Assembly (NCBI GenBank): GCA_021781745.1
Contig: JAJXWH010000021.1
Coordinates: forward strand, 20,401-84,400
From: Bacillota bacterium
GTDB lineage: Bacteria; Bacillota; Clostridia; Clostridiales; Clostridiaceae
Direction: 5' to 3'
Length of the DNA stretch: 64,000 nucleotides
This document shows positions 1 through 64,000 of this stretch, piece by piece. Both the position numbers and the translations under genes were made by a program. The notes below the pieces were generated by a model. The model had not been told where the DNA came from and did not search any database. It saw only the letters and a list, made by a program, of their open reading frames with translations. Each line of letters begins with the position of its first letter. The first letter of the stretch is position 1.

Positions 1-123
1 TTTTTAGTATCCTTGCAATATCTATATATTCTAAAATGTTCTTCTTACAATTTAATTCTTTGTTATATAAATTTTGCCATATTTCTTCTGCACTTAAATT
101 TTCTAAGCTTAAATTTTCTTCCA
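1..123 (-). CDS. Partial CDS, unknown protein (N-terminus only)
   Basis: The minus strand opens with ATG at 123 and stays open for 41 codons to the window edge. An AGGAGTG ribosome site lies 5-6 bases upstream of the ATG. The visible residues begin MEENLSLENLSAEEIW and look like a soluble, acidic N-terminus; no domain can be recognised. The ORF track shows only an antisense shadow here (13..219 +). The good ribosome site and open frame support a real gene; its function cannot be judged. Confidence 0.6.
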
Positions 124-323
124 TGCTTACACTCCTTGGTATATTTTAAGATAGTATATATTAAAATAATCGTACTTGCAAAAATATTTTTAATAAATTG
201 CTATCAAGGTACGCGATAATTTTATCACAATAAAATAAAAGGAGCAATTTTAATAAATAATATTTTGAAATTTTATTTTTAAGAACTACTTACCCTTTAA
301 AATTAAACATTAATGTTTCTTTA

Positions 324-611
324 TTAATTATTAATTATTATATTAAGTTTTCCTCCAGTAAATTTTTCAGCTTCATTAAAAATTTCCAAGGTATTTTCAG
401 CATAATCACCTAATAAGTCCTTACTTTTTTGAAAATCAACCCATTCAATTATAACTGGCAATTGAATATCAGCAGTTAGACAATCCCAAAGTGCATCTAA
501 GTTTTCACCGTAATGAGCAGGAAGTTTTAATTCCTGTTTTAAAATTTGGTGTAAAATATTTTTATCCGTAAGCTTACTGCCTTGTATTACTACTTTATTC
601 AAACTATTCAC
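324..611 (-). CDS. Barstar-family ribonuclease inhibitor
   Basis: This is a small cytoplasmic protein of the barstar family, which binds and blocks barnase-type RNases. Its 95 residues match the usual barstar length of about 90. It carries the barstar signature YGENLDALWDCLT at about residues 34-46, which includes the Asp/Trp residues that plug the barnase active site in the Bacillus pair. It lies 18 bases downstream of the barnase-like gene on the same strand, so the two are surely an enzyme/inhibitor pair in one operon. The inhibitor would protect the cell from RNase that fails to be exported. Confidence 0.95.
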   Translation of the reverse strand: MNSLNKVVIQGSKLTDKNILHQILKQELKLPAHYGENLDALWDCLTADIQLPVIIEWVDFQKSKDLLGDYAENTLEIFNEAEKFTGGKLNIIINN

Positions 612-629
612 ATCCTTTTAAATAAAAAA

Positions 630-1151
630 CTATTTTCCTTTATACAACACTTTAAATGTTTTGTAATGATCTGAGGTAGAGTAAATTAATCCATCATTTG
701 AATAAAGAATCCTATCATCTCCGCGATGTCCTCCATTATAGTTAATATCGCACTCATACCAAATTCTGTTAGCAGCATCTGGGAGAGATTTTTCAGCATT
801 CTTAAAAATATCTCCTCCTATGCTTTTACCTGGTGCTACTTTGCTAAGATCGTCTCCTGGCTTCCATCCAAGTTTATCAGCCTGTGCTTTTGTTATAAAA
901 TTTTCAGGCAAAGTTCCATTTTTATATATATAATCTGCAACGCCTTGAAAATCATTAATTATTATTTTATTTTTTGAATCTCCATTTTGGCCAGAATCCA
1001 TTTTTTTATCTTCTGATTTTGTAGTTTCCACATGGTTATCCTGCTTCTTATTTACAGCAGTTTTATTTGTTGTTGTACATCCAAATAAACTTATGAACAT
1101 AAGTAAAAGTATAAAAACAGCAGAAATTTTCTGTATAAATAATTTTTTCAT
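630..1151 (-). CDS. Barnase-type guanyl-specific ribonuclease, predicted lipoprotein
   Basis: This is an exported RNase of the microbial N1/barnase family. Residues 1-25 form a signal peptide ending in a lipobox (LFGC), so the protein should be lipid-anchored at the outer face of the membrane. A charged linker of about 40 residues follows. The barnase domain (about 65-173) keeps VADYIYKNG, APGKSIGGDIF, WYECDINY, HRGDDRILYS and DHYKTF, which supply the catalytic Glu, the two Arg and the His of barnase. Barstar follows 18 bases downstream. A TATAAT-like -10 lies about 45 bases upstream of the start. Classical barnase is freely secreted, so the lipid anchor is the unusual point. The biological role (competition, RNA scavenging or other) is not shown. 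Confidence 0.93.
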   Translation of the reverse strand: MKKLFIQKISAVFILLLMFISLFGCTTTNKTAVNKKQDNHVETTKSEDKKMDSGQNGDSKNKIIINDFQGVADYIYKNGTLPENFITKAQADKLGWKPGDDLSKVAPGKSIGGDIFKNAEKSLPDAANRIWYECDINYNGGHRGDDRILYSNDGLIYSTSDHYKTFKVLYKGK

Positions 1152-1315
1152 TTTTCATCCTCCATCTAACAAAACCTCTTATATCCTAATATTATATCCC
1201 AAGTAGAAAAAATATTAAACATAGCAAATTCAATGTTTATTCCATTTTCTTCTTTATTTCGGGCTTACCTAACCTATCTTTAAATTATGTTTTGATACAC
1301 TAAATCTAAATATAA

Positions 1316-1489
1316 CTTTTTCTAAATACTAGAACAGAACTTAAATCGTTTCGTAAGTCTCTTGAAAAACTATCTGATTATGATCATACAAATCAAAAAC
1401 ACTTTGAAAAACAAGTCAAAATTAATATTGGGAAAGAATTAAAGGATATGGAAAATTTTTTAGAGAAAATCAGCAAATTGTTTCTATGA
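1316..1489 (+). pseudogene. Possible C-terminal remnant of a lost gene
   Basis: A plus-strand frame runs open to a TGA at 1487-1489 and encodes a lysine-rich helical stretch (RTELKSFRKSLEKLSDYDH and onward). Residue composition looks like real coding, but there is no start codon or ribosome site upstream and a stop lies just before 1316. The family is not recognised. It sits in the 525-base gap between the barnase gene and the ABC permease; the rest of that gap shows nothing apart from the repeat at its right end. It is probably the tail of a deleted gene. Confidence 0.35.
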
Positions 1490-1496
1490 AATAACA

Positions 1497-1592
1497 TACC
1501 CATAAAAATCTAAGCTTTAGATTTTCGTATTTTTTATTGTAGTGCTACCCCGTAACAATAACAAAACACGACCTTTGAAATCCACCATAAAT
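1497..1592. repeat. Intergenic repeat copy 1, with a terminator-like hairpin
   Basis: This segment contains a perfect hairpin (AAAATCTAA-GC-TTAGATTTT, 1505-1525) followed by a T-rich run on the plus strand, and the string gacctttgaaatcc. The same string recurs near 6980, and the AAAATC/GATTTT hairpin recurs near 9950. It lies about 85 bases past the 3' end of the ABC permease, so it may terminate that operon. The copies are diverged. Confidence 0.5.
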
Positions 1593-1676
1593 TTTATACT
1601 ATAAACTTATTTTAAAGTGCAATCATTAAATTTATAAACACATCTATTACACTTATAAAAAGTATTTTAATGAATA

Positions 1677-4070
1677 TTACATTGCCGTTACAACTTGTGA
1701 AATAGAATTGGCTTTAATCCTCTTTAATGGATTTATAACTGATAATATTGTAATAAAAATATAACCTAGAAATATAAATATTATTTGTAATAAAGAAAAT
1801 TTCCACTCCCCAAGAATAAGATTACTTAATGACTTTTGCAACACAAGCCCCAAAGCACATCCTAGAATGCACCCACTTAAGCTATATACTAAAGCTTGGG
1901 TTAGAACCATTCTAAAAAGCTGTTCTCCTGACATTCCAATAGCTCTCATAACGCCTAAATATCTTGTTTTTGATTCTATACTTGTATTCATTGTATTTAT
2001 AATATTTAGGATGCTTATAAGTACTACTACTCCTACAAAGCCATAAATAAATACAGCTATTGTCATAAAAGCATTTTGAGCTTCCGAATTAAGCTGCCTA
2101 ATATCATGCAATTTTAAATTAGAATCCGAATTTACTATGGCTTGTATATTTGCAATATCTTGATTTTTATCATTAAGCTGCATTTCTATAATACTATATT
2201 CATTGTTCTTAAATGTTTGTGAGAAGATCTTTTCTGTTGTTATAAAAGTGCACATTGTTGGACTTTCACTATGCTGAGATATAGAGCTTAATATGCCTAG
2301 AACTATAAATTCTTTATTTCCTTTGTTAGTTTTAATATAAACTTTATCACCTATTTTAAATTTAGTGTTTTTTACCAGATCATTTCCTCTAATTGACTCT
2401 TCCACAACTATTATTCCATTTTGTGTATTTAATTTATCCTCATCTAATTCACCAGCTGTTAAAAATTCTTTAGCCCAATTTAATTGAGTTTTATCGTAAG
2501 AAATAAACCAGGAGTTTTCTGTTCCTACAAATAATCCATTATTATCTGTTTTAATTTCGATAGCATTCTTTTTATATTCATCTGTAAGCCTTGTTGCATC
2601 AAAAGATGCAGTAACATAGTTTGTCATTCTTCCATAAACTTTTTTCATTCCATCTATACTCGATAATTTTGAATATATATCTTTAGAAATTCCTTGCTTA
2701 GAAGTTATATAAATATCAGGCGTTGATGAACTAATTGGTTTTACCCCTAAACATTTTGGATTAACAAGAATGCTAAAGCCCATAAATAAAATGATACTTA
2801 AAGCAATTGAAATTGACATTAAAAATAGAGTTTTCTTTTTAATTACAGCATTGTTTATTCCAAGAGAAATATCAATAGGAAACACTTTTGTTAAAATTCC
2901 TTTTTTCTTTTTCTTTGATATTCTAATTTCATTACTTCCAGTAACTGCATTTACTGGTGATACTTTTGAAGCTTTTCTTGCTGGTATTAAAGAAGCTATG
3001 AAAACTGTTAAAAAACCAATTATAACACCTAAACTTATTCCTACTATACTAAAATTAAATATTGATATTTCTCCAAAAATCTGAGTATTGTAATATTTTA
3101 GTATAGCACAGCAAATAAAAGTAATTACCATTCCTGTTATTATGCCTATAGGGATTGCTTTTAAAGAAATAAATATTCCTTCACGTCTTACTAATTTATT
3201 TATTTGTTTTTCAGAGGCACCAATGCATATTAATATTCCAAACTGCCTGACTCTTTCCATAACCGTAATATTAAAGGTATTATAAATCATTGTAACTGCT
3301 GTCACAAGAACAAGTAAAAATAATACGGCTCCTATAGCATATAGTTGTATAACTCTATTATTATTCGTCTGCATCATAAGTGCTAGAAGACCTTCATTAT
3401 GCGCTAATCTTTCATCTGTCAATTTTAAATCTTTCTTGAATTGATCTTCTGTCTGCCTTATATTTACTCCATCTTTAAATAAAATATAAATTTGACTCGA
3501 TGCAGGCGTTAACGAATTTGAAATGTTTACTGATAGAAAGACTATAGGTATAGAAGCTGCTTTTGTAGCTCCCCAATCGTTATATACTCCACTTACAGTA
3601 AATTCTTTGATTGAACTATTAGGTACTTCTACTGAAACTGTATCCCCAATATTAATTTTAGCTTTTTCCACAAACCACTTTTCAAGCATAATCTCATTCT
3701 CTTTTGTTGGATAAGTTCCTTCTGCTAAATTAAAATTTAAATTGTTTGCAAATTTCTCATCTAAAGATGCTAATGCACATTTTTCATTATTTATGGTTCC
3801 TTCTCCTAAATCCTTTAAAGTTCCAGAATTATTTACCTCAATTCTATTATTAACATAAGCAGTCTCATTTTCAGATGGATTAAAAATTGTTATATGGTAG
3901 TTTCCTTCTTTTTTCAATATTTGTGCTCTTTCAAATTTAATAAGCGACTCTAACATTGAAAAAATACTTACTACAAGAGTCACTGCTATAACTACACTTA
4001 AACTTACCAGCCTAGTTTTTTTCTTATGAATCGCTAAATGTTTTGGAGCAAGGGCAAGATAACTTGTCAT
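1677..4070 (-). CDS. ABC transporter permease with two FtsX domains
   Basis: This is the membrane half of an ABC exporter of the MacB/FtsX type. Its 797 residues hold an N-terminal membrane anchor (about 20-42), a large extracytoplasmic part, and a first FtsX block with three membrane segments near 240-370. A second extracytoplasmic part and a C-terminal FtsX block (about 670-790) follow. The start overlaps the ATPase stop by four bases (ATGA), so the two are translationally coupled. The upstream response regulator and kinase make this a peptide- or antibiotic-responsive exporter of the Bce/Vex kind. The substrate cannot be read from the sequence. Confidence 0.9.
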   Translation of the reverse strand: MTSYLALAPKHLAIHKKKTRLVSLSVVIAVTLVVSIFSMLESLIKFERAQILKKEGNYHITIFNPSENETAYVNNRIEVNNSGTLKDLGEGTINNEKCALASLDEKFANNLNFNLAEGTYPTKENEIMLEKWFVEKAKINIGDTVSVEVPNSSIKEFTVSGVYNDWGATKAASIPIVFLSVNISNSLTPASSQIYILFKDGVNIRQTEDQFKKDLKLTDERLAHNEGLLALMMQTNNNRVIQLYAIGAVLFLLVLVTAVTMIYNTFNITVMERVRQFGILICIGASEKQINKLVRREGIFISLKAIPIGIITGMVITFICCAILKYYNTQIFGEISIFNFSIVGISLGVIIGFLTVFIASLIPARKASKVSPVNAVTGSNEIRISKKKKKGILTKVFPIDISLGINNAVIKKKTLFLMSISIALSIILFMGFSILVNPKCLGVKPISSSTPDIYITSKQGISKDIYSKLSSIDGMKKVYGRMTNYVTASFDATRLTDEYKKNAIEIKTDNNGLFVGTENSWFISYDKTQLNWAKEFLTAGELDEDKLNTQNGIIVVEESIRGNDLVKNTKFKIGDKVYIKTNKGNKEFIVLGILSSISQHSESPTMCTFITTEKIFSQTFKNNEYSIIEMQLNDKNQDIANIQAIVNSDSNLKLHDIRQLNSEAQNAFMTIAVFIYGFVGVVVLISILNIINTMNTSIESKTRYLGVMRAIGMSGEQLFRMVLTQALVYSLSGCILGCALGLVLQKSLSNLILGEWKFSLLQIIFIFLGYIFITILSVINPLKRIKANSISQVVTAM

Positions 4071-4750
4071 TTCATTTCACCCCCTAGTTCTGACACACTA
4101 CCATCTTCAACATTAAAAACTCTATCTCCTAATGAAGCAAAATTTTGATTATGCGTAATCATAATTAATGTTTGATTGTATTTACTAACAGATAGTTTTA
4201 AGAGATTAATTACCTCCTTACTGTTCTTAGTATCAAGATTTCCTGTTGGTTCATCTGCCAAAATAATAGCTGGTCTTGTCGCTAAGGCTCGTCCTATAGC
4301 GACACGCTGCTGCTGCCCTCCTGATAACTGATTAGGAAGATGATTTTTTCTACCTGATAAACCTAGTATTTCTAATAATTCATTTATATATTTTTTATTT
4401 GGTTTTTTATTATCCAACAATATTGGCAATATAATATTCTCTTCAACATTTAATTCTGGTACCAAATTAAACGCTTGAAATATAAATCCAATATTACGTC
4501 TTCTAAAAACTGATAACTCCTTTTCTTTCATTACAAAAATATCTCTATTATCTAACAACACTTTTCCAGACGTAGCAGTATCTATGCCTCCCATAATATT
4601 AAGCAATGTACTTTTTCCTGACCCTGATGGCCCTATAATTGAAACAAACTCTCCTTTATTAATTGAAAAAGTGACATTTTTTAATGCTTCTACTTTATTC
4701 TCACCTTTTCCATATGTTTTACATATATTTTCAATTCTTAATATCTCCAA
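4067..4750 (-). CDS. ABC transporter ATP-binding protein (MacB/LolD type)
   Basis: This is the ATPase partner of the adjacent FtsX-type permease. It has Walker [12 protein letters not shown], the Q-loop region, signature [16 protein letters not shown] and Walker [13 protein letters not shown]. The ORF track begins at a GTG at 4765, but the AGGTG ribosome site (4762-4758) lies inside that extension. It is spaced 7 bases from a TTG at 4750, which is therefore the likelier start ([14 protein letters not shown]). The gene overlaps the permease by four bases and lies 71 bases after the kinase gene. Confidence 0.92.
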
Positions 4751-4821
4751 TATTAAACACCTCACTTTTTTATTTTAAGTTAACTATAACTCATGAAGCT
4801 TACAGTTAGATGTATTTAATC

Positions 4822-6066
4822 TTACAATGTTGTAAGCTTTGAAAAAACCAAATTAAAAGTAGCTCCCTTTCCCAGTTCACTTTCTACCATAATTGTGCCA
4901 TTATGTTTTTCAATAATGGACTTTGAAAGCGTTAGACCAATTCCAACTCCCTGAATATTTTTTGAAAACTTACTTCTATAAAATCTTTTAAAAATATAGT
5001 GAAGATCCTCACTATGAATACCAAAACCGTTATCCTTAATCATAATTCTTGTATCTACAGGTGTATTATCACAAGAAATTAATATTTCATTTCCTGACTC
5101 CGTATGATCTAATGCATTTTTAATTATGTTACATATAGACTCTAGCATCCATACTTTATCGCAAATAAGACTAACCTTATTATTACAATTTAATACTATT
5201 TTTTTACCTTCACATTTTGCTCGAGTTTGAAATCTCATAATTATATCTTCAAAAAAAACTTTAAGGTTGCAATTTTCTTTATTAAGCTCAATTGCCCCTG
5301 CATTTAATTTTGCTAATTTCAATAAATTTTGAATCAAATTTTCCATTCGTTCTAATTCATTCTTAATTTTTAAATTGAAATTATTAACTACTTCATTGTT
5401 TATATTTTCATCCAATATAATTTCGTTATACATTTCTAATGCTGCTAGTGGTGTTTTCAATTGATGGGATATATCAGAAATTGTGTCTTTTAAGAATTCT
5501 TTATTTTGCTTTTCTTTTATTATGTGGGTTGTTAAAGACGTGGCCATCATATTAATTGCTGAAAAAAGTTTTGATAAATTTCCTTCCTTATTATCATCTA
5601 AACGTATTTTATAATTACCATTCATAAAATTTAAAATATCCGAATTAGCTTTTTCTAGACTTTTATTGTATTTAACAGCGAATATCAATAATATGGTTAA
5701 TAATGCTGTTCCTATACCTAAAGATAAAATAAAAGCTATTATTGCATATTTATTATGAAAAGCTTTTACACTAGGAATAAGACTATTATTTGTACTTTCA
5801 TCATATCCTGCACTTCTTAATAGGATTTCTCCTCTTTTATAATCTTCTTTATTCTTTTCATGTGTAAAAGCAACTTGAAACTGTGACATGTTTACCTTAT
5901 TTTCATATAAAAATCCTGCTACTTCACAATCGTGCTTTATTAATTCCTTTTTATAATCATTAGTAACCATTGTTATTATTACTTGTCCTAAAAGAATATA
6001 AGAAAATAGAATAATTATTACAGAAATAAATAATTTTTTTAAATCTTTAATATCAAAAATGCTCAT
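4822..6066 (-). CDS. Sensor histidine kinase, partner of the FtsX-type ABC exporter
   Basis: This is a membrane sensor kinase. It has two membrane segments (about 10-32 and 110-132) flanking an extracytoplasmic loop of about 75 residues, then a HAMP-like linker. The dimerisation/phosphoacceptor box is DISHQLKTPLAALEMYNE, and the ATPase domain carries the N box, DNGFGI and GVGIGLTLSK. The 414-residue length and the gene order regulator-kinase-ATPase-permease resemble VncRS/Vex-type units. It follows the response regulator by 9 bases. The signal is unknown. Confidence 0.92.
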   Translation of the reverse strand: MSIFDIKDLKKLFISVIIILFSYILLGQVIITMVTNDYKKELIKHDCEVAGFLYENKVNMSQFQVAFTHEKNKEDYKRGEILLRSAGYDESTNNSLIPSVKAFHNKYAIIAFILSLGIGTALLTILLIFAVKYNKSLEKANSDILNFMNGNYKIRLDDNKEGNLSKLFSAINMMATSLTTHIIKEKQNKEFLKDTISDISHQLKTPLAALEMYNEIILDENINNEVVNNFNLKIKNELERMENLIQNLLKLAKLNAGAIELNKENCNLKVFFEDIIMRFQTRAKCEGKKIVLNCNNKVSLICDKVWMLESICNIIKNALDHTESGNEILISCDNTPVDTRIMIKDNGFGIHSEDLHYIFKRFYRSKFSKNIQGVGIGLTLSKSIIEKHNGTIMVESELGKGATFNLVFSKLTTL

Positions 6067-6075
6067 GTTAAATCC

Positions 6076-6762
6076 TCACTTTACAATATTCCACTTATAA
6101 CCAGCACCACGTATTGTTAATAAATATTTAGGTTTTTCTGGGTCATCTTCAATTTTGCATCTTAATCTTCTTATATATACAGATAAAGTATTATCGTCTA
6201 TAAAGCTGCCATTATTATCCCATAGCCTATCCAAAATTATTTCCCGTGTCAATACTATATTGGGATTTTTCATGAATAAACACAACAGCCTGTATTCAGC
6301 TGCGGTGACTTCTATTTCATTCTTATTTTTAAAGACTCTGCTTTCTTCTAAGTTTATCATTATACTATTTGAATATACTTGATTTTGTTCAATATTGGAT
6401 AATTTTGTGCGACGCATAAGGGCATTAATTCTTGAAATAAGTTCATTTAATTTGAATGGCTTTGTAATATAATCATCACCACCAATATCAAGTCCCATTA
6501 CAATATTAACTTCTTCATCTGAAGCGGTAAGAAAAATAATTGGAACATTGGAACTTTGACGTACTTTCTTACAAATTTCAAAACCAGTACCATCTGGTAA
6601 TGTTAAATCAAGAATAAGCAAATCATAATTATTATCTTCAAATATGCATAATGCTTCTTTTACTGTTTTCGCTATATTAACATTAAATCCGTTCTTTTGA
6701 AGGGAGAATTCAAGGCCATCAATCAAACTCAAGTCATCTTCTACTAAAAGAATGTTATTCAT
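6076..6762 (-). CDS. OmpR-family response regulator
   Basis: This is a DNA-binding response regulator of 228 residues. The receiver domain (about 1-115) has the acidic pair ED near residue 8, the phospho-acceptor Asp in LLILDLTLPDG, the Thr in FLTAS and the Lys in KPFKLNEL. A winged-helix output domain follows (about 130-226, ending RGAGYKW). It is the first gene of an apparent four-gene operon and presumably controls the exporter genes downstream. The ATG follows a ribosome site (AAAGGAGAAT). Confidence 0.93.
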   Translation of the reverse strand: MNNILLVEDDLSLIDGLEFSLQKNGFNVNIAKTVKEALCIFEDNNYDLLILDLTLPDGTGFEICKKVRQSSNVPIIFLTASDEEVNIVMGLDIGGDDYITKPFKLNELISRINALMRRTKLSNIEQNQVYSNSIMINLEESRVFKNKNEIEVTAAEYRLLCLFMKNPNIVLTREIILDRLWDNNGSFIDDNTLSVYIRRLRCKIEDDPEKPKYLLTIRGAGYKWNIVK

Positions 6763-6882
6763 TATTATTCTCCTTTTGTTCTAATATTTACCACAAGTTT
6801 ATCTATTTTAATCCTATCACATATTTTAAAATAAAGTCCATAAGATTATTTACTTTAGTTATAGTGCATATTCATTTGAGCA

Positions 6883-6992
6883 CCCATAACAATAAAAACC
6901 TACGCCCATCTGCACGCAGCTATTTTAGCCACATACAAATGGTCGTGGGTTTCATGGTGGAGGCGAAGCGTGACCTTTGAAATCCTTTATAC
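6883..6992. repeat. Intergenic repeat copy 2
   Basis: This copy contains tcgtgggtttcatg, ggcgaagcgtgacc and gacctttgaaatcc, which match parts of copies 3 (near 9943) and 1 (near 1497). It begins immediately past the 3' end of the alpha/beta hydrolase. About 45 bases in its middle are unlike the other copies. No coding potential is visible. Confidence 0.5.
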
Positions 6993-7010
6993 TTCACTAA
7001 AATTAAATTC

Positions 7011-8015
7011 TTAATGTGTAAATTTTTGTATAAATTCATCTGTCATATTAGCAATTGTATCGCATTGTGTCCAATGTAAATAATGCTGTCCATCTAAATA
7101 TTCAAGCTTTTGTATATCTGGATTTGAAATTACTTCTTTATGTATTCCATCCCATGTAACACTTAATCCTTCGTCTTCATATTCTTTACATGAATCATTG
7201 CTCAATAAAAATAATATTGGTATATTATCAGGATACTTTATATCATATAGCGACTTACAATTATCCATGAAATTTCTATTTTCACTAAACTGTGCTTTTG
7301 TTATGGATCTTCTGTTCATTATTTCGGTAACAATTCTTATTTCTTCTTCCGAATAACTTCCACTAGATTCCATTTGTCGAACAAATTCAATTCCAGATAG
7401 GTGGAAAAGTCGTGATAAACCTGTTATATCCATAAATCTTACAATATGATAAAGCCCATTTGAAATTTTTTTATTTTCGTCATATTTTGCCTGATTAGGC
7501 ACTGAAGAATCAATACCTATCATAGCTTCTACTTCTTGAGGGTAGATCTTCATATATTGCATACAATAAATTCCCGATATTGAATGTGGCATTAAAATAT
7601 ATGGTGGTTTAATTCCATACTCATTTAACGCTGCTCTTATTTCTTCCACAATAAATTTATTGTTCATTTCCATGTTAGTATCATCACTTAGTCCATAACC
7701 AGGATACTCCAAAGTTACTACCTTATAATTTTTACTTAGCTTATCTACAAGTGGCTTAAAATCAGTAATAGGACTTGGAGTTCCCATCCCACTTAGCAAT
7801 ACAATAGTTTTTTCGCCTTCTCCAGTGACTGACATCCTTATATTAATGCCATTTACATTTACTTTTGTACCTATTTTATCTAAAACTTCATCTTCCTTCA
7901 TACACATAATTTTATTCCAAGCTGTTGTACAAATTAAAAACATTGTTACAACACACAATATTATAATAAAAATTTTCTTTAATATTTTAGTTGCTTTTAT
8001 TAATTTATTCTTCAT
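7011..8015 (-). CDS. Alpha/beta hydrolase with N-terminal membrane anchor
   Basis: This is a serine-hydrolase-fold protein of 334 residues. A membrane segment (about 12-32) anchors a domain that would face outward. The oxyanion region is LLSGMGTPSP. The nucleophile elbow reads MPHSISGIYC, where the family usually has GHSxG. An acid and a C-terminal His (DGQHYLHW) are in place for a triad. It lies 30 bases after the second histidine kinase and looks like the last gene of a regulator-kinase-hydrolase operon. The substrate is unknown; esterase or peptidase activity is possible. Confidence 0.85.
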   Translation of the reverse strand: MKNKLIKATKILKKIFIIILCVVTMFLICTTAWNKIMCMKEDEVLDKIGTKVNVNGINIRMSVTGEGEKTIVLLSGMGTPSPITDFKPLVDKLSKNYKVVTLEYPGYGLSDDTNMEMNNKFIVEEIRAALNEYGIKPPYILMPHSISGIYCMQYMKIYPQEVEAMIGIDSSVPNQAKYDENKKISNGLYHIVRFMDITGLSRLFHLSGIEFVRQMESSGSYSEEEIRIVTEIMNRRSITKAQFSENRNFMDNCKSLYDIKYPDNIPILFLLSNDSCKEYEDEGLSVTWDGIHKEVISNPDIQKLEYLDGQHYLHWTQCDTIANMTDEFIQKFTH

Positions 8016-8045
8016 ATAATTTCGAAAAGTAATATATCAAATTAA

Positions 8046-9140
8046 TTATTCTTTTATTAAAGGAATACTGATGATTATCTTTGCTCCTCTTGTTACTTCA
8101 TCATTTGCAAGCATCATTCTGCCATTATGCTGTTTTACAATACTGTCTGAAATGAATAACCCCATTCCATAATGATTCTCTCTTCCTCTGCTAATATCAT
8201 CCATATAGAATTGCTCTAAACCATGCTTTAAAGCATTTTGGCTAAATCCATGACCTGAATCTGTAATAGAAATAATAGCATTATCCTCTGATGCATTAAC
8301 TCTAACTCTTATATTTCCTTTTGGCTTTGTAAAATCAAGGGCATTAGAAACAAGATTATTAATCATACGTTGAAACAACAGTTTATCTGCACAAATAAAC
8401 ATAGTTTTTTGCTCATTTTCCACAGAAAGAGTAACTTCTTTTTCTTTTGCTATTCTTACTAATGGTAAAATTATCTCATTAACCATTGAATAAAGTTCTA
8501 GTTTATGTGCATTCATAATATAACCTTTTTCTGCTCTTGCCATATCTAAAAGGTTATTTAAGTATTTTTCCATTTGGTCCAAACTGTATTTAGCATCTTC
8601 AACATACTCTGCATTAGTTTCATCTGTTATGATATTTTGAAGCAAATCTACATTTCCTTTTAACACTGTCATTGGAGTTTTAAAATCATGAGCAAGTGCA
8701 TAAATCTGATCTTTACGTCTTTGCTCTAAACTCCATTGTTTTTCTAGAGATTCCTTTAATACCAGCCTCATATCATTCATGCTATCCAATATTTCATTAA
8801 TTTCTTTTATCTCACTATGAGAAATTTCAAAATCTAAATCTTGTACTTTAATTTTTTCTATAACCTTCAAAATAGCTTGACCATTTTTTCTTAATTTTCT
8901 CGCTGTAAAAAATGGGATAGCTATAGTTAAGACTAGTACAACTCCAAAGTATCCAAAAAACAAAACTGCTTCAATATTATTCAATGATTCAGGCGTTAAA
9001 ATATTTTTACTAGCAATTATAGACAAAAATATAAGAACACATGCTGTTAAACCTAAAATACCAAAGCCTATTCCATAAACTGCTTTTGTTAAAATAACCA
9101 TTATACTTGTCTGACGTCTTTTATTTTTCACATTGCCCAT
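8046..9140 (-). CDS. Sensor histidine kinase (second two-component system)
   Basis: This is a membrane sensor kinase of 364 residues. Two membrane segments (about 15-40 and 60-80) enclose a very short outer loop, so the signal may be sensed in the membrane. A HAMP-like linker leads to the phosphoacceptor box YALAHDFKTPMTVLKGN. The ATPase domain has the N box, DSGHGFS and GMGLFISDSIV. Its start overlaps the end of the response regulator gene by 13 bases. The linked hydrolase downstream is a candidate target or partner. Confidence 0.92.
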   Translation of the reverse strand: MGNVKNKRRQTSIMVILTKAVYGIGFGILGLTACVLIFLSIIASKNILTPESLNNIEAVLFFGYFGVVLVLTIAIPFFTARKLRKNGQAILKVIEKIKVQDLDFEISHSEIKEINEILDSMNDMRLVLKESLEKQWSLEQRRKDQIYALAHDFKTPMTVLKGNVDLLQNIITDETNAEYVEDAKYSLDQMEKYLNNLLDMARAEKGYIMNAHKLELYSMVNEIILPLVRIAKEKEVTLSVENEQKTMFICADKLLFQRMINNLVSNALDFTKPKGNIRVRVNASEDNAIISITDSGHGFSQNALKHGLEQFYMDDISRGRENHYGMGLFISDSIVKQHNGRMMLANDEVTRGAKIIISIPLIKE

Positions 9141-9790
9141 TTATATCCAATCCCCCATACTGTTTCTATAGGTGATACCTTGAAATCATTAAATTTTTTT
9201 CTAATATTCTTTACATGAGTTACTATTGTATTATCACAGCTTTCACTTTCATATCCAAAAACAGCTTCATAAATCTGTTCTCTTGAAAACACTTGACCTT
9301 TATGCCTAACTAGAAATTCACAGATTTGATATTCACCTTTTGTGAAATCTATATACTCATTCCCTACACTTAATTTCATTTCCTGCAAATCAAAACTAAT
9401 ATTTCCACTGTGAATCATTACATGGTGTTTACGATTGTCTCTTCTTATATGAGCATTTACACGAGCTTTTAACTCCTCTATTCCAAATGGCTTTTTTATA
9501 TAATCATCTGCACCTAGTCCAAATCCATATACAATACTTTCTTCTTCTGTTTTTGCAGTAATGAACATAATAGGACAATCTACTTTATCACGAATTCTCC
9601 TACATGCTTCAAAGCCATCTGTTCCAGGCATCATAACATCAAGCAATATCATATCAAAACTCTTAAGTTTGTCCTCAGCAAGACTATCAAAATTCAAGTA
9701 TGATGTAATGTTATGCCCATCCTGAACTAAAATATTTCTAATCAACCTTAGAATTCTCTCATCATCATCTACAACAAGTATCCTAGCCAT
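9128..9790 (-). CDS. OmpR-family response regulator (second system)
   Basis: This response regulator has 220 residues. The receiver domain has VVDDDERILR, the phospho-Asp in MILLDVMMPGTDG, and the Lys in KKPFGIEEL. The C-terminal winged helix ends WGIGYKWAM. It overlaps the kinase gene by 13 bases and heads a three-gene unit with the kinase and the anchored hydrolase. The spacing suggests a single promoter in the 225-base gap before mutS. Confidence 0.93.
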   Translation of the reverse strand: MARILVVDDDERILRLIRNILVQDGHNITSYLNFDSLAEDKLKSFDMILLDVMMPGTDGFEACRRIRDKVDCPIMFITAKTEEESIVYGFGLGADDYIKKPFGIEELKARVNAHIRRDNRKHHVMIHSGNISFDLQEMKLSVGNEYIDFTKGEYQICEFLVRHKGQVFSREQIYEAVFGYESESCDNTIVTHVKNIRKKFNDFKVSPIETVWGIGYKWAM

Positions 9791-9942
9791 ATCTCAGTAT
9801 TCTCCTTTATATTACTTTCTCTTCACTCCCTTCATAGAACATTTTATTTTAACTTTATAAAGATTCTATGAAGATCTAAAATTTAACTAAATTATAGCAT
9901 ATATAAGGAACATTCAAATGAATTTATTTCTATAAAATAAAA

Positions 9943-10008
9943 GAGCCACAAAAATCCAATTTTAGATTTTCGTGGGTTTCATGTGTGGCGAAACGTGACC
10001 AGCCTCCA
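9943..10008. repeat. Intergenic repeat copy 3 at the mutS 3' end
   Basis: On the minus strand this reads as CCACGAAAATC, a short loop, then GATTTTTGTGG and a T-rich tail, which is a plausible terminator just after mutS. The segment tcgtgggtttcatg plus gcgaaacgtgacc matches copy 2. The position at the 3' end of a minus-strand gene repeats the placement of the other copies. Confidence 0.5.
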
Positions 10009-10015
10009 CACTTAT

Positions 10016-12787
10016 TTACTTGTTCAATTTTTTTGCTTCTGAAACCAATCTGTATAAAGTATTCATAGCTTCCATTGGATTAAGGCTTAATATATCCACT
10101 TCACTAATTTCTTTTAGTAATGCTTCCTTTTCAATAAAAGTAAAATCTAACTGCATATTACTTGAAGAATCCTTATTTTTGTGTTTCTTATGTGTATGCT
10201 CTAATTTATTTTCAATAACATTTTCAGTTAAAGGAACTTTTTCATGTTTAACTTCTTCAACATACTCACTCTTACTTTCAGAAACTATTTCTGTAACAAT
10301 AACCTTATTATCTGAAGTATTTATATCTACAGAGACTTCACTTTCTTTAATATCACTATTGGTTACCTTATGTATATCAAAAGTATTTTCGCCTTCAAGG
10401 CTTAAAAGAATCTCTTTAGCTCTATTAATTACCCCCTCAGGAAGTCCTGCTAATTTTGCAACCTCAATTCCATAAGACTCATCTGCGCCGCCTTCAACTA
10501 TTTTTCTTAGGAATATTACACTGTCTTTCATCTTCTTAACTGCTACAGAATAGTTTTTAACTCCAGGTAAAACTCCTTCTAATTTTACTAATTCATGATA
10601 ATGGGTAGCGAATAATGTCTTGCATCTTAAATTTTCATTTCCTGTAATATACTCAATGACAGACCACGCAATAGAAAGTCCATCATATGTTGAAGTACCA
10701 CGTCCAACCTCATCTAATAATACTAAACTTTTAGACGTTGCATTCTTAAGTATATTAGAAACTTCCCACATTTCCACCATAAAGGTTGATTTACCACCTG
10801 CCAAATCATCTGATGCACCAATTCTAGTGAATATCTTATCACATATTGATATATTTGCACTAGCAGCTGGAACAAATGAACCTATTTGAGCCATTAAGGT
10901 AATCAAGGCAACCTGTCTCATATAAGTTGATTTACCAGCCATATTGGGACCTGTTATAAGCAATAATTCTTTATCACTTTGATTTAAGGTAGTATTATTA
11001 GAAACGAACTCTCCTCTACCAATTACTTTTTCAACTACTGGATGTCTTCCTTCTGTTATTTCAATTAAACCATCTTCATTAATCTCAGGTTTAACATAAT
11101 CATTTTCAAGAGCTATTAGTGCTAATGTAGATATACCATCTAAATTTGATATAATTCTAGCACTTTTTTTAAGTCTAGCAATTTCATTTTCAATTTTATC
11201 TCTTATTTCACTAAATAGTGAATATTCTAAATTTATAAGCTTTTCCTCAGCTCCTAAAATCTTATCTTCCATTACTTTAAGTTCTTCTGTAATGTATCTT
11301 TCAGCATTAGCAAGGGTTTGTTTTCTAACATACCTTCCTTCTGGGATAGAACTATAATTAGATTTGGATATTTCTATATAATATCCAAAGACCTTATTAT
11401 AACCAACCTTTAAAGATTTAATTCCTGTAAATTCTCTTTCACGATTTTCAAGAGCAGCAATCCACTCTTTTCCATGTAACTTAGATTGCCTTAATTCATT
11501 AACTTCAGCATTATATCCATCCTTTATTATGTTTCCTTCTTTAATGCTTAATGATGGTTCTTCCTTAATTGACAATTCTAATAAATTCCTTATATCTGCT
11601 AGCTCATCTAAACTTTCATAATACTCCTTTAATAAATCAGAATTAGTGTTCTTTAAAAGTCCTTTTATAGCTGGAATTTTATCTAAGGATGCTTTTAGTG
11701 ATAATAAGTCCTTTGCATTAACATTTTTATTAGATATTTTACCTACGATTCTTTCAATATCATAAATATCTTTTAAGGAATTTCTTAAATCCTCATTTAA
11801 ACTAATTGAACTAAATATCTCATTTACACCATTTAGTCTCTTAATAATTTCAGATTTAATTATTAATGGTTCTTCAATCCATTTTCTTATAGTTCTGCCT
11901 CCCATAGATGTAGCACTTTTGTCAAGAACCCATAAAAGAGAACCTTTTTTACTTTTTTCTCTTATACTTTCAGTAAGTTCTAAGTTTCTTCTCGAATTAC
12001 CATCTATAGTCATGTAATTAACTATTTCATATTGTTCTAATAAATTTATATTTGTTAAGCTCATTTTTTGAGTTTCATATATGTACTTAAGTAATACTCT
12101 GCTGGCAATTTCTCTTTCCTCATTTAGACCTGCTACTTCCATTTCAGAAAATTGCTCAATAAGTTCTTCTTTACTGACAAGAAACTCATCAAATTTCATT
12201 TTTGATAAAAGTGCTGATGTAACTCCACCTATATCATTTATTAGAGTTTCATCAAAATCCTCATCAATCAAAATTTCCTTAGGCGAAACTTTTGAAATTT
12301 CATCTAACAAGCTAATTTTTATATTATCAAAAGAAGTTACTTTAAACTCACCTGTGCTTATGTCTGAAACTGATATCCCAATTTTATCATCATTTATGTA
12401 TATAGCCATTAAATATGTATTATCATTTTCTAAGGAACTATTTACATCCACAAAAGTACCTGGCGTAATAACTTTTACTACACCTCTTTTAACGATGCCT
12501 TTAGACTCTTTAGGATCTTCAAGTTGTTCACATATAGCAACTTTATATCCTTTGTTAACTAATCTTGGAATGTATGCAGCCGCTGCATGATGTGGAATTC
12601 CGCACATAGGAGCCCTTTCTTCAAGTCCGCAATTTTTCCCAGTAAGTACTAATTCTAATTCTCTTGATACTGTAACAGCGTCATCAAAGAACATTTCATA
12701 AAAATCACCTAATCTATAGAAAAGAATACAATCGCTGTATTCCTCCTTAGTTTTCATATATTCTACCATCATTGGCGTTAAAGCCAT
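10016..12787 (-). CDS. mutS: DNA mismatch repair protein MutS
   Basis: MutS recognises mismatches and recruits MutL. The N-terminus has the mismatch-contact motif [11 protein letters not shown] at about residues 28-38. The connector, lever and clamp domains follow, then the ATPase with Walker [14 protein letters not shown] and the signature region [15 protein letters not shown]. The start is set at the ATG at 12787, because AGGAGG lies 9 bases upstream; the tracked TTG start six bases earlier is too close to it. At 923 residues it is longer than most MutS, owing to a charged, low-complexity insert (about 805-880) before the C-terminal helical tail. No mutL is adjacent in this window, although the two are often neighbours in clostridia. 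Confidence 0.96.
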
Positions 12788-12977
12788 AATCAATTTCCTC
12801 CTTTAATGCTAACATTTTAAGGGAAGATCTATATAAATCTACTTTATCCTCATGTCTAGCCACTGTGCTCCTCTATTTTTCATGGTAGGAAATAACAGTA
12901 ACTAGAACCTAGACAAACCAAACTAAGATTCAGATGGAAATTAAGTTCCACTTGAATCAAATTTTACTTTATAACCT

Positions 12978-13020
12978 AAAAATCCCTAGAACAATTATAA
13001 CAATTATCTTAGGGATTTTC
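12978..13020 (-). terminator. Intrinsic terminator of gapN
   Basis: The arms AAAATCCCT and AGGGATTTT are separated by about 23 bases and followed by T-rich sequence, just past the gapN stop. The loop contains acaattataacaattat, which recurs in the terminator at 16890. Confidence 0.8.
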
Positions 13021-13053
13021 ATTATTATTTTTTACTTCATTTTGTTAAACTCA

Positions 13054-14514
13054 TTATCTTACTAAATTTATTACAGTTGCTTTAGGTCTAGACATCGATT
13101 CAATAGAATATCTTATTCCCTGTGTTCCAATCCCTGAAGCTTTTACTCCTAAGAAAGGAAAATGATCAGGCCCTCTTTCTGTTTTATTATTAACTTGAAC
13201 AGTTCCAACCTCTAATCTGTCTGCAACATAAAAAGCATCATCAATATTTTCAGTGAAAACTGCACTTTGAAGTCCGTATTCTGATTTATTTGCAATTTCT
13301 ATAGCTTCATCTTTGTCTTTCACTCTAATAATAGGTAAAACTGGTCCAAATGGTTCTTCCCAAGCAATTCTCATGTCTGTAGTTACATTATCGAAGAGAG
13401 TTGGGTAAATTAAATTATCATCTCTATTTCCACCTACAATTAAATCTGCACCCTTATCCTTGGCATCCTTAATCAGTTCCTCGACATAATCAGCTGATTT
13501 AGTGCTTATTAATGGTACAATATCTACATCCTTATCTAAAGGATTTCCAACAGTAAGTTTGCTCATTTTTTGCTTTACTTTGCCAACTAACTCATCAGCA
13601 ACTTTTTCTAGAACTAAAATTCTTTTTACAGCAGTACATCTTTGACCAGAATATGAATAACCTCCAGCTACTATATTATTAGCAGCAAGTTCTAAATCTG
13701 CGTCTTCTAAAACAATAGCTGCATCCTTACCACCTAATTCCATAAGCAGTGGAACCATACTTGTTATTTTAGAAATTCTTACTCCTATTTCTGTACTACC
13801 TGTAAAGTTAATAAAGTTTATACCTTTATGTGTTACAGCATAATCACCTATTTCACTGCCTCTTCCTGTTATAGTATTTAAAACACCTGCAGGAACACCT
13901 GCTTCTTGAAATACTTTTGCTAAATATAAACCACATAAGCTTCCTTGAGTTGCAGGTTTAAGTACAACAGAATTTCCTACAATTATTGCTGGAGCTATTT
14001 TAGATGCTGATAAATTTATTGGATAATTAAATGGAGAAATTGCAAGTACAACTCCTAGTGGTTCTCTATTTACAACTGAAATTTTATTTCTTTTAAACCC
14101 TGGGAATGTATCTCCTGGTATACTTTCACCCGCCATATTTTTAGCTGTATCTGCTGTGAATCTAATAAAATCAGCAGTTCTATGAATTTCTGATTTAGAA
14201 CTTTTTCTATCCTTACCAATTTCTCTTATCATTATATCTACAAGTTCGTTAGTATTTTCTACTAATATATTAGCAGCTTTATATAATATTTCTGCTCTTT
14301 CGCTTATTGGCACTTTACTCCATTCTCTTTGAGCATCTTTAGCAATCTTTATTACATAGTCAACTTCTTCTTTTGTCATAGCTGGAACTGTGCCTACTAG
14401 AGAATTATCCAGTGGAGAATGTATTTCTATTAAATTATTCTCTTTGGCACCCACCCATTCACCATTTATTAAATTTTTAAAATTATTATTCTCGCATTTT
14501 ATACAATTAAACAT
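13054..14514 (-). CDS. gapN: NADP-dependent glyceraldehyde-3-phosphate dehydrogenase (GapN)
   Basis: This non-phosphorylating dehydrogenase oxidises glyceraldehyde 3-phosphate to 3-phosphoglycerate with NADP, bypassing GAPDH and phosphoglycerate kinase and yielding NADPH. Its 486 residues have the aldehyde-dehydrogenase fold. Visible motifs are the catalytic Asn in SPFNYPINLS, the cofactor loop FTGSTEIG, the general base Glu in MELGGKDAAIVLED and the nucleophile Cys in SGQRCTAVKR. The C-terminal stretch RGPDHFPFLGVKASGIGTQG is typical of GapN rather than other aldehyde dehydrogenases. It stands alone with its own terminator. GapN is known in solventogenic clostridia. Confidence 0.93.
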   Translation of the reverse strand: MFNCIKCENNNFKNLINGEWVGAKENNLIEIHSPLDNSLVGTVPAMTKEEVDYVIKIAKDAQREWSKVPISERAEILYKAANILVENTNELVDIMIREIGKDRKSSKSEIHRTADFIRFTADTAKNMAGESIPGDTFPGFKRNKISVVNREPLGVVLAISPFNYPINLSASKIAPAIIVGNSVVLKPATQGSLCGLYLAKVFQEAGVPAGVLNTITGRGSEIGDYAVTHKGINFINFTGSTEIGVRISKITSMVPLLMELGGKDAAIVLEDADLELAANNIVAGGYSYSGQRCTAVKRILVLEKVADELVGKVKQKMSKLTVGNPLDKDVDIVPLISTKSADYVEELIKDAKDKGADLIVGGNRDDNLIYPTLFDNVTTDMRIAWEEPFGPVLPIIRVKDKDEAIEIANKSEYGLQSAVFTENIDDAFYVADRLEVGTVQVNNKTERGPDHFPFLGVKASGIGTQGIRYSIESMSRPKATVINLVR

Positions 14515-14709
14515 TATTTCACCTCTTCCTGATAAGCTATATTAATTAATATTCATTACTCTTTAGTATTATATTACACCAGTTATTATATTATATCCAT
14601 ATAAAAAAATATAATAAGATAAATAAATTTAAAATATTGCAAAAAATAACTTGAAGTTAATCCGTTCTTAATACTTTTTCAATATAATATTTACAAAAGG
14701 AGTGATAGT

Positions 14710-15288
14710 ATGAAAAAATTAAATATATGCATTGATATTGATGGAACTATAACAGATCCTTATTATTGGTTAAGCTATGCAAATAGCTATTTTAACTGTA
14801 ACATTTCCGAAGAACAAGTTACATGTTATGAAATTGCTAAAGTTCTTAATGTAAAAGAAAGTGACTACCTTGAATTTTATGATAAGCTTAAAGTAAAAAT
14901 TCATACTGAAGAAAAATTAAGACATGATGTTAAAGAAATATTGAATAAAGTTTTTGAAAATAATAATATCTATTTTGTGACAGCTAGAGAAAAATCTTTA
15001 GAACTTTTGACTTTTCGTTATTTAAAAGAACATGGGATTCCCTTTGATGAACTTTATGTTTTAGGTACCCACAATAAAGTTCCTAAAGCTTTTGATTTGG
15101 ACTGTGATATTTTTATAGAAGATAGCTATGACAATGCTCTTCAATTATCACAAAGTGGATTTTTTGTTATATTGCTCGATACAAATTATAATAGATTTGA
15201 GTTAAATGAAAATATTATAAGAGTTTCAAATTGGAGTGAAGTATTACAAATTATAAATGAATTTATAAAAGAAAGAGAAGCAATCTAA
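14710..15288 (+). CDS. HAD-family 5'(3')-deoxyribonucleotidase-like protein (YqfW type)
   Basis: This is a cytoplasmic HAD hydrolase of 192 residues in the NT5C/YqfW group, likely a nucleotide phosphatase. Motif I is CIDIDGTITDP, with nucleophile Asp and acid Asp. Motif II is in YFVTARE, and motif III/IV is in KVPKAFDLDCDIFIEDS. AAGGAGTG lies 5-6 bases before the ATG, fixing the start. It is transcribed alone, divergent from gapN. Confidence 0.82.
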   Translation: MKKLNICIDIDGTITDPYYWLSYANSYFNCNISEEQVTCYEIAKVLNVKESDYLEFYDKLKVKIHTEEKLRHDVKEILNKVFENNNIYFVTAREKSLELLTFRYLKEHGIPFDELYVLGTHNKVPKAFDLDCDIFIEDSYDNALQLSQSGFFVILLDTNYNRFELNENIIRVSNWSEVLQIINEFIKEREAI

Positions 15289-15429
15289 TATAAATTCATT
15301 ATCCTACCAATATATAAAAAATAGTATACAAAAGACATTTCGTATTTTTTAATGTATTTTTGTTTCAAATCTTATTTCTTAAACTTCATCTTTAAGTAGT
15401 CCTCCCCTCCTTTCTTTCATACCTTAAGT

Positions 15430-16212
15430 TTACTTTAATCTATTATCTTTAGTAAAAAATGTTCTGTAACCAAGAGTTACAAATAATACAGTTGTAATAG
15501 CTGTACTTCCTAAAATTGCAAGCATAATCCCAATTTGATATTTTATTGCAGTAAGAGGATAAGTTCCTGAAAGAATTTGTCCTGTCATCATTCCTGGCAA
15601 GGACACAATTCCTATAGTAAGCATATTGCTCATTGTAGGCAAAATTGCACTATCAAAGGCATTATTTACAATTTCTTTAGCTGCTACTACCGGTGTTGCA
15701 CCAAGCATTAAGGAATTTTCAATTTCAACTCTTTTATCTTCAAAATCGTTACATAGTCTATTTGCCCCTAAAGATATACCTGTCATACTGTTACCAACAA
15801 TCATTCCTGAAATAGGTATAAAATATTGAGGATTAAACCAAGGTCGTACGTTTAATACGATAATTATAAAAAATGCAGCAACCAATAAGCATCCCACTAT
15901 CATAGAAAAAGCAATAATTATCTTTAGTTCCTTTGACATTTTAGTTTTTACTCTTTCAATAGAACTATAAATAGCAAAAGAAATCATTATAACAATCATT
16001 AACGAGGTTAACCACCATCTAGGGTTTTCAAAGACAAACATTAAAATATATCCCATTATTGTTAGCTGCAAAGTCATTCTAGTTGAAGCAATCAGAATTT
16101 GCTTTTCACGTTTTATACCTCTTGCTTTAAATATAATCAGCATTATAAATACAAATACATAAGCTATTGAAAGTTGAACTACAGATAAGTTCATTACCGA
16201 ATTATTATTCAT
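15430..16212 (-). CDS. fetB: FetB-type iron export permease
   Basis: This is an integral membrane protein of the UPF0014/FetB family, 260 residues with about six or seven membrane segments. Conserved stretches include ISGMIVGNSMTGISLGANR and LMLGATPVVAAKEIV, typical of the family. In E. coli FetAB exports iron and protects against peroxide. Its start overlaps the stop of the ATPase gene by 8 bases. No Fur- or PerR-like box was recognised upstream. Confidence 0.9.
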   Translation of the reverse strand: MNNNSVMNLSVVQLSIAYVFVFIMLIIFKARGIKREKQILIASTRMTLQLTIMGYILMFVFENPRWWLTSLMIVIMISFAIYSSIERVKTKMSKELKIIIAFSMIVGCLLVAAFFIIIVLNVRPWFNPQYFIPISGMIVGNSMTGISLGANRLCNDFEDKRVEIENSLMLGATPVVAAKEIVNNAFDSAILPTMSNMLTIGIVSLPGMMTGQILSGTYPLTAIKYQIGIMLAILGSTAITTVLFVTLGYRTFFTKDNRLK

Positions 16213-16849
16213 AATATGCCTCCGTTACCTTTCCTTCTTCAATCCTAACTAATGAATCTGGAAATTTTCTGGCAATTTGTTCTGAGTGAGTAATCATAAT
16301 AAGTTCTTTATTATTTTCTAAAACAAACTTTGAAAAATTATCAATTATAAACTGCTCTGTTTCTTTATCTAATGCGGCAGAAGGTTCATCTAGTAAATAT
16401 GTATCAGCATCCATTAACATGACACGCGCAAGACATAACCTTTGTTTTTCTCCTCCTGAAAGATTACCACACCCATCAGATAGCTGCTTATTAAGTTCCA
16501 CTCTTTCAAGCGTCTCCTTTAAAATATCTTGAGATACTGCTTTCTTTTTTGAAAATTCCAAACCAATTTGCAAATTATCTTCAATTGTACCACTGTAAAT
16601 TACAGGAGTCTGTCCAAGCATAACTACATTTCGTCTAAGCTTTATTGTATCCATTTTAGAAATATCATTATTATTATAATAAATAATCCCCTCGTCAGGC
16701 ACATTTAAACAATTTAACATTCGTAGAAGTGTGGTTTTTCCACTGCCTGAAGGCCCTATAATACATGTTATGGGTTTATAGATACGCAAAAAAGAAATAT
16801 CTAATATATTTTTATATTTCAAATTCCTTATTTCAAACATATTTCTCAC
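16205..16849 (-). CDS. fetA: FetA-type iron export ATP-binding protein
   Basis: This ABC ATPase has 214 residues. Walker A is GPSGSGKTTLLRML, the signature is LSGGEKQRLCLARVML and Walker B is TYLLDEPSAALDKE. It pairs with the FetB-type permease, which starts inside its last codons. The short length, without extra C-terminal domains, fits the FetA/YbbL group. Confidence 0.9.
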   Translation of the reverse strand: MRNMFEIRNLKYKNILDISFLRIYKPITCIIGPSGSGKTTLLRMLNCLNVPDEGIIYYNNNDISKMDTIKLRRNVVMLGQTPVIYSGTIEDNLQIGLEFSKKKAVSQDILKETLERVELNKQLSDGCGNLSGGEKQRLCLARVMLMDADTYLLDEPSAALDKETEQFIIDNFSKFVLENNKELIMITHSEQIARKFPDSLVRIEEGKVTEAYYE

Positions 16850-16889
16850 ATCCTTTGTATATATTTAGTATGCATAATTAAAAAATAAT

Positions 16890-16926
16890 AGACCTTGTAA
16901 CAATTATAACAATTATTACAAGGTCT
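16890..16926 (-). terminator. Intrinsic terminator after the ATPase-LexA fusion gene
   Basis: The arms AGACCTTGTAA and TTACAAGGTCT form a long stem. The spacer aacaattataacaattat is almost identical to that of the gapN terminator. It lies just past the stop at 16940, upstream of fetA. Confidence 0.8.
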
Positions 16927-16939
16927 TTCATTAATTTTA

Positions 16940-18478
16940 CTAATTTTTAACCAGTCCGATAGCTACTCCAAGAAAACTAAATTGCTGATCTGTGATAAAA
17001 ATAGGTTCATACTTCTCATTTTCAGGCATAAGAACAACTTGTCTATTAATAATATTGTAGGTCTTTAATGTAGCTTCACCATCAATATCAACTGCAACTA
17101 TATCTTTAACCTTTGGCATACCTTGTTTAGTTATTACAACATAGTCTCCATCACAAATATTCTTATTTATCATCGAATCCCCTTTAACTTTAAGCATAAA
17201 TGTATCCTTTGAACTACGTATCCATTCTTTTGGTAAGTAATAATTGTCTTCAATATACTCATTTATAGGAATAGGATTACCTGCCGCAATCTCACTGAAT
17301 ACTGGAATACTCACTACTTCTTCAACTTTTTCTTCAATTCCGTTATATTCAATATATATATCATCTATATTTCCAGAATCTTTTATGAAATTATGATGTA
17401 TATTTCTTTTCAAGTCAATATACTTAATAGTGTCCAATCTTAAAGGCTCTTCTATTTTTATATCCTTTTCTATAGTTTTATCTTCTAATAAGACATCCTT
17501 AGCATCATTAGATTCATTTATTTCTTTAATCTCAACACTAGAATAATTCGTCTTTAAGGTAATACTTTTTCCTTTCATATCATAGCCTAAACTAGCAAAC
17601 GACTTTCCGTTTGTAAGCCAACTATCATATTCGCTATTATTAGATGTATCCATTATAAAAGTAATACTTGAATATGTTTTTTTATTATTTATTGCACCTA
17701 AGAATTCTAGTTGAGCTTTTGTTAACATTTGGCTATCATCAATAAAAATATGCACATATGACTTTACACTCTTACTCTTTGCTGACTTTAAAGCTAGTAA
17801 AACTAAATCCTGATCATCAATTTTGTTTAATTCGTTTAAGTTTTTATTATACTCTTTCAATATTTCAAATATAGCTTGTCTTTGTTCAGAGTTTTTTCTA
17901 AGTACTTTAGGATAGCTGCCATAAACCAATTTATTCATTTTTTTAGATCTATTGGCATTTTGATATTCATTAAGCTTTGTAAAATTACACGACTTAATCC
18001 ACATAATTTCTTTTTGTATAAAGTCAGCATATTTCAAGTCTAATATACTAAGCTTTTTTTTATTATATTTCTTTATTACAGCCATTATTGCTTTATCAAG
18101 GCAACCTTGTCTTTCTTCTAAGGATGCGATAGTAAAATTCTTTTTATATTTCTTTTTGTATTGATTAAAGTAATACATTATTAATGAATCTATTGTACTA
18201 ATTTCTAATTTATCACTATTGTCTTCGTCAAAAAAACTGCTTTGATGGTACTTTTCAGTCTCTATATTTTTATAAATAAATGAAACTGCTTTTGATACTT
18301 CATCACTATACGTAGCAATAAGTATTTTATCATCCTTAGTTATGCAATAATTGTTAAGTAATAATGGAATTTTATTTATAAATGTTGTAGTTTTTCCTGT
18401 TCCCTTTTCGCCTTTTATCAGCATATGGCCATTAGGCTTGTTTCTAAGTATCTTTTTTTGTTCTCTATTAAACTCCAC
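16940..18478 (-). CDS. UvrD-like ATPase fused to a LexA-type S24 peptidase
   Basis: This 512-residue protein joins two activities. The N-terminal part resembles the 1A domain of superfamily I helicases, with Walker A IKGEKGTGKTTTF at about 20-33 and Walker B HIFIDDSQML at about 245-254. Helicase motifs of a second RecA domain are not seen. After a charged linker (about 310-390), a LexA/UmuD-like domain carries a cleavage site EIAAGNP (Ala-Gly near 399-400), the nucleophile Ser in KGDSMIN (about 435) and the Lys in EATLKTYN (about 472). The Ser-Lys spacing of 37 equals that of E. coli LexA. There is no helix-turn-helix. A near-consensus SOS box lies in the promoter region. It may be a DNA-damage-responsive ATPase inactivated or released by self-cleavage. 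That role is inferred. Confidence 0.85.
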   Translation of the reverse strand: MEFNREQKKILRNKPNGHMLIKGEKGTGKTTTFINKIPLLLNNYCITKDDKILIATYSDEVSKAVSFIYKNIETEKYHQSSFFDEDNSDKLEISTIDSLIMYYFNQYKKKYKKNFTIASLEERQGCLDKAIMAVIKKYNKKKLSILDLKYADFIQKEIMWIKSCNFTKLNEYQNANRSKKMNKLVYGSYPKVLRKNSEQRQAIFEILKEYNKNLNELNKIDDQDLVLLALKSAKSKSVKSYVHIFIDDSQMLTKAQLEFLGAINNKKTYSSITFIMDTSNNSEYDSWLTNGKSFASLGYDMKGKSITLKTNYSSVEIKEINESNDAKDVLLEDKTIEKDIKIEEPLRLDTIKYIDLKRNIHHNFIKDSGNIDDIYIEYNGIEEKVEEVVSIPVFSEIAAGNPIPINEYIEDNYYLPKEWIRSSKDTFMLKVKGDSMINKNICDGDYVVITKQGMPKVKDIVAVDIDGEATLKTYNIINRQVVLMPENEKYEPIFITDQQFSFLGVAIGLVKN

Positions 18479-18521
18479 TTTTTCACTCCTTCCATTTATT
18501 ACTTACACTTAAAATATCTTA

Positions 18522-18577
18522 CGAACAAATATTTTAATTATTGTTGTAATTATACTATATTATCAGGGAAAGTGCAA
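18522..18577 (-). promoter_or_regulatory. Promoter with near-consensus SOS (LexA) box for the ATPase-LexA fusion
   Basis: On the minus strand TTGCAC (18577-18572) and TATAAT (18554-18549) are 17 bases apart. Just downstream lies an SOS-like box, read on the plus strand as CGAACAAATATTTT (18522-18535). It matches 12 of 14 positions of the Gram-positive consensus CGAACRNRYGTTYC. The location after the -10 suits repression by LexA. One half-site is imperfect, so the call is moderate. Confidence 0.55.
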
Positions 18578-18729
18578 AATTTAGGCTTTCGCCACTATGA
18601 ATGTATCATGGTAAAACTATTGAAATGTTGTATTACTTCAGCAAAATATGTATAATTGACAAAGAAACTATTTCATACGAAAGTAAAAGTATTCCAAGAA
18701 TGTACAAGCAGATATGGAAGGAGAAAAAA

Positions 18730-19524
18730 ATGAAACAAAGCATTATATTTTTTGATATTGATGGAACCTTACTTAGTGAAGAAACTTATACAGTTCCAGA
18801 AAGTGCAAAAAGAGCAATAAAAATGGCACAAGAAAATGGACATCTTGTATTTATTAATACAGGAAGGCCAATATTAGAAATTGATGATTGTATTCAGGAA
18901 TTAAATTTCGATGGATATATATGTGGATGTGGTACATACATAGAATTTAAGAATAAAGAGTTATTTCATAAAAGCCTCGGAGTTGAACTATCAAAACAAG
19001 TTGCTAGGAAATTAATCCAGTATAACATCGATGGCATCTTAGAGGGAAAATTTGGTGTTTATTATGACGATGATAATAATATATGCTCAAAAGAAGTTCT
19101 TAGAATTAAAGCTCGTCATATTAAAGAAGGTTTTTATAAGGGACAAACTTTTGAAGATCCAGAAATAGATTTTGATAAGTTTGTAATATGGACAAATGAA
19201 AATAGTAACTTTGAATCCTTTCACGAAGAATTTAAAAATTATTTTGATTTTATACACCGTAGTGAAAATTTCTATGAACTAGTTCCAATTGGTTTCTCAA
19301 AGGCCACTGGCATTAAATATTTAATTGATATTTTAGATATTCCTCATGAAAATACTTACGCTATTGGTGACAGTACTAATGATTTAACCATGCTTGAATA
19401 TGTTAAAAACAGCATTGCTATGGGTAATAGTAATCCAATATTATTTGATTTAGTTTCCTTTGTTACAAAAGATATTGAAGAAGATGGAATTGAACATGCT
19501 TTAAAACACTATAAGATCATATAA
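18730..19524 (+). CDS. Cof-type HAD phosphatase
   Basis: This is a cytoplasmic sugar- or cofactor-phosphatase of the Cof/YidA group, 264 residues. Motif I is FFDIDGTLLSE, motif II is in FINTGRP, and the C-terminal motif is AIGDSTNDLTMLEYV. The tracked ORF starts at 18601. AAGGAGA directly before the ATG at 18730, and the place of motif I, show that the later ATG is the true start. The substrate is not predictable. Confidence 0.9.
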   Translation: MKQSIIFFDIDGTLLSEETYTVPESAKRAIKMAQENGHLVFINTGRPILEIDDCIQELNFDGYICGCGTYIEFKNKELFHKSLGVELSKQVARKLIQYNIDGILEGKFGVYYDDDNNICSKEVLRIKARHIKEGFYKGQTFEDPEIDFDKFVIWTNENSNFESFHEEFKNYFDFIHRSENFYELVPIGFSKATGIKYLIDILDIPHENTYAIGDSTNDLTMLEYVKNSIAMGNSNPILFDLVSFVTKDIEEDGIEHALKHYKII

Positions 19525-19603
19525 ACGAAAAATATTTATTCCTACTTGAATATATAGAACTAAAGCTTTTTTGAAGCATACTTTAATAGCGGCATGGTAA
19601 TTT

Positions 19604-19638
19604 AAAAGAGTGAGATTAAAATAAATTCTCACTCTTTT
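19604..19638. terminator. Bidirectional terminator between the HAD gene and panD
   Basis: The arms AAAAGAGTGAGA and TCTCACTCTTTT are perfect and separated by 11 bases, with A/T tracts on both sides. It serves both convergent units: the HAD phosphatase (+) and the pantothenate operon (-). Confidence 0.9.
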
Positions 19639-19653
19639 ATTTGTAATTAAAAT

Positions 19654-20028
19654 TTATTCATTAGATTCATAGTTAGTAATTTCTTTTATTGTATTATCAT
19701 CGTTCATAAATACAACTGTTGGTTTATATTTTTTTGCTTCTTCTTCGTCCATTTGAGCATAAGCAATTATTATAACTTTATCTCCTGTTTGCACTAATCT
19801 TGCAGCTGCTCCATTTAAACAAATAACACCTGAATCTCTTTTTCCTGGAATTACGTATGTTTCAAATCTCTCTCCATTGTTTATATCAACAATTTGAACT
19901 TTTTCATTTTCTAATATATTAGAGGCTTCCATTAAAGTCTTGTCTATTGTTATGCTTCCTACATAATTTAACTCCGCTTGAGTAACCGTCGCTCTGTGTA
20001 TCTTTCCTTTTAACATTGTTAGTATCAT
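19654..20028 (-). CDS. panD: Aspartate 1-decarboxylase
   Basis: PanD makes beta-alanine from aspartate for pantothenate synthesis. The 124-residue proenzyme keeps the self-cleavage site YVGSITID, where Gly-Ser cleavage creates the pyruvoyl group, and the motif [14 protein letters not shown]. It is the last gene of the panG-panB-panC-panD operon, 21 bases after panC. GGGGGAGA precedes the ATG at 20028. Confidence 0.96.
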
Positions 20029-20049
20029 TTTTTCTCCCCCTAAATGTGT

Positions 20050-20892
20050 TTAATTAGTATAACTAAAATTATCTATTAGTCTTGTCTTACCAATATATAC
20101 TGCAATCGGTATTAATACATTCTTTTTTATCATATGAACATCCTCTAAAGAATCACTATCTACAATTTCTACATAATCTATTTTAGCTAATGGTTCTTTA
20201 TTTAGTTCATCTGTAATAATTTCCTTAACTTTAAGTGCATCTCTTTCGCCACCAATTAATGCATCTTTAGCTTTTTCTAAACTTCTACTTAACACTAATG
20301 CTGCTTTTCTTTCCTCACTAGAAAGATAAGTGTTTCTTGAGCTTTTCGCTAATCCGTCTTCTTCACGGATTATTGGACAGGCAACTACTTCTACATCAAT
20401 ATTTAAGTCCCTAACCATCCTTCTTATAACAGCAACTTGTTGAGCATCTTTTTCTCCAAAATAAGCTTTATCTGGAGTAACTATATTGAAAAATTTTGAA
20501 ACAACTAAACATACTCCATCAAAATGTCCTGGTCTTTTTGCACCACAAAGTGCATTAGTTAGATTTGAAACACTAACTGTTGTAGATTTATTATCAAAAT
20601 ACATCTCACTTGGTTCTGGATTAAAAACTACATTAGCTCCTGCATTTAAACAAATCTCTAAATCTTTATTTATATCTCTTGGATAACTTTCAAAATCCTC
20701 ATTTGGTCCAAATTGTGTTGGATTTACAAACACACTTACGACTACTCTGTCATTTTCACTAACTGCCATCTTTATTAAACTTTCGTGCCCTTCATGTAAT
20801 GCTCCCATTGTTGGTACATATCCCACTGAAAGACCTTCTTTTCTCCATGCTTTAACTAGGCTTCTTAGTTCTTTAATTTCTTTTACTAACAT
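20050..20892 (-). CDS. panC: Pantothenate synthetase
   Basis: PanC ligates pantoate to beta-alanine using ATP. Its 280 residues show the HIGH-like motif PTMGALHEGHESLIK at about 28-42, VNPTQFGPNEDF, and the KMSKS-like region KSSRNTYLS. Spacing to panB (16 bases) and panD (21 bases) supports one transcript. Confidence 0.97.
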   Translation of the reverse strand: MLVKEIKELRSLVKAWRKEGLSVGYVPTMGALHEGHESLIKMAVSENDRVVVSVFVNPTQFGPNEDFESYPRDINKDLEICLNAGANVVFNPEPSEMYFDNKSTTVSVSNLTNALCGAKRPGHFDGVCLVVSKFFNIVTPDKAYFGEKDAQQVAVIRRMVRDLNIDVEVVACPIIREEDGLAKSSRNTYLSSEERKAALVLSRSLEKAKDALIGGERDALKVKEIITDELNKEPLAKIDYVEIVDSDSLEDVHMIKKNVLIPIAVYIGKTRLIDNFSYTN

Positions 20893-20908
20893 CTTTCTCT
20901 CCTCAAAA

Positions 20909-21736
20909 CTAATATAATTTTTTCAATTCGGTTTCATCAATTTTAAAAGTGTGCTTTTCTTCTGGAAATGTTCCTTCTTCTACTTCCCTAACATAGGAAG
21001 AAATAGCTTCCCTCATAACTGAACCTATATTCGCATATTGCTTTACAAACTTTGGAACAAAATCATTAAACATTCCTAGCATATCTTGATAAACCAATAC
21101 TTGGCCATCACAATATTTTCCTGCACCAATTCCTATAGTTGGAACTGATACTGAATTTGTAATAAGCTCAGCTACCTTCTCTGGAATTCCTTCGAGTACA
21201 ATTGAAAATACACCTGCTTTTTCTAATAGAACGGCATCTTCTATCAATTGTTTAGCAGCCGACTGATCTTTACCTTGTACCTTAAAGCCTCCAAAAGCAT
21301 TAACAGATTGTGGCGTTAACCCTAAGTGACCCATTACAGGAATTTGCGCATCTACAATTGCTTTGACCTGAGCTGCTACTTTTGCACCACCTTCAAGTTT
21401 AACAGCATTTGCTCCACCTTCCTTAATTAATCTTCCAGCATTTAATACTGCTTGTTCTATTGAAACATGATAAGATAAAAATGGCATATCGCTAACTATT
21501 AGTGCGTTTTTTGTACCTCTTTTAACAGCTTTTGTATGATAGATTATTTCATCCATTGTAACAGCTAAAGTATCTTCTTCTCCTTTAATAACCATTCCAA
21601 GGGAATCCCCTATTAAGATAGCATTTACTCCGCTTTCATCAATAATTTTTGCCATTGAATAATCATATGCTGTAAGCATACTTAATTTCTTTCCTTGCTC
21701 TTTAGCTTGTTTAAAAGTTAATACTGTATTTTTCAC
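20909..21736 (-). CDS. panB: 3-methyl-2-oxobutanoate hydroxymethyltransferase
   Basis: PanB forms ketopantoate from ketoisovalerate and methylene-tetrahydrofolate. Its 275 residues have the TIM-barrel motifs [37 protein letters not shown] and [15 protein letters not shown]. The start is a GTG whose G is the last base of the upstream panG stop (TAGTG), so translation is probably coupled. AGGAGG lies just upstream. Ketoisovalerate is also the valine precursor, linking this operon to ilvBN in the window. Confidence 0.97.
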
Positions 21737-22638
21737 TACTCTACTCCTCCTAAAAGCTCATATATTTCTTTATGCTTTTTTGAATTACTTAGTAAGTTTT
21801 CAATTGCATTTTCCATTTTTATACCTTCAAATTCTTTTGTTTCTCTTAGAGCAACAAGCTTTATTAAATTTACAGATAGTATTTTGTAAAGATCTTTATC
21901 CTTTTCTTCTAAAGCACATAAATGCTTTTCTACTGTAGTAATATCACCTCTTGAAATTGGTCCTGTTAAAGAATTCACAAAACCCTTTGTATAAATACTA
22001 TCAATATTACCAATTATAAGAGGTTTAAGAGCATTTAGAGCTTCTGCTTCATTTAAACCAAGTTTTTTAAAGTAAGTTACTCCCATATCTAATAATGATA
22101 AAGCAAGGTTAGAAACAAAAACATTAGCTAAATGATAAATTGAAGAATCTTCTGCACTTCTAGCAAAATGCTTGTTCCCTAATCTTTTCATTAATTCTAA
22201 AAGAGCACAATTCTCAAAAATATCTCCTTCAATAGAAAAGTATATACTTTCTAATTCTTTTAAATTTGTATCTTTACTTGAAAACGCAAATATTGGATGT
22301 ATAGAATAGATCAGTGCACCAGAATGTTTGGCATTACATAATACATTTGATTTAAGTGAGCCACTAGTGTGACAAATAGATTTGTTATTTAGATCAAATT
22401 TTGATAATTCATTATCTATAATTGAAATTATATCATCAGGCGTTGTAATAAATAATATATTACTTTCATTAATAATATTTTGAATGTTATCATAAAATTT
22501 AGATTTAGTAATCTCAGCTGCTTGTTTGGTGTTTTCTTGATTTTTTCCATAAAAGCCACTTAATTTTATCCCTTTATGAGTAAAGTAGCGACCTAAACTT
22601 ACGCCTACCTTCCCAGGACCAATAAATCCAACTTTAAT
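21736..22638 (-). CDS. panG: Rossmann/DUF2520 protein, probable ketopantoate reductase PanG
   Basis: This is an NAD(P)-binding Rossmann protein with the motif [15 protein letters not shown] at the very start, followed by a C-terminal helical DUF2520 domain. PanG, a ketopantoate reductase unrelated to PanE, belongs to this family. The position at the head of panB-panC-panD fits that role. The tracked start at 22773 has no ribosome site, nor does an internal ATG at 22668. The only good site, GGAGGTG, lies 5 bases before an ATT at 22638 that begins IKVGFIG. An ATT start, rare in bacteria, is therefore suggested. The gene overlaps panB by one base. Confidence 0.8.
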
Positions 22639-22956
22639 AGTATCACCTCCATATACGTGATACAACATCCTAACTTCAATCTCATTCATATAGATATGAG
22701 TTGTATTATAATTCTTAATGCTAAAAATATCGGTGTAATTCTCTTTCGATACTACCCATAGATATTCTATCATTTTGTTTTTAATTTAACAATAAAAACA
22801 TAAAAATTTTAATATGTATTTTAAATTAAATTTGTAAACATAAAGCAGTAATACTTTATGAAGGAAGAATTGAATGTAACTTGCTTATCTAATAAAATAA
22901 AAGAAGCTTTGAAATATATAACTTCTATCATTATTACTTCACGCTCCTTATTATGC

Positions 22957-23586
22957 TTATATTTCTTCAGTTAAACTAACAATTCCTTTCATAAGATAAG
23001 GCAGATTCTTTTGAACTTTTTCGTCATCCCAATTCCACCATTTCAGTTCCACTAATTTGGCTATTACCTCTTCAGAAAAGCGCTTTCTGATTTCTTTTGC
23101 AGGTGTTCCTCCTACAATTGTATAAGGAGCAACATCTTTAGTTGCAACTGCTCTTGTTCCTATTATTGCACCATCTCCTATTTGAACCCCTTGCATGATT
23201 ACTGCTTCATAACCAATCCAAACATCATTTCCTATTATGATATCACCATTATTGTCCCAGGCATCGGTAATATCTGCACTATTTAACTCCCATTCTTCAT
23301 AAAATATTGGAAATGGATAAGTTGAAAGTGACGCCATCTTATGGTTGCCAGATGTAAACATAAATTTTGCTCCACAAGCTATAGAACAATACTTACCAAT
23401 GATTAACTTCTCGCTATTTACAGGAAAGTGATATAATACATTATTATTTTGAAATTTTGTTGGATCATTAACAAAATCATTATACATGGTATAATCTCCA
23501 ACTATGATATTAGGATCTGTAATTACTGGTTTTAAATATATTGTTTCTTTATCACCTGTTCTTGGATAAACTTTTTTACTATTCAT
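22957..23586 (-). CDS. Vat/CatB-type xenobiotic O-acetyltransferase
   Basis: This is a left-handed beta-helix (hexapeptide repeat) acetyltransferase of 209 residues. It resembles the group that acetylates streptogramin A or chloramphenicol. The loop with the catalytic His reads TSGNHKM at about residue 79. Hexapeptide repeats run from IIIGNDVWIG to IVGGTPAKEIRKRF, and the C-terminal WWNWDDEKV is typical. Resistance is possible, but chromosomal members often have unknown natural substrates. Confidence 0.88.
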   Translation of the reverse strand: MNSKKVYPRTGDKETIYLKPVITDPNIIVGDYTMYNDFVNDPTKFQNNNVLYHFPVNSEKLIIGKYCSIACGAKFMFTSGNHKMASLSTYPFPIFYEEWELNSADITDAWDNNGDIIIGNDVWIGYEAVIMQGVQIGDGAIIGTRAVATKDVAPYTIVGGTPAKEIRKRFSEEVIAKLVELKWWNWDDEKVQKNLPYLMKGIVSLTEEI

Positions 23587-23911
23587 ATTTCCTCCTTTAT
23601 ATCCTTTTTCTTAATAATAATCATAATTTTCTTAACTAATTTACTTCTTTAGCATCTCATAATTAAATTATAATCCTATCATTTTCAATTTATCTAGTTT
23701 ACAAACAATTCTGTAATAAAGTTGTCCTATAATTACAACATCACTCAAATATAAAAAATAATAATTTTATAACATAAACAACTTCTAAGTTATATTAATA
23801 CTCTCAACATAAACATCTATCAAAAGGAATAAAATCGCTAAAATAGTAAACGATAAGTTTAAGGCAATTTTTTAATAAAAATAATCAACCAAGATTATAG
23901 GAGGAATAATA
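23587..23911. other. Intergenic gap between divergent genes, no feature beyond ribosome sites
   Basis: This 325-base AT-rich stretch separates the acetyltransferase (-) from the exported protein (+). It must hold two divergent promoters, but no convincing -35/-10 pair, dyad or RNA structure was picked out. AGGAGGAATAAT before 23912 sets the GTG start of the next gene. Confidence 0.5.
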
Positions 23912-24445
23912 GTGCCAAAAAAAGTAATTCGTTTAATAATATTTATAATACTTATAACAGTATCTATGAGTGATATAGCGTATGCACAAATCCCGACTAA
24001 ACCTACACCTTATGGTCCAAGGATATCAGATCTTCAAAATAAAGAAGATATTTTAAGTAGCTTGGAACAAATTAAAACGATACGCGCTAATTTAGTCGTG
24101 ATTAATGTGAAATCAGATACACCAGTTGAACAATTAAAAACTATAGATACCAATTTGCAACGTGACATTGATCAACTTCGAGTTATTAGAGGAAATTTAG
24201 TAAATCATGCTGATAAATATGCAAATTCAATTTCTGATGTATTTTTTGCAGAACAAATTGTTATTATAGCCAATTGCTACATTGTAAGCCTAAAACATCA
24301 ACAATTATTAATAAGATCATTAGAAAACAATGTTGGAGAGGCCTCAACACTATTTTATTCAACTTATATGATACCAATATACTATTACCTTACTTTAGGC
24401 GATGAACAGATAGCCTATACTCAAACATACACTGTAGTTTCTTGA
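23912..24445 (+). CDS. Exported protein of unknown function
   Basis: This 177-residue protein has a signal peptide (about 1-25, cleavage after IAYA) and a helical mature part. The mature part contains two similar stretches, LEQIKTIRANLVVINV and IDQLRVIRGNLVNHA, suggesting an internal helical duplication. No cysteines form a lipobox. The start is GTG, preceded by GGAGGAATAATA. No family is recognised. It is probably transcribed alone, with the hairpin at 24600 downstream. Confidence 0.75.
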   Translation: MPKKVIRLIIFIILITVSMSDIAYAQIPTKPTPYGPRISDLQNKEDILSSLEQIKTIRANLVVINVKSDTPVEQLKTIDTNLQRDIDQLRVIRGNLVNHADKYANSISDVFFAEQIVIIANCYIVSLKHQQLLIRSLENNVGEASTLFYSTYMIPIYYYLTLGDEQIAYTQTYTVVS

Positions 24446-24599
24446 TAAATCTAAATTTAAAATTGTAAACAAAAATGATTTGCTTAAGTTTTTTACTCCT
24501 TAGTTACCAAATGTAAAAATAATGATACATCAGAAAAGAAAAATCCCCTAAAGAAAATCCTTAATAATATCTATCGTTATTATAGAAGCCCAAACGCTT

Positions 24600-24634
24600 A
24601 ACAGCTCCAAGGTCAATGTATCCTTGGAGCTGTT
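24600..24634. terminator. Intrinsic terminator
   Basis: The arms AACAGCTCCAAGG and CCTTGGAGCTGTT are perfect and 9 bases apart, followed by TATTAT on the plus strand. It lies between the convergent exported-protein and HxlR genes and may serve both. Confidence 0.8.
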
Positions 24635-24705
24635 ATTATCAAACTCTTAATTAATCTATCGATTTTCACGATAATACAATTTCTCCATTTCTATGGAAAA
24701 ATATC

Positions 24706-25053
24706 TTATTTGCATGTATTTTTAGCTTTAATTAAATTAGAATAACTAATTGCCCATTCACATAAATCAGTTAGAACTGGCAACAGACTTCTACCATAAT
24801 CAGTAAGGGAATATTCCACTTTAGGTGGAACTTGATTATAAATAACCCTATTAATTAACTCATCTTCTTCTAGTGATCTAAGTTGTTGCGTTAACATTTT
24901 TTGTGTAATATTAGGCAAACTTCTTTTCAACTCATTAAAACGCATAGTTTTTTTACCTAACTGCCATATAATTATAGGCTTCCATTTACCTCCTAAAATA
25001 TCTAATGTTAATTCCATAGAGCAGTTATATTCAATTCCTTTAAACTTCACCAT
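24706..25053 (-). CDS. HxlR-family transcriptional regulator
   Basis: This is a winged-helix regulator of 115 residues with the HxlR hallmarks CSMELTLDILGGKWKPIIIWQL near the start, RFNELKRSLPNITQKMLTQQLRSLEEDELI, and YSLTDYGRSLLPVL. The N-terminal Cys (about residue 11) is conserved in redox- or electrophile-sensing members. It is divergent from a ferredoxin-nitroreductase gene, with 164 bases between, and probably controls it. Confidence 0.93.
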   Translation of the reverse strand: MVKFKGIEYNCSMELTLDILGGKWKPIIIWQLGKKTMRFNELKRSLPNITQKMLTQQLRSLEEDELINRVIYNQVPPKVEYSLTDYGRSLLPVLTDLCEWAISYSNLIKAKNTCK

Positions 25054-25074
25054 TTACAACTCCTTCTTATACTC

Positions 25075-25165
25075 AAGCAATTCTATATAGTATACAATTA
25101 GTAACCACGTTCCTAGAAAGTGCGTACTTGATAATATTAGCATACTAATATAAATTATATTACAT
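25075..25165. promoter_or_regulatory. Shared divergent promoter region with probable HxlR operator
   Basis: The segment between the divergent genes holds imperfect dyads such as AGTAACCACG...AAGTGCGTACTT, spaced like operators seen before HxlR targets. It is the only GC-richer patch in this gap. The exact operator limits are inferred. Confidence 0.4.
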
Positions 25166-25217
25166 CATAGAAACTTGAATATAAAGTATATATTAACAAA
25201 ACTAGGAGTGATATTTA

Positions 25218-26030
25218 ATGGATTTAATTAATGTAAACAAGTCAAAATGTATTAAATGTGGAATTTGTTCAAAAGTATGCCCAACTGGAGTTTTATCAAT
25301 AGACGAAACCGGTCCTAATACTAGTAATGCAAAGAACTGTATTGCCTGTGGCCAATGTGTTGCTGTATGTCCCCACGGAGCATTGGATAATATAAAAACT
25401 CCTTTAGCTGATCAAATTGTTATAGAAAACTTCCCCGTTATAGATTCAAAAACTGCAGAAAATTTTCTTAGATCCCGCCGTTCAATACGTTGTTTTAAGG
25501 ATGCACACGTGCCTAGAGAAAAATTATTACAAATAATCAATATTGCACATTATGCGCCTACTGCTAGTAACAGCCAAGGTGTTTCTTATATAATAGTTGA
25601 AAACAAAAAAATATCAGAAAAAGCTATAGAAATTATTTATGAATGGATGGAAAGTAAGCTTTCATTACATTGGAGTTTTACAAGGCATGTCCAAACTCAC
25701 AAGACTACAGGAATGGATACAATATTACGTAATGCTCCACACCTTATTATTGCAACGGCTCCAAAAGACTTTAAAAATGGACGAGAAAACACTATATCTC
25801 AGCTTACTTATGCTGAACTATATGCAACTACTATTGGACTTGGTTCTTGTTGGGCTGGATTATTTGAATTTTGCGCATTTTCTAACTACGCTCCACTACT
25901 CTCTCTGCTTAATATACCTGAAGACAAAATTGTAACAGGTGCTATTATGGTTGGGTATCCAAAGTATAAATATAAGAAACTAGTAGACAGAAATCCATTG
26001 GATGTGATATTTATTAACCAAGAGATTTGA
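25218..26030 (+). CDS. Ferredoxin-nitroreductase fusion protein
   Basis: This 270-residue protein begins with two [4Fe-4S] binding motifs (CIKCGICSKVCPTG at about 11-24 and CIACGQCVAVCPHG). A nitroreductase domain follows (about 75-265), with RRSIRCFKD and TASNSQGVSYIIVE as FMN contacts. Such fusions pass electrons from ferredoxin clusters to FMN to reduce nitro- or quinone-type compounds. The likely regulator is the divergent HxlR protein. AGGAGTG precedes the ATG. Confidence 0.92.
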   Translation: MDLINVNKSKCIKCGICSKVCPTGVLSIDETGPNTSNAKNCIACGQCVAVCPHGALDNIKTPLADQIVIENFPVIDSKTAENFLRSRRSIRCFKDAHVPREKLLQIINIAHYAPTASNSQGVSYIIVENKKISEKAIEIIYEWMESKLSLHWSFTRHVQTHKTTGMDTILRNAPHLIIATAPKDFKNGRENTISQLTYAELYATTIGLGSCWAGLFEFCAFSNYAPLLSLLNIPEDKIVTGAIMVGYPKYKYKKLVDRNPLDVIFINQEI

Positions 26031-26426
26031 ATTACCAATAATTTTTGCAGAAGACATTACTTAACTGGTACCGTCAATGTACATGCCCTCACCTTTCAAC
26101 AATCCTTGTCATTATATAGTGAGGCCAAGTTCCAGGCGTCCATTTTTTTGTATATGCATCACTTTTCTTCAAATCATATAATTAAACCACCAGTATGCCC
26201 TCTCCATAATCTTTAATTTAACGTATTTTCCTATATTTTATTATATTCTGATACTAGATAAAATCAGCGTTTGAGTACAATTGGTATTTTATTGTAACTT
26301 ATTATATTTTTGCGTTAAGGGAAAATACAAGGAAAAAAATAACAATAAGGTAATAGGTGTAGTCCTATACTGTATGCCTTTATAAATCTAAAATATGATA
26401 CTTTACCCAAAAAGCTCTTTGCATAA
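26031..26426. other. Non-coding gap, no gene recognised
   Basis: About 400 bases follow the nitroreductase without an open frame of note. The part around 26060-26150 is less AT-rich than its surroundings and may be relic coding or insertion-sequence DNA, but no family could be assigned. No clear hairpin with a T-run follows the nitroreductase stop. Confidence 0.5.
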
Positions 26427-26525
26427 TCTTTATCATCAATTAATAAACTTAATACCATAATATCAACTAAGCTTGGAGTTGCTCTAGATGCAGCTTCTAG
26501 TGATAATTCTAATAAAGTAGCTTGA
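26427..26525 (+). pseudogene. C-terminal gene fragment A (pair with fragment B)
   Basis: This plus-strand frame is open for 32 codons to a TGA and encodes a tail containing NKLNTIISTKLGVALDAA, ending DNSNKVA. It has no start or ribosome site. Fragment B at 27789 encodes a closely similar tail, also ends in KVA-TGA and also is followed directly by a hairpin terminator. The preserved reading frame says both derive from real genes of one family, which I do not recognise. Confidence 0.5.
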
Positions 26526-26527
26526 AT

Positions 26528-26564
26528 AAAGGCGATAAACGTTTTAAAAGTGTTTATCGCCTTT
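26528..26564. terminator. Intrinsic terminator between fragment A and the phosphotransferase pseudogene
   Basis: The arms AAAGGCGATAAAC and GTTTATCGCCTTT are perfect and 11 bases apart. It sits between convergent units and could end both. Confidence 0.85.
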
Positions 26565-26571
26565 AAATTAT

Positions 26572-27543
26572 TTATTCAATTCCTATGAAATTTAGTACTT
26601 GTTTAGAATTGTATTTAATCATATCATTAACATCATTCATATCTGGATATGATTTTTCCTTGAGCTCTAATGCACCTGAGAGACATGAAATATGCAAATG
26701 CATCTTATAAAATTTTAATCTGTCTAAATCAAGATTATCTTCATTAAAATATTTGTAGCACTCACCAAATCTAAATTGTAAAAAACTATGCTCATATTCT
26801 GCATCAAAAAACATAGCACTCTCTATATCTATTAAGTAAGTATGAAGATTTTCATCTACAAAAACATGATTAGGCCCTAATTCCCCGTGTATAAATGTAT
26901 AGTCATTTCGAGGCTTTACATTGTCATATAATTCTCGTATTTTGTTAATTAGCATAATCTTATTTTTTAGTATTCCTTCATGAAATCTTGAAGAATATTC
27001 AATTCATTTTATGCTTCTTATTAATAATATTTCTTCACTTCTACTACCTAATGCTCTTTCAGCTTTAAGATTTCCATAAAACTTATTTTTGATAGAATGC
27101 ATTTTCTTAATGTTCTCATTTAAATCAGTAAATACTTTATATTTAGTCTCTTCATCAGCATAAAAATATTTTTCAATGTCTCCGCCTGCTGTATATTCAA
27201 CTAGTGCAAAATCAAATGAGTAATCTTTCTTACTTCTGTCTATATAATAAATTTTTGGTGTCCTAATTCCATTTTGTGTGAGGAATTTATTGTTTAATTC
27301 AAATAAATCCGCCCCACTTGATTCAAATATATCATTATCATTTATTTTACAATTAAAATAATTCATAGAATTATCCCAAATATAAAGAATAGAGAAAAAG
27401 CCTTTATTGCACTCGATTTTATATGTTACTTTCTGTGCACCTCCATAAAGTCTAATAATCTTAAGTATTTTATAGTCTTGACCTAAGCTTTTACATAAAA
27501 TCTTTTGTAAATATACTACTTCTATATGATAATCTTTATTCAT
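26572..27543 (-). pseudogene. APH-like phosphotransferase split by one in-frame TGA
   Basis: Two tracked ORFs (27004..27543 and 26572..26955) lie in the same frame and are separated only by a TGA at 27006-27004. Reading through gives about 323 codons, the normal size for an aminoglycoside-phosphotransferase-like kinase. The N-terminal half has the ATP lobe, ending in the hinge FALVEYTAGGDIEKY. The C-terminal half has the catalytic loop FIHGELGPNHVFVD and metal site LIDIESAMFFD. The region between reads on without other stops. AAGGAGATAAAC precedes the ATG. The gene is probably inactivated recently by a single base change. Confidence 0.85.
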
Positions 27544-27686
27544 TTAGTTTATCTCCTTACAATTGATATCTTTTCTATAATCAAATGTACTCGCGAGTTA
27601 TTCTGATAATAAAATTTTATCATTTTATACATATATTACTAGACTTATAATTTCCAATGTGTTATCATAATGTCATAAGTTTTTTA

Positions 27687-27716
27687 AAAATCACTAGAGA
27701 ATTTCTAGTGATTTTT
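27687..27716. terminator. Hairpin terminator-like element
   Basis: The arms AAAATCACTAG and CTAGTGATTTT with a 7-base loop are followed by TTTT on the plus strand. It stands in a 480-base gap without intact genes, upstream of the phosphotransferase pseudogene, so the transcript it once ended is unclear. Confidence 0.6.
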
Positions 27717-27788
27717 TGCTTTTCAATAACTTATTTTTATTAACTTATTTTATGCCCTTAACTTTTCCAATAATTCTATTAATAATAC

Positions 27789-27869
27789 TCTTTGGATAAA
27801 TTAAGTACAATAATACCAACAAAGCTCGGAGTTGTTATAGATAATGATAATTCTGACAAAGTGGCGTGA
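27789..27869 (+). pseudogene. C-terminal gene fragment B (pair with fragment A)
   Basis: The plus-strand frame encodes SLDKLSTIIPTKLGVVIDND and onward, ending SDKVA-TGA. It aligns with fragment A over its whole length, with small differences and one short gap. No start codon or upstream domain remains. It is followed two bases later by a strong hairpin, as is fragment A. Confidence 0.5.
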
Positions 27870-27870
27870 G

Positions 27871-27912
27871 AAAAGGCTATAAACATTAATTTTTCAATGT
27901 TTATAGCCTTTA
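27871..27912. terminator. Intrinsic terminator after fragment B
   Basis: The arms AAAGGCTATAAACATT and AATGTTTATAGCCTTT are perfect with an 8-base loop, followed by T-rich sequence. It resembles, but is not identical to, the terminator after fragment A. Confidence 0.85.
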
Positions 27913-28023
27913 AACTTTTTATGCTTTTCATTTTACAAATTGAATTATTAACTTGTATACATTAACTAAGCATTTAAATTTTAAGTTAAATTACTGGTTG
28001 GTGCAAAAGTTGAATATTGCTAA

Positions 28024-28635
28024 CTAATATAAAGATGTAGGAAGTTTGCATTCTATCATTTCCATACAATTTGTATTGTTCTCTAATGTGCCCGTTATAA
28101 TTTTAATATGATTTGCAAATATGGTTGGATAATCAATTTCATCATATTCTGCACGAATTAGAAATGCAAGTTGTTCTTTATCTATAGAAAATTGAGGTAT
28201 CTTGCCATTTATGCTTCTATGGGCGTCTATTCGAATCCATTTGTTTATTGATGAAAGAAAAACCGCATTTAGAGCGTGTATGGCATATCTTATTCCTGGA
28301 GTGTCGTCTAAAGATACTCTTTAATAACAAAAGCCCGTTGGAATACCTTGGAATCTCAATAATGAAGCTAATAACATTGACTTTGCATAACAGATACCTT
28401 CTTTATACATTAATACTTCTGAAGCTGTTCTTGTGACCCTCTCACCTTTAATATCGCAAAAATGTGAAATTTCGTCTCGTAAATATTCAAAAGCAATTCT
28501 AACCTTTTCAATTTCGTCCATATTCCTATGAAACAATTCCTTAATCTTGTCCCGAATAATTTTTTTATCAAAATCTACATATTTGCTTGCTACTAAATAG
28601 TTTGATAAATCTTCATGCTCCAATATTAAATTCAT
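28024..28635 (-). pseudogene. Transglutaminase-like protein split by one in-frame TAA
   Basis: The tracked ORF (28321..28635) ends at a TAA right after RFQGIPTGFCY. The same frame then continues for 98 sense codons (RVSLDDTPGIRYAIHALNAVFLSS and onward) to a TAG at 28024. Relatives have Gln at the position of the stop (FCYQR), so CAA to TAA is the likely change. The protein is a transglutaminase-like (cysteine protease fold) protein. Its nucleophile is the Cys in YKEGICYAKSMLLASLLR, the His is in YAIHALNAV and the Asp is in WIRIDAH. Full length would be about 203 residues. Product as it stands: a truncated, probably inactive 104-residue piece. Confidence 0.88.
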
Positions 28636-28743
28636 TCATGTACCCCCATCTAAAAATAATCTCTACTTCACATCAATTTACAATGCTATATATTTTTTTA
28701 ACTTTTACACCTCTTAAAACAAGCGAACTATATCATAAAAATG

Positions 28744-29172
28744 TTAATAAGTAATAATAACCTTGCAACTCTCATCTCCCCATGCAATAGCTTCTTCTAA
28801 GACTACATCTACATCTTTCCCAATCACCTTTTCAAAAACCTCTTTTGCCCAGCCACGTGTACACATACAATATGAGTTTGATTCAACATGCTTTCTATTT
28901 GGACAATTGCACTGTTTATATACAATTGTAATGGTATTCCCTTCTTTTCTTAACCTTCCTTCACAAAATCCTTTATTCATTTTCTCAATTATTATATCAA
29001 CACTATCAGTATCTCCAAGAGATTTAATAATTTCTTCCACTTCTTTCATTGCCCCACATTCATTTGCACAAATACGTCCACAATTTTCAATAACTTTTTC
29101 GCTTAATTCCTTACCCAATTCTTTTTCAAGTGTATCTACCAAGTTGTTTGTCCAAGATTTTAAAAATTCCAT
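28744..29172 (-). CDS. Cysteine-rich conserved hypothetical protein
   Basis: This is a soluble 142-residue protein with nine or more cysteines arranged in motifs: NCGRICANEC, GFCEGR, QCNCPNRKH, YCMCTRGW and ESCK. This suggests a metal- or cluster-binding site. The C-terminal half (GKDVDVVLEEAIAWGDESCKVII) recalls the ligand-binding ends of V4R-like sensor domains, but the match is weak. The ribosome site GGGAGG precedes the ATG. It is transcribed alone. The function is unknown. Confidence 0.8.
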   Translation of the reverse strand: MEFLKSWTNNLVDTLEKELGKELSEKVIENCGRICANECGAMKEVEEIIKSLGDTDSVDIIIEKMNKGFCEGRLRKEGNTITIVYKQCNCPNRKHVESNSYCMCTRGWAKEVFEKVIGKDVDVVLEEAIAWGDESCKVIITY

Positions 29173-29409
29173 AATGGCCTCCCATAAATGTAAATTGAAA
29201 ACAAATATCGTTATTTATATATTATATCAAGTTAAATATAACAACAGCGTGTCGTATTTTAATATCAAGTATCTTCACAATATGAGTTGTGTCGATGGTG
29301 ATCGATGTTGAGACCTAAAATAGCACATACTTACTATTACGTTTTATAAGAAGTGGGGGCAGCAGTAGTATGATTCAGTAAAAAAATCTACTTATAATTA
29401 TTACATAAC

Positions 29410-30945
29410 TCAAATTTTCGGCTTAAAACAAAAAAACTCCTTTTTATCATTTTTGCAAATTACCTGAGCCAAATTCCTTCCACTTAATAAAGCTGCTGGC
29501 AGTCCCCCACCTGGTACTAACCAATGCCCTGCCATATAAAAGTTTTTTAGTCCTGGTAAGGTATTTCTAACTGGCGAAGATGACAATAAATTATTTTGAG
29601 GCATCCATCCTTGCATGCTTCCCTTCCAATTCCCTGTGTATCTGTTAAAAGTAGCTGGTGTTGCAACATCAACAACTTCAAGTTTATCCTTTAGATTTCC
29701 AAATTTATTATCAAGTATATTTACTACTTTCTGTGCAATTGAATCTTTTATTTCTTTATAATTGCAATAATTGTTTTTACGAAGCTCAATCCAATAATCC
29801 GCATTTTTTGTAGTTAAGGTTACAGTAATAGTAGTTTTACCTTCTGGAGCCATAGTCCTATCATAATTATAAATATGAGCTTCCATTCTGTTATATTTAG
29901 ATCCATCCTCCAGTTTCAATTCTTCATCTAAAGGAAAACGAAGTAAATGTGGAGTTTCTTCAAACGCTCTTGAAACTCCAAGAGAAATTAGTAATGCTGA
30001 TTCGAACACCTCAAATGTTTTTTGATTTTTTAATGAAGTTATAACATTATCAGTATATTTACCTTCTAAAGCTTTAAAAACAGTGAAATTCCAATCAGCA
30101 GCTGAAATTACTGTATCTGCATGGACCACCACATTATCCTTAGTCTGAATACCAACTGCTGTGTTATTTTCAGTTATGACTTTACTAACCCCAATATTGA
30201 ACTTTATTTTACCTCCAAGCTTATAATATCTCTCTTCAAGACGTCTAGATAAAGCAAGTGAACCACCTACTGGATATCCTGCAGAGCCAGAACTAAAATA
30301 TGCTAACTGCATTGCTATAAACAATACTGAATACTCTTGTCCTTCATAAAGCAGTTCAAAAGCTTCTTTTAGAAATTTACTTTTAAACCTTTCTGAAAAA
30401 GTCATAGTTGTAATTTTATTCCATTTCAATAAGAACTTTATTACACGAATATATGTAATTAGCTTAATTCTATCAAAAACATTTCTCACTTCTGGTGCTT
30501 TTTCAATTAACGGAGGCAGGTTATATTTTTGTATAAACTTTATTGAATCAATAAATTCTTTTATTGGCATTCTATCTTCTGGAGATAAATCAAGAAGATA
30601 TCTCTCAAGTTTATCTACATTTGAGTATAAAGTAAATACTTTATTACCATACTTGTCTGTATTTTCTTTCAATTCAATAAAGACTCTCGTAGAATGATTT
30701 ACAAATTCCATTTCCTCTAACTCTAATAATTCTGACCAAAGTTTATAAAAGGCACTACCTTTATCTGATCCAACTAAATAGTGTATACATCCATCAAAAG
30801 TATAACTAGCTCTCTTCCAACTTGTACAAAGTCCCCCTGGAATGCTGTGTTTTTCATAAATTTCAGTTTCATATCCATTCATCTGCAAGTAACTCCCAAC
30901 AGCTAATCCTGCAAAACCTGCTCCAATAATTATAATCTTTTTCAT
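29410..30945 (-). CDS. FAD-dependent phytoene-desaturase-like oxidoreductase
   Basis: This is a 511-residue flavoprotein of the CrtI/phytoene dehydrogenase superfamily. It has the dinucleotide-binding motif IIIGAGFAGLAVGSYLQMNG at the N-terminus and the RXGG-like region SIPGGLCTSWKR. A C-terminal FAD-contact motif, NFYMAGHWLVPGGGLPAALLSGR, completes the set. No carotenoid genes are near, so the substrate may be a lipid or isoprenoid rather than phytoene. It follows a TetR-type regulator by 41 bases and is probably in its operon. Confidence 0.9.
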   Translation of the reverse strand: MKKIIIIGAGFAGLAVGSYLQMNGYETEIYEKHSIPGGLCTSWKRASYTFDGCIHYLVGSDKGSAFYKLWSELLELEEMEFVNHSTRVFIELKENTDKYGNKVFTLYSNVDKLERYLLDLSPEDRMPIKEFIDSIKFIQKYNLPPLIEKAPEVRNVFDRIKLITYIRVIKFLLKWNKITTMTFSERFKSKFLKEAFELLYEGQEYSVLFIAMQLAYFSSGSAGYPVGGSLALSRRLEERYYKLGGKIKFNIGVSKVITENNTAVGIQTKDNVVVHADTVISAADWNFTVFKALEGKYTDNVITSLKNQKTFEVFESALLISLGVSRAFEETPHLLRFPLDEELKLEDGSKYNRMEAHIYNYDRTMAPEGKTTITVTLTTKNADYWIELRKNNYCNYKEIKDSIAQKVVNILDNKFGNLKDKLEVVDVATPATFNRYTGNWKGSMQGWMPQNNLLSSSPVRNTLPGLKNFYMAGHWLVPGGGLPAALLSGRNLAQVICKNDKKEFFCFKPKI

Positions 30946-30986
30946 AACATCTTCCCTTCCCTATAATTCTTTACTCCTAACTACCC

Positions 30987-31628
30987 CTATATATTTAAAA
31001 GATAAATCAATGATTTTCCTAAAGTCTCACACAGTCCTAAAATATCCATGTCCCTATTATTCATTGAGCTTATAGCTGCATCATCTAAAATGCCATCCAT
31101 AGCAACTCCTATGAAATTCATAAGCTTCTCCGCTTCAATAATTGGTTTGAAATCACCTTTTTCAATATGTTGAAGGATATATTCCATAAATCTGTTTTGA
31201 ATATAACTAAAACTTTGTTTAAAATTCATCATATCTATTAAATTCTCTGTTTCTTTTATATTCTGTGCATGAAGAACCAGCAATTCAAAATACATTTTTC
31301 CTCCCATTGTATCCTGCAATGACACAATATAATCTGCCATTATTTTGAAACCTTCCATTATAAAAACTTTTGGCTCTTTTTCTGCTGAAATCGCTTCATC
31401 CATTTGCTTTTCCATAATTCCAACAGGCGTATTACGATTAGCTATTTCTATATAAATTTCCTCCAAACTTGAATAATATCTATAAATAGCTCCCTGACTG
31501 AGCTTAGTTTCTTTAATTACATCCCTCATTGTCATTTCATATAAAGGCTTTTCTTTAATAACCTTAGCTGCACAATCCAATATAAATTTTTTTCTGATCT
31601 CCAAATATTCTTTTGTAACCTTTGGCAT
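30987..31628 (-). CDS. TetR-family transcriptional regulator
   Basis: This 213-residue regulator has an N-terminal TetR helix-turn-helix (about 10-55, MRDVIKETKLSQGAIYRYYSS) and a helical ligand-binding domain. It lies directly before the FAD oxidoreductase. A dyad containing GTGACACA and TGTGTCA lies at about 31650-31715 upstream of its start and may be its operator, giving autoregulation. Confidence 0.92.
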   Translation of the reverse strand: MPKVTKEYLEIRKKFILDCAAKVIKEKPLYEMTMRDVIKETKLSQGAIYRYYSSLEEIYIEIANRNTPVGIMEKQMDEAISAEKEPKVFIMEGFKIMADYIVSLQDTMGGKMYFELLVLHAQNIKETENLIDMMNFKQSFSYIQNRFMEYILQHIEKGDFKPIIEAEKLMNFIGVAMDGILDDAAISSMNNRDMDILGLCETLGKSLIYLLNI

Positions 31629-31650
31629 TTTCTATTCCTCCTTATTTTAA

Positions 31651-31716
31651 AATGACACACAGTCACTTATCTTAACTTACCATTTATATTTTTTCCTGTC
31701 AATATAAAAGTGACAC
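31651..31716. promoter_or_regulatory. Candidate TetR operator half-sites
   Basis: Related strings ATGACACACAGTCAC and AAAGTGACACATTATCA occur just upstream of the tetR-like gene, about 40 bases apart. Paired GTGACACA/GTCACT elements are reminiscent of TetR-type operators. This is assigned only from position and repetition. Confidence 0.4.
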
Positions 31717-31769
31717 ATTATCATTTTATCTTTTTATAAAAAAAAGAAATATTAGTCTAAGTATTCCTT

Positions 31770-32198
31770 TTAATCATTATTATAATTAGAACTACATGCT
31801 CCAACAACATCAGCATTAGGATATGAATATCCTCCAATGACATTCCCCTCTGATAACATAACATATACATTTACTCCATCTTTAGCATTATTATCTTGTC
31901 TTTCCATAGGATGATTTTTTACTGTAAAGCCATATACAACTATTTCTTTACCAAAATACTTTTCTGGTTCAACTGTTTGCGCACCCCATACTTTTTGATA
32001 TGGGATTGTTCCCTTTCCACCATAAAGTTTACTTTTTTCTAATGTATACTTCTGTATTTCGCCTTTTCGAGCAATAATCGTATATCCTTGAGATGTAACA
32101 AAATCTTCTGCTATCTTTTCATCACCAATAATATTTTGGGTACAGCCTATAAATGTTATAATTATTAATCCAATTAAAACAGATAATAATTTTCTCAT
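31770..32198 (-). CDS. Lipoprotein of unknown function
   Basis: This 142-residue protein has a signal peptide with lipobox FIGC (Cys at about residue 19), so it should be membrane-anchored outside the cell. The mature part holds YTLEKSKLYGGKGTIPYQKVWG and EKYFGKEIVVYGFTVKNHP, which look like a small conserved clostridial family. No catalytic motif is visible. It is transcribed alone. Confidence 0.82.
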   Translation of the reverse strand: MRKLLSVLIGLIIITFIGCTQNIIGDEKIAEDFVTSQGYTIIARKGEIQKYTLEKSKLYGGKGTIPYQKVWGAQTVEPEKYFGKEIVVYGFTVKNHPMERQDNNAKDGVNVYVMLSEGNVIGGYSYPNADVVGACSSNYNND

Positions 32199-32294
32199 AC
32201 AAGTCTCCTATATATTATTTTAATGTTTTATAGAAATTTTCAAGTTATCTTTTATCATATTATTATGTGCTCCTTGTGACTGCTCCACTCCATT

Positions 32295-32519
32295 GTAAGC
32301 GTACTATAATAAGTACCTTGAAAATAAAAAGTCCTGGTTTCCCAGGACTTTTTTAAGTTCTACATTTTTAACCCTGCATTTATCTGGAAGAGATGCTGAC
32401 CAAGGCAAAAGCTCCTGCAGAAAATTTAGGTCTGTATCTGACATATGCTTTGGTATATTCTCTAATAAATGCGTTAAATAGTTATAAGGATTATGACTTC
32501 TATTGAAGAAGACAAACAT
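32295..32519 (-). mobile_element. IS66-family transposase remnant (C-terminal end and one terminal repeat)
   Basis: The 71-codon frame at 32304-32519 encodes NPYNYLTHLLENIPKHM and LPWSASLPDKC, the last part of IS66 transposases. The string GTAAGCG at 32295 matches the usual IS66 terminal inverted repeat and lies just past the transposase stop, as expected for the element's end. The rest of the element, its other end and its accessory genes are absent. A hairpin (AAAAAGTCCTGG/CCAGGACTTTTT) overlaps the 3' coding end. Confidence 0.75.
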
Positions 32520-32586
32520 AGATTTGGGGCTGTATGACTCAAAATATGCATTGGATTATGGGCTTATTATTTTTTGATCCTAATAA

Positions 32587-32640
32587 GGAAAAATACAAGG
32601 GGAAATTCAAAAACAACAGAATTTCCTCTTGTACTTTTTT
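32587..32640 (-). terminator. Terminator of the mgtC-like gene
   Basis: Arms around TACAAGAGGAAATTC and GAATTTCCCCTTGTA (minus strand, one G-T type mismatch) are followed by a T-run. It lies 11 bases past the MgtC-family stop. Confidence 0.75.
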
Positions 32641-32650
32641 CCATAAAAAA

Positions 32651-33358
32651 CTACATTATTTCTTCAATAGAACATACATTTCCAATAGTATGAAGCTTTA
32701 AAATATACTCTGCATGATCAATTTTTTTAGCCAAAGTTAAAGTCATTGTGAGTCCAATAATATGCCTGTCAAGTTCATTTGCTTTCTTAACTTCTATATT
32801 TGAAATCTTTGTTCCATCTGATTTTACAGTATTCATAAAGTTCGTAACACCAGTTATATCCTTAAGTTCAGCGTATACCTCTAATACTTTTGAATGATGT
32901 CTTGAATATAGATCTAGTCTATGAAGCCCTGTTACTACTCCAAATAAAAAGACACATGATATAATTGCACCTTCGTAAAATCCAATTCCTATTGCTAGAC
33001 CCATACATGCACAAGCCCAAAGACCTGCTGCAGTTGTAAGGCCTTTAACCTGATTCTTTCCAACAACAATTATTGTACCTACACCCAAAAATCCAATACC
33101 ACTTATTACTTGAGCTCCCATTCTACTTACATCACCTTTAAAGTTTAGAACATCATTCATGTACTGACTTGTTATCATTATCAATGTTGCGCCAATACAA
33201 ACTAAAATATGAGTTCTAAAACCTGCCGGCCTATTTTTTCTACCTCGTTCCGCCCCAATAATTCCAGCACAGACTGTTGCAAGTGTAAGTCTTAATATTA
33301 TAGATATAGTGTTGATCTCTCTCAAATAGACAGCTATTTCATTTATTTCTTCTACCAT
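32651..33358 (-). CDS. MgtC/SapB family membrane protein
   Basis: This 235-residue protein has four or five N-terminal membrane segments containing the family signature GAERGRKNRPAGFRTHILVCIGATLIM and MGAQVISGIGFLGVGTII. A cytoplasmic C-terminal ACT-like domain (about 150-235) follows. MgtC proteins affect growth at low magnesium and membrane ATPase or potential; the exact role here is unknown. It is followed by its own terminator. Confidence 0.92.
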   Translation of the reverse strand: MVEEINEIAVYLREINTISIILRLTLATVCAGIIGAERGRKNRPAGFRTHILVCIGATLIMITSQYMNDVLNFKGDVSRMGAQVISGIGFLGVGTIIVVGKNQVKGLTTAAGLWACACMGLAIGIGFYEGAIISCVFLFGVVTGLHRLDLYSRHHSKVLEVYAELKDITGVTNFMNTVKSDGTKISNIEVKKANELDRHIIGLTMTLTLAKKIDHAEYILKLHTIGNVCSIEEIM

Positions 33359-33391
33359 ATAATCACCACTATAATTTATGACATATTTTCA

Positions 33392-36300
33392 TTAAATATT
33401 ACTATAATTAAATAAATCTAAAATTTCATTCTCATTTAAAGTATTTATAAACGTTCCTACTGACAAATCATCACTTAATATTTTATTTATCAATTCCCTT
33501 TTAGAATCCTGAAGCTCAACTATCTTTTCTTCAATAGTGTCACTTGATATTAACTTAATTACTTCCACAACATTTTTTTGTCCAATTCTATGAGCTCTAT
33601 CTGTAGCTTGATCTTCAACAGCTGGATTCCACCATGGGTCGAAATGTATTACAATGTCTGCACTAGTTAAATTTAATCCTGTACCCCCAGCTTTTAAGGA
33701 TACTAAAAAAACATTCTTTTCTCCATTGTTAAATTCATCAACCATTTTAATTCTATTTATTGATGAAACTGACCCATCTAAGTAAGAAAATTCAAATTGT
33801 TTTTCTTTAAGTATCTTTCCGATATTTTTTAACACTGAAGTAAATTGTGAAAATACTAATATCTTATGTCCTTCTTCAATGCTTTGTTCTAATAGTTCAA
33901 TTAGCGCATCTATTTTCCCACTGGTTCCTAAGTAATTATCCATAGTTACAGATGGATCTAAGCATATTTGGCGCAGCTTAGTTATATACGATAATATCTC
34001 AATTTTACTTTTAGTAAATTCAAAATCTTCTACTTTCTTTTGAATTAAATCTTTAACATAATTTGCATAAGTTTCATAAACCACTTTTTGTTCATCGCTT
34101 AAAGGTACTAATAACCGTTTTTCAATTTTATCAGGTAATTCTTTAATTACATTTTTCTTATATCTTCTAAGAATAAATGGCTTAACCAGTCTATTTAATT
34201 CTTCCAAAATTTCTGGACCTTCTTCAAGCCTTCTATAGTATCTACTAACAAATTTCTTTTCAGAATATAAATACCCTGGCATTATAAAATCAAAAATTGA
34301 CCATAATTCCATTAATGAATTTTCTATTGGTGTACCTGTTAATGCAAATCTATTCCTTGATTTTATTTCCTTAACAGACTTTGCACTTAAGGATAATTGA
34401 TTTTTAATGTTTTGAGCTTCATCTAAAATGCAATAGTCAAATTCCATATCATATAATTCTAAGTCTCTTCTTAATAGATTATAGGTTGTTATGATAACAT
34501 CATATTCTTTGTAATTTTTTATAAGCTTTTCTCTTTCATCTCGGCTTCCATTTGAAATTGCTATTTTCATAGAAGGTGCAAACTTTCTAAATTCATTTTT
34601 CCAGTTATATATTAAAGAAGTAGGTGCAATAATAATTGTTTTAGAATTAGGTTTAGATAATAATAATGTTATTGTTTGAAGAGTTTTTCCAAGACCCATC
34701 TCATCACCTAAAATACCACCAAATCCTAAATAATCTAAAGTTCTGAACCAATTATACCCATCCTTTTGATACTCCCTTAGCTTTGCTTGAAGGCCATATG
34801 GAGGCTGAAAAGACTTATCTTTAATATTTTTTAATCTGTCTTTTATTACTTTAATTTCTTCACAACCTTTTATAAATCTCATATTCTTATCTTCTAAATA
34901 ATCTTCAAGATAAGCTGCCTTATTCATTGGCACTTCAATTAAGTTATTATTTAATTCCTCTTCCAATAGCAAATTATCCATCAAAATTAAAGCCTCTTTT
35001 AATGAAGCTTCCTCTAAATCTAAAAATTCTCCATTTTCGAGTTTATAGTATTTTAAATTATCTCTGAAACTTCTAAGTATCTTAGCAGTTTCTTCATAGG
35101 ATAAATCTGCTATTTTAAATTCAAATTCAAAATAATTGTATTTCCCTTTTCGCACTTCTCCCTTAAAGTCAGATTTCTTAATATCTTTTAGTCCTTTAAA
35201 TCTTTCTGAATAAAATACTTCTCCATACTTTTGAATCTTTTCTATTTCATATTTAAAAAGTCTAAACGCATCCTCATCATCTCTAAAGAAAAACAATCTT
35301 CCATTGACTTCCTCAAAACCAAGACTTTTAAGCACTCCTAAAACTTCATGTTCTTTGTTCACATCTCTATAAATGATTTTATCTTTGTATTCATCGAAGT
35401 AATTAAATTCATGACCTTCATAAGAGACCTTAAATAATAAAGATATATCCTTATCTTTATCAAAATAAAAACTAAAGTTAACCGGTCCAATAACTACTTT
35501 ATCTCTTATTTCTTTTGATAAAGTTAAGTCATTTGTTACTTTTTGAACAGATGGTATTAATTCCGTTAATATTTTATTTTCATTACATTTATTAAAACTA
35601 ACTTGATTGGTTGCATTAAATATTTTTATATATGGAGACAGCCTTTCACATTGTTCTACTGATGGAATATAAATTGAAGTTCCATATAAGAATACATCTT
35701 CATTTTGTGTTAGAGGTTCAGGTATGCCGTTTGGAGCTTTTAATTCTATGATATCTTTTTTGCTGCTTAAAGCAAAAGGAATAGGCATATCTCCTTCTAT
35801 TATTTCAGATTCTAAGATTCTATAGAAAAAACCATCCCCTAAGAAAATTCGATTTTTTTTAACTATATTAAGAAATTCCTTAAACATTATATCTGGAATA
35901 GTTAGTGTTTTTCCCTCAATTAATTTATCTTGATGCCTTCTAAAGTTCCTATCATATTCAGCCAAAGTTTTAATATTATTCATGAATTTAATTAATCTTT
36001 TGTCTTCAAACGAAAAAGATTGTTTTTTTAAATCAAGGATAAAATCTTTACCATATTTTATTGGAACATTATTATAAATAGAAATTAAAAAAGAGTTAAT
36101 ATCTTTGACTATATACATTTTATTACTTCTATTTTTCAAACCTATTTTAAATTCCACTTGAAGCTTAGAAGACCAATTATTCTTATTTATAATAATATCA
36201 ACTTTAAGTTTATCCCTATCCGTATCACCAATAAGTAATGATAATAAATCATCATTATTATTATCTTTCAATTTTGATTTCGTACTTTTAAAATTTATAA

Positions 36301-36667
36301 CATTTGTAATTTTATTTCTTAAATTTTCGTCCTCATCAATTTCTCTTAAAAAGCTATAGAAGGTTACAACCAAATGTTTGCAACAATAATTATCCTTTGA
36401 AAATTCATTTTTTTCAAACTCTAAACAGCTGCAATGAGTTCCAATAATATCCTTTGTTATATTGTCAATTTCAATTTTACAAGAATATTCATTAAACAGA
36501 CTTTCTGAAACCACAAATGAATTTATCTTAATATAATCATTGTCTACATTAATATTTAAATCTTTAAGCAAATCATTTTTTAACACACGCTGTCCTTTAG
36601 CTAATATTGAATTAGTTATATTTTTACTAAAACCTTCTAGTAAAATTTGTTTTATCAAAATTATCAC
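33392..36667 (-). CDS. SWIM zinc-finger SNF2-family helicase
   Basis: This 1091-residue protein combines an N-terminal SWIM zinc finger (CSCLEFEKN...CCKHLV at about 80-105), a long middle region typical of bacterial SNF2 proteins, and a C-terminal SNF2 ATPase. The motifs are GDEMGLGKTLQT (I), DEAQNIKN (II), LTGTPIENSLMELWSIF (III) and GGTGLNLTSADIVIHFDPWWNP with DRAHRIGQ (V-VI). It would translocate on double-stranded DNA and remodel bound proteins. The cellular role of these bacterial SNF2 proteins is poorly known. It is transcribed apart from the MgtC gene by 33 bases and could share a transcript. Confidence 0.94.
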   Translation of the reverse strand: MIILIKQILLEGFSKNITNSILAKGQRVLKNDLLKDLNINVDNDYIKINSFVVSESLFNEYSCKIEIDNITKDIIGTHCSCLEFEKNEFSKDNYCCKHLVVTFYSFLREIDEDENLRNKITNVINFKSTKSKLKDNNNDDLLSLLIGDTDRDKLKVDIIINKNNWSSKLQVEFKIGLKNRSNKMYIVKDINSFLISIYNNVPIKYGKDFILDLKKQSFSFEDKRLIKFMNNIKTLAEYDRNFRRHQDKLIEGKTLTIPDIMFKEFLNIVKKNRIFLGDGFFYRILESEIIEGDMPIPFALSSKKDIIELKAPNGIPEPLTQNEDVFLYGTSIYIPSVEQCERLSPYIKIFNATNQVSFNKCNENKILTELIPSVQKVTNDLTLSKEIRDKVVIGPVNFSFYFDKDKDISLLFKVSYEGHEFNYFDEYKDKIIYRDVNKEHEVLGVLKSLGFEEVNGRLFFFRDDEDAFRLFKYEIEKIQKYGEVFYSERFKGLKDIKKSDFKGEVRKGKYNYFEFEFKIADLSYEETAKILRSFRDNLKYYKLENGEFLDLEEASLKEALILMDNLLLEEELNNNLIEVPMNKAAYLEDYLEDKNMRFIKGCEEIKVIKDRLKNIKDKSFQPPYGLQAKLREYQKDGYNWFRTLDYLGFGGILGDEMGLGKTLQTITLLLSKPNSKTIIIAPTSLIYNWKNEFRKFAPSMKIAISNGSRDEREKLIKNYKEYDVIITTYNLLRRDLELYDMEFDYCILDEAQNIKNQLSLSAKSVKEIKSRNRFALTGTPIENSLMELWSIFDFIMPGYLYSEKKFVSRYYRRLEEGPEILEELNRLVKPFILRRYKKNVIKELPDKIEKRLLVPLSDEQKVVYETYANYVKDLIQKKVEDFEFTKSKIEILSYITKLRQICLDPSVTMDNYLGTSGKIDALIELLEQSIEEGHKILVFSQFTSVLKNIGKILKEKQFEFSYLDGSVSSINRIKMVDEFNNGEKNVFLVSLKAGGTGLNLTSADIVIHFDPWWNPAVEDQATDRAHRIGQKNVVEVIKLISSDTIEEKIVELQDSKRELINKILSDDLSVGTFINTLNENEILDLFNYSNI

Positions 36668-36760
36668 CTACATTTATATTTATTAACTTATCTTCGAATT
36701 ATAAAGAAAATGCTACATCTTAATCTCAAATTAAGGCATATGACTTACTATAACTCTCTT

Positions 36761-36952
36761 TTACTTATCCTTAATTTCCTTTATTCTCTTTATTAAATCT
36801 ATACTAATGTATTGTGATTTTGAAACGCCTTTTCTAAAATATCTTATTTGCTTATATTTCTTTCCTTGAAGCTCTATATCTAAAGTATCGATTCTTTCGC
36901 CTTTAAATATAGTTGGATCATCTTTGCCTTTTAAAAAAATATGTAATTCCAT
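36761..36952 (-). CDS. Small conserved hypothetical protein
   Basis: This is a 63-residue basic protein without membrane segment or signal (MELHIFLKGKDDPTIFKGERID...). Predicted strands followed by a C-terminal helix suggest a small folded domain. The ribosome site before the ATG is weak. It stands between the SNF2 and ABC-F genes, on the same strand. The coding pattern looks real, but no family is recognised. Confidence 0.6.
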   Translation of the reverse strand: MELHIFLKGKDDPTIFKGERIDTLDIELQGKKYKQIRYFRKGVSKSQYISIDLIKRIKEIKDK

Positions 36953-37041
36953 AATATTTGAAAGAGCATATTTAAAATTTTATAGGGTAAATTAAAATAT
37001 ACTCATTATCCTCCTTGCTAAGTGTTTAATATAACTAAAAT

Positions 37042-38982
37042 TTAATTATTATTTTTATATTCTTCTATTGCTTCAGCAATTTCATTTAGGTATTCCCATC
37101 TTTCATACTTATTATCTAATTCCTTTTGAACTTCTTCTTTTTCCTTCATAAGTTCATTTAGCTTTCCATAGTTTGAAGAATTTTTAGTCATATCTGTTTC
37201 CAAAGACTTTATCTTTTCTTCCAAATTTGATATATCTTCATCTATAGTTTCATACTCTTTTTGCTCTTTAAATGTAAACTTTGGTTTATTTTCTTTGGTC
37301 CTTTCTCTTGTAATTTTATTCTTTTCATTCTTAATTTCATTTATATTCTTACTGACAGACTCTGCAGAATTAGCTTTTTCTATTTCTTTTGAAATTAAGA
37401 AATCACTATAATTACCGTTGTATACTTTTATACATCCGTTTCCTTCATAGGAAAATATCTTTGTACAAATTCTATCTAAGAAATATCTATCATGGGACAC
37501 TACAATTACTATGCCCATAAACTTATCTAAAAAATCCTCCAAGATTTTTAATGTTTCTATATCTAAATCATTTGTAGGTTCGTCTAAAATTAAGAAGTTT
37601 GGTGATTCCATAAGTACTCTTAATAAATGCAGCCTTCTCCTTTCTCCTCCAGATAATTTTTCAATTGGAGTATACTGCATAGAGCTATCAAATAAAAATC
37701 TTTCACACATTGTTGAAGCTGTTATTTTGCTGCCATCTTCAACCGGTATATATTCTCCACCTTCTTTAACATAATCAATAACTCTAAGTTTTTCATCCAT
37801 ATTACTATTGTCCTGAGCAAAACAACTTATTTTAACAGTATCACCAATTTCAATTCTCCCGCTATCTAGCGGTAAAATTCCTCTAAGTAAATTAACTAAA
37901 GTGGTTTTACCTGCTCCATTTTCACCAACAATACCGATTCTATCATTTCTTAAAAATATATAATTAAAATCTTTAATTATAGTTTTACTATCAAATGATT
38001 TACTCACATCATATAACTCAACTACTTTTTTTCCAAGTCTTGAACCTACAAACGATATGTCAACATCTTCTTGTCTTCTTATACTTTCAGTATTTACAAG
38101 GTCATCAAATCTTTGAAGTCTGGCCTTTTGCTTAGTACTTCTAGCTTTTGCTCCGCGCCTTACCCACTTTAATTCATTTCTAATTAATGCATTTCTTTTA
38201 TCTTCTTGAACTTGTTCAGTTTCTAATCTTTCAATTTTCTTTTCAAGAAATGCTGTATAATTACCTGGATATGAATATAAATTTCCTCTATCTAACTCAA
38301 TAATTCTATTAGTAACTCTGTCTAAAAAGTATCTATCATGAGTAATCATTAATAGTGCGCCTTTTCTTGAATTTAAAAACTCTTCAAGCCACTCTATTGA
38401 ATCAGAATCCAGATGATTTGTCGGCTCATCTAGAATTAAAAGATCACAAGGTGTTATAAGCGAACAAGCCAGTGCAATTCGCTTTTTCTGTCCTCCAGAT
38501 AAATTTCCCACTTTTTCTGAATAATTCTTTATTCCTAATTTAGTTAAAATAGTTTTTGCTTCACTTTCAATATCCCATAAATTTAATGAATCGATTTGTC
38601 CTTGTAATTTAATTAATTCGTTATTCAACAAATCATACTCTTCATTTTTACAATTATTAATTTTATCTAACAGCTCTTCATATTTTTTTAAGAGCTTCAT
38701 TTCTTTAGTATCTCCTTTAAAAACCTGCTCTAGTACAGTTGCATCTTTATCAAAAATAGGATTTTGATCTAAATATTCAATTCTAACATTTCTACCTTTA
38801 GTAATATTTCCTTCAAAAAATTCTTCTCGACCAGAAATTACTTTTAAAAATGTAGACTTACCAGCACCATTTATTCCAATTAAACCTATCTTATCACCAT
38901 CATTAATTCCAAGTGATACATCGTTTAATAATACCTTTTCACTATAGCTTTTATTTATATTATCTAAAGTAATTATATTCAT
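37042..38982 (-). CDS. ABC-F family ATPase, Uup-like
   Basis: This is a soluble protein of 646 residues with two ABC domains and no membrane part. The first has Walker A GINGAGKSTFLK and signature LSGGQKKRIALA; the second has GENGAGKTTLVN and LSGGERRRLHLL. A charged linker lies between them. A C-terminal coiled coil (about 555-646) with the preceding basic patch points to the Uup branch of ABC-F proteins. These act on ribosomes or branched DNA rather than in transport. It is apparently transcribed alone. Confidence 0.9.
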   Translation of the reverse strand: MNIITLDNINKSYSEKVLLNDVSLGINDGDKIGLIGINGAGKSTFLKVISGREEFFEGNITKGRNVRIEYLDQNPIFDKDATVLEQVFKGDTKEMKLLKKYEELLDKINNCKNEEYDLLNNELIKLQGQIDSLNLWDIESEAKTILTKLGIKNYSEKVGNLSGGQKKRIALACSLITPCDLLILDEPTNHLDSDSIEWLEEFLNSRKGALLMITHDRYFLDRVTNRIIELDRGNLYSYPGNYTAFLEKKIERLETEQVQEDKRNALIRNELKWVRRGAKARSTKQKARLQRFDDLVNTESIRRQEDVDISFVGSRLGKKVVELYDVSKSFDSKTIIKDFNYIFLRNDRIGIVGENGAGKTTLVNLLRGILPLDSGRIEIGDTVKISCFAQDNSNMDEKLRVIDYVKEGGEYIPVEDGSKITASTMCERFLFDSSMQYTPIEKLSGGERRRLHLLRVLMESPNFLILDEPTNDLDIETLKILEDFLDKFMGIVIVVSHDRYFLDRICTKIFSYEGNGCIKVYNGNYSDFLISKEIEKANSAESVSKNINEIKNEKNKITRERTKENKPKFTFKEQKEYETIDEDISNLEEKIKSLETDMTKNSSNYGKLNELMKEKEEVQKELDNKYERWEYLNEIAEAIEEYKNNN

Positions 38983-39085
38983 TAATTCTTAACTCCTTTG
39001 TGCATTATATACATTTTATTTTAACACAGTTAGTTAATAATCCAAAATCAAAGACAAAATATTAGGACGATCTTATTTGTTTCTA

Positions 39086-39155
39086 AAATACAAATATACT
39101 GCAATACATGATTTTTGATTCACTAATCTCTGCATTACAGTATACTTATTAATTT
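39086..39155 (-). terminator. Probable terminator after the 39.2-39.9 kb membrane protein gene
   Basis: Arms TATACTGCAAT and ATTACAGTATA (one mismatch) are spaced about 45 bases apart. It lies just past the stop at 39165. The spacing is long, so the call is weak. Confidence 0.4.
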
Positions 39156-39164
39156 ACAGTATTT

Positions 39165-39869
39165 TTATTCAATTAATGTAAAATCTACAATATATCTAGT
39201 ATGAGGCAAATATTCTACATGATACCTCTTTCCATTAATGATTCCTGGTTTAAAAACAAAACCCTCATTAAAAGTAATATTATCAACTAAAACAAAAGGT
39301 GAATTATCCCCTGTATCAGTTTGAATTTCAACTATTCCATCTATTGATCCATATTGATGATTAATCACATTCGGAATATCAATTACTACATTAAATGTTT
39401 TTTGAGTTTGACCTGCTAAAAAGAAAACTGCGAAAACACATGCTATTATAATAACAGCTGTTTGTTTCATTGCTTTACTTGGAAATTGAGCTGAATAATT
39501 TTTTATTATATTTAATAGGTTCGTTTGAAAAAAAGCAGCAAATATTTTTAACAGGAAAGCAATAATAAAAATTATACATAAAGGAACAATTAATCCCATA
39601 ATTAAAGATCTAATCATATATGTATATATAGGACCAATAATAATAACTAATAATCCACTAAACATTGCACCTATAAAAACTAATACAAGTAATATAAATA
39701 TTAGAAACATTATAAGATATGCAGAAAAACTGATAATGCTAAGTTTAATACCCTTGTTATTTATTAATTTCTTGATAATTTCTTTTGAATCCAACACCAC
39801 CACATCTTTCCAGATAAATAAAGTTACATATTTCAAATTATATGCCTTACATACATATTTTGCTATCAT
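39165..39869 (-). CDS. Membrane protein of unknown function
   Basis: The frame encodes up to 234 residues. After a basic N-terminus come about four membrane segments (residues 45-75, 78-95, 98-120 and 135-155), then a soluble C-terminal part of about 75 residues (FNVVIDIPNV...IVDFTLIE) that should face outward. The true start is uncertain. The tracked ATG lacks a good ribosome site, and a TTG near residue 26 (LDSKEIIKKL) is an alternative. No family is recognised. Confidence 0.65.
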   Translation of the reverse strand: MIAKYVCKAYNLKYVTLFIWKDVVVLDSKEIIKKLINNKGIKLSIISFSAYLIMFLIFILLVLVFIGAMFSGLLVIIIGPIYTYMIRSLIMGLIVPLCIIFIIAFLLKIFAAFFQTNLLNIIKNYSAQFPSKAMKQTAVIIIACVFAVFFLAGQTQKTFNVVIDIPNVINHQYGSIDGIVEIQTDTGDNSPFVLVDNITFNEGFVFKPGIINGKRYHVEYLPHTRYIVDFTLIE

Positions 39870-40026
39870 AGTATTGTTAAAAAATTTATTATAATATACA
39901 TTTTAATATATTATCACTAAACTAAAAACTACGTTTTAGACATACTTTACTTTACATAATATTTATTATATCTCTCAATTTATTTCGTTAAACCTAAAGC
40001 AATCTCTATAATTCACGAGCAAAAAA

Positions 40027-40049
40027 GGAACAGTTCGACTGCTCCTATA
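40027..40049 (-). terminator. Terminator of the TPR gene
   Basis: Arms AGGAGCAGT and ACTGTTCCT (minus strand, one G-T pair) around a 3-base loop are followed by a T-run, three bases past the TPR gene stop. Confidence 0.75.
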
Positions 40050-40051
40050 AA

Positions 40052-40858
40052 TTATTTTAATTCACTAATTAGTGTTTCTATATTCCTGTACTCCCTATCC
40101 TGATTATATACTTTCATAAATTCAGCTTTAGCTTTTTCTTCTTCTCCTAATTTTAAATATGTTAAACCTAAAAAGTAATTAACTTCAACTAAATCCCCAC
40201 TAAGTTCATCATTAGCATCTAATAATCTTTTAAATACTTTTAACGCTTGTTTATATTGTTCATTTAAGAAATATGCTTTACCAAGAAGTGAATCTTTAAT
40301 ATGTTTCATTATATTGTTATCTTCGAATTTAACAGCATTTAAATATTTAATTGAATTGTCATACTCTTCGATATTAAAATAACATGCTCCAACTAAATAA
40401 TTATATTTACTATTTGGCACCTTAAGAACATTACTTTTCAGTAAACACTCTATTGTGTCTTTATAATTCTCTTCCTTGTAATATATTGATGAAAGTAGCA
40501 CATAAGCATAGTTATTTTCTGAATTTATATTTACAGATTTTATTAAAGAATCCTTGGCATTCTCCATATTACCTTTACCAATTGAATCTAATGCAAGATT
40601 AAAATAAGTTGCTGAAATATTTTTAGGACTTCTCTTGTATAAGATAAATATTACAACCGATATTAATATTAATGCAATTCCACTATATAAATTCTTGAAG
40701 CATAGTATTATTCCTGAAATTAACATCCATATTACCCAGCTGCCATTAAGTTCTTGATATTTTCCACATTCGGATAGATCCATTTCATGAACTCTAATAT
40801 TATTTTTGTTTAGCTTTAAACTTTTATCTATCAAATTTTCTTTCTTCTTTTCTTCCAT
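40052..40858 (-). CDS. TPR-repeat protein with two membrane segments
   Basis: This 268-residue protein has a cytoplasmic N-terminus of about 40 residues and two membrane segments (about 42-60 and 64-82). A C-terminal domain of four or five tetratricopeptide repeats follows (about 92-265, such as ALKVFKRLLDANDEL and NYFLGLTYLKLGEEEKAKAEF). Such proteins scaffold others at the membrane; the partners are unknown. It is transcribed alone and divergent from the ilvBN unit, about 690 bases away. Confidence 0.85.
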   Translation of the reverse strand: MEEKKKENLIDKSLKLNKNNIRVHEMDLSECGKYQELNGSWVIWMLISGIILCFKNLYSGIALILISVVIFILYKRSPKNISATYFNLALDSIGKGNMENAKDSLIKSVNINSENNYAYVLLSSIYYKEENYKDTIECLLKSNVLKVPNSKYNYLVGACYFNIEEYDNSIKYLNAVKFEDNNIMKHIKDSLLGKAYFLNEQYKQALKVFKRLLDANDELSGDLVEVNYFLGLTYLKLGEEEKAKAEFMKVYNQDREYRNIETLISELK

Positions 40859-41096
40859 ATGTTTTCTCCTATCTCATAAAAAATAATATAAAATTTTTAA
40901 GAACTTATTATTATAATACTTCATGTTTATGAATTTTTTTCGAATCATTTTATTGCTAAAATATACATGTTTTGCATTGTTATTATATCATATCCAAGAA
41001 TGAATATATAAATATTTTAATTAAAAATGTTTATGCTTAATTAGCAATATGTAAAACATAGATTATACATCAGAAATATTAATTGTAACAATATTA

Positions 41097-41184
41097 AATT
41101 TTCAGAATGTAATAGAATATTCTGAATTTATTTTTTTAAATTCTAAAAACTTTGTTGACAAGTTTCATGATTTTTGAATATAAT
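41097..41184 (+). promoter_or_regulatory. ilvBN promoter with CodY-like boxes
   Basis: TTGACA at 41155-41160 and TATAAT at 41179-41184 are 18 bases apart, a strong sigma-A promoter. Upstream, AATTTTCAGAATGTA (41097-41111) matches 12 of 15 positions of the CodY consensus AATTTTCWGAAAATT. The opposite strand of the partly overlapping dyad (arms TTCAGAAT/ATTCTGAA, 41101-41126) gives a second, 11/15 match. CodY control of branched-chain synthesis is known in Firmicutes. Confidence 0.65.
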
Positions 41185-41213
41185 TAATACAAACATAATA
41201 ATGTAAAAACATT

Positions 41214-41481
41214 GAAGAGGAAGAGTACTTATATCATCAAAACGCAGAGAGAGAATGTTTGCTGTAAATTCTCATGAGATATATATCGAAAGTAGCCTTG
41301 GAGTTTTTAACCGAAATCTTTACTGAGAGTAGAATTAAACGGATTGCCTACCGTTAAAAAGGCAATAATATCGGATTTTTCCTGTATTATTAATAAGAGT
41401 GTATATTTAATTATACAAATTTAGGTGGTACCGCGGTGATTACATCTTCGTCCTATACGACATAGGGTGAGGATTTTTTTT
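41214..41481 (+). ncRNA. T-box riboswitch of ilvBN, predicted specifier GUA (valine)
   Basis: This is a transcription-attenuating leader that senses uncharged tRNA. It has the stem I start with the AGTAC S-turn, the specifier loop CGAAA-GTA-G (41292-41294), the conserved T-box TTAGGTGGTACCGCGG (41420-41436) and a terminator stem with T-run (41444-41481). By alignment with the glyQS-type loop (CGAAA then codon), the specifier is GUA, so uncharged valine tRNA should allow read-through into ilvB. This fits the pathway exactly. Confidence 0.9.
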
Positions 41482-41551
41482 ATCTATTAATTTATTATTT
41501 ACATTGAATATTAATATAAAAAATATAATTTACTTCTAAGGAGTGATTTTC

Positions 41552-43231
41552 TTGAAATATAATGGTTCTGAAATAGTAATCAAATTATTAGAAAATGAGG
41601 GTGTAGAATATATATCAGGTATTCCTGGTGGATTTAATCTCCCATTATATGATGCTTTATATAAAAGCAAAATTAAACATATTCTGGCACGTCATGAACA
41701 AGGTGCTGGTTTTATAGCTCAAGGTATCTCTAGAAGCACATGTAAAGTTGGTGTATGCTTTGCTACATCTGGTCCTGGAGTAACTAATTTACTAACTGCT
41801 ATTGCTGATGCTAAACTTGATTCTATTCCACTTGTGGCCATAACAGGTCAGGTGCCTTTATCTGCAATTGGAACAGATGCTTTTCAAGAAGTGGATGCAT
41901 ATGGGCTAACTATTCCTATAACAAAGCATAATTTTTTAATTAGAAATATAAACGAACTTTTTACTGTTATTCCTGAAGCATTTAAAATAGCGTTGGATGG
42001 AAGACCAGGTCCTGTGCTTGTAGACATTCCAAAGAATATCCAAAATGAAATTATTGAATTAAAAGAATTTCCTGCTTCAGTTTCTCAAAAAGAGATTTCA
42101 GAGCGCGAAACATTACAAGGCTCTACCCTTCTCTGTATGGCAGAATTAATAAATAATTCAAAAAAGCCTATTATTTATGCAGGTGGTGGTATAATAAATT
42201 CTAATGCTGCATCAAATTTATATACTTTTGCAAAGAAAAACAGTGTTCCAGTAGCATTAAGTCTTATGGGACTTGGTGCATTTCCGTGTGATGATGAATT
42301 AAGTCTTGGAATGCTTGGTATGCATGGAGCACCATTTACTAATTATTTGCTTAATGAAGCTGATTTAATTTTAGCTCTAGGAGTAAGATTTGATGATAGA
42401 GCGACAGGAAACGTTGAAAAATTTTGTCCTAATGCTTCAATTATCCATATTGACATTGATCCTTCTGAAATAAATAAAGTTAAAACTAGTAGTCTTTCAA
42501 TGGTTGCAAATGTTAAAGACTTTTTAGAGGATATTATTCCTCATATTGAAGTTAAAAGTAGGAAATCTTGGATTGAAAGAGTTAAATGTTTTAAAGAAAA
42601 ATATCCGCTTCCTTCCTATAAAAATACATTGCATCCAGCAAATATAATACCATTTGTAGGAAGCAAGGTACCGGATAATACAATTATAACTACTGATGTT
42701 GGGCAACATCAAATGTGGGTAGCGCAAAGATATCCATTTAAAAAACCAAAATCTTATTTAACTTCAAGTGGTCTTGGCACAATGGGATTTGGTCTTCCAG
42801 TAGCTATAGGTGCTGCTTTATCCAACAAAGATAAAACTATTCTCTGCTTTAGCGGTGATGGTTCTATACTAATGAATATACAGGAACTTGCAACACTTTC
42901 TGACTTTAATCTTAATTTAAAAATTATTATATTAAATAACCATCATTTAGGATTAGTACGTCAGCAGCAACAACTTTTTTATAACGAACATTACATTGCA
43001 TCACATTTCATATCTAATCCTAATTTTAAAATCATTGCAGAAGGTTTTGGTATTCAGTCATGTGATTTAGGTGACGAAGAATTTCCTTTAGAAAAATTAG
43101 AAAAGTTGCTTGTAACAGAAGGCCCATGTGTAATTAATATACCAATTGAAGAAACAGAAAATGTTCTTCCTATGGTTCCTCCTGGTAAAGCAAATATCGA
43201 AATGATAGGTGGTGAAAATCTATATGATTAA
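41552..43231 (+). CDS. ilvB: Acetolactate synthase large subunit
   Basis: This subunit catalyses the first common step of valine/isoleucine/leucine synthesis, joining pyruvate units with thiamine diphosphate. Its 559 residues show the cofactor-activating Glu in LARHEQGAGFIAQG, the FAD/central domain, and the thiamine diphosphate motif SGDGSILMNIQEL...LNN. The tracked start at 41543 is a GTG inside the ribosome site (AAGGAGTG); a TTG at 41552, 6 bases after it, is the likely start. The small subunit gene overlaps its end. Confidence 0.95.
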   Translation: MKYNGSEIVIKLLENEGVEYISGIPGGFNLPLYDALYKSKIKHILARHEQGAGFIAQGISRSTCKVGVCFATSGPGVTNLLTAIADAKLDSIPLVAITGQVPLSAIGTDAFQEVDAYGLTIPITKHNFLIRNINELFTVIPEAFKIALDGRPGPVLVDIPKNIQNEIIELKEFPASVSQKEISERETLQGSTLLCMAELINNSKKPIIYAGGGIINSNAASNLYTFAKKNSVPVALSLMGLGAFPCDDELSLGMLGMHGAPFTNYLLNEADLILALGVRFDDRATGNVEKFCPNASIIHIDIDPSEINKVKTSSLSMVANVKDFLEDIIPHIEVKSRKSWIERVKCFKEKYPLPSYKNTLHPANIIPFVGSKVPDNTIITTDVGQHQMWVAQRYPFKKPKSYLTSSGLGTMGFGLPVAIGAALSNKDKTILCFSGDGSILMNIQELATLSDFNLNLKIIILNNHHLGLVRQQQQLFYNEHYIASHFISNPNFKIIAEGFGIQSCDLGDEEFPLEKLEKLLVTEGPCVINIPIEETENVLPMVPPGKANIEMIGGENLYD

Positions 43232-43529
43232 TACAAATTTTTATCTTATTGAATTATTGGTTAGAAATCATTCAGGCGTTATGAGTCATATAACCGGACT
43301 TTTTGCTCGCCGAGCATTTAACCTTGAGGGTATACTTTGTGGAGAAATTGGCGATGGTTCTACAAGTAAAATGTTTTTACTTGTAAAAAATGATTCTGTT
43401 CTTGATCAAATTATTAAACAATTGGAAAAATTATATGATGTATTAGAAGTATCTCTGCATCAAGATTATGATAAATCTGTATTTAAAAATCTTGATAAGG
43501 TATTAAAACTAAAATCTGAAGAAATTTAG
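43224..43529 (+). CDS. ilvN: Acetolactate synthase small (regulatory) subunit
   Basis: This is a 101-residue ACT-domain protein (RNHSGVMSHITGLFARRAFNLEGILCG) that binds the catalytic subunit and gives valine feedback control. The length fits the short IlvN type rather than the 160-residue IlvH type. The tracked GTG at 43209 falls inside the GGTGGTG ribosome site; the ATG at 43224, 9 bases after it, is the likely start. It overlaps the ilvB stop by 8 bases, giving coupled translation. Confidence 0.93.
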   Translation: MINTNFYLIELLVRNHSGVMSHITGLFARRAFNLEGILCGEIGDGSTSKMFLLVKNDSVLDQIIKQLEKLYDVLEVSLHQDYDKSVFKNLDKVLKLKSEEI

Positions 43530-43580
43530 ATATAAAAACTGATAAGCAGAAATCTTATATCCATTATCAGAGGTTGTTAT

Positions 43581-43640
43581 ATTGTGATATATAACGTAAT
43601 AAGTTTTTTATAAAATACACAATCAGTTATATATCACAAT
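43581..43640. repeat. Long perfect inverted repeat after ilvN
   Basis: Arms of 15 bases, ATTGTGATATATAAC and GTTATATATCACAAT, are perfect complements separated by 30 bases. There is no T-run directly after the second arm, so it is not a standard terminator. It lies between the convergent ends of ilvN and the small cysteine-containing gene and may protect or end both transcripts. Confidence 0.6.
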
Positions 43641-43664
43641 CACAATAATAAATGTTTTTACAAC

Positions 43665-43955
43665 TTAGTTATAGAAATCGTTAAAAGCATAGCATTCATA
43701 AATTAGGTTATCTTCTTTATCGTCTTCAGAACAACATTTATATACTGTAGTCTGTATGGTTTCAATTAACAGTTTAATTTCTTCTATTTTTTTATCCACC
43801 TCTTTAAAACCTTTACATAATGTACATTTTGAATTATTTTTAAAAACTAACAAATTATCAAGGGTAATAACTGTTTCATCTATCTGCTGACTTAATCTTT
43901 GCATATCTTCTGATGCAACTACTTTATGAGTTTCTTGAATATTTTTATTGTTCAT
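43665..43955 (-). CDS. Small hypothetical protein with CxxC motif
   Basis: This soluble 96-residue protein is mostly helical (coiled-coil tendency at about 15-75) with CTLCKGF and KCCSE cysteine pairs. The tracked start at 43985 is replaced by the ATG at 43955, 8 bases after GGAGGG. No family is recognised. It is transcribed alone, convergent with ilvBN. Confidence 0.7.
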   Translation of the reverse strand: MNNKNIQETHKVVASEDMQRLSQQIDETVITLDNLLVFKNNSKCTLCKGFKEVDKKIEEIKLLIETIQTTVYKCCSEDDKEDNLIYECYAFNDFYN

Positions 43956-44281
43956 ATTATCATCCCTCCAAAAAATATTAAACACAAAAAGCTTTCCTTA
44001 AGTAATAAGGTTGACCTTTGTCCATGCATTATCAAAAGTTAAACTATAATTCCTCAAAATGATAACTTTTTAGTATTATTACTATGTAAACTTAGTTATC
44101 GTATTTTAAAATTTTATATTAATATTTTACCATTTCTTACAACAACCTTAAATAATTTCAGCAATGAATAATAACAAAAGTTTTGTCAATTATCTTCTAT
44201 TTATTATAATTATGTTTTAAAATTCACATAATATCGACATACGTCAACCTAAAAAACTATCATAAATAACTTTTAAACTAT

Positions 44282-44335
44282 AAACAATGTGAAAGATAAC
44301 CATTTAACTTATTTGGTTATCCTTCGCATTGTTTA
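44282..44335 (-). terminator. Terminator after the 44.4-46.2 kb gene
   Basis: A long interrupted stem has arms AAACAATG/CATTGTTT outside and AGATAACCA/TGGTTATCC inside. It lies just past the stop at 44361. The 405 bases between this gene and the small gene ending at 43665 hold nothing else recognised. Confidence 0.75.
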
Positions 44336-44360
44336 TATGATTTCAAAAATGTTTGCAATC

Positions 44361-46232
44361 CTATTTGGGAAGATGCACTTCATACCTTATTATATTATCA
44401 CTCATCTTATTAAACATTTCTTTAAAAGCAATATAAAAATCATCAATAGTTACATTTTTTTCAATTTCTAATGCTTTATTTAAGCTGTTAGCATTAAATT
44501 TGTTTTTTGTTGCATTCATTAAAAATGCATTTTCAAAATAACTGACTGCACTTTCTTCCAATCTTCCTTTGACTGATTTTATTAGGTTTTCTTTATCTTC
44601 CTTTGATATTTCACCATTGACGTTTATAATTATTTTATTTTCACTGGAATCAAAACCAATAGTATTATATCCATAATTTAGTAGCATCCTTAATATTTTT
44701 TTACTATCATTATAGTCACCAGTTCTTAAGCTAAAGTCTATAATTTCATTTTCATCACTACAAGCTACTGATATAGTATGTTTATAATCCTTATAATCAT
44801 CTTTACGATTCCTAATTATAGTATTAATTCTGCTATAATTGAATCTCTTATGATTTTCATCATTGGTTTCAATTTTAATAATTTTGTTCCATAAATCTAC
44901 TAAATATCCATGATATCTATCATAAAGCATTCCCATCAAAGCTTGCACACTCATTCTTTCTTGATTTAAGGATATATTAATTATTCTATCTTGTTTTGAT
45001 GATTTTATTTTTATAATCTTCCCTATCGATTCACTTTCTCTTTTCATTAATCTAAGTAGTTCAAGAAAATCTTCGTTTGTATTTATAACCTTCATAGTAT
45101 TCTTATCAACATCATTAAATTCTTCAGTTACAATAATTCTATCTTTATAAATGCCCATTTGTTTTGATATGCTGATTTTTAATTTCTCAATTAAATTTTC
45201 TTCATTTCTGGTACTTATACAATCTCCTTTACAAAAATCTCTTTTGTAAAAATTAAATTTGTCTAAAATGCAAAATATTCTCTTATCTAATGTTAAGCTA
45301 TTTACGTTTTCTTTAATCTTTTCAAAATATGATCTATGTTCATTGCAATTTGTAATTATTAAAAATAGTTCTTTATAGTCTTCACTAATCCTTTTTTCTA
45401 TGAATTTTGCTAAGTTGTTATTAAAATTATAGTTAGTATATTCGATAAATACTACGTTAGAAAATTGATTATTGCATGAAGGTATTTCCATATATGCTTT
45501 ATTAATCATTAGCGCGCAAGAGCTGCTAATACCATATATTATTTCGCACAAATTTCGGAAATCCTTATTAAAATAGTAACTTGAAACTTCTTGTTCTTCA
45601 TTAGTATATTCATATCCTTCTTCACTATCTGCATAATATTTAGATATTACATTCATCCATTTATTATACTGACTATTGAAATTCTTCTCGAACTCATTAA
45701 AATACTGATTCCATAGCAAATCATCACTATCTTCAATTTTTTTGTATATATATGTTATACTATTTATTTCATTTAATATTTCACTAAAACTAATATTATT
45801 AAATATATTCTTAGTATCCTCTACTTCGTAAAACGTATTTAAGCTCATTTCTGAATAATGATTTAATAATTTAATAAATAATTCCTTAAATTTTATTTCT
45901 TCTACATTACTGCCAATTGAATTTAATCCTTCGTTTTCAAAAATCTCACATGACTCATATAAAGATTTTAAAATATTCTCCTTTAATTCTGTTAGTATTT
46001 CACCAGGTCTTTTTATATCTAAGTATACATTAATTACATTATTTCTAGGAGATGAGCATAATATTTCTGTCGGAAATGTGCTGCAGTAATTATTACTCAT
46101 AAAATCGGTTTTATTAAATACTCCAGGTTTAACTAGAATTTCTTGAAATATTTTTCCCTTTAATTTTTCTGAGTTTATTATGTTTATCCTAGTTTTCGTT
46201 TCATTTTCAAATTTCTTTTTTAAATTTTTCAT
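44361..46232 (-). CDS. Unrecognised protein, possibly a degenerate dynamin-like GTPase
   Basis: This soluble protein has 623 residues from the ATG at 46232, which lies 9 bases after GAGGAGA; the tracked start at 46289 is too early. No standard domain is clear. Some blocks sit where dynamin-like GTPases have theirs. CSTFPTEILCSS resembles the G2 stretch, AYMEIPSCNNQFSNVVFIEYTNYN the switch (G3) region, and RIFCILDKFNFYKRD a broken G4 (N/TKxD). A P-loop is absent. The rest is helical with coiled-coil tendency and a C-terminal region of repeated strand-helix units. It may be a pseudo-GTPase. This reading is an inference of low certainty. Confidence 0.6.
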   Translation of the reverse strand: MKNLKKKFENETKTRINIINSEKLKGKIFQEILVKPGVFNKTDFMSNNYCSTFPTEILCSSPRNNVINVYLDIKRPGEILTELKENILKSLYESCEIFENEGLNSIGSNVEEIKFKELFIKLLNHYSEMSLNTFYEVEDTKNIFNNISFSEILNEINSITYIYKKIEDSDDLLWNQYFNEFEKNFNSQYNKWMNVISKYYADSEEGYEYTNEEQEVSSYYFNKDFRNLCEIIYGISSSCALMINKAYMEIPSCNNQFSNVVFIEYTNYNFNNNLAKFIEKRISEDYKELFLIITNCNEHRSYFEKIKENVNSLTLDKRIFCILDKFNFYKRDFCKGDCISTRNEENLIEKLKISISKQMGIYKDRIIVTEEFNDVDKNTMKVINTNEDFLELLRLMKRESESIGKIIKIKSSKQDRIINISLNQERMSVQALMGMLYDRYHGYLVDLWNKIIKIETNDENHKRFNYSRINTIIRNRKDDYKDYKHTISVACSDENEIIDFSLRTGDYNDSKKILRMLLNYGYNTIGFDSSENKIIINVNGEISKEDKENLIKSVKGRLEESAVSYFENAFLMNATKNKFNANSLNKALEIEKNVTIDDFYIAFKEMFNKMSDNIIRYEVHLPK

Positions 46233-46436
46233 AATATCATTCTCCTCGTAATATAATTTATTCGTGGATACTAAGCAAATAAGATTCACTCCAAATCTAC
46301 TATAATAATATTATTAAATTTACTTTTTCTTTATTCCACAAATTCCAAATTAATCTACCTTGAGAATATTAGTTTCATGCCTGGAAATATATTCGTATGC
46401 TAGGCTACATTACTAAATATATAGCCTATAAAAAAA

Positions 46437-46474
46437 CACAATATAGTGATTAAATTTTTAATCACTATATTGTG
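46437..46474 (-). terminator. Terminator of the aspS-gatCAB operon
   Basis: Arms CACAATATAGTGATT and AATCACTATATTGTG are perfect with an 8-base loop and A/T tracts on both sides, about 45 bases past the gatB stop. Confidence 0.85.
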
Positions 46475-46519
46475 CAAAAATCTTTTTTGAGCAATCTTAC
46501 TTACTAAACTGCCACTATT

Positions 46520-47959
46520 TTATAGTTCGCTAAGTTTCTTATCAACAAGCTCTTTAGCTACTTTAGGATTTGCTTTTCCTTTAGATAATTTCATTACTTG
46601 ACCCATTAAGAAACCAGCACTTTGTGTTTTTCCTGCCTTAAAGTCTTCTACCGACTGAGGATTATTTGCAATTACTTCATCAACAATTTTTTCTAATTCA
46701 TCAGTTGAGCTTATTTGCATAAGTCCTTTTTCCTCAATAAGTTTCATTGGATCTTTATTATTATCAAAGATTTCATCAAGAACTTCTCTTCCAACATTAT
46801 TACTGATTTTTCCTTCATCAATTACTTTAAGAAGCTTTGCAAAATTTTCTGCTTCTATTGTTATATCTTCTGATTCAATCTTTTTATCATTTAATATTCT
46901 TAGTATATCTCCTAAAATCCAGTTTGCAGCCATCTTAGGTGTAATCCCTAATTCTACAACTTTTTCAAAGAAAGTTGCAAGTCCTTTATCCCCAATTAAA
47001 ATCTCAACTTCTTTTTCTGTAAGCTCATATGATGTTAAGAACCTTTCTCTCTTTTCATCAGGCATTTCTGGTAAAGACTTCTCCGCTGCTTCAATTTGTT
47101 CATCATATATTATTATTGGAGGTAAATCCGGTTCCACAACATATCTATAATCATCTGCTTCTTCCTTAGATCTCATAGGAATTGTTTTTCCTTTTGCCGC
47201 ATCCCATCTTCTTGTTTCTTGAACTACTTTATGGCCTTCTCCATACGTATAAAGCTCCATTTGTCTTCTTTGTTCTTTTTCTAAAGCTTTTTGAAGTTCT
47301 CTAAAGGAGTTGATATTTTTAAGTTCTACCTTTGTTCCATATTCTTGTTGCCCTACCGGTCTTAAAGAAATATTAGCATCACATCTAAGGGAACCTTGTT
47401 CCATACGACAATCTGAAATTTCACCATATTCTAAAATTGATTTCAACTTTTTCATAAAGGCTACAGTTTCACCAACACTTCTTAAATCAGGTTCTGTAAC
47501 AATTTCTGCAAGTGGAACACCAACTCTGTTGTAATCTATTAATGAAACTGGTTCTCCTTCAACGTGAACAAGCTTTCCAGCATCTTCTTCTATATGAATT
47601 CTATTTAATCTAACTTTTACTTGCTTTCCTTCATATTCAAATTCAACAAGCCCGCCTGAGCATATTGGTAAATCAAATTGTGAAGTTTGATAATTCTTTG
47701 GAAGATCAGGATAAAAATAATTTTTTCTATCCATTTTATTATATTTATTTATTGTACAACCTAGTGCAGTACCAGCTTTTATTGCTAAATTTACAACTTC
47801 TTCATTTAAAACTGGAAGAGTCCCTGGTACTCCTGTACATATTGGGCATGTGTTAGCATTAGGTTCTGCCCCAAATTTTGTTGAACATGAGCAGAATATT
47901 TTAGTTTTTGATTTTAACTCTGCATGTATTTCTAACCCTATTACTGTTTCAAAATTCAT
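46520..47959 (-). CDS. gatB: Asp-tRNA(Asn)/Glu-tRNA(Gln) amidotransferase subunit B
   Basis: GatB phosphorylates mischarged Asp- or Glu-tRNA so that GatA-derived ammonia can amidate it. Its 479 residues begin FETVIGLEIHAELKSKTKIFCSC with the zinc-binding cysteines. They include KNYFYPDLPKNYQTSQFD and end in the tRNA-binding YqeY-like tail. It is the last gene of the operon, 11 bases after gatA. Confidence 0.97.
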   Translation of the reverse strand: MNFETVIGLEIHAELKSKTKIFCSCSTKFGAEPNANTCPICTGVPGTLPVLNEEVVNLAIKAGTALGCTINKYNKMDRKNYFYPDLPKNYQTSQFDLPICSGGLVEFEYEGKQVKVRLNRIHIEEDAGKLVHVEGEPVSLIDYNRVGVPLAEIVTEPDLRSVGETVAFMKKLKSILEYGEISDCRMEQGSLRCDANISLRPVGQQEYGTKVELKNINSFRELQKALEKEQRRQMELYTYGEGHKVVQETRRWDAAKGKTIPMRSKEEADDYRYVVEPDLPPIIIYDEQIEAAEKSLPEMPDEKRERFLTSYELTEKEVEILIGDKGLATFFEKVVELGITPKMAANWILGDILRILNDKKIESEDITIEAENFAKLLKVIDEGKISNNVGREVLDEIFDNNKDPMKLIEEKGLMQISSTDELEKIVDEVIANNPQSVEDFKAGKTQSAGFLMGQVMKLSKGKANPKVAKELVDKKLSEL

Positions 47960-47970
47960 TGTTGTCCCTC

Positions 47971-49410
47971 CTACAATTCAAGTGCTAAAGCTTGTTCTAA
48001 GCTATATGCAGCCTTGAATATTTTTTCTTCACATAACATATCACCCATTAATTGAATTCCAATTGGTAAGCCCTCTTTGCTAACTCCAGAAGGAATTGAT
48101 ATTGCTGGATTTCCAGCTAAATTAACATTAATAGTGTAAATATCCGCCAAATACATCGCTAAAGGATCAGTATTTTTCTCGCCGATTTTGAAAGGTAGTA
48201 TTGGAGAAACAGGCCCTACTATTAAATCATATTTTTCAAATGTCTTTTTAAGATCATGTCTTAATTTTTGTCTAAATGCATCTGCTTTTTTATAATAAGC
48301 ATCATAATACCCAGAAGCCAATGCATATGTTCCCATCATTATTCTTCTCTTAACTTCTGTTCCAAAACCTTCAGTTCTGCTATTTTCCATTAATTCATCT
48401 ACATTTGTATAATTTGAAGTTCTATAGCCATATCTTATTCCGTCATATCTATCTAAATTAGTACTTGCTTCAGCTGATGACATTATATAATAAGCTGCTA
48501 ATCCATCCTTAATTATAGGAAAAGAAAATGTTTCTACTTCTGCTCCAAGTTCTTTTAATTTTTCTAAACTATTATTAACTGAAGCTTTAATTTCTTCATC
48601 TAAACCTTCACCAAAGAATTCTTCAGGAACGCCAATTTTCATTCCCTTAATCCCATCTTTAAGATTTGCCGTATAATCTATTTCTTTTAATTCTCTTATA
48701 CTTGTTGAATCAAATTCATCAGTTCCAGATATTATATTTAAGATATAAGCACTATCTTCTACTGAATTAGAAAATGGTCCTATTTGATCTAAAGATGAGC
48801 CAAAAGCAATAAGTCCAAATCTAGATACTAAACCATAAGTTGGCTTTAGACCTACAACACCGCAAAATGCTGCTGGCTGTCTAATAGATCCACCTGTATC
48901 AGAACCAAGTGATACTGGTGCAAATTTTGCAGCAACTGCTGCAGCTGATCCACCTGAAGATCCTCCTGGAACCCTAGTTAAATCTCTTGGATTTAAAGTC
49001 TTTTTAAATGCTGAATTTTCATTAGATGATCCCATTGCAAATTCATCCATGTTAGTTTTTCCTATTATTATTGCATCTTCAGCTAATAATTTCTTTATTA
49101 CAGTTGCATTATATGGCGGAATAAAATCTTCAAGCATTTTTGATGCACAAGTTGTATTTACACCTTCTGTACAGATGTTATCTTTAATTGCAATTGGAAT
49201 ACCTGCAAGTCTTCCCAAAGTTTTGCCTGCCTTAATTTTTGCATCGATTTCCTTTGCCTTAGCTAATGCTTCATCACATTGTAGGCTTAAGAATGCATTT
49301 ACCGTTGGTTCTGTTTTAATAATTTCGTCTATATAAGACTTTACTAGCGCTTCACTAGTTAATTCACCTGTTTTAATTTTACTTGCCATTTCTTTTAAAT
49401 TCATTTTCAT
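47971..49410 (-). CDS. gatA: Asp-tRNA(Asn)/Glu-tRNA(Gln) amidotransferase subunit A
   Basis: GatA is the glutaminase/amidase subunit. Its 479 residues carry the amidase catalytic Ser-cisSer-Lys set: Lys in GIPIAIKDNI, and the serines in PGGSSGGSAAAVAA and GSDTGGSIRQPAAFCG. It lies between gatC and gatB with short gaps (15 and 11 bases). Confidence 0.97.
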   Translation of the reverse strand: MKMNLKEMASKIKTGELTSEALVKSYIDEIIKTEPTVNAFLSLQCDEALAKAKEIDAKIKAGKTLGRLAGIPIAIKDNICTEGVNTTCASKMLEDFIPPYNATVIKKLLAEDAIIIGKTNMDEFAMGSSNENSAFKKTLNPRDLTRVPGGSSGGSAAAVAAKFAPVSLGSDTGGSIRQPAAFCGVVGLKPTYGLVSRFGLIAFGSSLDQIGPFSNSVEDSAYILNIISGTDEFDSTSIRELKEIDYTANLKDGIKGMKIGVPEEFFGEGLDEEIKASVNNSLEKLKELGAEVETFSFPIIKDGLAAYYIMSSAEASTNLDRYDGIRYGYRTSNYTNVDELMENSRTEGFGTEVKRRIMMGTYALASGYYDAYYKKADAFRQKLRHDLKKTFEKYDLIVGPVSPILPFKIGEKNTDPLAMYLADIYTINVNLAGNPAISIPSGVSKEGLPIGIQLMGDMLCEEKIFKAAYSLEQALALEL

Positions 49411-49425
49411 TACACTCTCACCACC

Positions 49426-49707
49426 CTATTCAATAATCTTTGGCACTCTAATATAAGTTTCTTGCATATCTTTAACATTTCTAAATAAATTATTACATTC
49501 AAAAGATTTAACTTCATCTTTTCTAAGAATTGGTTTTAAATTTGACTTATCTGAATCATCATTTATTTCTAAATCTAATTCATTTAAATATTGAAAACTA
49601 TTTAAAATATTTTCAAATTCATGTGCAAATTTCTCTGCTTCTTCATCAGAAAATTTTAATTTAGATAACTTAGCAATATATTTTACTTCATCAATACTAA
49701 CTTTCAT
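49426..49707 (-). CDS. gatC: Asp-tRNA(Asn)/Glu-tRNA(Gln) amidotransferase subunit C
   Basis: This 93-residue subunit clamps GatA to GatB. It contains VKYIAKLSKLKFSDEEAEKF and the C-terminal RKDEVKSF...YIRVPKIIE typical of GatC. The tracked GTG at 49716 lies in the ribosome site GAGGTG; the ATG at 49707 is the likely start. Confidence 0.95.
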   Translation of the reverse strand: MKVSIDEVKYIAKLSKLKFSDEEAEKFAHEFENILNSFQYLNELDLEINDDSDKSNLKPILRKDEVKSFECNNLFRNVKDMQETYIRVPKIIE

Positions 49708-49740
49708 TACTTTCACCTCGTTAAATTTTTTGTCATTTAA

Positions 49741-49800
49741 TTGTTAACTGCTAACTTTGAACTGCTCACAGGGTACTCCAAATCATAGATTTGGGTTCTC
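49741..49800. repeat. Repeat-bearing spacer with hairpin between aspS and gatC
   Basis: Tandem-like pieces gttaactg, ctaacttt and gaactgct are followed by a small hairpin (CCAAATC-ATA-GATTTGG, 49778-49794). It fills the 87-base space between aspS and gatC. It may modulate the ratio of AspRS to GatCAB or be a general intergenic repeat. No T-run follows, so it should not stop transcription fully. Confidence 0.45.
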
Positions 49801-49803
49801 TAC

Positions 49804-51093
49804 TTATGGTGTTAATCTCTTCATATCTCTTGGGAATAGAGATGCTTCTCTTATATTTCCTAAATTTAAAATTTGCATTGTAATTCTTTCAAGCCCTATA
49901 GCAAATCCTCCATGAGGCGGCATTCCATACTTAAATGTATCTAAATAGAATGCAAAATCTTCTATTTTTAATCCCCATCTCTCCATTTTTGCTTTTAACA
50001 TTTCATAATCATGAATTCTTTGTCCACCAGTTGTAATTTCAACACCTTTAAAGATTAAGTCAAAACTCTTTGTCATTTCAGGATTTTCTTCACGTTCCAT
50101 AGCATACATTGGTCTCTTTGCTGTTGGATATTCAGTTAAAAATACATAATCACTATTATATTTTTCTTTAATATATTTATGGAATAATGCTTCCCCTTCA
50201 TTATCAATATTTCCTACTGGTGACTTTTTATTAAATTCTTTTAATAAAATTTCTTGAGCTTCAGCAAGTGGAATTCTTGGAATATTAATTTCTTCTGGAA
50301 GAACTACATCAAATAATTTTAATTCTTCAGCACATTTTTCATTTAAATGTTTATATAAAAATCTTATAAAGTTTTCTTCAGTATCCATAAGATCTGTTTC
50401 ATCTTTTATAAATCCCATTTCAACATCTAAACTCACATATTCATTTAAATGTCTCCATGTATTATGAAGCTCTGCTCTATATGCATAACCAACTTCAAAT
50501 ACTCTTTCAAATCCAGCTCCTACCATCATTTGCTTCCAAAATTGTGGACTTTGTGAAAGGAAGGCTCTTCTATTAAAATAATTTACAGTAAACATTTCAG
50601 AACCGCCTTCAGTTCCAGAATGAGTTATCTTTGGTGTGTGTATTTCTTCAAAATCATTATTTTTAAAGAATGTTCTAAATGCTTCTTCAATTTCATTTTG
50701 TACTTTAAAAATTGCTTTCTTCTTAGGAATTCTAAGACTCACTGTTCTAAAATCTAATTGTGTTTCAAGTGATGCTTTTTCTTTATAGCTTTGAATTTCA
50801 AATGGTAGCTTATCATAAAAAACTTTACCAGCAACCTCTATAGATGATACTTCTACTTCAATTCCTCTAGGTGCTTTTTCATTTTCACGCACAACTCCTA
50901 CTACTTCTATTGCATTTTCAAGTCTTAACCCCTTAATTTGCTCCTTTGTACAAACAAGTTGAATTATTCCTGACTTATCTCTAAGCATAATGAAAGAAAC
51001 GTGAGAAAGATCACGAATTTTATGAACCCATCCCTTAAGTAATACTGTTTCTTCACCATTAACTACTAAATCTTTAATAAATATTCTTTTCAT
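49804..51093 (-). CDS. aspS: Archaeal-type, probably non-discriminating aspartyl-tRNA synthetase
   Basis: This 429-residue class II synthetase lacks the large bacterial insertion domain and so is of the archaeal AspRS type (AspS2). It has an N-terminal OB fold (about 1-105), motif 2 in FEVGYAYRAELHNTWRHLNEY and motif 3 in GFAIGLERI. Linkage to gatCAB argues that it charges both tRNA-Asp and tRNA-Asn, the latter corrected to Asn-tRNA by GatCAB. The operon is behind a T-box. Confidence 0.93.
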   Translation of the reverse strand: MKRIFIKDLVVNGEETVLLKGWVHKIRDLSHVSFIMLRDKSGIIQLVCTKEQIKGLRLENAIEVVGVVRENEKAPRGIEVEVSSIEVAGKVFYDKLPFEIQSYKEKASLETQLDFRTVSLRIPKKKAIFKVQNEIEEAFRTFFKNNDFEEIHTPKITHSGTEGGSEMFTVNYFNRRAFLSQSPQFWKQMMVGAGFERVFEVGYAYRAELHNTWRHLNEYVSLDVEMGFIKDETDLMDTEENFIRFLYKHLNEKCAEELKLFDVVLPEEINIPRIPLAEAQEILLKEFNKKSPVGNIDNEGEALFHKYIKEKYNSDYVFLTEYPTAKRPMYAMEREENPEMTKSFDLIFKGVEITTGGQRIHDYEMLKAKMERWGLKIEDFAFYLDTFKYGMPPHGGFAIGLERITMQILNLGNIREASLFPRDMKRLTP

Positions 51094-51180
51094 TATTATT
51101 ACTCCTTTTTAAATTATTGTTTATTTTTACAATTATTTTTTGTAATTATACTCTTAAAATTATTAAAATTTTCTTTAACT

Positions 51181-51456
51181 AAAAAAACTCGCCCCTATGC
51201 TTATGCATAGGGACGAGATTATCTTCGCGGTACCACCCTAGTTAGTTTATAAAAACTCACCTCAAACAAGTACAAAACTAAAATGTTTTATACCTTCCAT
51301 TTTTAACGGCATGGACCCGATTAAGCCTACTCTTTTCTGTAAAATTTCAGTTAATTGCTCCGAAGTGTTCTTTCAATTCAAGATTCATGCAGATATCCCA
51401 CCGCCATCTGCTCTCTTTAAATCATCTATTTGAATTTACTTTTCTTCATCATGGCA
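51181..51456 (-). ncRNA. T-box riboswitch of aspS-gatCAB with overlapping GAA/AAC specifier
   Basis: On the minus strand the leader starts with an AGTA S-turn stem. It then has the specifier loop TGAAA-GAAC-AC (GAAC at 51370-51367), the T-box AGGGTGGTACCGCG and a terminator, TCGTCCCTATGC/GCATAGGGGCGA, with a T-run. Strict alignment with other T-boxes gives GAA (Glu); shifting one base gives AAC (Asn). A two-codon T-box of this kind was described for the C. acetobutylicum transamidation operon. A TATAAT-like -10 lies at 51479-51474. The remaining sequence up to 51640 shows no other feature. Confidence 0.9.
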
Positions 51457-51640
51457 TATATTAATTTTCATTTATTATATCTATGTATATTAATTAATCA
51501 TAAACTCAATGCTTACGAATTTCATTATATTGCAAAATAATTCATAAATCAATACTTTTTTTCTAAAAGCATGCTCATAAAATTTTAAAACAATTAGTTT
51601 TATGAATATCTTTCTTTCATAATTAGTTTAATTAAATGTA

Positions 51641-52198
51641 TTAATTCTCAAAATTTTTCATTAAAACATATCTATTTAATCCATTGTACTTTAACTTCTC
51701 TATTATTATATTATATCCAAGACTTTTAAAGGTATTTAAGCTATAGATATTATCAGGTGCAACTGTTGAACAAATATAACTCATCCCTGAACAATATGCA
51801 ATTTCTTCTAAAATCTCACATATTACCCTTTGAAGTTTATTCCCCCTATATTCTTCTTTAACTATAGTCGATTCAACTTGTCCTACTTTTAATAGGTCTT
51901 TTCCCTGAATATTTATGTCATATCCATAATTATGTTTTTCATATCCATACTCTATATATACTCCTATAGCAATTAATTCATCATCAATTGCTGAAACACA
52001 TCCTATAATCTTGCCTTTTCCACTAAAAATTATATTAAATTCCTCTCTATCTGAAGTGCAGTAAAAAGCTTTATTACTAAGTTTATTATAAACATTATCT
52101 TGAAGTTCCATTATTTTATCTAAATAGCTTAAATCTAATTCCTTTATTTGAGCTTTAGTATAACTTCCATCATTTTTCTTTAAAATAATCTCTTTCAT
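51641..52198 (-). CDS. GNAT-family N-acetyltransferase
   Basis: This 185-residue protein has the GNAT acetyl-CoA motif VESTIVKEEYRGNKLQRVICEILEEIA at about 107-133 and a C-terminal APDNIYSLNTFKSLGYNI. It has no membrane segment. The N-terminal part is less typical. The substrate is unknown. It is a single gene. Confidence 0.85.
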   Translation of the reverse strand: MKEIILKKNDGSYTKAQIKELDLSYLDKIMELQDNVYNKLSNKAFYCTSDREEFNIIFSGKGKIIGCVSAIDDELIAIGVYIEYGYEKHNYGYDINIQGKDLLKVGQVESTIVKEEYRGNKLQRVICEILEEIAYCSGMSYICSTVAPDNIYSLNTFKSLGYNIIIEKLKYNGLNRYVLMKNFEN

Positions 52199-52332
52199 TT
52201 TATTAAATAAGAATATAAATACTAAATTTATACTTCTTAATTTTATCCCCCTTAATTATTATTAATATATGAATTATATTATATCCTATTATTATACGCT
52301 AGGCTTATATATTTTTCATTATTATTAACAAT

Positions 52333-52374
52333 AAACCGAGCCATTAAATGTAACTCATTTTTAAGGCTCGGTTT
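52333..52374 (-). terminator. Terminator of the amidase-domain gene
   Basis: Arms AAACCGAGCC and GGCTCGGTTT are perfect, with a 22-base spacer and T-rich flanks, 4 bases past the stop of the amidase-domain gene. Confidence 0.85.
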
Positions 52375-52377
52375 TAA

Positions 52378-53484
52378 TCAGCAATGTACTCTTATTAACC
52401 AAAATTTTATTTTTTTATCGCTCCATCCTAAATCCCATGGCACATCATTTCTATCTGTATTATGGCATGTTACCAAAGTATAACCTTTTGAATCAGCACC
52501 AGTTACTACAGATACGTGGGTAATATCACCTTTCTTTTCATAAGCTACAAAGTCTCCTGGGAGTAACTTATAGGAAGTCTTATATACTTTTTCATAACTT
52601 CCTTTAGCGATAACTGAAGCCCTACCGCTGTTTAGCATATAATAAGTAAATTTACCTGCATTTACCCATGGTCCTGTTGCGCTTCCCTTATCATATCTCC
52701 ACCCTGACGTTTCCTTAAATTTAGCTCCTTCGTGTAATATTTGTGAAGCAAAATTTGCACAATCTCCTCCTTCTGGATTAAAATCTCTATATTGTTTATT
52801 ATACTTAAATCCATACTCCTCTAAAGTTGCTGCACCACAATACCTATCTGCGTATTCTTTAGCACCTTTTCTTTTTTCACTAATATTACTTAAATCTCTA
52901 GATACTTGAGTTGAAATGAACTCCTTAATAGCATCAACTTTAATAGATTCTAAGCTTAATGAATCAGCAAATGGGTCTGTATACCATTCCTTTGTAATAA
53001 TCCATCCATCTCCTCTCTTACTTAACTGAAAAGAGTGGTAAGTTCCAATTCTTGAGCGATTAATTTGTTCAGGTTGATCTGGATAAACATATTGATATTC
53101 TGTATTGCAAATAATATTAAATGAACATTTTTGATCTCCAATTTTCGATCTTTTAATTACTATTTTGGGCACTATATCAACAAACTTTATGCCCTGTTTT
53201 TCTGCCCAATTGTTTATGTATTTTACCTTCTTTTGTTCATACTCATATGCCCATTGACCATATTTAGTATCTGTGGCATAAAGGGATTTGATAGAATCTA
53301 AATCATTATTTAATATTGCTTTATTTTTTATTTCAAATATATTTTTTACAATACATCCTATTTCATCACAATTGATTTCCCCTTTTACGTTTTGCTCCAT
53401 AACATTAATAAATGAAAATATTAAAGTAATCACAATAACTCCAATTAAAATTGACGAGTTTTTTTTATTTTTAGAGAGCTGCAT
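52378..53484 (-). CDS. Membrane-anchored amidase-domain protein
   Basis: This 368-residue protein has an uncleaved N-terminal signal anchor (about 10-28) and a middle domain of unknown function. A C-terminal putative amidase domain (about 205-368, the Amidase_6 type) follows. The domain carries the Cys in NPEGGDCANFASQILHEG, LLPGDFVAY and the His in DITHVSVVTG, a cysteine-peptidase-like set. It probably acts on cell wall or exported peptides. It lies 33 bases after an M15 peptidase gene, so the two may form a cell-wall unit. Confidence 0.87.
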   Translation of the reverse strand: MQLSKNKKNSSILIGVIVITLIFSFINVMEQNVKGEINCDEIGCIVKNIFEIKNKAILNNDLDSIKSLYATDTKYGQWAYEYEQKKVKYINNWAEKQGIKFVDIVPKIVIKRSKIGDQKCSFNIICNTEYQYVYPDQPEQINRSRIGTYHSFQLSKRGDGWIITKEWYTDPFADSLSLESIKVDAIKEFISTQVSRDLSNISEKRKGAKEYADRYCGAATLEEYGFKYNKQYRDFNPEGGDCANFASQILHEGAKFKETSGWRYDKGSATGPWVNAGKFTYYMLNSGRASVIAKGSYEKVYKTSYKLLPGDFVAYEKKGDITHVSVVTGADSKGYTLVTCHNTDRNDVPWDLGWSDKKIKFWLIRVHC

Positions 53485-53516
53485 ATTTTAATACCCCTTT
53501 CTAAATAAATATCCTT

Positions 53517-54422
53517 CTACAATAGTTCATTATCTATCATTTCAATGTATTTTTTAGTATTTTCTTCTAAAGGAACACCGTCATACCACTGGCAATTGTG
53601 ATTCCAATTACTAAAATATCTAGCTTTTAATATTATTTCTGGCCTATACTCAAAATGTAAGATATCAAAATGATTCCATTTTCCGCCCCATACAAAATTA
53701 TTTTTCTCAAAAGCTTCTACTAATTCCTTTGGGTAATCTCCCAATCTTTGCTTTCCTTGTTTTTCTGAACTCCATTTCCAGTAGTCTCTTTTATCACTTT
53801 TCAGGTCAATAGCTATTCCATAGGAATGAGGACTTAATCTTCCAGTTCCTGATATAACTCTATAATTGTATGTTCCACTGGCTGGATAAAGTATACTTCC
53901 TATGTCACCTCTAGTTTTAGCCAAGGGAATAAGTTCTTTTAATACTGCTTCAAGAGAAGAATTTGCATTATTTTTGCTATTGAATTGGTAATTAGTATAT
54001 CCAAACTTTAAGCTCTTCAAATTTTTTTCTATGGCTCCTTTTGAGTTACCATATACTTCATTAAAAAGTTCATAATGCCTTGCTCTACCGGGATCAAAAT
54101 TCTTTTCCATAATTTCTGTTGTCATTTGCATTGGGTACTCTTGCTCCAACATATCTTGTAAATCTGGATTTGATAACTTTTCTTCATGACTTTTTTGTTT
54201 TTTATCATCATAGATAATTTTTTTGCCTGATTTCATGATTAAATAAACTTCATCATCACTTTTCTTCTCAACACCTTGTATAAATTCAGGATAAGCCATC
54301 ATAAGGCTTAATATATCTTGCTTCATTTGCGTTTTATAATCTTTGTTACAAGATGCATAAGATATAATAGGAATATTGAAAAGAACTAATATACATAATA
54401 TATAATTAATTATTTTTTTCAT
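53517..54422 (-). CDS. M15-family (D-Ala-D-Ala carboxypeptidase-like) metallopeptidase
   Basis: This exported peptidase of about 301 residues begins with a signal peptide (MKKIINYILCILVLFNIP...YAS). The zinc-binding pattern HSYGIAIDLK and FDILHFEYRPE with the preceding WGGKWN is that of M15C/VanY-like enzymes acting on peptidoglycan stem peptides. The tracked start at 54470 is replaced by the ATG at 54422, 9 bases after GGTGGTG. It probably shares a transcript with the amidase-domain gene. Confidence 0.9.
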   Translation of the reverse strand: MKKIINYILCILVLFNIPIISYASCNKDYKTQMKQDILSLMMAYPEFIQGVEKKSDDEVYLIMKSGKKIIYDDKKQKSHEEKLSNPDLQDMLEQEYPMQMTTEIMEKNFDPGRARHYELFNEVYGNSKGAIEKNLKSLKFGYTNYQFNSKNNANSSLEAVLKELIPLAKTRGDIGSILYPASGTYNYRVISGTGRLSPHSYGIAIDLKSDKRDYWKWSSEKQGKQRLGDYPKELVEAFEKNNFVWGGKWNHFDILHFEYRPEIILKARYFSNWNHNCQWYDGVPLEENTKKYIEMIDNELL

Positions 54423-54546
54423 TAATATATTCACCACCTTTTTAAACCCTATAAAGATATATTGTCCCAAGACTAGTCATACTATGTACATTAATTTTTT
54501 GAATAAAAATAAAAGCTCAAAATGAGTTTTATTAAAAACATAAAAA

Positions 54547-54584
54547 AAGTGAATGTTTATTTATACAAATAGTTACATTCACTT
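54547..54584. terminator. Terminator-like hairpin
   Basis: Arms AAGTGAATGT and ACATTCACTT are perfect with an 18-base spacer and an A-tract on the left side. It follows the truncated lysophospholipase frame on the minus strand. Confidence 0.7.
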
Positions 54585-54629
54585 AATACTGAAATGGAAT
54601 TCCACTTATATTCCAGGTAATTTATATTT

Positions 54630-55105
54630 TTAATTTATACTTTTTTCATAAAAATCTAATACTGATACTAAATAAGGTTTTTGAATTTCGTCTCTCTCTA
54701 GATATATTTCATGCCTTGAATCGTCCATCTTTTCTATTTTGCAGTTCTTGGCACCTTTAGCAAACTTATTCTGACCTTCTGATTTTACATAAGTATCCTG
54801 TCCAGCCTGAAATAATAAAACTGGAATTTCAACTTTTGATGCATTTTCTTCTTTTACAATATCTTCAGTAGTTCTAAACGCCTCTTTAGTCCAGTTATAA
54901 CTTGCTCCACCTCTTTGTAATTCTTCATTATTAGCTACAATATTGTGAATATACTCATAACGATTAATAGAGGTTGTCCCAATTTCATCTTTATTATATT
55001 CCATTGTGTAGGGCTTTTTACCCAACACGTATTTTCCACCATTGCCTAACGCAACTTCAATATTAACTATTAACTCAACAATCCTACATCCTTTCTATTG
55101 CTAAA
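54630..55105 (-). pseudogene. 5'-truncated lysophospholipase-like alpha/beta hydrolase
   Basis: The C-terminal half of a monoglyceride-lipase/PldB-like hydrolase remains. It has YNWTKEAFRTTEDIVKE, the acid Asp in VLLFQAGQDTYVKSEGQ and the His in MDDSRHEIYLERDE. Upstream of the tracked GTG the frame stays open to about 55105 and still resembles the family (IVNIEVALGNGGKYVLGKKPY). It then reaches a stop, with no start codon or room for the GxSxG nucleophile half. The gene has lost its first 150 or so codons. Confidence 0.8.
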
Positions 55106-55125
55106 AATCTTAGCATAAAAGAAAA

Positions 55126-55144
55126 AGCTGTATTTTAAACAGCT
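55126..55144 (-). terminator. Terminator of the 55.2-55.5 kb gene
   Basis: AGCTGTTTAAAATACAGCT followed by TTTTTCTTTT on the minus strand lies 12 bases past the stop at 55156. Confidence 0.8.
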
Positions 55145-55155
55145 AAATGTGCATA

Positions 55156-55497
55156 CTATTCAAGCAAGGAAATAACCCACTTATTACACGAAGTGCATTT
55201 ATGAACCGTTATAACGAATAAATCAAACTTCTTATTGTGTACCATTATCCCCATAGCATCTCTTTCTTCTTTAGTAATAAATTCATCATTTTCATCTATA
55301 TAACCAATTATCTCTATCAAATAATTTTTTTTAGTTTTGTCGCAGCATCCGTTAGATCCAGCAATTTCAATTATCTCATAATCCAAATCCGGACTTAATT
55401 CTTCTATAATATCAATTATATCTTCATAATCTTTTACATCATCAACAAAATCTTCTTCATAAAATTCTAAATCTTTAACTTGAAATAATTTATTCAT
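55156..55497 (-). CDS. Hypothetical acidic protein with C-terminal CxxC
   Basis: This 113-residue acidic protein has GCCDKTKKNY in the middle and HKCTSCNKWVISLLE at the end, a possible metal site. The ATG at 55497 is 6 bases after GGAG; the tracked ATG four codons earlier overlaps that site. No family is recognised and it has no membrane segment. Confidence 0.7.
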   Translation of the reverse strand: MNKLFQVKDLEFYEEDFVDDVKDYEDIIDIIEELSPDLDYEIIEIAGSNGCCDKTKKNYLIEIIGYIDENDEFITKEERDAMGIMVHNKKFDLFVITVHKCTSCNKWVISLLE

Positions 55498-55641
55498 ATT
55501 TTTCTCCATTCTTCAGTAATATTTTGTGGCAATAAAGTTAGCTTATATATGTTACCTATTATAATTTACATACAATCTTTTAGCAAATGTACTTGTAATA
55601 TATAAATTCAAGGTTAACATAATATCTAGCTTTTTTTATCA

Positions 55642-56898
55642 TTAATATTTGAAATAATCTAATATTTTCAGGTATTCATTGTTTAAACTTAAATAAGTAT
55701 TCATCAAGTCACTTGATTCACTTGTTGCCTTTTCAATTATATAATCATAGTTTTCAATAAATAATTTTGTTATATTAGAATCTATTTTGTTATATTTGGA
55801 CATATTACTCAAGATTTTTATTACTCTATCTTTACTAAACTCTTCTTTATAACTTCTTACGCCTAGCAAAGCACTAATTATATCCCCTATTGAAATTATT
55901 CTCATTTCTAAAGTTAAATCATTTCCTTTTAATCCAAAAGGATATCCTGTACCGTCGATCTTTTCATGGTGAAGTGTCGCTATATCCCTTATATCATCAA
56001 TATTTAAATCACTTAATATTTTATATCCAATTATTGCATGGCTTTTCATAATTTCAAATTCATCATTTGAAAGCTTTCCGGGCTTCTCTAATATTTCCAC
56101 AGGAATTCCTATTTTCCCTATATCATGAAGAACAGCCGCAATTTTAATTTTAGTTAAAGTCTTATTATTTAATCCACATAATTTTGCAATTTGATAACTT
56201 ACAGCTTCAACAAATATTGTATGTTTAACGGTAGCTTCACTTCTAAAATCAATGGAGTATGCTAACATTTTACTGTATGATAGCACTTCCTCTCTAGAGA
56301 TAACTTTTGTTGCAAAAAAATCGTATAATTCTTTTAAGTATGATCCATCTAATAATTTATTTATGAAATTGTATTTTTTATCTGAACTTAATAATAATTC
56401 CACATGTTCTTTTAAATATTCTTCATTATTATTTATAATATAATTAACTGTTAATTCCTTTTTGCACAAATATATTCTATCAATATAATCCGCAAAATTT
56501 AATAATAAGCCTTCTTTGCAGAAAACCTCCATTTTATTATCTTTATAATATTTCATAGTAAAATGATGAGATAAAACTATACTATACAATTTAGAAAGAG
56601 GCGAAAAATATTTAATGAATAAACAGCCATAAACGGCATGATCGATAGGAGATTTAGTATCAATTTCCACAAGCTTGTCTCTTTCAGAAACTTTATATGC
56701 TCCTATATCATGAAATATAGCAAGGGTACAAATCTCTAGAATTTCGTCTTTACTATAATTTTCTTCTGCTTTTAATAAATTTAACATAATGTACGCAACT
56801 CTTTCACCATGATTTAATAATCTTTGATCTACTGAATTAATTGCTCTATGAATAACTTTAATTATTTGTTTTAAAGTAATATCTGTATTTTCCTTCAT
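55642..56898 (-). CDS. HD-GYP domain protein, probable cyclic-di-GMP phosphodiesterase
   Basis: This 418-residue cytoplasmic protein has an N-terminal HD-type domain (FHDIGAYKVSE...VLSHHF) and a C-terminal HD-GYP domain (about 225-400). The C-terminal domain holds VLHDIGKIGIPVEILEKPGKL, HHEKIDGTGYPFGLKG and the metal-binding His set. Such enzymes hydrolyse cyclic-di-GMP. No receiver or membrane part is present, so its input is unclear; the degenerate first HD domain may sense. It is a single gene. Confidence 0.9.
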   Translation of the reverse strand: MKENTDITLKQIIKVIHRAINSVDQRLLNHGERVAYIMLNLLKAEENYSKDEILEICTLAIFHDIGAYKVSERDKLVEIDTKSPIDHAVYGCLFIKYFSPLSKLYSIVLSHHFTMKYYKDNKMEVFCKEGLLLNFADYIDRIYLCKKELTVNYIINNNEEYLKEHVELLLSSDKKYNFINKLLDGSYLKELYDFFATKVISREEVLSYSKMLAYSIDFRSEATVKHTIFVEAVSYQIAKLCGLNNKTLTKIKIAAVLHDIGKIGIPVEILEKPGKLSNDEFEIMKSHAIIGYKILSDLNIDDIRDIATLHHEKIDGTGYPFGLKGNDLTLEMRIISIGDIISALLGVRSYKEEFSKDRVIKILSNMSKYNKIDSNITKLFIENYDYIIEKATSESSDLMNTYLSLNNEYLKILDYFKY

Positions 56899-57085
56899 TA
56901 GTTCCTCCTTTTTATGCTAAAAATAATGCTTTTATGGTTAGATAATTAAAATAATAGATAACAGCTATTCTATAAAATAATAATTATATATTATTATTGC
57001 AAGTTGCAATTACCACAATAAAGTTACAAATAACTAAAATACCTAAAATAGAAATACTTTCTCACTTTCTATATGAATTATAACA

Positions 57086-57135
57086 TAAAAAAGTCACCTT
57101 AATTGATGTATAAATCATATTAAGATAACTTTCTT
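57086..57135 (-). terminator. Terminator of the pullulanase gene
   Basis: An imperfect stem (about AAGT..ACCTTAAT..GAT / ATC..ATTAAGAT..ACTT) with A/T-rich flanks lies just past the pullulanase stop. Several bulges make the call moderate. Confidence 0.5.
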
Positions 57136-57156
57136 TTTATTTCGGTGATTTTTTAA

Positions 57157-60150
57157 TTATTTTGATGCATAACTTGCTGAATCTACTAATACATATGCAC
57201 TATTTGCTGGTACAATAACTGTTGCACCTTTATACTCTTCTAATTTTTCAACTCCGGCCTTATTTTCATTTACTACAACTGTCCAACCTTTTGATGGTAG
57301 CGTTACTTCAACTGTTTTGTTATTTGAGTTAAAAATTACTGCAATTTTATTCCAAGAGTCACCAACTGCGTTTCCATTTAATGTATATGCAACTATATTA
57401 TCTCCTTTAAAGTCTTTTCCTTCTTGTAAAAATTTAAGATTTTCTTGAATGTCTTTGGTATTACTCATTCTAAATGCTTTATGAGAAGACCTTAAATTAA
57501 TTAAACCTCTATAATAGTTATATAAATCTTGATATTCGTTTACCCTTTCCCAATCTAGTTTATTAACACTATCTGGTGCATTGTAACTATTTCCATTGAA
57601 AGTCCCATCTTTATTAACTTTGGTTCTCGCAAATTCTTCACCTGCTTGAATAAATGGCATTCCTTGAGATGTAAATACTAGGGCTGCTGAAACCTTATTC
57701 ATAGCTTCTATTTCGCGTTCTGACTTATTAGGACTAACTGTTTGTAATTTATCCCATAAAGTCATATTATCATGACATGAAGCATAAGTAATTGTTTGAT
57801 AAGGTTCATTTGCCCAAGGTTCTTTTGAATAATTTACTTTACTATAATCTATTCCATCATGCTTAGTTGATGCAACTATACCAAATTTTATGGAATCTTC
57901 AAATCCTATTCCTCCATTTATAAATCCTCCAGACTTATCATCGAATACATTACCTTTGATTCCATCTCTAAAATCATCACTAAACATACCAATTTGCAAT
58001 TCTCCAAATTTAGTGGCATTAGCTTTTAATGATTGTTGTTCTTTTGGTAGAGCTACTTCTCCACCTGCCCAGCCTTCACCGTAAACTATTATCTTTTTAT
58101 CAATTTTATCTAATTCACTTCTTATCTCTTTCATTGTATCAATATCATGAATAGCCATTAAATCAAATCTAAATCCGTCTATATGATACTCCTGTACCCA
58201 GTATTTAACTGAATCAACAATTAATCTTCTAACCATAGAACGCTCTGAAGCGGTTTCGTTACCAGTGCCTGAACCATTTGAAAAACCGCCTGCAGCGTTT
58301 TGACGATAATAATAGTCTGGAACAGCTAGGTTAAACAATGAATCTGTTGTTGCTCCAGTATGATTATAAACAACATCCATTATTACTTTAATTCCTTGTT
58401 TATGAAGTTCTTGAACTAATTCCTTAAATTCTTTTATTCTTATTTTTCCATCATAAGGATCTGAAGAATAAGAACCCTCTGGTACATTATAGTTTTGTGG
58501 ATCATATCCCCAATTAAATTGTGGAGTATCTAACTTTGTTTCATCAATTGACCTATGATCAAAAGTTGGCATTAATTGTACAGTATTTATTCCAAGTTCT
58601 TTCAAATGAGCTACTCCAGTTTTAACATCTGTACCTGGAATAGTTGTTTTATCTTGCCATACACCTTTATATTTACCTCTATATTCCAAAGTAACACCTG
58701 AGTTTGGATCTATAGAAAAATCTCTAATATGCATTTCATATATCATAGCGTCTGTTGGATTTTCAAGTTCAGGCCTCTTATCTTCACTCCATCCAACTGG
58801 ATTGGTTGAGCTTAAGTTTACAACCATTCCTCTCTTTCCATTAACACCTACAGCTTTTGCATAAGGATCAGTAACTTCATTTTCTTTTCCGTCAATTGTT
58901 ACTAAATAATTATAGTAAACACCGTCTAAGTCACCATTTTCTTCAATAGTCCAAGTTCCTTTTTCACCCTTTTCCATGTCTACTACCTTTTCAGCCGGAT
59001 TAAACTTTCTTCCATCTTTTCCATATAAAGCAACACTTACTTTAGTTGCAGTTGGAGCCCATAAAATAAATTTTGTTTCGTTAGGATTATAAATGGCTCC
59101 AAGTTCACCTTTATATCCAAATAAATCATCAAATTCTTTAGATCCATATATCTTACCAAAACTAGAATTTGCACTACTAAACTTAGGTATTTCTAAAGTA
59201 TAAGTGCTTAATAAATTAATTGGATTTTTAAACTTAATTAAACCCTCTATCGCACTTTGTCCAACATTTACTGAGTATAAAGAACTATCGGTAACGATAC
59301 CATTTTCTTTTACAACAATTCCGTCAGTAGTTGAAAGCTTAGAATTTAATTTAAAACTCATTTCATTAATAGAATCAATTTTTAAAGAAGTTATTTGGGG
59401 ATTCTTAATTGGTTCACTGGGATTAGTATAAACTTTTTCATCCCCTTGAAGAATATAAGCATTAATCTCACCATTGTTATTTGCATATGCTAAATCTATA
59501 CTTCTATCTTTATCTCCATCTTTTGATGTCCAGCTATTTCCACCTTGCCTAATTAAAAATGATACTGCTTTTGATTTCTGAATATTTGTTTTGGTTATTT
59601 CTGCTAATTTGCCAAAGTCATCTTGCTTATTAAAAGCATAACCTGCTGAGTCGCTATTATTAATCCATGACCAAACATCCCAAGAGTCATAATTTTGATC
59701 TAACCTATAATAGTGAAGATTTAATTTAACTGTACTAAAATTTCTATTTAGAGGGTTATCTACGCGAGTTGCTTCCCCACTGCCTTGAGTAATTTTAGTT
59801 TCTACATCCCCATTAGCTAAATCCACATTTTCATCACCTGTTGCTTTTTCTACCCAATCACCTTTTCTAATTATAAAAGATAATTGCTGTGCTTCCTTAG
59901 TAGTCTCCACAACTGCAAATTTTCCTTGATCATCCTCTCCGATGAAATTCACTTGCCTCCCATCCTTTCCTTTTTCCCAAGCCCAAACATTCCAGCCATC
60001 ATAATTTTTATCTGCTCTATCATATCGTATTTTTACATAAACAATATTAGAGTTTTCAGCGGCTTGTACTGATTTTATTGGTATTTGCAACATCGTAACT
60101 ATAAATGCCAATACCAATAATAGTGCTGATACATTTCTAAATTTTTTCAC
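57157..60150 (-). CDS. pulA: Secreted type I pullulanase
   Basis: This exported 997-residue enzyme cleaves alpha-1,6 bonds in pullulan and starch. A signal peptide (about 1-31, ending VQAAE) is followed by two CBM41 starch-binding modules (about 36-125 and 140-235, both with YDGW/YDSWDVWSW). A linking domain, a CBM48-like module (about 345-440) and the GH13 catalytic barrel complete the order. The barrel shows the type I signature YNWGYDPQNY, nucleophile Asp in DGFRFDLMA, acid Glu in VYGEGWAGG and SCHDN. The start is GTG after AGGAGG. A cre-like site overlaps the promoter, suggesting catabolite repression. Confidence 0.95.
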   Translation of the reverse strand: MKKFRNVSALLLVLAFIVTMLQIPIKSVQAAENSNIVYVKIRYDRADKNYDGWNVWAWEKGKDGRQVNFIGEDDQGKFAVVETTKEAQQLSFIIRKGDWVEKATGDENVDLANGDVETKITQGSGEATRVDNPLNRNFSTVKLNLHYYRLDQNYDSWDVWSWINNSDSAGYAFNKQDDFGKLAEITKTNIQKSKAVSFLIRQGGNSWTSKDGDKDRSIDLAYANNNGEINAYILQGDEKVYTNPSEPIKNPQITSLKIDSINEMSFKLNSKLSTTDGIVVKENGIVTDSSLYSVNVGQSAIEGLIKFKNPINLLSTYTLEIPKFSSANSSFGKIYGSKEFDDLFGYKGELGAIYNPNETKFILWAPTATKVSVALYGKDGRKFNPAEKVVDMEKGEKGTWTIEENGDLDGVYYNYLVTIDGKENEVTDPYAKAVGVNGKRGMVVNLSSTNPVGWSEDKRPELENPTDAMIYEMHIRDFSIDPNSGVTLEYRGKYKGVWQDKTTIPGTDVKTGVAHLKELGINTVQLMPTFDHRSIDETKLDTPQFNWGYDPQNYNVPEGSYSSDPYDGKIRIKEFKELVQELHKQGIKVIMDVVYNHTGATTDSLFNLAVPDYYYRQNAAGGFSNGSGTGNETASERSMVRRLIVDSVKYWVQEYHIDGFRFDLMAIHDIDTMKEIRSELDKIDKKIIVYGEGWAGGEVALPKEQQSLKANATKFGELQIGMFSDDFRDGIKGNVFDDKSGGFINGGIGFEDSIKFGIVASTKHDGIDYSKVNYSKEPWANEPYQTITYASCHDNMTLWDKLQTVSPNKSEREIEAMNKVSAALVFTSQGMPFIQAGEEFARTKVNKDGTFNGNSYNAPDSVNKLDWERVNEYQDLYNYYRGLINLRSSHKAFRMSNTKDIQENLKFLQEGKDFKGDNIVAYTLNGNAVGDSWNKIAVIFNSNNKTVEVTLPSKGWTVVVNENKAGVEKLEEYKGATVIVPANSAYVLVDSASYASK

Positions 60151-60163
60151 TTTATTCCCTCCT

Positions 60164-60189
60164 ATTAAACGTTTTCCATATTAATTATA
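60164..60189 (-). promoter_or_regulatory. pulA -10 element with CcpA (cre)-like site
   Basis: On the minus strand TATAAT (60189-60184) is followed by GGAAAACGTTTAAT (60177-60164). This fits the clostridial cre form TGAAAACGTTTACA at 11 of 14 positions, with a perfect AAACGTTT core. A cre overlapping the transcription start would block initiation in the presence of rapidly used sugars. Confidence 0.55.
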
Positions 60190-60216
60190 TCATAATATTT
60201 ACCATAAAAATAATAA

Positions 60217-60252
60217 GCCATAATGTTTGTAATAATTTACAAACATTATAGC
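60217..60252 (-). terminator. Terminator of the IMP dehydrogenase gene
   Basis: Arms GCTATAATGTTTGTAAA and TTTACAAACATTATGGC (minus strand, one G-T) around a short loop. It lies 75 bases past the guaB stop and upstream of the pulA promoter. Confidence 0.75.
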
Positions 60253-60326
60253 TTAAAATTAATGTATTAATATTTTATATTCCCTAAATAATGTCAATGA
60301 TAATTATAACACCTTATTATAAAAAA

Positions 60327-61835
60327 CTATTGTTGAGAATTATAAGTATTTTCCTTTAATACAACATCATGTGAACTTCCTTCTACAATACTTGTAGCAG
60401 ATACTAATGTTATTTTCGCATTCTTTTGTAATTCTGGAATGGTAAGAGCTCCGCAATTGCACATGGTTGATTTAACTTTATTTAATGTTATTGTAACATT
60501 ATCTTTCAAGCTTCCTGCATATGGTACATAAGAATCAACACCTTCTTCGAAAGATAACTTCTTATCTCCACCAAGATCATATCTCTGCCAGTTTCTTGCT
60601 CTGTTAGAACCTTCACCCCAATATTCCTTCATGTAGCTTCCATTTATATTAACTTTATTAGTTGGACTTTCATCAAATCTTGAGAAATACCTTCCTAACA
60701 TAATAAAGTCTGCCCCCATAGCTAACGCTAAAGTAATATGATAATCATGAACTATACCTCCATCAGAACATACTGGGATATAAATTCCTGTTTTTTCATA
60801 GTATTCGTCTCTGGCTTTTACTACATCAATAAGTGATGTTGCTTGTCCTCGGCCTATACCTTTCTGCTCTCTGGTAATACAAATAGATCCTCCACCAATT
60901 CCAACTTTAACAAAATCTGCTCCTGCCTCAGCTAAGAATAAAAATCCATCTCTATCAACAACATTTCCAGCTCCAACTTTGATATTCTCCCCAAAGTTTT
61001 TATGTATATAATCAATTGTTATCTTTTGCCATTCCGAAAAACCTTCAGAGGAATCTATACATAATACATCTGCACCTGCATTAATTAAAGCTGGTACTCT
61101 TTCTGCATAATCCCTAGTGTTTATACCCGCGCCGACTACATATCTTTTTTGCGAATCAATAAGCTCATTTGAATTTTCCTTATTAGCTGAATAATCTTTA
61201 CGGAAAACCATATATTTTAATTTTTGTTCTTTATCAACTAATGGTAAACTATTTAATTTATTATCCCAAATAATATTATTTGCCTCTTTTAAAGTTATAT
61301 TGGCACCAGCATATATTAATTCGTTAAATGGCGTCATAAATTCTGAAACCTTAGTACTCATATCCATTCTAGTTACTCTATAATCTCTACTTGTTACAAT
61401 CCCAAGAAGTTTCCCATTAGGAGTACCATCTTCTGTAACTGCCATTGTAGAATGACCTGTTTTCTCTTTTAATTCTACTACTTCAGCTAATGTTGAATCT
61501 GGCTTTAGATTTGAATCACTAGTAACAAAACCAGATTTATAATTCTTAACTCTTGCAACCATAGCTGCTTCATTTTCAATTGATTGAGATCCATATATAA
61601 ATGAAACTCCACCTTCCTTTGCTAAAGCAACTGCCATTTTGTCGTCTGATACTGATTGCATGATTGCTGATACTAAGGGAATATTAATTGTAATCGGTGA
61701 TTGTTCACCTTTTTTGAATTTAACAAGTGGTGTTTTCAAACTTACATTTTGAGGAATACAATCTGTTGAAGAATACCCTGGAACTAATAAATATTCTCCA
61801 AAAGTATGAGATGGTTCATTGAAATAATATGCCAT
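60327..61835 (-). CDS. guaB: IMP dehydrogenase
   Basis: This enzyme makes XMP from IMP with NAD, the first step of GMP synthesis. Its 502 residues form a TIM barrel interrupted by two CBS domains (about 105-225). Visible motifs are the catalytic Cys loop [43 protein letters not shown] and the flap [12 protein letters not shown]. The N-terminus ([22 protein letters not shown]) and flap belong to a divergent GuaB branch, distinct from the usual TYDDVLL type. A GMP-reductase-like role is less likely given the CBS domains and the flap Arg-Tyr. Confidence 0.9.
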
Positions 61836-61913
61836 TATATCTTACTCCTTTATTTTATAAATATTTTATTGTATATAATAATATATTTTTCTTTAAATTG
61901 TCAACATAAAGAA

Positions 61914-62522
61914 TTATTTACTCCAAATAGGAATAGCATTTTTTAATTGACCTCCACAGCGGGACAATTCTCCCATTACATTGTTTATACCTTGTTCTGT
62001 CTTAAACCAATTATCTTTAGTAATTCCCTCTATATTAACAGGACACACAATGAATTCTGTATTAGGATATGCATAACTATAGAACATTAAACAACGCTTT
62101 GCATGAAAGGATTTACAACAAATAATTGCTCTTTTTATTTCTAAATTTAATTTATTCGTAACCTCAAGAGATTTAAATGCATTTTCCTTTGTCCAAGTTG
62201 CATTATCTTCTTTTAATATAGCACTTTCATTAACACCATAAGATAACATTATATCTTTCATAAATTCCCATTCAGTGTTGTATTGTTCTTTATATATTTC
62301 ACTATTTGTCACTGGCCCTGTAAAATAACCTTTACTCATACTATATTTTCCCGATGGTAAAATATAGGGTGAATAATTATTTAACCAAAGTTTAGCGGCT
62401 TTTTCTGATGGTTCTGGCCAAGAGCCTCCAGGGACAAAAATAATATCAGCGTCTTTAGGTTTATCTTCTACAAAAATATATGAAGTAATCTCACTAATAA
62501 AATTCATACCTTTTGATTCCAT
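61914..62522 (-). CDS. YdcF-family (DUF218) protein
   Basis: This soluble 202-residue protein has the DUF218 core: ADIIFVPGGSWPEPSEKAAKLW, EDNATWTKENAFKS and RAIICCKSFHAKRC. Family members are associated with envelope metabolism or nucleotide binding, but this copy has no membrane segment. It lies 45 bases after the PHP phosphatase gene, possibly in one transcript. The function is unknown. Confidence 0.85.
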   Translation of the reverse strand: MESKGMNFISEITSYIFVEDKPKDADIIFVPGGSWPEPSEKAAKLWLNNYSPYILPSGKYSMSKGYFTGPVTNSEIYKEQYNTEWEFMKDIMLSYGVNESAILKEDNATWTKENAFKSLEVTNKLNLEIKRAIICCKSFHAKRCLMFYSYAYPNTEFIVCPVNIEGITKDNWFKTEQGINNVMGELSRCGGQLKNAIPIWSK

Positions 62523-62567
62523 AGTTATCTCCTAAATTTAAAATAAAAAATTAAATATCCTATAACC

Positions 62568-63368
62568 CTATTCTTTATCAAAATCTCTTCCAATATCACT
62601 AGCTGTATGAGAATCTGATCCATAAATCTTCTTGACGCCATACTTATTTACAAGTTCCTTAAATGTACCACTCACATATATTTCTCCGCAGTACGGCTTT
62701 CTAAGGCCAGCAGTATTTACATCTACCTCATAATCTCTATTTTTAATTTCTTTAACTAACGCTTCTAAAAGTTCATTATTTTTATATTCCAGGGGATATA
62801 ACTTATTAAAAATTCTAATTAAATTTGGATGACCAATGCGGCGTGGCTTATATTTGCCCAAATCTGCTTTTATTGCCATAAGCAGCGTTTCATAATATTT
62901 ATCATAAACTTTTTCAATAGTGCCTAACTCTTTTAAAGCTATTTCAAATCCTTCTTTTCCATCAATAGCGGTATAGGTATCTCCAATTTTTATAAAATGT
63001 ACAGAAAGCAATCCATCTTCAAGATTCGGACCATACATATTTAAAAGTTTTTTTGTTTCTTCTTCATATCCTTCTAGAAAATCAACTTCAAGACCTATAT
63101 TAATTTTGATTTTGTTTTCATATTTTAATTTGATTAGTTTAACATCTTTTAAATATTTCTCTATTGCATCTTTATCCGGAGCACATTCATCTAAAAACTC
63201 TTTATCCTCCATAAAATAGCATGGGAAAGGCATATGCTCAGTAAATGTCATTTCTTCTAAACCTTCTTCAAGTGCCTTTTCTACATACATTTCAAAAGTA
63301 TCTTTTGTTCCATGAGGACAATATGGCGAATGAATATGGCCATCTCTAACTATCTTTTTATTCTCCAT
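62568..63368 (-). CDS. PHP-domain phosphatase, HisJ (histidinol-phosphatase) family
   Basis: This 266-residue metal-dependent phosphatase has the PHP motifs DGHIHSPYCPHGT, FTEHMPFPC and a C-terminal GSDSHTASDIG. The length and spacing match histidinol-phosphatase HisJ/HisK. No histidine genes are adjacent, so the substrate is likely but not certain to be histidinol phosphate. Confidence 0.87.
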   Translation of the reverse strand: MENKKIVRDGHIHSPYCPHGTKDTFEMYVEKALEEGLEEMTFTEHMPFPCYFMEDKEFLDECAPDKDAIEKYLKDVKLIKLKYENKIKINIGLEVDFLEGYEEETKKLLNMYGPNLEDGLLSVHFIKIGDTYTAIDGKEGFEIALKELGTIEKVYDKYYETLLMAIKADLGKYKPRRIGHPNLIRIFNKLYPLEYKNNELLEALVKEIKNRDYEVDVNTAGLRKPYCGEIYVSGTFKELVNKYGVKKIYGSDSHTASDIGRDFDKE

Positions 63369-63471
63369 AATACTTTCTCAAAGAAAGATAATTTTGTATA
63401 ATCCTTCTTTAAAGATTCACTTCCCTTCTATCTAAAGACTCTCATTTTGTTTTATTCTACTTTAATTTTTA

Positions 63472-63852
63472 TTATTTATCTTCGCGAAGTAAATACTGGT
63501 TATTATCTAAATCTTTAAAGGAAAACATTTTACCATACGGCATAGTCATTAATTCACCTACGTCTACAGAATTATTTTTCATTTCTGTATATGCCTTCTC
63601 TATGTCATCTGTACTTAGAATTACAGATGGATGCTCAACATTTGCTTTAGGATTTTGAGTTCTCATCATATTTTTATCGTATAATACAAATGTAGTTTGT
63701 GAATTTTCACTTGGAGCAACCTCTACCCATTTCATATTTGGCCCCATTTGTTGTTCAAATTTAACAACGAAATTTAGCTTATTAACCCAAAATTTTTTTG
63801 CTTCCTCTTGATTTTCAACATAAATTGTTATTTTGCTTATATTATTTATCAT
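63472..63852 (-). CDS. VOC-family (glyoxalase/bleomycin-resistance-like) protein
   Basis: This 126-residue protein has a vicinal-oxygen-chelate fold made of two beta-alpha-beta units (ISKITIYVENQEEAKKFWVNKL and PSVILSTDDIEKAYTEMKNN). A C-terminal metal/ligand Asp-Asn end (FSFKDLDNNQYLLRED) completes it. The function could be a glyoxalase-like enzyme or a ligand-binding protein. The last 148 bases of the window beyond it show no gene. Confidence 0.88.
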   Translation of the reverse strand: MINNISKITIYVENQEEAKKFWVNKLNFVVKFEQQMGPNMKWVEVAPSENSQTTFVLYDKNMMRTQNPKANVEHPSVILSTDDIEKAYTEMKNNSVDVGELMTMPYGKMFSFKDLDNNQYLLREDK

Positions 63853-64000
63853 ATTTATCCTCCTGTATATTAATTAGGTACTGTCAAAGTTTTTTATCTA
63901 ACTAAGACAGCAACCCTTTGATTTTTCTTATTTTTTATATAAATAACTTGCCACCCCTAAAAAGTTGAGATATTTTATATTTGCAAGACAAAAACATTGA

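Follow-up and report, generated by a model that had tools for sequence, protein, structure and literature searches.

A candidate self-cleaving pseudo-helicase switch in Clostridiaceae, built on a LexA-type S24 domain

Introduction

In LexA and UmuD-type proteins, S24 domains form dimers, bind to RecA-ssDNA filaments and then cleave their own chain at an Ala-Gly (or Cys-Gly) bond that lies upstream of a catalytic Ser and Lys. To our knowledge, this kind of domain has been described almost exclusively in repressors and in UmuD. The latter has no helicase lobe, just a short arm at its N-terminus. Inactivated helicase domains have a precedent in AddB. We know of no S24 domain in AddAB, RecBCD or AdnAB, nor of any description of the GajB and NERD+UvrD defence systems that includes one. 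In clostridia, RecA and LexA of C. difficile cross-react with the E. coli proteins (PMC4234289). IrvR of Streptococcus mutans, a LexA-like protein, self-cleaves independently of RecA (PMC7101444).

Here we analysed a gene in which a helicase-like lobe is joined to an S24 domain. It lies in the window, the whole 64,000-nucleotide stretch of a Clostridiaceae contig (JAJXWH010000021.1, assembly GCA_021781745.1) that was under study. A search of the open-access literature found no description of this protein (the short form) or of its full-length relatives (the long form).

Results

The gene (16940..18478, minus strand, GTG start) encodes a 512-aa pseudo-helicase/S24 fusion identified from its open reading frame and its Pfam and NCBIfam matches. 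In Pfam, residues 4-275 matched the UvrD-helicase N-terminal domain (PF00580, E=1e-19) and residues 392-507 matched Peptidase_S24 (E=2e-29); there was also a weak match to ADDB_N. The NCBIfam LexA model covers residues 384-512 and PRK10276 (UmuD) covers residues 398-510. In the AlphaFold2 model (mean pLDDT 81), a lobe resembling UvrD, PcrA and Rep is connected to a LexA-like domain at the C-terminus by a disordered tether; the tether, marked by low model confidence, spans residues 316-347 (17438..17533, minus strand). Thus the sequence-only reading was right that a single first lobe of an SF1 helicase is present, as lobe 2 is absent, and also that there is no helix-turn-helix, since Pfam gave no HTH match in the 512-aa protein and the N-terminus is the UvrD lobe. 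This HTH-less protein (16940-18478) nevertheless scores 114.7 bits on the LexA model, above the naming cut-off of 110.95 for "transcriptional repressor LexA", which is a likely source of misannotation. The LexA of the source genome is a separate gene on the same contig, about 29 kb from the fusion gene.

The proposed search for the same lobe-plus-S24 architecture across clostridia was carried out, and 69 short and 34 long full-length relatives were compared. They fall in two lengths that share both ends, the short forms having about 350-545 aa (mostly 450-545) and the long forms 807-823 aa. In long forms a complete SF1 helicase (motifs I-VI) precedes an HSDR_N_2 nuclease that has the PD-(D/E)XK residues, and S24 comes last (Pfam: UvrD N, UvrD_C, HSDR_N_2, S24). 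In the structure model of the long form, residues from about 531 to 628 fold with good confidence into an alpha/beta domain that resembles a nuclease, and the Foldseek matches of the model are headed by UvrD, PcrA and Rep, followed by AddAB and AdnAB. Within Clostridiaceae the family occurs in about 130 of 208 genomes by a hand count of best E-values, mostly as the short form. Among 397 sampled genomes from the rest of the phylum, 8 had a member, in every case a long form, which was split in one of them. The distribution of the long form across the phylum is sporadic. One intact long form of 42% identity, annotated just as "S24 family peptidase", is present in a fusobacterium, where it is plasmid-borne, on a 962-kb Ilyobacter replicon. 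Broken copies occur in some genomes. The split gene, apparently of Heliophilum fasciatum (L042:386-2861), is interrupted between nuclease and S24 and forms two overlapping frames of 614 and 216 aa, representing either a frameshift or a true two-subunit version. Close helicase relatives of 517-597 aa with all SF1 motifs were also seen at L047:3668-5218, L048:5536-7326 and L049:4949-6634, with neither nuclease nor S24 domain on the same frame.

The S24 module is a LexA-type self-cleavage domain at residues 392-512 (16943..17305, minus strand), as judged by Pfam, NCBIfam, likeness to LexA and Foldseek. It shares 24-43% identity with LexA C-domains and matches them in Foldseek with E values of about 1e-8 to 1e-11 and TM scores (target) of up to 0.89, in keeping with the S24 fold; the matches include LexA structures solved on RecA filaments. 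The Ala-Gly site and the Ser/Lys dyad that had been read from the letters are indeed there, all on the minus strand: the predicted cleavage bond Ala399-Gly400 (17279..17284) within I397-A398-A399-G400, Ser435 (17174..17176) and Lys472 (17063..17065). They had been described as spaced exactly as in LexA, which holds for the 37 residues between Ser435 and Lys472 but not for the distance from Ala399 to Ser435, namely 36 residues against 35 in E. coli LexA, where we take the residues to be A84 and S119. The suggested conservation check came out clearly, as Ser and Lys were each found in 103/103 relatives (69 short and 34 long full-length proteins), and Ala-Gly was kept in 69/69 short and 31/34 long forms by motif tally. 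Hence the idea of a LexA-type self-cleaving domain serving as a switch on something other than an HTH repressor is supported by a module that is invariant in all 69 short forms and under strong purifying selection.

A variant site was noticed in one long form (L015:40-2475, minus strand, genome G017), which reads ISAD in place of IAAG, with Asp replacing Gly after the bond. This is the change of the non-cleavable E. coli lexA3 (G85D), and the protein is probably a natural uncuttable version. The same genome also carries a short form.

The N-terminal 315 residues (17534..18478, minus strand) form an SF1A (UvrD/PcrA/Rep-like) motor lobe 1 that is catalytically degenerate according to PF00580, the AlphaFold model and the motif tallies across both forms (69 short, 34 long). 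The Walker A motif, GEKGTGKTT at residues 23-31 (18386..18412, minus strand), is intact, and its Lys is kept in 66/69 short forms, GK in 63/69; the Q-motif Gln is present in 62/69. In motif II/Walker B (IFIDDSQMLT, residues 244-253, 17720..17749, minus strand) the catalytic Glu has become Asp248; this Glu occurs in 34/34 long forms versus 10/69 short forms and 0/15 of the window's clade. Residual ATPase activity is conceivable in the ten short forms that retain the Asp-Glu pair. The Gln of motif III is lost from the window protein and gone from 66/69 short forms, and the Thr of motif Ia, a DNA contact, is found in 34/34 long versus 20/69 short forms. Motif IV is vestigial (LKTNYSSVEI, residues 308-317, 17528..17557, minus strand) compared with LSKNYRTTTQI in long forms, with an Arg that is present in 34/34 long and 0/69 short forms. 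No motif V, motif VI or nuclease exists in the short forms, lobe 2 with its Arg finger being deleted. By its sequence, the vestigial motif IV is the last remnant ahead of the deleted lobe 2 and nuclease, and the lobe is therefore derived from a complete helicase. The notion of an ATPase whose activity is switched is contradicted by these losses of the catalytic Glu, the motif III Gln and the motif IV Arg, seen across the short family.

Apparently, the short form descends from the long form by deletion of motor lobe 2 and the nuclease, and did so twice. In the joint-alignment tree the window's clade (15 short forms) is nested within the long forms with strong support, apart from the other 54. 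Constraining all short forms to group together costs 96 log-likelihood units, and a single origin is thereby rejected on the joint alignment (AU p = 0.0025) though not on the lobe alone. The S24-only tree needs two changes as well, whereas the N-lobe tree, built on a fast-evolving lobe, does not require two origins. Rooting with LexA puts the remaining short forms (short-B) on the earliest branch, with weak support. It would be difficult for a degenerate lobe to recover all of its motifs, and we therefore read the trees as two or more truncations of a full-length ancestor; this count is likely, not certain.

Constraint on the lobe has shifted between the two forms. In long forms its conservation is close to that of S24, and in short forms it is far lower: among pairs with 50-60% identity in S24, long pairs have 55% of the lobe in common and short-B pairs 29%. 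The dN/dS values of short pairs are mostly 0.11-0.28 for the lobe and mostly 0.02-0.11 for S24, and those of long pairs are 0.06-0.10 for the lobe. The nucleotide pocket is the surviving part of the short-form lobe, and it is kept under selection together with E157, S197, R200 and H243. Since hydrolysis residues are lost and yet both domains are under purifying selection, the short form most likely does not work as an ATPase and is not in decay either.

The fusion gene is monocistronic, with its own promoter, Shine-Dalgarno sequence and terminator. A sigma-A-type promoter, TTTGCA-18-TATAAT with 10/12 matches, lies at 18549..18578 (minus strand), followed by the ribosome-binding site GGAAGGAG (18486..18493, minus strand), and a strong intrinsic terminator with a 17-bp stem and a T-run (z = -6.5) is found at 16890..16926 (minus strand). 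A 12/14 LexA box, CGAACAAATATTTT (18522..18535, plus strand), had been claimed just downstream of the -10. It is weak and qualifies only as a near-box by pattern counts, matrix score and orthologue comparison. With two mismatches allowed, the window contains 5 copies of the pattern where 3.1 would be expected. On a matrix derived from 21 clostridial lexA promoters, all 21 of which contain GAAC-N4-GTTT and score 19-23 bits, the window box reaches 1.5 bits. A full LexA box within 120 nt was found in 0/103 promoters of family genes, compared with 21/21 lexA promoters. Syntenic orthologues conserve the promoter hexamers but not the box. What is left of the SOS-box claim is a weak hint in the nearest orthologues: a near-box (7/8, one mismatch) occurs in 5/15 of the window's clade versus about 6% expected, in two lineages only, and at the rate of chance in the family outside this clade. 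Weak SOS control in the window's clade is thus possible; constitutive expression with post-translational control would be the simpler reading.

These results bear on two alternatives. The first is the sequence-only reading, in which the protein hydrolyses ATP, is damage-inducible by way of its own LexA box and has its ATPase switched by RecA-stimulated cleavage. It could draw on the retained Walker A GK and Q-motif Gln, the intact S24 module and the near-boxes of the close orthologues. It is very improbable all the same, given that 59/69 short forms are without the catalytic Glu, 69/69 without the motif IV Arg and 66/69 without the motif III Gln, that lobe 2 with its Arg finger is gone, and that full boxes are missing throughout the family promoters. 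The second is a RecA decoy or buffer, whose constitutive S24 would compete with LexA for RecA filaments and so set the SOS threshold, the lobe merely stabilising or localising it. S24 being the most conserved part and expression looking constitutive would suit such a role. Selection on the nucleotide pocket and on the four other lobe residues would be left unexplained, and we regard the decoy as still a shade less probable than the active ATPase.

In most genomes of the window's clade the gene has a HAD-type hydrolase on one side and a pair of ABC transporter genes on the other, and it is a vertically inherited chromosomal gene. Beyond the hydrolase, three consecutive genes (19654-21736) appear by eye to be panD-panC-panB of pantothenate biosynthesis, an ordinary metabolic setting. 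No second family member or long form was found in the source genome. A role as partner of the long form is thereby ruled out in this genome, and the short form must work alone there. In 9 short-form loci (L041:7461-8363 and 8 others) an adjacent gene, located on one side or the other and on the same strand, encodes a DEDDh 3'-5' exonuclease (KapD/DnaQ-like). As a partner it is weakly linked, because an orthologue is also present in genomes that lack the family (G018, G025).

The long form keeps different company. A NERD-HRDC gene (about 356-475 aa) adjoins it in 10/33 loci, directly upstream in 9 (gap 6-57 bp) and downstream in 1; examples are L050:8408-9517 (minus strand) and L110:4368-5444 (plus strand), with 8 further long-form loci. 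The two genes are a possible undescribed two-gene system. Other long-form loci lie near restriction- or defence-type helicases and nucleases, and the long-form helicase scores to the GajB and NERD+UvrD (PADLOC C3a187) models with E of about 1e-36 to 1e-42. Such neighbours and likeness are suggestive of, but do not prove, an effector role for the long form in defence or DNA damage. The antiphage part of the sequence-only reading fits the neighbourhoods of the full-length relatives and not the window gene: the short form is chromosomal, syntenic and common in Clostridiaceae, while the long form is sporadic with defence-type neighbours. A phage derivation found no backing, as no phage record or viral contig was found to encode the fusion; viral contigs gave 80 matches essentially confined to the S24 region and three to the helicase alone. 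Apart from the Ilyobacter long form, a plasmid origin gained nothing either.

Two further alternatives can be weighed here. The protein might be a disguised transcription regulator, its lobe binding DNA in place of the HTH of a CI- or LexA-like repressor. Most well-studied S24 self-cleavers other than UmuD types are repressors, and helicase lobes do bind nucleic acid. The degenerate DNA-contact motif Ia, the missing Pfam HTH match and neighbours that vary between clades, with no conserved regulated neighbour, nevertheless make a regulator quite improbable, if marginally less so than the active ATPase. The last alternative is a functionless, decaying remnant of a lost defence helicase-nuclease, for which the loss of motor and nuclease and the broken copies in some genomes could be cited. 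It is hardly credible, being largely refuted by purifying selection, with dN/dS well below 1 in both domains; moreover, the cleavage residues are invariant, promoter and synteny are conserved, and the same truncated design arose apparently repeatedly.

Discussion

Taken together, we consider it rather probable that the gene encodes a constitutively made pseudo-helicase/S24 switch, the deletion product of a helicase-nuclease-S24 protein, in which filament-stimulated self-cleavage would split the lobe from S24. The gene would then be a constitutively transcribed stand-alone molecular switch. Its lobe 1 appears to have lost hydrolysis and translocation and usually to have kept the adenine-nucleotide pocket (Q-motif Gln, Walker A); as that pocket is usually retained, the pseudo-helicase lobe would most likely act as a nucleotide-bound binding module. 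A flexible tether would link it to the complete LexA-type S24 domain, whose dimerisation would hold the pseudo-helicase as a dimer in the intact protein. By homology, S24 would dock on RecA-ssDNA filaments, and cleavage after Ala399 would release the 399-aa pseudo-helicase from a dimer of 113-aa S24 fragments. The interaction with a partner would thereby be switched off, as in LexA and CI, or on, as in UmuD. In the long form, the same S24 switch probably gates the helicase-nuclease. Nucleotide binding, dimerisation, self-cleavage and the RecA trigger are what we infer from these comparisons, as are the partner and the direction in which the output is switched.

The RecA filament is probably the trigger of cleavage, by analogy with known S24 proteins. 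Alternatively, self-cleavage might not depend on RecA and might follow the nucleotide state of the pseudo-helicase, or some other stress, in the manner of IrvR. The nucleotide pocket is just what survives of the lobe, and because IrvR self-cleaves without RecA (PMC7101444), RecA dependence cannot be read from sequence. A RecA-independent switch is unlikely but deserves to be kept in mind; the S24 domain is of LexA grade, passing the equivalog cut-off, and matches LexA structures solved on RecA filaments.

If the filament-triggered switch is real, the SOS signal would act directly on a DNA-processing module, without transcription. The gene also offers a clean test system, being a single gene with invariant Ala-Gly, Ser and Lys and an apparently constitutive promoter. 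For annotation the family is a hazard, with a short form that passes as LexA and a full-length relative named only as an S24 peptidase.

Like LexA, the window protein has a self-cleavage domain that contains an Ala-Gly site and a Ser/Lys dyad, but a helicase lobe takes the place of the winged HTH, and autoregulation by a LexA box is not evident. With UmuD it shares an HTH-less S24 switch on a non-repressor, as well as the PRK10276 match, and differs by its helicase lobe. The lobe 1 fold and Walker A are those of the SF1A helicases UvrD, PcrA and Rep, from which the short form departs in lacking lobe 2 and the hydrolysis residues, and the long form in having an extra nuclease and S24. The long form resembles GajB and NERD+UvrD in its helicase and in the restriction- or defence-type genes often among its neighbours; its own nuclease, however, is an HSDR_N_2 domain, NERD being in a separate gene. 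Like AddB, RecB and AdnAB, it combines an SF1 helicase with a PD-(D/E)XK nuclease, but one of another family (HSDR_N_2). As a tentative proposal only, RecA-gated switches may comprise, besides the repressors LexA and CI and polymerase subunits like UmuD, a third class: a self-cleavable helicase-nuclease, plausibly a damage- or phage-gated effector, which clostridia may have turned twice or more into a motor-less stand-alone DNA-damage sensor.

Follow-up and report, generated by a model that had tools for sequence, protein, structure and literature searches.

The stop codon TGA can be recoded in clostridia, in which case an in-frame TGA is read as an amino acid. One survey reports that in-frame stops with dN/dS below 1 are widespread in bacteria, and proposes read-through for them (PMC7918605). 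Two neighbouring genes, an APH-like phosphotransferase gene and a transglutaminase-like gene, each carry one in-frame stop in a window of 64,000 nucleotides (the whole stretch of DNA that was analysed) from a member of the Clostridiaceae. Both are very probably young nonsense pseudogenes of dispensable and patchily distributed genes, each stopped separately. The features of the interval are as follows.

26412-26522, plus strand: 3' end of a degenerate YvrJ-family gene, convergent with the phosphotransferase gene
26528-26564, strand not assigned: terminator-like hairpin common to the phosphotransferase gene and the YvrJ remnant, read from the sequence
27543-26572, minus strand: very probable pseudogene of an APH-like phosphotransferase, 323 codons, interrupted once, with the PF01636 match running across the stop
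27006-27004, minus strand: in-frame TGA, codon 180 of the phosphotransferase gene, 5' of the codons for the catalytic loop HGELGPNHV and for DIE
27783-27857, plus strand: another YvrJ 3' remnant, in a more advanced state of decay and convergent with the transglutaminase gene (weak, E=0.015)
28635-28024, minus strand: very probable transglutaminase-like pseudogene, 203 codons, interrupted once, with the PF01841 match running across the stop
28323-28321, minus strand: in-frame TAA, codon 105 of the transglutaminase gene, between Cys82 and His120/Asp137

Translated across its stop, the phosphotransferase frame gives 323 amino acids and the transglutaminase frame 203, each with a sole internal stop and without any further lesion. 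The Pfam family APH (PF01636) matches phosphotransferase residues 86-256 across the TGA (E=1e-9; 38.9 bits against a cut-off of 23.2), and Transglut_core (PF01841) matches transglutaminase residues 35-138 across the TAA (E=9e-10, above the cut-off). An earlier note on this DNA had described a single in-frame nonsense codon at these positions in each of two otherwise intact genes, and both frames and Pfam matches confirm that description. Past the stops, 143 codons remain open in the phosphotransferase and 98 in the transglutaminase (chance probabilities of about 3e-7 and 1.5e-4, respectively, from local base composition), and coding-potential scoring identifies the halves on either side of each stop as coding. 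In the phosphotransferase, the catalytic loop (approximately residues 219-227) and DIE (239-241) both lie 3' of the TGA; the read-through frame of the transglutaminase holds the Cys-His-Asp triad (Cys82, His120, and Asp137). Because both stops precede catalytic residues, the truncated products are judged to be inactive: from what is known of the two families, the phosphotransferase would be left without its catalytic residues and the transglutaminase without His120 and Asp137.

Other readings of the 3' halves were considered and set aside. The open reading frame at 26572-26955, although it has its own start codon, is merely the 3' part of the broken phosphotransferase rather than a separate gene. 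Independent translation of that part was rejected, as its ATG at 26955 is not preceded by a well-placed ribosome-binding site, and so was that of the transglutaminase 3' half, where no start occurs within 25 codons. The usual catalytic-loop motif of the APH family has Asp where a group of proteins with HxELGPNH has Glu. The catalytic Asp of an HxD motif is absent from the window phosphotransferase and from its relatives in genomes G072 and G174; all of these read HGELGPNH or HSELGPNH. Glu at this place is seen in the window copy and at loci L023 and L035, which include an intact relative from another genus. A PDB search with the phosphotransferase profile returned one weak match only, unrelated-looking.

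The transglutaminase was compared with 82 relatives, namely the best 80 of 358 that the family alignment retrieved in a scan of genomes, and two from a search of the genus. In all 82 of this set, Gln stands at the TAA site and the Cys-His-Asp triad is intact. The closest relative (L036; a Clostridia MAG, 82% identity) has CAA at this site and Clostridium homopropionicum (71%) has CAG. Since the closest intact relative has CAA and all relatives of the set have Gln, a C-to-T change on the coding strand explains the TAA. Intact relatives of 202-203 amino acids are present in C. homopropionicum, C. intestinale, and many Bacillales; within the genus, a close transglutaminase is found in 3 of 69 genomes. 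The window copy differs further by W60C, where 74 of the 82 relatives have Trp, and by a terminal stop that is shifted to one codon later than in the closest relatives, L036 and L037. Three of the 82, from Halonatronum, Gracilibacillus, and Halobacillus (L040, L079, and L087), are interrupted elsewhere by a single nonsense codon, which lies at Trp60 in two of them and at residue 173 in the third; judged from these sequences, the gene has undergone repeated loss via single nonsense changes. In one genome of the genus (G075; L026:354-1884), the intact transglutaminase relative is immediately preceded by an intact APH-family gene of another type.

The phosphotransferase is comparably patchy, with matches at E <= 1e-3 in 4 of 69 genus genomes including the present one, of which three, this one counted, are close. 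A single-protein scan of genome contigs with the phosphotransferase did not find relatives. The closest relative, in G072 (83% identity), has GAA (Glu) at the TGA site and is damaged otherwise, by a 13-base gap that causes a frameshift near the C-terminus. The copy in G067 (45%) is interrupted by two TAA codons and lacks a clear start corresponding to the N-terminus of the window gene, and an intact relative is present in a different genus of the family (G174). A change from GAA to TGA would require two substitutions, or else another precursor codon; the route from CGA to TGA is not supported by these comparisons. The C-to-T origin that the earlier note proposed for both stops therefore holds for the TAA, and does not extend to the TGA. 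For both genes the stop removes functional residues, and relatives have a sense codon at the orthologous site. That note had named the same stops, together with many further lesions in sister genomes, as the mark of old pseudogenes; both stops are absent from all relatives compared, which belong to other species.

These sites also bear on two explanations in which the stops are not what they appear to be. Selenocysteine or another recoded residue at the TGA would draw on the general ability of clostridia to recode this codon, but it is given next to no weight: no tRNA-Sec scores above the Rfam cut-off in the genome (best 42.7 against 47 bits), the homologues examined have Glu or Asp, never Cys or selenocysteine, at the TGA site, and the stop of the neighbouring gene is TAA, a codon not used for selenocysteine insertion. 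An error of sequencing or assembly behind one stop, or behind both, is conceivable in a draft genome of 129 contigs that is the single assembly available for its species. This is nevertheless improbable, in that the stops are substitutions rather than indels, W60C and the shifted terminal stop of the transglutaminase fit a decaying gene, and the TGA is two bases away from the codon of the relative.

Between the window and G072 phosphotransferases, dN is 0.077 and dS 0.435 (dN/dS 0.18), and the ratio is 0.33 before the TGA and 0.06 after it (Fisher p ~5e-4). Rough polarised counts assign 26 synonymous and 20 non-synonymous changes to the window branch, figures that are approximate given that codons with multiple changes were handled base by base and that one outgroup was used. 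The phosphotransferase was constrained during most of the window branch, and its stop is therefore recent. The contrast before and after the TGA is most simply explained if the C-terminal lobe is the more conserved half. For the transglutaminase, ratios are elevated on both the window branch and that of the intact L036; the window ratio does not exceed the L036 ratio, so the comparison gives no clear dating. Sense codons in relatives, intact frames, and purifying selection on the phosphotransferase branch uphold the recent inactivation under relaxed selection that had been suggested beforehand.

The low ratio past the TGA (0.06) is also what would be expected if the region were still translated, and the survey of in-frame stops with low dN/dS lends a precedent (PMC7918605). 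Termination at both stops might then be leaky, with a little full-length protein still made; this has a low probability, and a slightly lower one is given to its functional form, in which read-through would maintain two costly accessory enzymes at very low levels. The window stops resemble those of the survey in having low dN/dS around them, but differ in not being conserved across species, as neither is found at the same site in any relative examined. Moreover, the stop is TGA in one gene and TAA in the other, nearby relatives bear other, clearly damaging lesions, and constraint that predates the stop accounts for the low ratio. Recoding or suppression, already held to be remote in the earlier note, stays improbable in view of the lack of a tRNA-Sec above the cut-off and of the unconserved stops.

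The DNA around the two genes is consistent with separate histories of the proposed pseudogenes. The match of the phosphotransferase to G072 covers 26434-27741 only and that of the transglutaminase to L036 covers 28010-28649 only, in each case a single gene with short flanks in unrelated surroundings. Such single-gene matches in differing surroundings give both genes the look of accessory units that moved independently. Each YvrJ remnant adjoins a terminator-like hairpin, the remnant on the transglutaminase side being similar but weaker. Intact YvrJ copies that match PF12841 and have the same hairpin are present elsewhere in the genome (contigs C53 and C85), and intact YvrJ genes in L003-L005 have the same hairpin arrangement downstream. 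The remnants are additional marks of gene decay across the interval. No defence family was found by PADLOC, and Rfam detected two T-boxes and one pan motif, all away from the broken genes, and nothing else.

The proximity of two lone stops, about 1.3 kb apart, had been called notable and could point to a mutagenised or hypermutating strain as the source of both. Other isolated nonsense changes were counted in a scan of coding potential over 464 kb of genome, using 400 kb of stretches, with antisense shadows and normal gene junctions removed. Genes with a lone in-frame stop in the 464 kb are this pair and two more, the latter in 380 kb from other contigs. One is a YqaJ-like recombinase (contig C53 near 69730; L142) with a lone in-frame TGA where the G072 relative (L027) has Trp, and the other a polysaccharide deacetylase (contig C85 near 64327; L127) with a lone in-frame TAG. 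Hits at C85 184014, C85 188827, and C32 90588 were rejected as antisense shadows of long open frames, other hits because they resemble normal junctions between genes, with a start codon present, and C85 81996 was omitted from the count as an unclear case. Extrapolation from this small sample gives, roughly, 30-50 lone-stop genes genome-wide. On a similarly rough estimate, about 0.2-0.6 pairs as close as this one are expected by chance, and the pair is therefore not striking; it is notable only mildly. With just two other lone-stop genes in 464 kb and that chance expectation, the mutagenised industrial strain proposed earlier is not needed, and a mutagenised or hypermutating strain is very unlikely.

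Under the favoured explanation, that of two young nonsense pseudogenes, the phosphotransferase and transglutaminase genes would each have been acquired recently, on its own, as an accessory unit of one gene, remained intact for a time, and then received one nonsense substitution without, as yet, further obvious decay. Comparison with relatives shows that the transglutaminase lost a universally conserved Gln codon through a coding-strand C-to-T change; in the phosphotransferase, a TGA has arisen at a site occupied by Glu in its closest relative. The likely cause is weak selection on dispensable, patchy genes in an AT-rich genome, and not one event hitting both. This would be ordinary bacterial gene loss, of little importance beyond annotation, in which the two genes should be entered as pseudogenes and not as split or recoded genes; the pair also illustrates how a single nonsense change may end patchily distributed single-gene acquisitions.

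Compared with known systems, the phosphotransferase is like the APH family (PF01636) in its Pfam match across the gene and in having HGELGPNHV in the position of the catalytic loop and LIDIE in that of the metal site; it differs in being interrupted and in the Glu of its HxELGPNH loop. The transglutaminase likewise has the triad residues of the transglutaminase-like superfamily (PF01841) in its read-through frame, and differs in its interruption between Cys and His and in W60C. Set beside young nonsense pseudogenes of free-living bacteria, both genes share one premature stop in a frame that is otherwise intact, an accessory character, and relatives with sense codons; there is no substantive difference, and the two in this window happen to be neighbours.
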